Assembly (NCBI GenBank): GCA_030698575.1
Contig: JAUYMQ010000590.1
Span: 1 to 8,487 of the forward strand
Direction: 5' to 3'
DNA: 8,487 nucleotides
From: Deltaproteobacteria bacterium
GTDB lineage: Bacteria > JAUYMQ01
Shown: one piece after another, positions 1 to 8,487 of the stretch
How the letters are laid out: each line of letters opens with the position of its first letter
Numbering within the stretch: the first letter of the stretch is position 1
The notes under the pieces: model-generated
The model's database searches: none
Told to the model about the DNA's origin: nothing
Seen by the model: only the letters and a program-made list of their open reading frames with translations
Position numbers and translations under genes: made by a program

Positions 1-1
1 G

Positions 2-817
2 ATGGGCAACGGCATCGCGCACGTGTTTGCGCAGTACGGATGGGACACCGTCTTGATCGACGTCTCCGAGGATGCGCTCGGCCGCGGGCTGGCGACGATC
101 AAGAAGAATCTGGATCGCCAGGTGAAAAAAGGCGCGGTGAGCGGTGCGCAGTGCGCGGGAATACTTGACCGGATCACGACAGCGACATCGCTCGAGGCGG
201 CGAAGGACGCCGAGCTGGTCGTCGAGGCGGCGACGGAGAACCCGGAGATCAAGTTCAAGGTCTTCAAGGATCTCGACCGCATCGCTCCCGCCGAGGCGAT
301 TCTCGCGAGCAACACGTCGTCCATCTCGATCACGACGATCGCCGCCGCCACCAAGCGCGAGGGACACGTCATCGGGATGCATTTCATGAATCCCGTGCCG
401 GTCATGCCCCTGGTGGAGGTCGTGCGCGGCATGGCGACGAGCGACGAGACGGTCGCGCGCACCGTCGAGATCGCGAAACAGCTCGGCAAGACGCCGGTCG
501 AGGTGAACGACGCGCCCGGCTTCGTGTCAAACCGCGTGCTGATGCCGATGATCAACGAGGCGATCTTCTGCGTGATGGAGGGGATCGCCACCCCCGAAGC
601 GGTGGACCAGGTGATGAAGCTGGGGATGAATCATCCGCTCGGGCCGCTCGCGCTCGCCGACCTGATCGGCCTCGATGTGTGTCTCGCGATCCTCGAGGTC
701 CTCCACACCGGGCTGGGGGACGACAAGTACCGTCCGGCGCCGCTGCTCCGGAGGATGGTGGCCGCGGGACGCCTCGGCAGAAAGAGCGGCCAGGGATTCT
801 ATGCCTACCGCGACTGA
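2..817 (+). CDS. hbd: 3-hydroxybutyryl-CoA dehydrogenase (5'-truncated by window edge)
   Basis: NAD(P)-dependent oxidation/reduction of 3-hydroxyacyl-CoA to acetoacetyl-CoA-type products in the cytoplasm, in beta-oxidation or butyrate-type pathways. The visible 271 residues open in the middle of the Rossmann dinucleotide-binding loop ([10 protein letters not shown]). The first beta strand and the real start codon, about 10 residues, must therefore lie left of the window, and the ATG at position 2 is internal. The catalytic dyad is visible: His in GMHFMNP (about residue 127 of the visible part) and Glu in PLVEVV (about 139). The linker motif [11 protein letters not shown] begins the C-terminal dimerisation domain, and the protein ends with the family-typical [11 protein letters not shown]. 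Total length of about 280 fits the family. Its last 17 bases overlap the next gene, so translational coupling is likely. The family is secure; exact chain-length preference cannot be read. Confidence 0.93.
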
Positions 818-1958
818 AGCGGGCCTGTCCGACACGCAACGCCAGGTGGTGGAGCTGGCGCGCGAGTTTGCGCGCGAGAGGATCGAGCCGTTCGCCGCGG
901 AATGGGATCGGACGAGCCACTTCCCCCGCGACGTCATCGACGAGATGGGGAAGCTCGGATTTTTCGGGATGACGACGCCCGAGGAATACGACGGCATGGG
1001 GCTCGACACCGTGACGTATCTGCTGGCGCTCGAGGAGGTCGCCGCTGCGGATGCGGCGATCGCCGTGTCGATGGGCATCCATAACGCGATCCCGACGACG
1101 ATGCTCGTGAAGCACGGCACGACGGAGCAGCGCGAGCGCTGGCTCAAACCGATGGCACGGGGAGAACTGTTGGCAGGGTTCGCGTTATCGGAGGCTGAGG
1201 CGGGTTCGGATGCGGCCTCGCTTGCTGCGCAGGCCACGAAAGAGAAGCAGGGCTGGGTGCTGAACGGCGCGAAGGCCTGGGCTACCAATGCGGGCACGGC
1301 CGACCTGATGATGATCATGGCGCGCACCGACCAGACGGGCGCGCGCCGCGGCGCCAAGGGGATCTCGACGTTTATCGTCCCGACCGATTCCCCAGGCTAC
1401 ACGGCCTGCAAGCCCGAGGATAAGATGGGCCTGCGCGCCTCGAACACCGCGGCGATCGAGCTGAGCGACTGCCGGCTGCCGGCCGACGCGCTGCTCGGCG
1501 ACGGGGGGATGGGGTTCGTCTACGCCATGGAGGGGCTCGACGCCGGCCGGCTCGGCATCGGGGCGCAGGGAGTGGGGATCGCGCGGCGCGCGCTCGAGCA
1601 CTGCATCCGCTATACCGCCGAGCGCCGGCAGTTCGAAAAGCCGCTGCACGACTTCCAGGCGGTGCAGTTCAAGCTGGCCGACATGGCGACGCGCATCGAG
1701 GCGGCGCGGGCGCTGGCGCATCGCGCGGCCGTCCGGAAGGATGCCGGCGAGAATGTCGGCATGCACGCCAGCATGGCCAAACTGTTCGCTTCCGAGACGG
1801 CGATGTGGGTCACCACGCAGGCGATTCAGCTGTTCGGCGGGTACGGGTACATGCGCGATTTCCCCGTCGAGAAACTCTTCCGGGATGCGAAGGTCACCGA
1901 GATCTATGAAGGCACCAGCGAAATCCAGCGGCTCGTCATCGCGCGCGCCCTCCGTTAA
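801..1958 (+). CDS. Acyl-CoA dehydrogenase (short-chain/butyryl-CoA type)
   Basis: FAD-dependent alpha,beta-dehydrogenation of an acyl-CoA, passing electrons to electron-transfer flavoprotein. The protein is 385 residues, the usual short-chain acyl-CoA dehydrogenase length, from ATG 801. This start gives the family-like N-terminus ([22 protein letters not shown]) and overlaps the upstream dehydrogenase by 17 bases; the longer open frame upstream is not family sequence. The order is N-terminal helical domain (about 8-120), beta domain with [15 protein letters not shown] (about 127-141) and [14 protein letters not shown] (about 152-165), then the C-terminal helical domain. The catalytic base is the Glu of [15 protein letters not shown] (about residue 370), where butyryl-, isobutyryl- and glutaryl-type enzymes carry it. 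[19 protein letters not shown] is the flavin/dimer region. Placement next to hydroxybutyryl-CoA and leucine dehydrogenases suggests a C4 or branched-chain substrate; that is inference. Confidence 0.95.
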
Positions 1959-3024
1959 GGAAGAGTCGTCGGCGCTGTTCGCGCTGCTCGAGGAGCACGC
2001 CCACGAGCAGGTGAGCCTCGTGTACGAGCCCTCCTCCGGCTACCGCGGCATCATCGCGATCCACGACACGACCCTCGGCCCCGCGCTCGGCGGGACCCGA
2101 TTCTGGAGCTACGCGAGCGATCGTGAAGCGCTGATCGACTGCCTGCGCCTGGCGCGCGGCATGACGTACAAAGCCGCGGTGGCGGGGCTCAATCTCGGCG
2201 GCGGCAAAGCGGTCATCATCGGCGACAACAAGACGACGCGGCGCGAGGCGGTTTTCCGGGCGCATGGCCGTCACGTCCAGTCGCTCGGCGGCCGCTACAT
2301 CACCGCCGAGGACGTCGGTACGTCTACCGGCGACATGGAGTTTATTAAAGCGGAGACGGATCACGTCACCGGGCTCATCGGGAAGTCGGGGGATCCGTCT
2401 CCCGTCACAGCCTTCGGGGTGTACCGTGGGATGAAGGCCTGCGCGCGCCACAAGTACGGCTCGCCGGAGCTGCGGGGGAAGGTCGTGGCGATCCAGGGGT
2501 GCGGCCACGTCGGCTATTACCTGGCGGAGCTGCTCTATAAGGAGGGGGCGGAGCTGATCGTCACCGACATCGACGCGGTGAAGGTGAAAAAGGTGGTGGA
2601 TGCATTCGAGGCGAAGGCGGTGCGGCCCGAGGAGATCTTTGCGGTCCAGGCGAATGTGTTCGCGCCGTGCGCGCTGGGCGGGATCATCAACGACGAGACG
2701 CTGCCGCAGCTCGAGGTCGAGATCGTGGCAGGCGGTGCCAACAATCAGCTCGCCGCCGAGCATCATGGCGATGCGCTCGAGGCGAAGGGGATCCTGTATG
2801 CGCCCGACTACGTCATCAACGGCGGCGGGTTGATCAATGTGAACGCCGAGCTGAATGGGTGGAGCATGGAGCGGGCGCGCAACAAGGCGGGGGAGATTTA
2901 CGACACGATTCTGGGTGTGTTCGAGATCGCGACGGAGGAGGGGATTCCCAGCTATCGCGCGGCCGACCGGTTGGCGGAGCGCCGCATCGCGGCGATTGCG
3001 AAAGTCCGGCAAAACTTCGTCTAG
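1906..3024 (+). CDS. ldh: Leucine dehydrogenase-type Glu/Leu/Phe/Val dehydrogenase (start uncertain)
   Basis: NAD-dependent oxidative deamination of a branched-chain amino acid to its 2-oxo acid, cytoplasmic. The characteristic segments are AIHDTTLGPALGGTR, GMTYKAAVAGLNLGGGKAVI with the two active-site lysines, RYITAEDVGTSTGDME with the catalytic Asp, the dinucleotide loop GCGHVG, and APDYVINGGGLINV. The start is problematic. Family alignment puts the N-terminus near LFALLEEHAHEQ, but there is no ATG/GTG/TTG there. The nearest upstream in-frame start is ATG 1906 (given here; 372 residues, with a 23-residue unfamiliar extension read out of the upstream gene in another frame). The next downstream candidate is GTG 2011, which is too late. 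CTG 1975 fits the family length (349 residues) and follows an AAGGAAG ribosome-binding sequence at 1957-1963, which itself overlaps the upstream TAA. I suspect 1975 is the real start. Leucine is the likely but unproven preferred substrate. Confidence 0.9.
   Translation: MKAPAKSSGSSSRAPSVKEESSALFALLEEHAHEQVSLVYEPSSGYRGIIAIHDTTLGPALGGTRFWSYASDREALIDCLRLARGMTYKAAVAGLNLGGGKAVIIGDNKTTRREAVFRAHGRHVQSLGGRYITAEDVGTSTGDMEFIKAETDHVTGLIGKSGDPSPVTAFGVYRGMKACARHKYGSPELRGKVVAIQGCGHVGYYLAELLYKEGAELIVTDIDAVKVKKVVDAFEAKAVRPEEIFAVQANVFAPCALGGIINDETLPQLEVEIVAGGANNQLAAEHHGDALEAKGILYAPDYVINGGGLINVNAELNGWSMERARNKAGEIYDTILGVFEIATEEGIPSYRAADRLAERRIAAIAKVRQNFV
1957..1963 (+). promoter_or_regulatory. Shine-Dalgarno candidate for the leucine dehydrogenase
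   Basis: AAGGAAG begins inside the stop codon of the acyl-CoA dehydrogenase (TAA 1956-1958). It lies 11 bases before the in-frame CTG at 1975, where family alignment expects the protein to begin. Its position supports a non-ATG start over the upstream ATG 1906. The spacing is slightly long, so this stays tentative. Confidence 0.4.
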
Positions 3025-3037
3025 ACGACAGAGATAG

Positions 3038-3060
3038 GGGGAATGGGGAATGGGGAATGG
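3038..3060 (+). repeat. GGGGAAT heptamer tract x3 at the rpiB start
   Basis: Three perfect tandem heptamers GGGGAAT (3038-3044, 3045-3051, 3052-3058) plus GG fill the junction between the leucine dehydrogenase stop and rpiB. Each unit boundary creates an ATG (3043, 3050, 3057). Because 7 is not a multiple of 3, the three ATGs fall in three different frames, and only the last opens rpiB. The G-rich units can also act as ribosome-binding sequence. A related tract precedes glyA. Confidence 0.85.
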
Positions 3061-3494
3061 CTGAGAAGATCTACGTCGGTGCCGATCATGTCGGGTTCAA
3101 TCTCAAGAATCGGCTCGTCGAGGAGCTGAAGCGGCTCGGCTACGAGCCGGTGGACGTCGGGCCGAAGCAGCTCGATCCCGCCGACGATTATCCTGACTTC
3201 GCGAAGCCGGTGGCCGCCGCCGTGAGCGCGGGAAACGCGACACGTGGGGTGCTGACGTGTGGCACCGGGCTCGGCATGTCGTATACGGCGAACCGGTTTC
3301 CCAAGGTGCGTGCGGCGATTGCGTGGAACGAGGAGATCGCCGAGCTCGCGCGGAAGCACGGCAACTCCAACGTGCTGGTCTTGCCCGCGCAGTTCGTCAG
3401 CGAGGATCAGGGAGTCGGCATCTTGAAGAAGTGGCTCGAGACGACTTTCGAAGGCGGCCGTCATGCGCGGCGCGTGGAGAAGATCGACAAGTGA
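3057..3494 (+). CDS. rpiB: Ribose-5-phosphate isomerase B (RpiB/LacAB family)
   Basis: Interconverts ribose 5-phosphate and ribulose 5-phosphate in the non-oxidative pentose phosphate pathway, cytoplasmic. The protein is 145 residues from ATG 3057, the normal RpiB length, beginning MAEKIYVGADHVGF with the Asp-His pair (residues 10-11) of the phosphate/ring-opening site. The catalytic Cys is in GVLTCGTGLGMS (about residue 68), followed by ANRFPKVRAAI. RKHGNSNVLVLPA and the C-terminal GGRHARRVEKI carry the usual phosphate-binding arginines. The segment around residue 101 reads HGNSN where many homologues have HNDAN, a small deviation. The ATG is built by the last GGGGAAT heptamer of the preceding repeat tract. 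It begins 32 bases after the upstream stop and ends 30 bases before glyA, so co-transcription with both is likely. Confidence 0.95.
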   Translation: MAEKIYVGADHVGFNLKNRLVEELKRLGYEPVDVGPKQLDPADDYPDFAKPVAAAVSAGNATRGVLTCGTGLGMSYTANRFPKVRAAIAWNEEIAELARKHGNSNVLVLPAQFVSEDQGVGILKKWLETTFEGGRHARRVEKIDK

Positions 3495-3495
3495 C

Positions 3496-3518
3496 GGGGA
3501 GTGGGGAATGGGGAATGG
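3496..3518 (+). repeat. GGGGAGT/GGGGAAT heptamer tract before glyA
   Basis: One variant unit GGGGAGT (3496-3502) and two perfect GGGGAAT units (3503-3509, 3510-3516) plus GG lie in the 30-base gap between the rpiB stop and glyA ATG 3525. This is the same unit and phase style as the tract before rpiB. It creates out-of-frame ATGs at 3508 and 3515 and an in-frame GTG at 3501. The tract probably provides the ribosome-binding sequence for glyA. Confidence 0.8.
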
Positions 3519-3524
3519 TGCGAT

Positions 3525-4790
3525 ATGGCTGATCGGTTAGCTCCGCTGAGCCAAGTCGATCCCGCGATCCGCGACCTCATCAAGCGTGAGGTGGCGCGGC
3601 AGGAGCATGGCCTCGAGCTGATCGCGAGCGAGAACTTCGTTTCCATCGCCGTGCTCGAGGCAATGGGGACGGCGCTCACGAACAAGTATGCCGAGGGTGT
3701 CCCGGGGAAGCGGTATTACGGTGGGTGTGAGGTCGTGGATCAGGTCGAGCAGCTCGCGATCGATCGGGCGAAGCAGATTTTCGGCGCCGATCATGCGAAT
3801 GTGCAGCCGCATTCGGGGGCGCAGGCGAACATGGCGGCGTATCTCGCGGTCGCCAAGTTCGGAGACACACTGTTGGGATTGTCGCTGCCGCATGGCGGCC
3901 ATCTGACGCATGGATCGCCGGTGAATTTCTCGGGCACGCTGTTCCGGGCGACGGCGTATGGTGTGCGCGAGGACACGGGGCGGATTGATTACGACCAGGT
4001 GCGCGACGTGGCGAAGAAGGAGAAGCCACGGATCGTGATCGGCGGCGGCAGCGCGTACGGGCGGATTATTGATTTCCCTGTGCTACGGTCAATTGCCGAT
4101 GAAGTTGGGGCGGTGCTGGTCGTGGACATGGCGCATTTCGCGGGGCTGGTCGCGGGCGGGGTGTACCCGTCCCCCGTCCCTCATGCGCAAATTGTCACGA
4201 CCACGACCCATAAGACGTTGCGGGGTCCGCGGGGGGGGATGATTCTGTGCATCTCGGAGCATGCCAAGGCGGTGGACAAGCAGGTGTTTCCGGGGACGCA
4301 GGGTGGGCCGCTCGAGCATGTGATTGCGGCGAAGGCGGTGTCGTTTCTCGAGGCGTTGCAGCCGGGGTTTAGGGACTATGCGAAGCAGGTCGTCGTCAAC
4401 GCGCAGGCATTGGCGGCGGCGCTGATCGCGCGCGGGTATGCGATTGTCTCAGGGGGGACGGATAGTCATCTGATGCTCGTGGATTTGCGCTCGCGCAGCA
4501 TCACGGGGAAGGATGCCGAGCAGCTACTGGATCGGGCGGCGATCACGGTGAACAAGAACACGATACCGGGGGATCCGCAGTCGCCGTTCGTGACGAGCGG
4601 CGTCCGCCTCGGCACGCCGGCGGTGACGACGCGGGGGTTTGGGGTGGAGGAGATGGGGCGGGTGGCTCAGTTGATAGATGAGGTGTTGACGAAGCGGGAT
4701 GAGGGGACGGTGGAGCGGGTGAAGGGGGAGGTGCGGGGGATGGTGGAGGAGTTTCCGTTGTATAGGAAGGCGGTGGGGGTGGGGGGGTAA
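3525..4790 (+). CDS. glyA: Serine hydroxymethyltransferase
   Basis: PLP enzyme converting serine plus tetrahydrofolate into glycine plus 5,10-methylene-tetrahydrofolate; cytoplasmic one-carbon metabolism. The protein is 421 residues from ATG 3525, the normal bacterial length. [10 protein letters not shown] (about 31-40), [14 protein letters not shown] (about 54-67), [10 protein letters not shown] (about 93-102), [14 protein letters not shown] (Asp about 201, pairing with the PLP ring nitrogen) and [17 protein letters not shown] with the Schiff-base Lys at about 230 are all present. C-terminal [15 protein letters not shown] is also standard. The family's GASAYPR segment reads GGSAYGR here. An in-frame GTG at 3501 inside the heptamer tract could add 8 residues but is not family-like. 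The last 170 bases are extremely G-rich and C-poor on the coding strand. It is the last gene of the metabolic cluster. Confidence 0.97.
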
Positions 4791-4990
4791 AATGGGGTTG
4801 ACGGACTTTCAGAGTGCCAAAATGGGCGTCCTACCTCGAACCAGCCTGCTGCCCGCCGAATAGCGGTTCTTTTAATGCATCAAATTCGCCCTACCAATGC
4901 AGCAAAAGTACCCTAGCCCTCTCCGCCGATCGCCTCCAGGTTATTCCCGCTCCTTTTTCTAGGTTTGGAACTCTCTTCCGGATGCGGTGA
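4791..4990. other. Non-coding junction between glyA and the NACHT gene
   Basis: Composition falls from G-rich coding DNA to a mixed, more AT-rich stretch (for example around 4866-4886). I see no hairpin with a T-tract that would end the glyA transcript. TTGACG at 4798 has no good partner -10 box. TTTAAT at 4871-4876 is a possible -10 element, but its -35 region is unconvincing. The NACHT promoter probably lies here but I cannot place it. Confidence 0.4.
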
Positions 4991-6793
4991 ATGGACGCTG
5001 CCGTCGACGTTAACAAATTGGCCGCTGAGTTTATTCAAGCAAATCTTGACAATGCTGTTGAGTTCGCGTCTTCCAAGATTAAAGGCGCGCGAAACGTCTT
5101 CAAATCGAAGCTGGAACGAACATACAAGGGGTATCTCGCACGAATTCTTGGTCGGTATTCGCGAGCAAAATCATTCTTCATACGCACTGAACCCGTGCCG
5201 CTTTACGACGTCTTCGTCCCGCTTGGTCTGGCCAATCAGGTGCGTAAATTACCGAAGGCCTCCGTAATCGATGTTACAAGTGTTGCTCCATGCGCAATCG
5301 TTACTGGCTCGGGCGGGTCCGGGAAAACGATGCTCATGCGTCATTTGCTGGTGGGAACGATAAGTGCCCGTGCGAAGACACCGATTTTTTTTGAGTTGCG
5401 AGATCTAAACCAGCATGATCAAAGTCTTCGAGATTCACTGCTTGATAATGTGAAAGTTAATGGGCTGGAAGTTGACGAGGACTATTTCGAGCTCGCGCTC
5501 AGGGCCGGGCATTTCTGCATAATGCTCGATGGATTTGATGAGCTTGAAAGAGGCAAGAGAAAACGGATCGCACAGGAAATTCAGGGACTAGCACAAAAGT
5601 ATGTCGGTAACTGGTTCATCATGTCATCAAGACCAGATTCGCAACTGGAGGGGTGGACCGCCTTTACTCAGTTGGCGGTGCAGCCTTTAGACCTCGAATC
5701 GGCGACGGAACTGGTTACCAAACTCCCGTGTGATCCTGATGTGAAGGAGAAGTTTCTAGACGATTTAAGAGACGGTCTGTTTGCACGTCATAATTCTTTC
5801 TTATCAAACCCGCTGTTGCTCTCTATCATGCTCCTTACCTATACGGATGTCGCGCACATCCCGGACAAGCTGTCGATTTTTTATAATCAAGCGTACGAAT
5901 CTCTTTTCCATAAGCACGACGCACTGAAGGGAGGGTTTGTACGCGACAGGCAAAGTGGTTTGGACATACAGGATTTCGGTAAGGCATTCGCCGCATTCTG
6001 CCTACAGTCATTCGATAAAAGGGAGTTTGCGTTTTCGCGAATACGGGCGCTTGAGCTCCTGGAGCGCGGCAAAAAGATGGTTCAGCTCGACTACAAAACT
6101 GAAGCGGTTCTAGATGATGCTGAGCAAGCCGTTTGCCTTCTCATCGAGGAGGGTATCGAGCTCACTTTCTCTCACAGATCCTTCCAAGAGTACTTCGTTG
6201 CTCGGTTCATTTACGCGAGTCCTCCAGAGGTCAAGGGCCAACTCGTTAGGCACTTCAGTCCAACTGTTCAATCCGATTCTGTGATCGCGCTTCTCTACGA
6301 ACTGGACCCCTACAGTGTAGAGCGCTACTACATACTACCGATGTTGAGCTCATTGCGAAAAAAGCTGAAGGTAGGGAACGTCGTCACCCTGACTCATTTC
6401 CTGCGTTATGTGCAGCTGGTGTTTAGCGTACTCTCGGTTGGATTGAGAGCAGACGACGGGAGTGACCAATTGAGCGCCACTATAGCAGATTTGCCGACGT
6501 ACCTCGCAGCGAGGTTCGCCTACGAACGTTACGGGGAGGCGGTAAGTAAGCCCATTGGCGAAGTCGAAAAGGGATCACTTGACGTTATGAGAAATGCTTT
6601 GAAGAGACAGGTGGGGACCAATCGCGGATTCGCGACGAAGGATCTCACAATCGCGAATCCCATTCTGCGCGCCATGACCGGAGCCCCCGGGAACTGGGGC
6701 ATGCAGTACCTGCGAGGGCTTCTTGACATCGAACGACTGATCAGTAAGCGACACAGGGAGGCCAAGAGCTCTCTTGAGAACATCATCGGCTAA
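4991..6793 (+). CDS. NACHT-domain STAND NTPase, bacterial NLR-like (probable anti-phage defence)
   Basis: A 600-residue predicted soluble STAND ATPase. Residues 1-95 are helical and charged and include EPVPLYDVFVPLGL (67-80), a segment commonly found before the NTPase in bacterial NACHT proteins; no nuclease, TIR, protease or other effector fold is recognised. NACHT core: Walker A GSGGSGKT (106-113), extended Walker B FCIMLDGFDEL (175-185) with the small residue and paired acids typical of NACHT, sensor-like SSRPD (212-216), SNPLLLSIMLL (272-282), and winged-helix motif FSHRSFQEYFVARF (393-406). Residues 410-600 are mostly helical with no leucine-rich, TPR or WD repeats visible. Known family role: single-gene bacterial NACHT proteins sense phage components and block infection; applying that here is inference. 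It stands alone on its strand after a 200-bp gap. Its base composition is much lower in GC than the upstream genes (35% in 5401-5460), suggesting transfer. No clear Shine-Dalgarno precedes ATG 4991. Confidence 0.9.
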   Translation: MDAAVDVNKLAAEFIQANLDNAVEFASSKIKGARNVFKSKLERTYKGYLARILGRYSRAKSFFIRTEPVPLYDVFVPLGLANQVRKLPKASVIDVTSVAPCAIVTGSGGSGKTMLMRHLLVGTISARAKTPIFFELRDLNQHDQSLRDSLLDNVKVNGLEVDEDYFELALRAGHFCIMLDGFDELERGKRKRIAQEIQGLAQKYVGNWFIMSSRPDSQLEGWTAFTQLAVQPLDLESATELVTKLPCDPDVKEKFLDDLRDGLFARHNSFLSNPLLLSIMLLTYTDVAHIPDKLSIFYNQAYESLFHKHDALKGGFVRDRQSGLDIQDFGKAFAAFCLQSFDKREFAFSRIRALELLERGKKMVQLDYKTEAVLDDAEQAVCLLIEEGIELTFSHRSFQEYFVARFIYASPPEVKGQLVRHFSPTVQSDSVIALLYELDPYSVERYYILPMLSSLRKKLKVGNVVTLTHFLRYVQLVFSVLSVGLRADDGSDQLSATIADLPTYLAARFAYERYGEAVSKPIGEVEKGSLDVMRNALKRQVGTNRGFATKDLTIANPILRAMTGAPGNWGMQYLRGLLDIERLISKRHREAKSSLENIIG

Positions 6794-6846
6794 AGGGTAT
6801 GGCTCAGTCGTCAGCGTCGACTTGGTCAGACGTGGCAAGAGCTGGA

Positions 6847-6869
6847 GGCGAATGAATGATTCATTCGTC
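6847..6869. promoter_or_regulatory. 19-bp perfect palindrome downstream of NACHT gene
   Basis: CGAATGAATGATTCATTCG (6849-6867) is a perfect dyad around a single central G. In RNA the stem extends by a G-U pair and a G-C pair to 6847/6869. It starts 55 bases after the NACHT stop. There is no T-tract after it, so a classical intrinsic terminator is unlikely. A protein-binding operator, or an RNA 3'-end stem that protects the NACHT transcript, are the alternatives. Confidence 0.5.
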
Positions 6870-6932
6870 TATCACGCGATCGCTCAACCGTTAGGGACCT
6901 GGATGTCGATTGTACGCGTGCCGTTAGTGTAC

Positions 6933-6961
6933 CTTCGCCGAGTCGGCGCTTCAGCGCACGG
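6933..6961 (+). repeat. REP-like unit A1
   Basis: Short form of the A-type unit: CTTCGCCGAGTCGGC followed by hairpin GCGC-TTCA-GCGC (6946-6957) and ACGG. The first arm differs from the consensus GCCGAGCCGGC by one base (GAGT for GAGC). Confidence 0.75.
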
Positions 6962-7020
6962 ATTCAATCTCGTCGCGCTGTCTATCTCTTCTCGAAATCT
7001 CAGGACCCGAGCCGTCGCTA

Positions 7021-7070
7021 TCCGTGCCCTAAAGGGCCGGCTCTGCCACGGCACGCGTCCTGAAGGACGC
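7021..7070 (+). repeat. REP-like unit B1
   Basis: B-type unit starting TCCGTGCCCTAAAGGGC. It holds hairpin GCCC-TAAA-GGGC (7026-7037) and hairpin GCGTCC-TGAA-GGACGC (7055-7070). Its first half is the A unit read in reverse complement, with both stem strands changed together. A third stem ACGCTC-TTCA-GAGCGT (7067-7082) overlaps its end and would compete with the second hairpin. Confidence 0.75.
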
Positions 7071-7086
7071 TCTTCAGAGCGTGTGC

Positions 7087-7139
7087 CTTCGCCGAGCCGG
7101 CGCCCTTCGCTACGCGCAGGGCAGGCTTTCAGCGCATGG
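7087..7139 (+). repeat. REP-like unit A2 (long form)
   Basis: A-type unit with CTTCGCCGAGCCGGCGC, then an inserted arm bounded by GCCCT and AGGGC, then CTTTCAGCGCATGG. With B1 it forms a B-A composite; a second B-A composite lies on the other side of the transposase at 7816-7914. Confidence 0.7.
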
Positions 7140-7204
7140 AAAACAACCCCGAAAACGCATTCTTGATCACCTTGAGATTCGGGACACTCTCGAGCTTTCG
7201 TTTA

Positions 7205-7254
7205 TCCGTGCCCTAAAGGGCCGGCTCGGCCACTGCACGCGTCCTGAAGGACGC
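7205..7254 (+). repeat. REP-like unit B2
   Basis: Near copy of B1 with the same two hairpins (GCCC-TAAA-GGGC and GCGTCC-TGAA-GGACGC), ending 54 bases before the transposase start. It differs from B1 at a few bases between the two hairpins (CTCGGCCACT versus CTCTGCCACG). Confidence 0.75.
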
Positions 7255-7308
7255 TGGGCGCGCTCGTTTGGTTACCGCTTCCCCCACGGGTAACGCACTC
7301 TCCGACCG

Positions 7309-7704
7309 ATGCCCGTGCGACTCTACGCCCACCTCTCGTGGATCACGTGGGGACGGCTGCCGCTCATCGACCAAGCCGTCGCCGAGTTTCTGCTCCGGTT
7401 CCTGCTCGCCGAAGCCAAGCGCCACGGCGCCCGTGTCGTCGAAATCGGCGTCGTGCCGGACCACGTCCATCTCCTGCTGGAGTTGCCGCCCGCGTACGAC
7501 GTCCCGCGGCTGGTGCAGGGGCTCAAAGGCGCAAGCGCTCGCCTCGCGAATCGCGATGGGCATTCGCGCAATAAGTCGCTGCGCTGGGAATCGGGGTACG
7601 ACTGTCGATCGGTGGGGATCCGGCAACTTCCCGAGGTCACGAGTTACATCCGGCTGCAAGAGCTCAAACACGGGAGCCCACGCCCTTCAGGGCTCGCGTC
7701 GTAG
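7309..7704 (+). CDS. Y1/HUH transposase of REP-associated (RAYT/IS200-like) type
   Basis: Predicted single-strand DNA endonuclease of the Y1 transposase family, 131 residues. It has the HUH metal-binding motif in VVPDHVHLLLELP (His 52 and His 54) and the probable nucleophilic Tyr 113 in EVTSYIRLQ. LVQGLKGASARLANRDG, LRWESGYDCRSVG and the N-terminal HLSWITWGRLPLID also match this family. Start ATG 7309 gives a normal N-terminus, though no clear ribosome-binding site is seen. Family members usually continue after the Tyr helix with a His-His segment; here the last ~12 residues (GSPRPSGLAS region) are read from REP-like DNA, so the C-terminus may be eroded or replaced. REP-like repeats on both sides are the arrangement expected of a RAYT, a domesticated, REP-processing transposase, rather than a free insertion sequence. 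No terminal left/right ends of an IS are identified. Confidence 0.82.
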   Translation: MPVRLYAHLSWITWGRLPLIDQAVAEFLLRFLLAEAKRHGARVVEIGVVPDHVHLLLELPPAYDVPRLVQGLKGASARLANRDGHSRNKSLRWESGYDCRSVGIRQLPEVTSYIRLQELKHGSPRPSGLAS

Positions 7705-7728
7705 CCGAGCCGGCGCTTCAGCGCACGG
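7682..7728 (+). repeat. REP-like unit A3 with preceding GCCC-TTCA-GGGC hairpin
   Basis: Hairpin GCCC-TTCA-GGGC (7682-7693) lies inside the last codons of the transposase. Unit A3 follows (7704-7728): GCCGAGCCGGC, then GCGC-TTCA-GCGC and ACGG. The transposase stop TAG (7702-7704) sits in the GTAG immediately before the GCCGAGCCGGC arm. Confidence 0.75.
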
Positions 7729-7761
7729 AAAAAATCCCACCTCGATCCATCATCCTTCCTC

Positions 7762-7801
7762 GTTTGGCAGGGGAAATCGCGGTTTGGCAGGGGAAATCGC
7801 G
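7762..7801 (+). repeat. 20-bp perfect tandem duplication
   Basis: GTTTGGCAGGGGAAATCGCG occurs twice head to tail (7762-7781 and 7782-7801) with no mismatch, between REP-like units A3 and B3. It is unrelated in sequence to those units. A recent slippage or repair duplication is the simplest reading. Confidence 0.9.
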
Positions 7802-7815
7802 GGGTTGCCCGTTAA

Positions 7816-7863
7816 TCCGTGCCCTAAAGGCCGGCTCGGCCACCGCGCGCGTCCTGAAGGACG
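7816..7863 (+). repeat. REP-like unit B3
   Basis: B-type unit with one G missing from the first stem (AAAGG for AAAGGG) and an intact CGTCC-TGAA-GGACG hairpin (5 bp). It runs directly into unit A4, giving a B-A composite like B1-A2 on the left of the transposase. Confidence 0.72.
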
Positions 7864-7865
7864 TC

Positions 7866-7914
7866 GCCGAGCCGGCGCCCTTCGCTGCGCTCAGGGCAGG
7901 CTTTCAGCGCACGG
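7866..7914 (+). repeat. REP-like unit A4 (long form)
   Basis: GCCGAGCCGGC, then an inserted arm bounded by GCCCT and AGGGC (inner part TCGCTGCGCTC), then CTTTCAGCGCACGG. It is a close relative of A2, with differences in the inner arm. Confidence 0.72.
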
Positions 7915-8066
7915 TTCCACCCAACCTTCGCGGTATTCTGACGCCCCCCGCGCGAATCGGCTTGTTACCAGAGCCACGTGCGCCTCAATCTTGACCCCAC
8001 CAGCGGCATCGCGCGTTGCGGAGCTGCGTCGCAGTACCGGTATCCGCCGGCATGTCGGAGCACGGT

Positions 8067-8150
8067 GCGGGTGTGGCGGAACTGGTAGACGCAGCACACC
8101 CACAATGTGCGGGGCGGGAGCCCGTGGGAGTTCGAGTCTCCCCTCCCGCA
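8067..8150 (+). tRNA. Class II tRNA with Leu-type body and aberrant anticodon loop (apparent CAC)
   Basis: An 84-base cloverleaf. Acceptor GCGGGTG (8067-8073) pairs with CTCCCGC (8143-8149) except for a T-T clash at pair 6-67. T8 is present; the D arm is GCG...CGC with A14, GG at 18-19 and A21. Anticodon stem GCACA/TGTGC (8094-8098, 8106-8110) is fully paired. The variable arm is 15 bases with a GGGC/GCCC stem. T stem GGGAG/CTCCC encloses TTCGAGT. The discriminator is A (8150), followed by CC but no genomic CCA. D arm, long variable arm and A73 are those of tRNA-Leu. The 7-base loop is CCCACAA, placing C rather than the near-invariant T at position 33 and giving anticodon CAC, which would read the valine codon GUG. 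Either this is a decayed tRNA or a specialised non-standard one. A terminator-like hairpin follows at 8237. Structure confidence is high; amino-acid identity is unresolved. Confidence 0.75.
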
Positions 8151-8163
8151 CCCTGGCGCTTGA

Positions 8164-8181
8164 CTCGGCGAGTCCGCCGAG
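8164..8181 (+). other. Hairpin just 3' of the tRNA
   Basis: CTCGGCG (8164-8170) and CGCCGAG (8175-8181) form a perfect 7-bp stem with loop AGTC, starting 13 bases after the discriminator base. It could be part of the precursor trailer. No T-tract follows, so it is not a terminator by itself. Confidence 0.5.
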
Positions 8182-8190
8182 CGCATACTA

Positions 8191-8215
8191 CTCTCACATT
8201 GTGGGTGTGCCGCGT
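8191..8215 (-). repeat. Inverted copy of the tRNA anticodon arm
   Basis: The 16 bases at 8195-8210 are the exact reverse complement of 8094-8109, the tRNA anticodon stem and loop. Extending outward, 8191-8215 is complementary to 8089-8113 with two mismatches and one G-T pair, so it also covers the 3' strand of the D stem and the first bases of the variable arm. No other tRNA arm is copied. Confidence 0.85.
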
Positions 8216-8236
8216 GGCCGATCATCGCCACGCTCG

Positions 8237-8270
8237 AAGGGGCCGCGAGTTTGCTCGCGGCCCCTTTGCG
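8237..8270 (+). terminator. Strong hairpin, probable intrinsic terminator of the tRNA unit
   Basis: GGGGCCGCGAG (8239-8249) and CTCGCGGCCCC (8254-8264) pair perfectly around loop TTTG, with two further A-T pairs at the base (8237-8238 with 8265-8266), making 13 bp in all. The tail is TTTGCGTT, a short and interrupted T-tract. Placement about 85 bases downstream of the tRNA on the same strand supports a terminator role. Confidence 0.65.
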
Positions 8271-8293
8271 TTCCGTGTCGTAAGGGCTCCCGC

Positions 8294-8322
8294 CTTCGCC
8301 GAGCCGGCGCTTCAGCGCACGG
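8294..8322 (+). repeat. REP-like unit A5
   Basis: Short A form, CTTCGCCGAGCCGGC then GCGC-TTCA-GCGC and ACGG, differing from A1 at a single base. It lies beyond the tRNA and its terminator, so the repeat family extends past the transposase neighbourhood. A degenerate B-like start (TCCGTG...TAAGGGC) precedes it at 8272-8286. Confidence 0.75.
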
Positions 8323-8381
8323 ACTGCCCTCCCTACCTGACGTGGTCCGCTCTTTCCCACACGCCCTGGCCTAATTCCCAG

Positions 8382-8487
8382 TCGAAGTGCGCTCGCGGCG
8401 GAACGCAGTACGCTCGCGGTGGGTCGGGGGGCGCTCGCGGCAAGACGCAGTACTCGCGCGGACGAACGCAGTGCACTCGCGGCCGTA
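8382..8487 (+). repeat. Degenerate 21-bp-period repeat running off the window
   Basis: The core CTCGCG(G) recurs at 8392, 8413, 8434, 8453 and 8476 (spacings 21, 21, 19, 23; average 21). It is often preceded by GAACGCAGT or a similar sequence (8401-8409, 8464-8472). Units are diverged and no spacer/repeat regularity of a CRISPR array is seen. No coding frame is supported here. The array continues beyond the right edge. Confidence 0.65.

Follow-up and report, generated by a model that had tools for sequence, protein, structure and literature searches.

How should a tRNA gene be understood whose body is that of a leucine acceptor and whose anticodon belongs to valine? The question is raised by positions 8067-8150 (forward strand) of contig JAUYMQ010000590.1 (assembly GCA_030698575.1), an 8,487-nucleotide stretch of DNA filed under Deltaproteobacteria and referred to here as the window. 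The RNA encoded there, a class II tRNA recognized by Rfam RF00005, ARAGORN and comparison with about 70 relatives, is proposed below to be the toxin of a two-RNA module.

A Leucine tRNA Body with a Valine Anticodon

The Rfam tRNA model RF00005 matches positions 8067-8150 with 46.7 bits, with every arm formed and a class II variable arm. ARAGORN reads the anticodon CAC, placed at 8101-8103 (forward strand) by this program and by alignment with 57 relatives, and labels the gene 'tRNA-Val' because it names by anticodon. The loop CCCACAA at 8099-8105 comprises C33, the anticodon and A37, and is closed by the stem GCACA/TGTGC. A first-pass annotation of this locus had described a Leu-bodied class II tRNA with C33 and CAC, an A73, an intact T arm, a perfectly paired anticodon stem and an acceptor stem containing a single T-T mismatch; the tRNA model, ARAGORN and the sequence itself bear out each of these features. 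The mismatch is peculiar to the window copy, all seven acceptor pairs being formed in the other 53 of 54 homologues compared, in which A73 is likewise invariant. C33 is more widespread, occurring in 15 of 58 modules (U33 in the remaining 43), and would weaken decoding. The minimum-energy fold of the window tRNA alone is not the cloverleaf, and because of this and the acceptor mismatch this particular copy may be weak. The leucyl-tRNA synthetase (LeuRS) of E. coli ignores the anticodon. We agree with the earlier, conditional reading that, if charged by such an anticodon-blind enzyme, the window tRNA would place leucine at GUG codons.

An Apparent Antisense RNA Gene Follows the tRNA

Immediately downstream lies a second element, all of it on the forward strand. 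A sigma-70-type promoter (TTGACT, an 18-nt spacer, CATACT) occupies 8160-8189 and is the sole match of this type within the 588 bases scanned in the window; transcription is predicted to start near 8195. The core of the predicted transcript, at 8195-8236, begins about 44-45 nt past the end of the tRNA and complements tRNA nucleotides 43 down to 2, covering the anticodon arm, the D arm and the 5' strand of the acceptor stem, an assignment resting on complementarity and on covariation across 58 modules. Over these 42 nt the ungapped complementarity is 74%, and higher when G-U pairs and small bulges are allowed; 16 unbroken pairs join the antisense to the anticodon arm. A 13-bp terminator-like hairpin followed by a short T stretch ends the element at 8237-8266; a strict terminator scan of the window region did not call this hairpin. 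Folded as a joint transcript, tRNA and antisense reach a z-score of -8.8 against shuffles. No Rfam family matches the antisense part of the window. From the complementarity, the separate promoter and the hairpin, the locus reads as a tRNA gene followed by an apparently separate small antisense RNA gene. This gene (8160-8266) had been overlooked in the first-pass annotation, so that the two-RNA module went unrecognized there, while its account of the body and the anticodon, and its argument for more than decay, stand.

The same layout recurs among the relatives. An internal promoter matching at least 8 of 12 consensus positions is present in 45 of 59 modules, compared with 2% of shuffles, and its -10 box mostly ends 3-5 nt ahead of the antisense block, which places the expected 5' end of the antisense RNA approximately at the sequence complementary to the anticodon arm. 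A strong hairpin follows the antisense in 53 of 57 modules.

A Scattered Family in the Gemmatimonadota

A pattern scan combining a Leu D arm with a CACA loop was run on one genome per species for 84,980 species. It returned 14 loci, seven of them in the Gemmatimonadota, each a Leu-bodied CAC tRNA. All seven are followed by an antisense element altered in step with the anticodon arm; one of them, L092, has an interrupted T loop. The matches outside the phylum (L085, L087, L089, L090, L091, L093, and L094) proved isolated, broken or non-tRNA, and duplex folding of L085, L087, and L090 revealed no antisense. R1, a covariance model describing tRNA and antisense in their paired state, was run on 395 Gemmatimonadota genomes and found many further modules bearing other anticodons. 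A second model (R2) was built from 58 modules; verified modules mostly score 76-149 bits with it, and native tRNA-Leu genes up to about 75 bits. By a hand count from the table of matches at R2 scores of at least 74 bits, about 38 of the 395 sampled genomes carry a module, with about 70 modules in total and a maximum of seven in one genome of this sample. Some sit in large contigs (5.5 Mb in G300, 4.8 Mb in G267, and 1.8 Mb in G114), and the modules are therefore not assembly debris. Their distribution is patchy, their location varies, and single genomes hold several unlike modules; no shared neighboring genes were found among them.

In 386 further genomes the model search found modules only in the source assembly of the window (G000, two modules) and in G060 (one), whose module occupies the same place as one in G104 of the Gemmatimonadota set; no module was found outside the Gemmatimonadota clade in this search. 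The next-best matches in these genomes, down to about 58 bits, were native tRNA-Leu genes without antisense in all cases checked, as were the checked covariance-model matches below 70 bits in other phyla. Scans of IMG/VR likewise returned phage tRNA-Leu-like genes without antisense. Several of these (L116, L117, L118, L271, L282, and L285) have a long or odd insertion past the D arm; ARAGORN finds no tRNA in L116-L118, and the group possibly contains introns or represents another unusual class.

Coevolution of tRNA and Antisense

Across 58 modules the antisense tracks the anticodon arm base for base. When the tRNA-antisense structure is scored over these modules, 92.9% of cells are paired and two-sided changes occupy 436 cells compared with 121 ± 12 in shuffled data, in a second alignment that was fitted to a model of that structure and so favors it. 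Sliding the partner by one base lowers pairing to 38%. A first, smaller alignment was also arranged by pairing, with gaps padded with N and a few inserted bases omitted. Two tests are independent of alignment. In 59 of 59 modules the antisense pairs better with its own tRNA than with all 10 native tRNA-Leu tested, by a median margin of 17 kcal/mol, and for the window and its relatives the duplex energies, mostly between -45 and -77 kcal/mol, lie far below those of shuffles. No antisense was found beside native tRNA-Leu genes.

The tRNA bodies are equally constrained. The modules have the cloverleaf, the long variable arm and A73; the T and variable stems are paired in at least 99% of cells, and A37 is invariant. 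The first-pass annotation had argued that the window gene keeps more than random decay would leave, and about 70 relatives with conserved bodies and covarying antisense RNAs corroborate this. It had also considered that related loci might carry a normal Leu anticodon, with the window copy alone mutated; the opposite is seen, there being no Leu anticodon among 58 modules with conserved bodies. A decayed tRNA-Leu copy beside a chance inverted repeat would account for the T-T mismatch and the C33 of the window copy; given the numerous homologues with covarying antisense, this origin is very improbable for the window and is refuted for the family, in which constraint on body and loop is not relaxed.

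Four modules (L092, L181, L191, and L206) carry a structured insertion of 45-70 nt after T54 in the T loop and keep their antisense. The inserts of L206 and L191, in two genomes, are about 85% alike. A repeated mobile element was considered, and the insert is not repeated in the genomes tested; it may be an intron, an inactivating insertion or something else.

Anticodons and Their Target Codons

The anticodons of the 58 aligned modules are CGC (23) and CAC (13), then GAC and GCG (4 each), GGT and GGC (3 each), CTC and GTC (2 each), and TTC, CGG, GAT, and GCC (one each). Alanine (CGC) and valine (CAC) thus lead, with Asp, Glu, Arg, Thr, Pro, Ile, and Gly also represented, and about a dozen modules found later carry GCC, GCG, GGC, GTC, or CGC. 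Neither Leu nor stop anticodons occur (0 of 58 for each), and the module tRNAs are therefore not tRNA-Leu isoacceptors, though they may be charged like tRNA-Leu. All target codons fall within the top 22 by usage in Gemmatimonadota loci and together make up about 40% of codons, as counted in open frames of at least 250 codons from seven loci, which may contain some spurious frames. This usage was not reached by GC-matched random codon sets in 200,000 draws.

The Leader of the tRNA

Upstream of the tRNA, 57 modules share a conserved leader from about -120 to -28. In the window a stretch of it at 8009-8033 (forward strand) shows weak complementarity to the anticodon arm of the tRNA that it precedes (score 27 vs. 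18.4 for shuffles). Over 54 modules the pairing of leader and anticodon arm is stronger between cognate than between non-cognate partners (P < 1e-4 by permutation), and the preference holds within two subfamilies (P about 0.001); the consensus structure of the leader from RNAalifold is weak. The leader may be a self-inhibiting precursor element. No sigma-70 promoter for the tRNA was found within 90 nt upstream, and no excess of such promoters further up. The motifs GGTTAC and GATGA are enriched and clustered near -110, and are perhaps an unusual promoter of the tRNA.

Proposed Mechanism and Its Alternatives

The module consists of two neighboring RNA genes, and the predicted product of the second can pair with that of the first. 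With moderate confidence we read it as a missense tRNA toxin, charged with leucine and silenced by an antisense RNA antitoxin. The first RNA would be a functional tRNA of leucine identity with an anticodon for a frequent non-leucine codon. Once charged by LeuRS it would compete at its target codon, and leucine would enter there throughout the proteome, which would constitute the toxic activity. The second, a short RNA with a separate housekeeping-type promoter immediately downstream, would be the antidote: beginning with the complement of the anticodon loop, presumably the most accessible seed, and extending across the D arm as far as the acceptor strand, it would in vivo block the anticodon and keep the cloverleaf from forming. 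Duplex and cloverleaf should be mutually exclusive because the antisense spans the anticodon loop, the D arm and the acceptor strand. tRNAs are stable, and small antisense RNAs are usually short-lived. If the half-lives of the two module RNAs differ in this way, the tRNA would be released when the locus is lost or when transcription is shut off, as a phage might do. A toxin with its antidote best explains the non-Leu anticodons, the choice of the busiest codons and the dedicated antisense. On the larger proposal, that genomes hold batteries of Leu-charged tRNAs against their own busiest codons, each gagged by an antisense RNA, and that their purpose is all-RNA addiction or anti-phage suicide through proteome-wide mistranslation that halts or kills the cell, we lean only slightly toward acceptance. 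Leucine in place of valine or alanine is a mild exchange, so the most frequent anticodons may be only modestly toxic.

The mildness of the commonest substitutions, Ala or Val to Leu, would also suit an alternative in which the same RNAs serve regulated mistranslation: instead of being a toxin for addiction or defense, the tRNA would be set free deliberately in response to stress, making the proteome more diverse or growth slower. The seemingly different promoter types of the two RNAs fit such a role, and the conserved pairing of the leader with the anticodon arm suggests control. However, placing leucine at Asp, Glu, Arg, Gly, and Pro codons would be damaging, and the patchiness, the several unlike modules per genome and the variable location look more like those of toxin-antitoxin systems; we regard regulated mistranslation as unlikely, though worth serious attention. 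Less probable still, and in our view doubtful, is a tRNA-like RNA working outside translation as a decoy, sponge or regulatory RNA with the antisense as its partner. The C33 of 15 modules, the four modules that retain the antisense despite an interrupted T loop, and the lack of an encoded CCA are compatible with this idea, but the native Gemmatimonadota tRNA-Leu genes shown lack an encoded CCA as well. Full cloverleaf constraint, perfect acceptor stems and invariant A73 and A37 speak against a non-translational role, which moreover leaves the match of anticodons to the busiest codons unexplained.

Tyrosine recombinases often use tRNA anticodon arms, and the window contains a 16-bp perfect inverted repeat involving this arm; a recombination (att) site or an invertible segment of a mobile element was considered for this reason. 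Such an origin is scarcely credible: the complementarity reaches the D arm and the acceptor strand, it includes G-U pairs, which are relevant to RNA but not to DNA recombination, the repeat is flanked by a promoter and a hairpin, and no integrase occurs among the module neighbors tested.

Relation to Known Systems

By composition the module, with its proposed toxicity and neutralization, comes nearest to type VIII toxin-antitoxin systems, in which both partners are RNA. CreTA shares this property and also has translation as its target, striking at tRNA supply: its toxin CreT, a small RNA containing a mini-ORF, sequesters a rare tRNA and is repressed by CreA, which guides a CRISPR effector (PMC8501985, PMC12737573). 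In contrast, the proposed toxin of the module is itself a tRNA, and its partner is an ordinary antisense RNA that has a separate promoter. The CreTA antitoxin is a CRISPR-like guide whose handles derive from repeats, encoded next to a type I CRISPR-Cas locus. No cas gene is present among the window ORFs identified or the module neighbors tested, and the second RNA is a 42-nt antisense with a terminator-like hairpin rather than such a guide; membership in CreTA was rejected. Type I systems resemble the module in that an antisense RNA gene, with a promoter to itself, lies beside the toxin gene and yields an RNA that pairs with the toxin RNA, and the pairing of the leader within the toxin transcript recalls their inert precursors. 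Type I toxins, however, are peptides made from mRNA (e.g., PMC11264685), whereas the module involves no protein; since its target RNA is a tRNA and does not encode a peptide, it was not assigned to type I.

Allo-tRNAs, also found by genome scanning, share the class II body and the non-Leu, non-Ser anticodons but have an 8/4 or 9/3 acceptor branch (PMC7609411). The module tRNAs have a 7-bp acceptor and a 5-bp T stem (7/5), Leu identity and a paired antisense gene, and were not placed among allo-tRNAs; the review of that class (PMC7609411) mentions neither antisense RNAs nor Gemmatimonadota. Missense suppressor tRNAs are charged with one amino acid and read the codon of another, as is proposed for the module tRNAs. 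Those known to us are laboratory mutants or engineered, whereas the module tRNAs occur naturally, are conserved as a family and come with a silencer dedicated to them. No account of a tRNA toxin with an antisense antitoxin, or of this family, was found in open-access PMC; an earlier description in a subscription journal or a preprint is possible. The module seems to represent a so far unknown type of poison-and-antidote system, made entirely of RNA, that would act by scrambling the genetic code.

If this reading is correct, a tRNA can be a toxin and an antisense RNA directed at that tRNA its antidote, and cells keep genes whose purpose is the controlled violation of the genetic code. The weak point being exploited would then be that LeuRS ignores the anticodon, and the class II 'Val', 'Ala', or 'Glu' tRNAs that annotation programs report in these bacteria would be explained. 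The tolerance of proteomes for missense translation would become testable in nature, and the tRNA/antisense pair would offer a compact, RNA-only mistranslation switch.

Genomic Setting of the Window

The window encodes an SHMT that shares 88% identity with its counterpart in G060 and 65-79% with the enzymes of other Gemmatimonadota, but only 62% with a second SHMT of G000; furthermore, the native tRNA-Leu genes of G000 encode CCA, which the window copy lacks. From these identities and the CCA difference, the window contig (C176 of G000) probably comes from a member of the Gemmatimonadota and was placed by binning error in an unrelated metagenome-assembled genome, for which contamination stands at 4.6%. 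The first-pass annotation had asked whether the genome has the ordinary set of tRNA-Leu genes as well as a distinct tRNA-Val(CAC); both are present in G000, which is probably not the host of the contig. The second G000 module, with a Leu body and the Glu anticodon CTC (contig C376, 3752-3912), probably shares the Gemmatimonadota origin. G060 is collinear with the window up to the end of glyA, past which only short repeats match; the window module is thus located in a variable region. That module, like the NACHT and RAYT genes, is absent from the collinear G060 locus.

Just upstream of the window module, at 4991-6793, lies the gene for a stand-alone NACHT protein with a SNaCT13 C-terminal domain, a gene type known from anti-phage defense. 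A Y1 transposase gene (IS200-like, RAYT-type) follows at 7309-7704, surrounded between 6900 and 8330 by the REP-like palindromic repeat GCCGAGCCGGCGCTTCAGCGCACGG in many copies, and a degenerate 21-nt tandem repeat, GAACGCAGTACGCTCGCGGCG, occupies 8381-8485 at the end of the contig.
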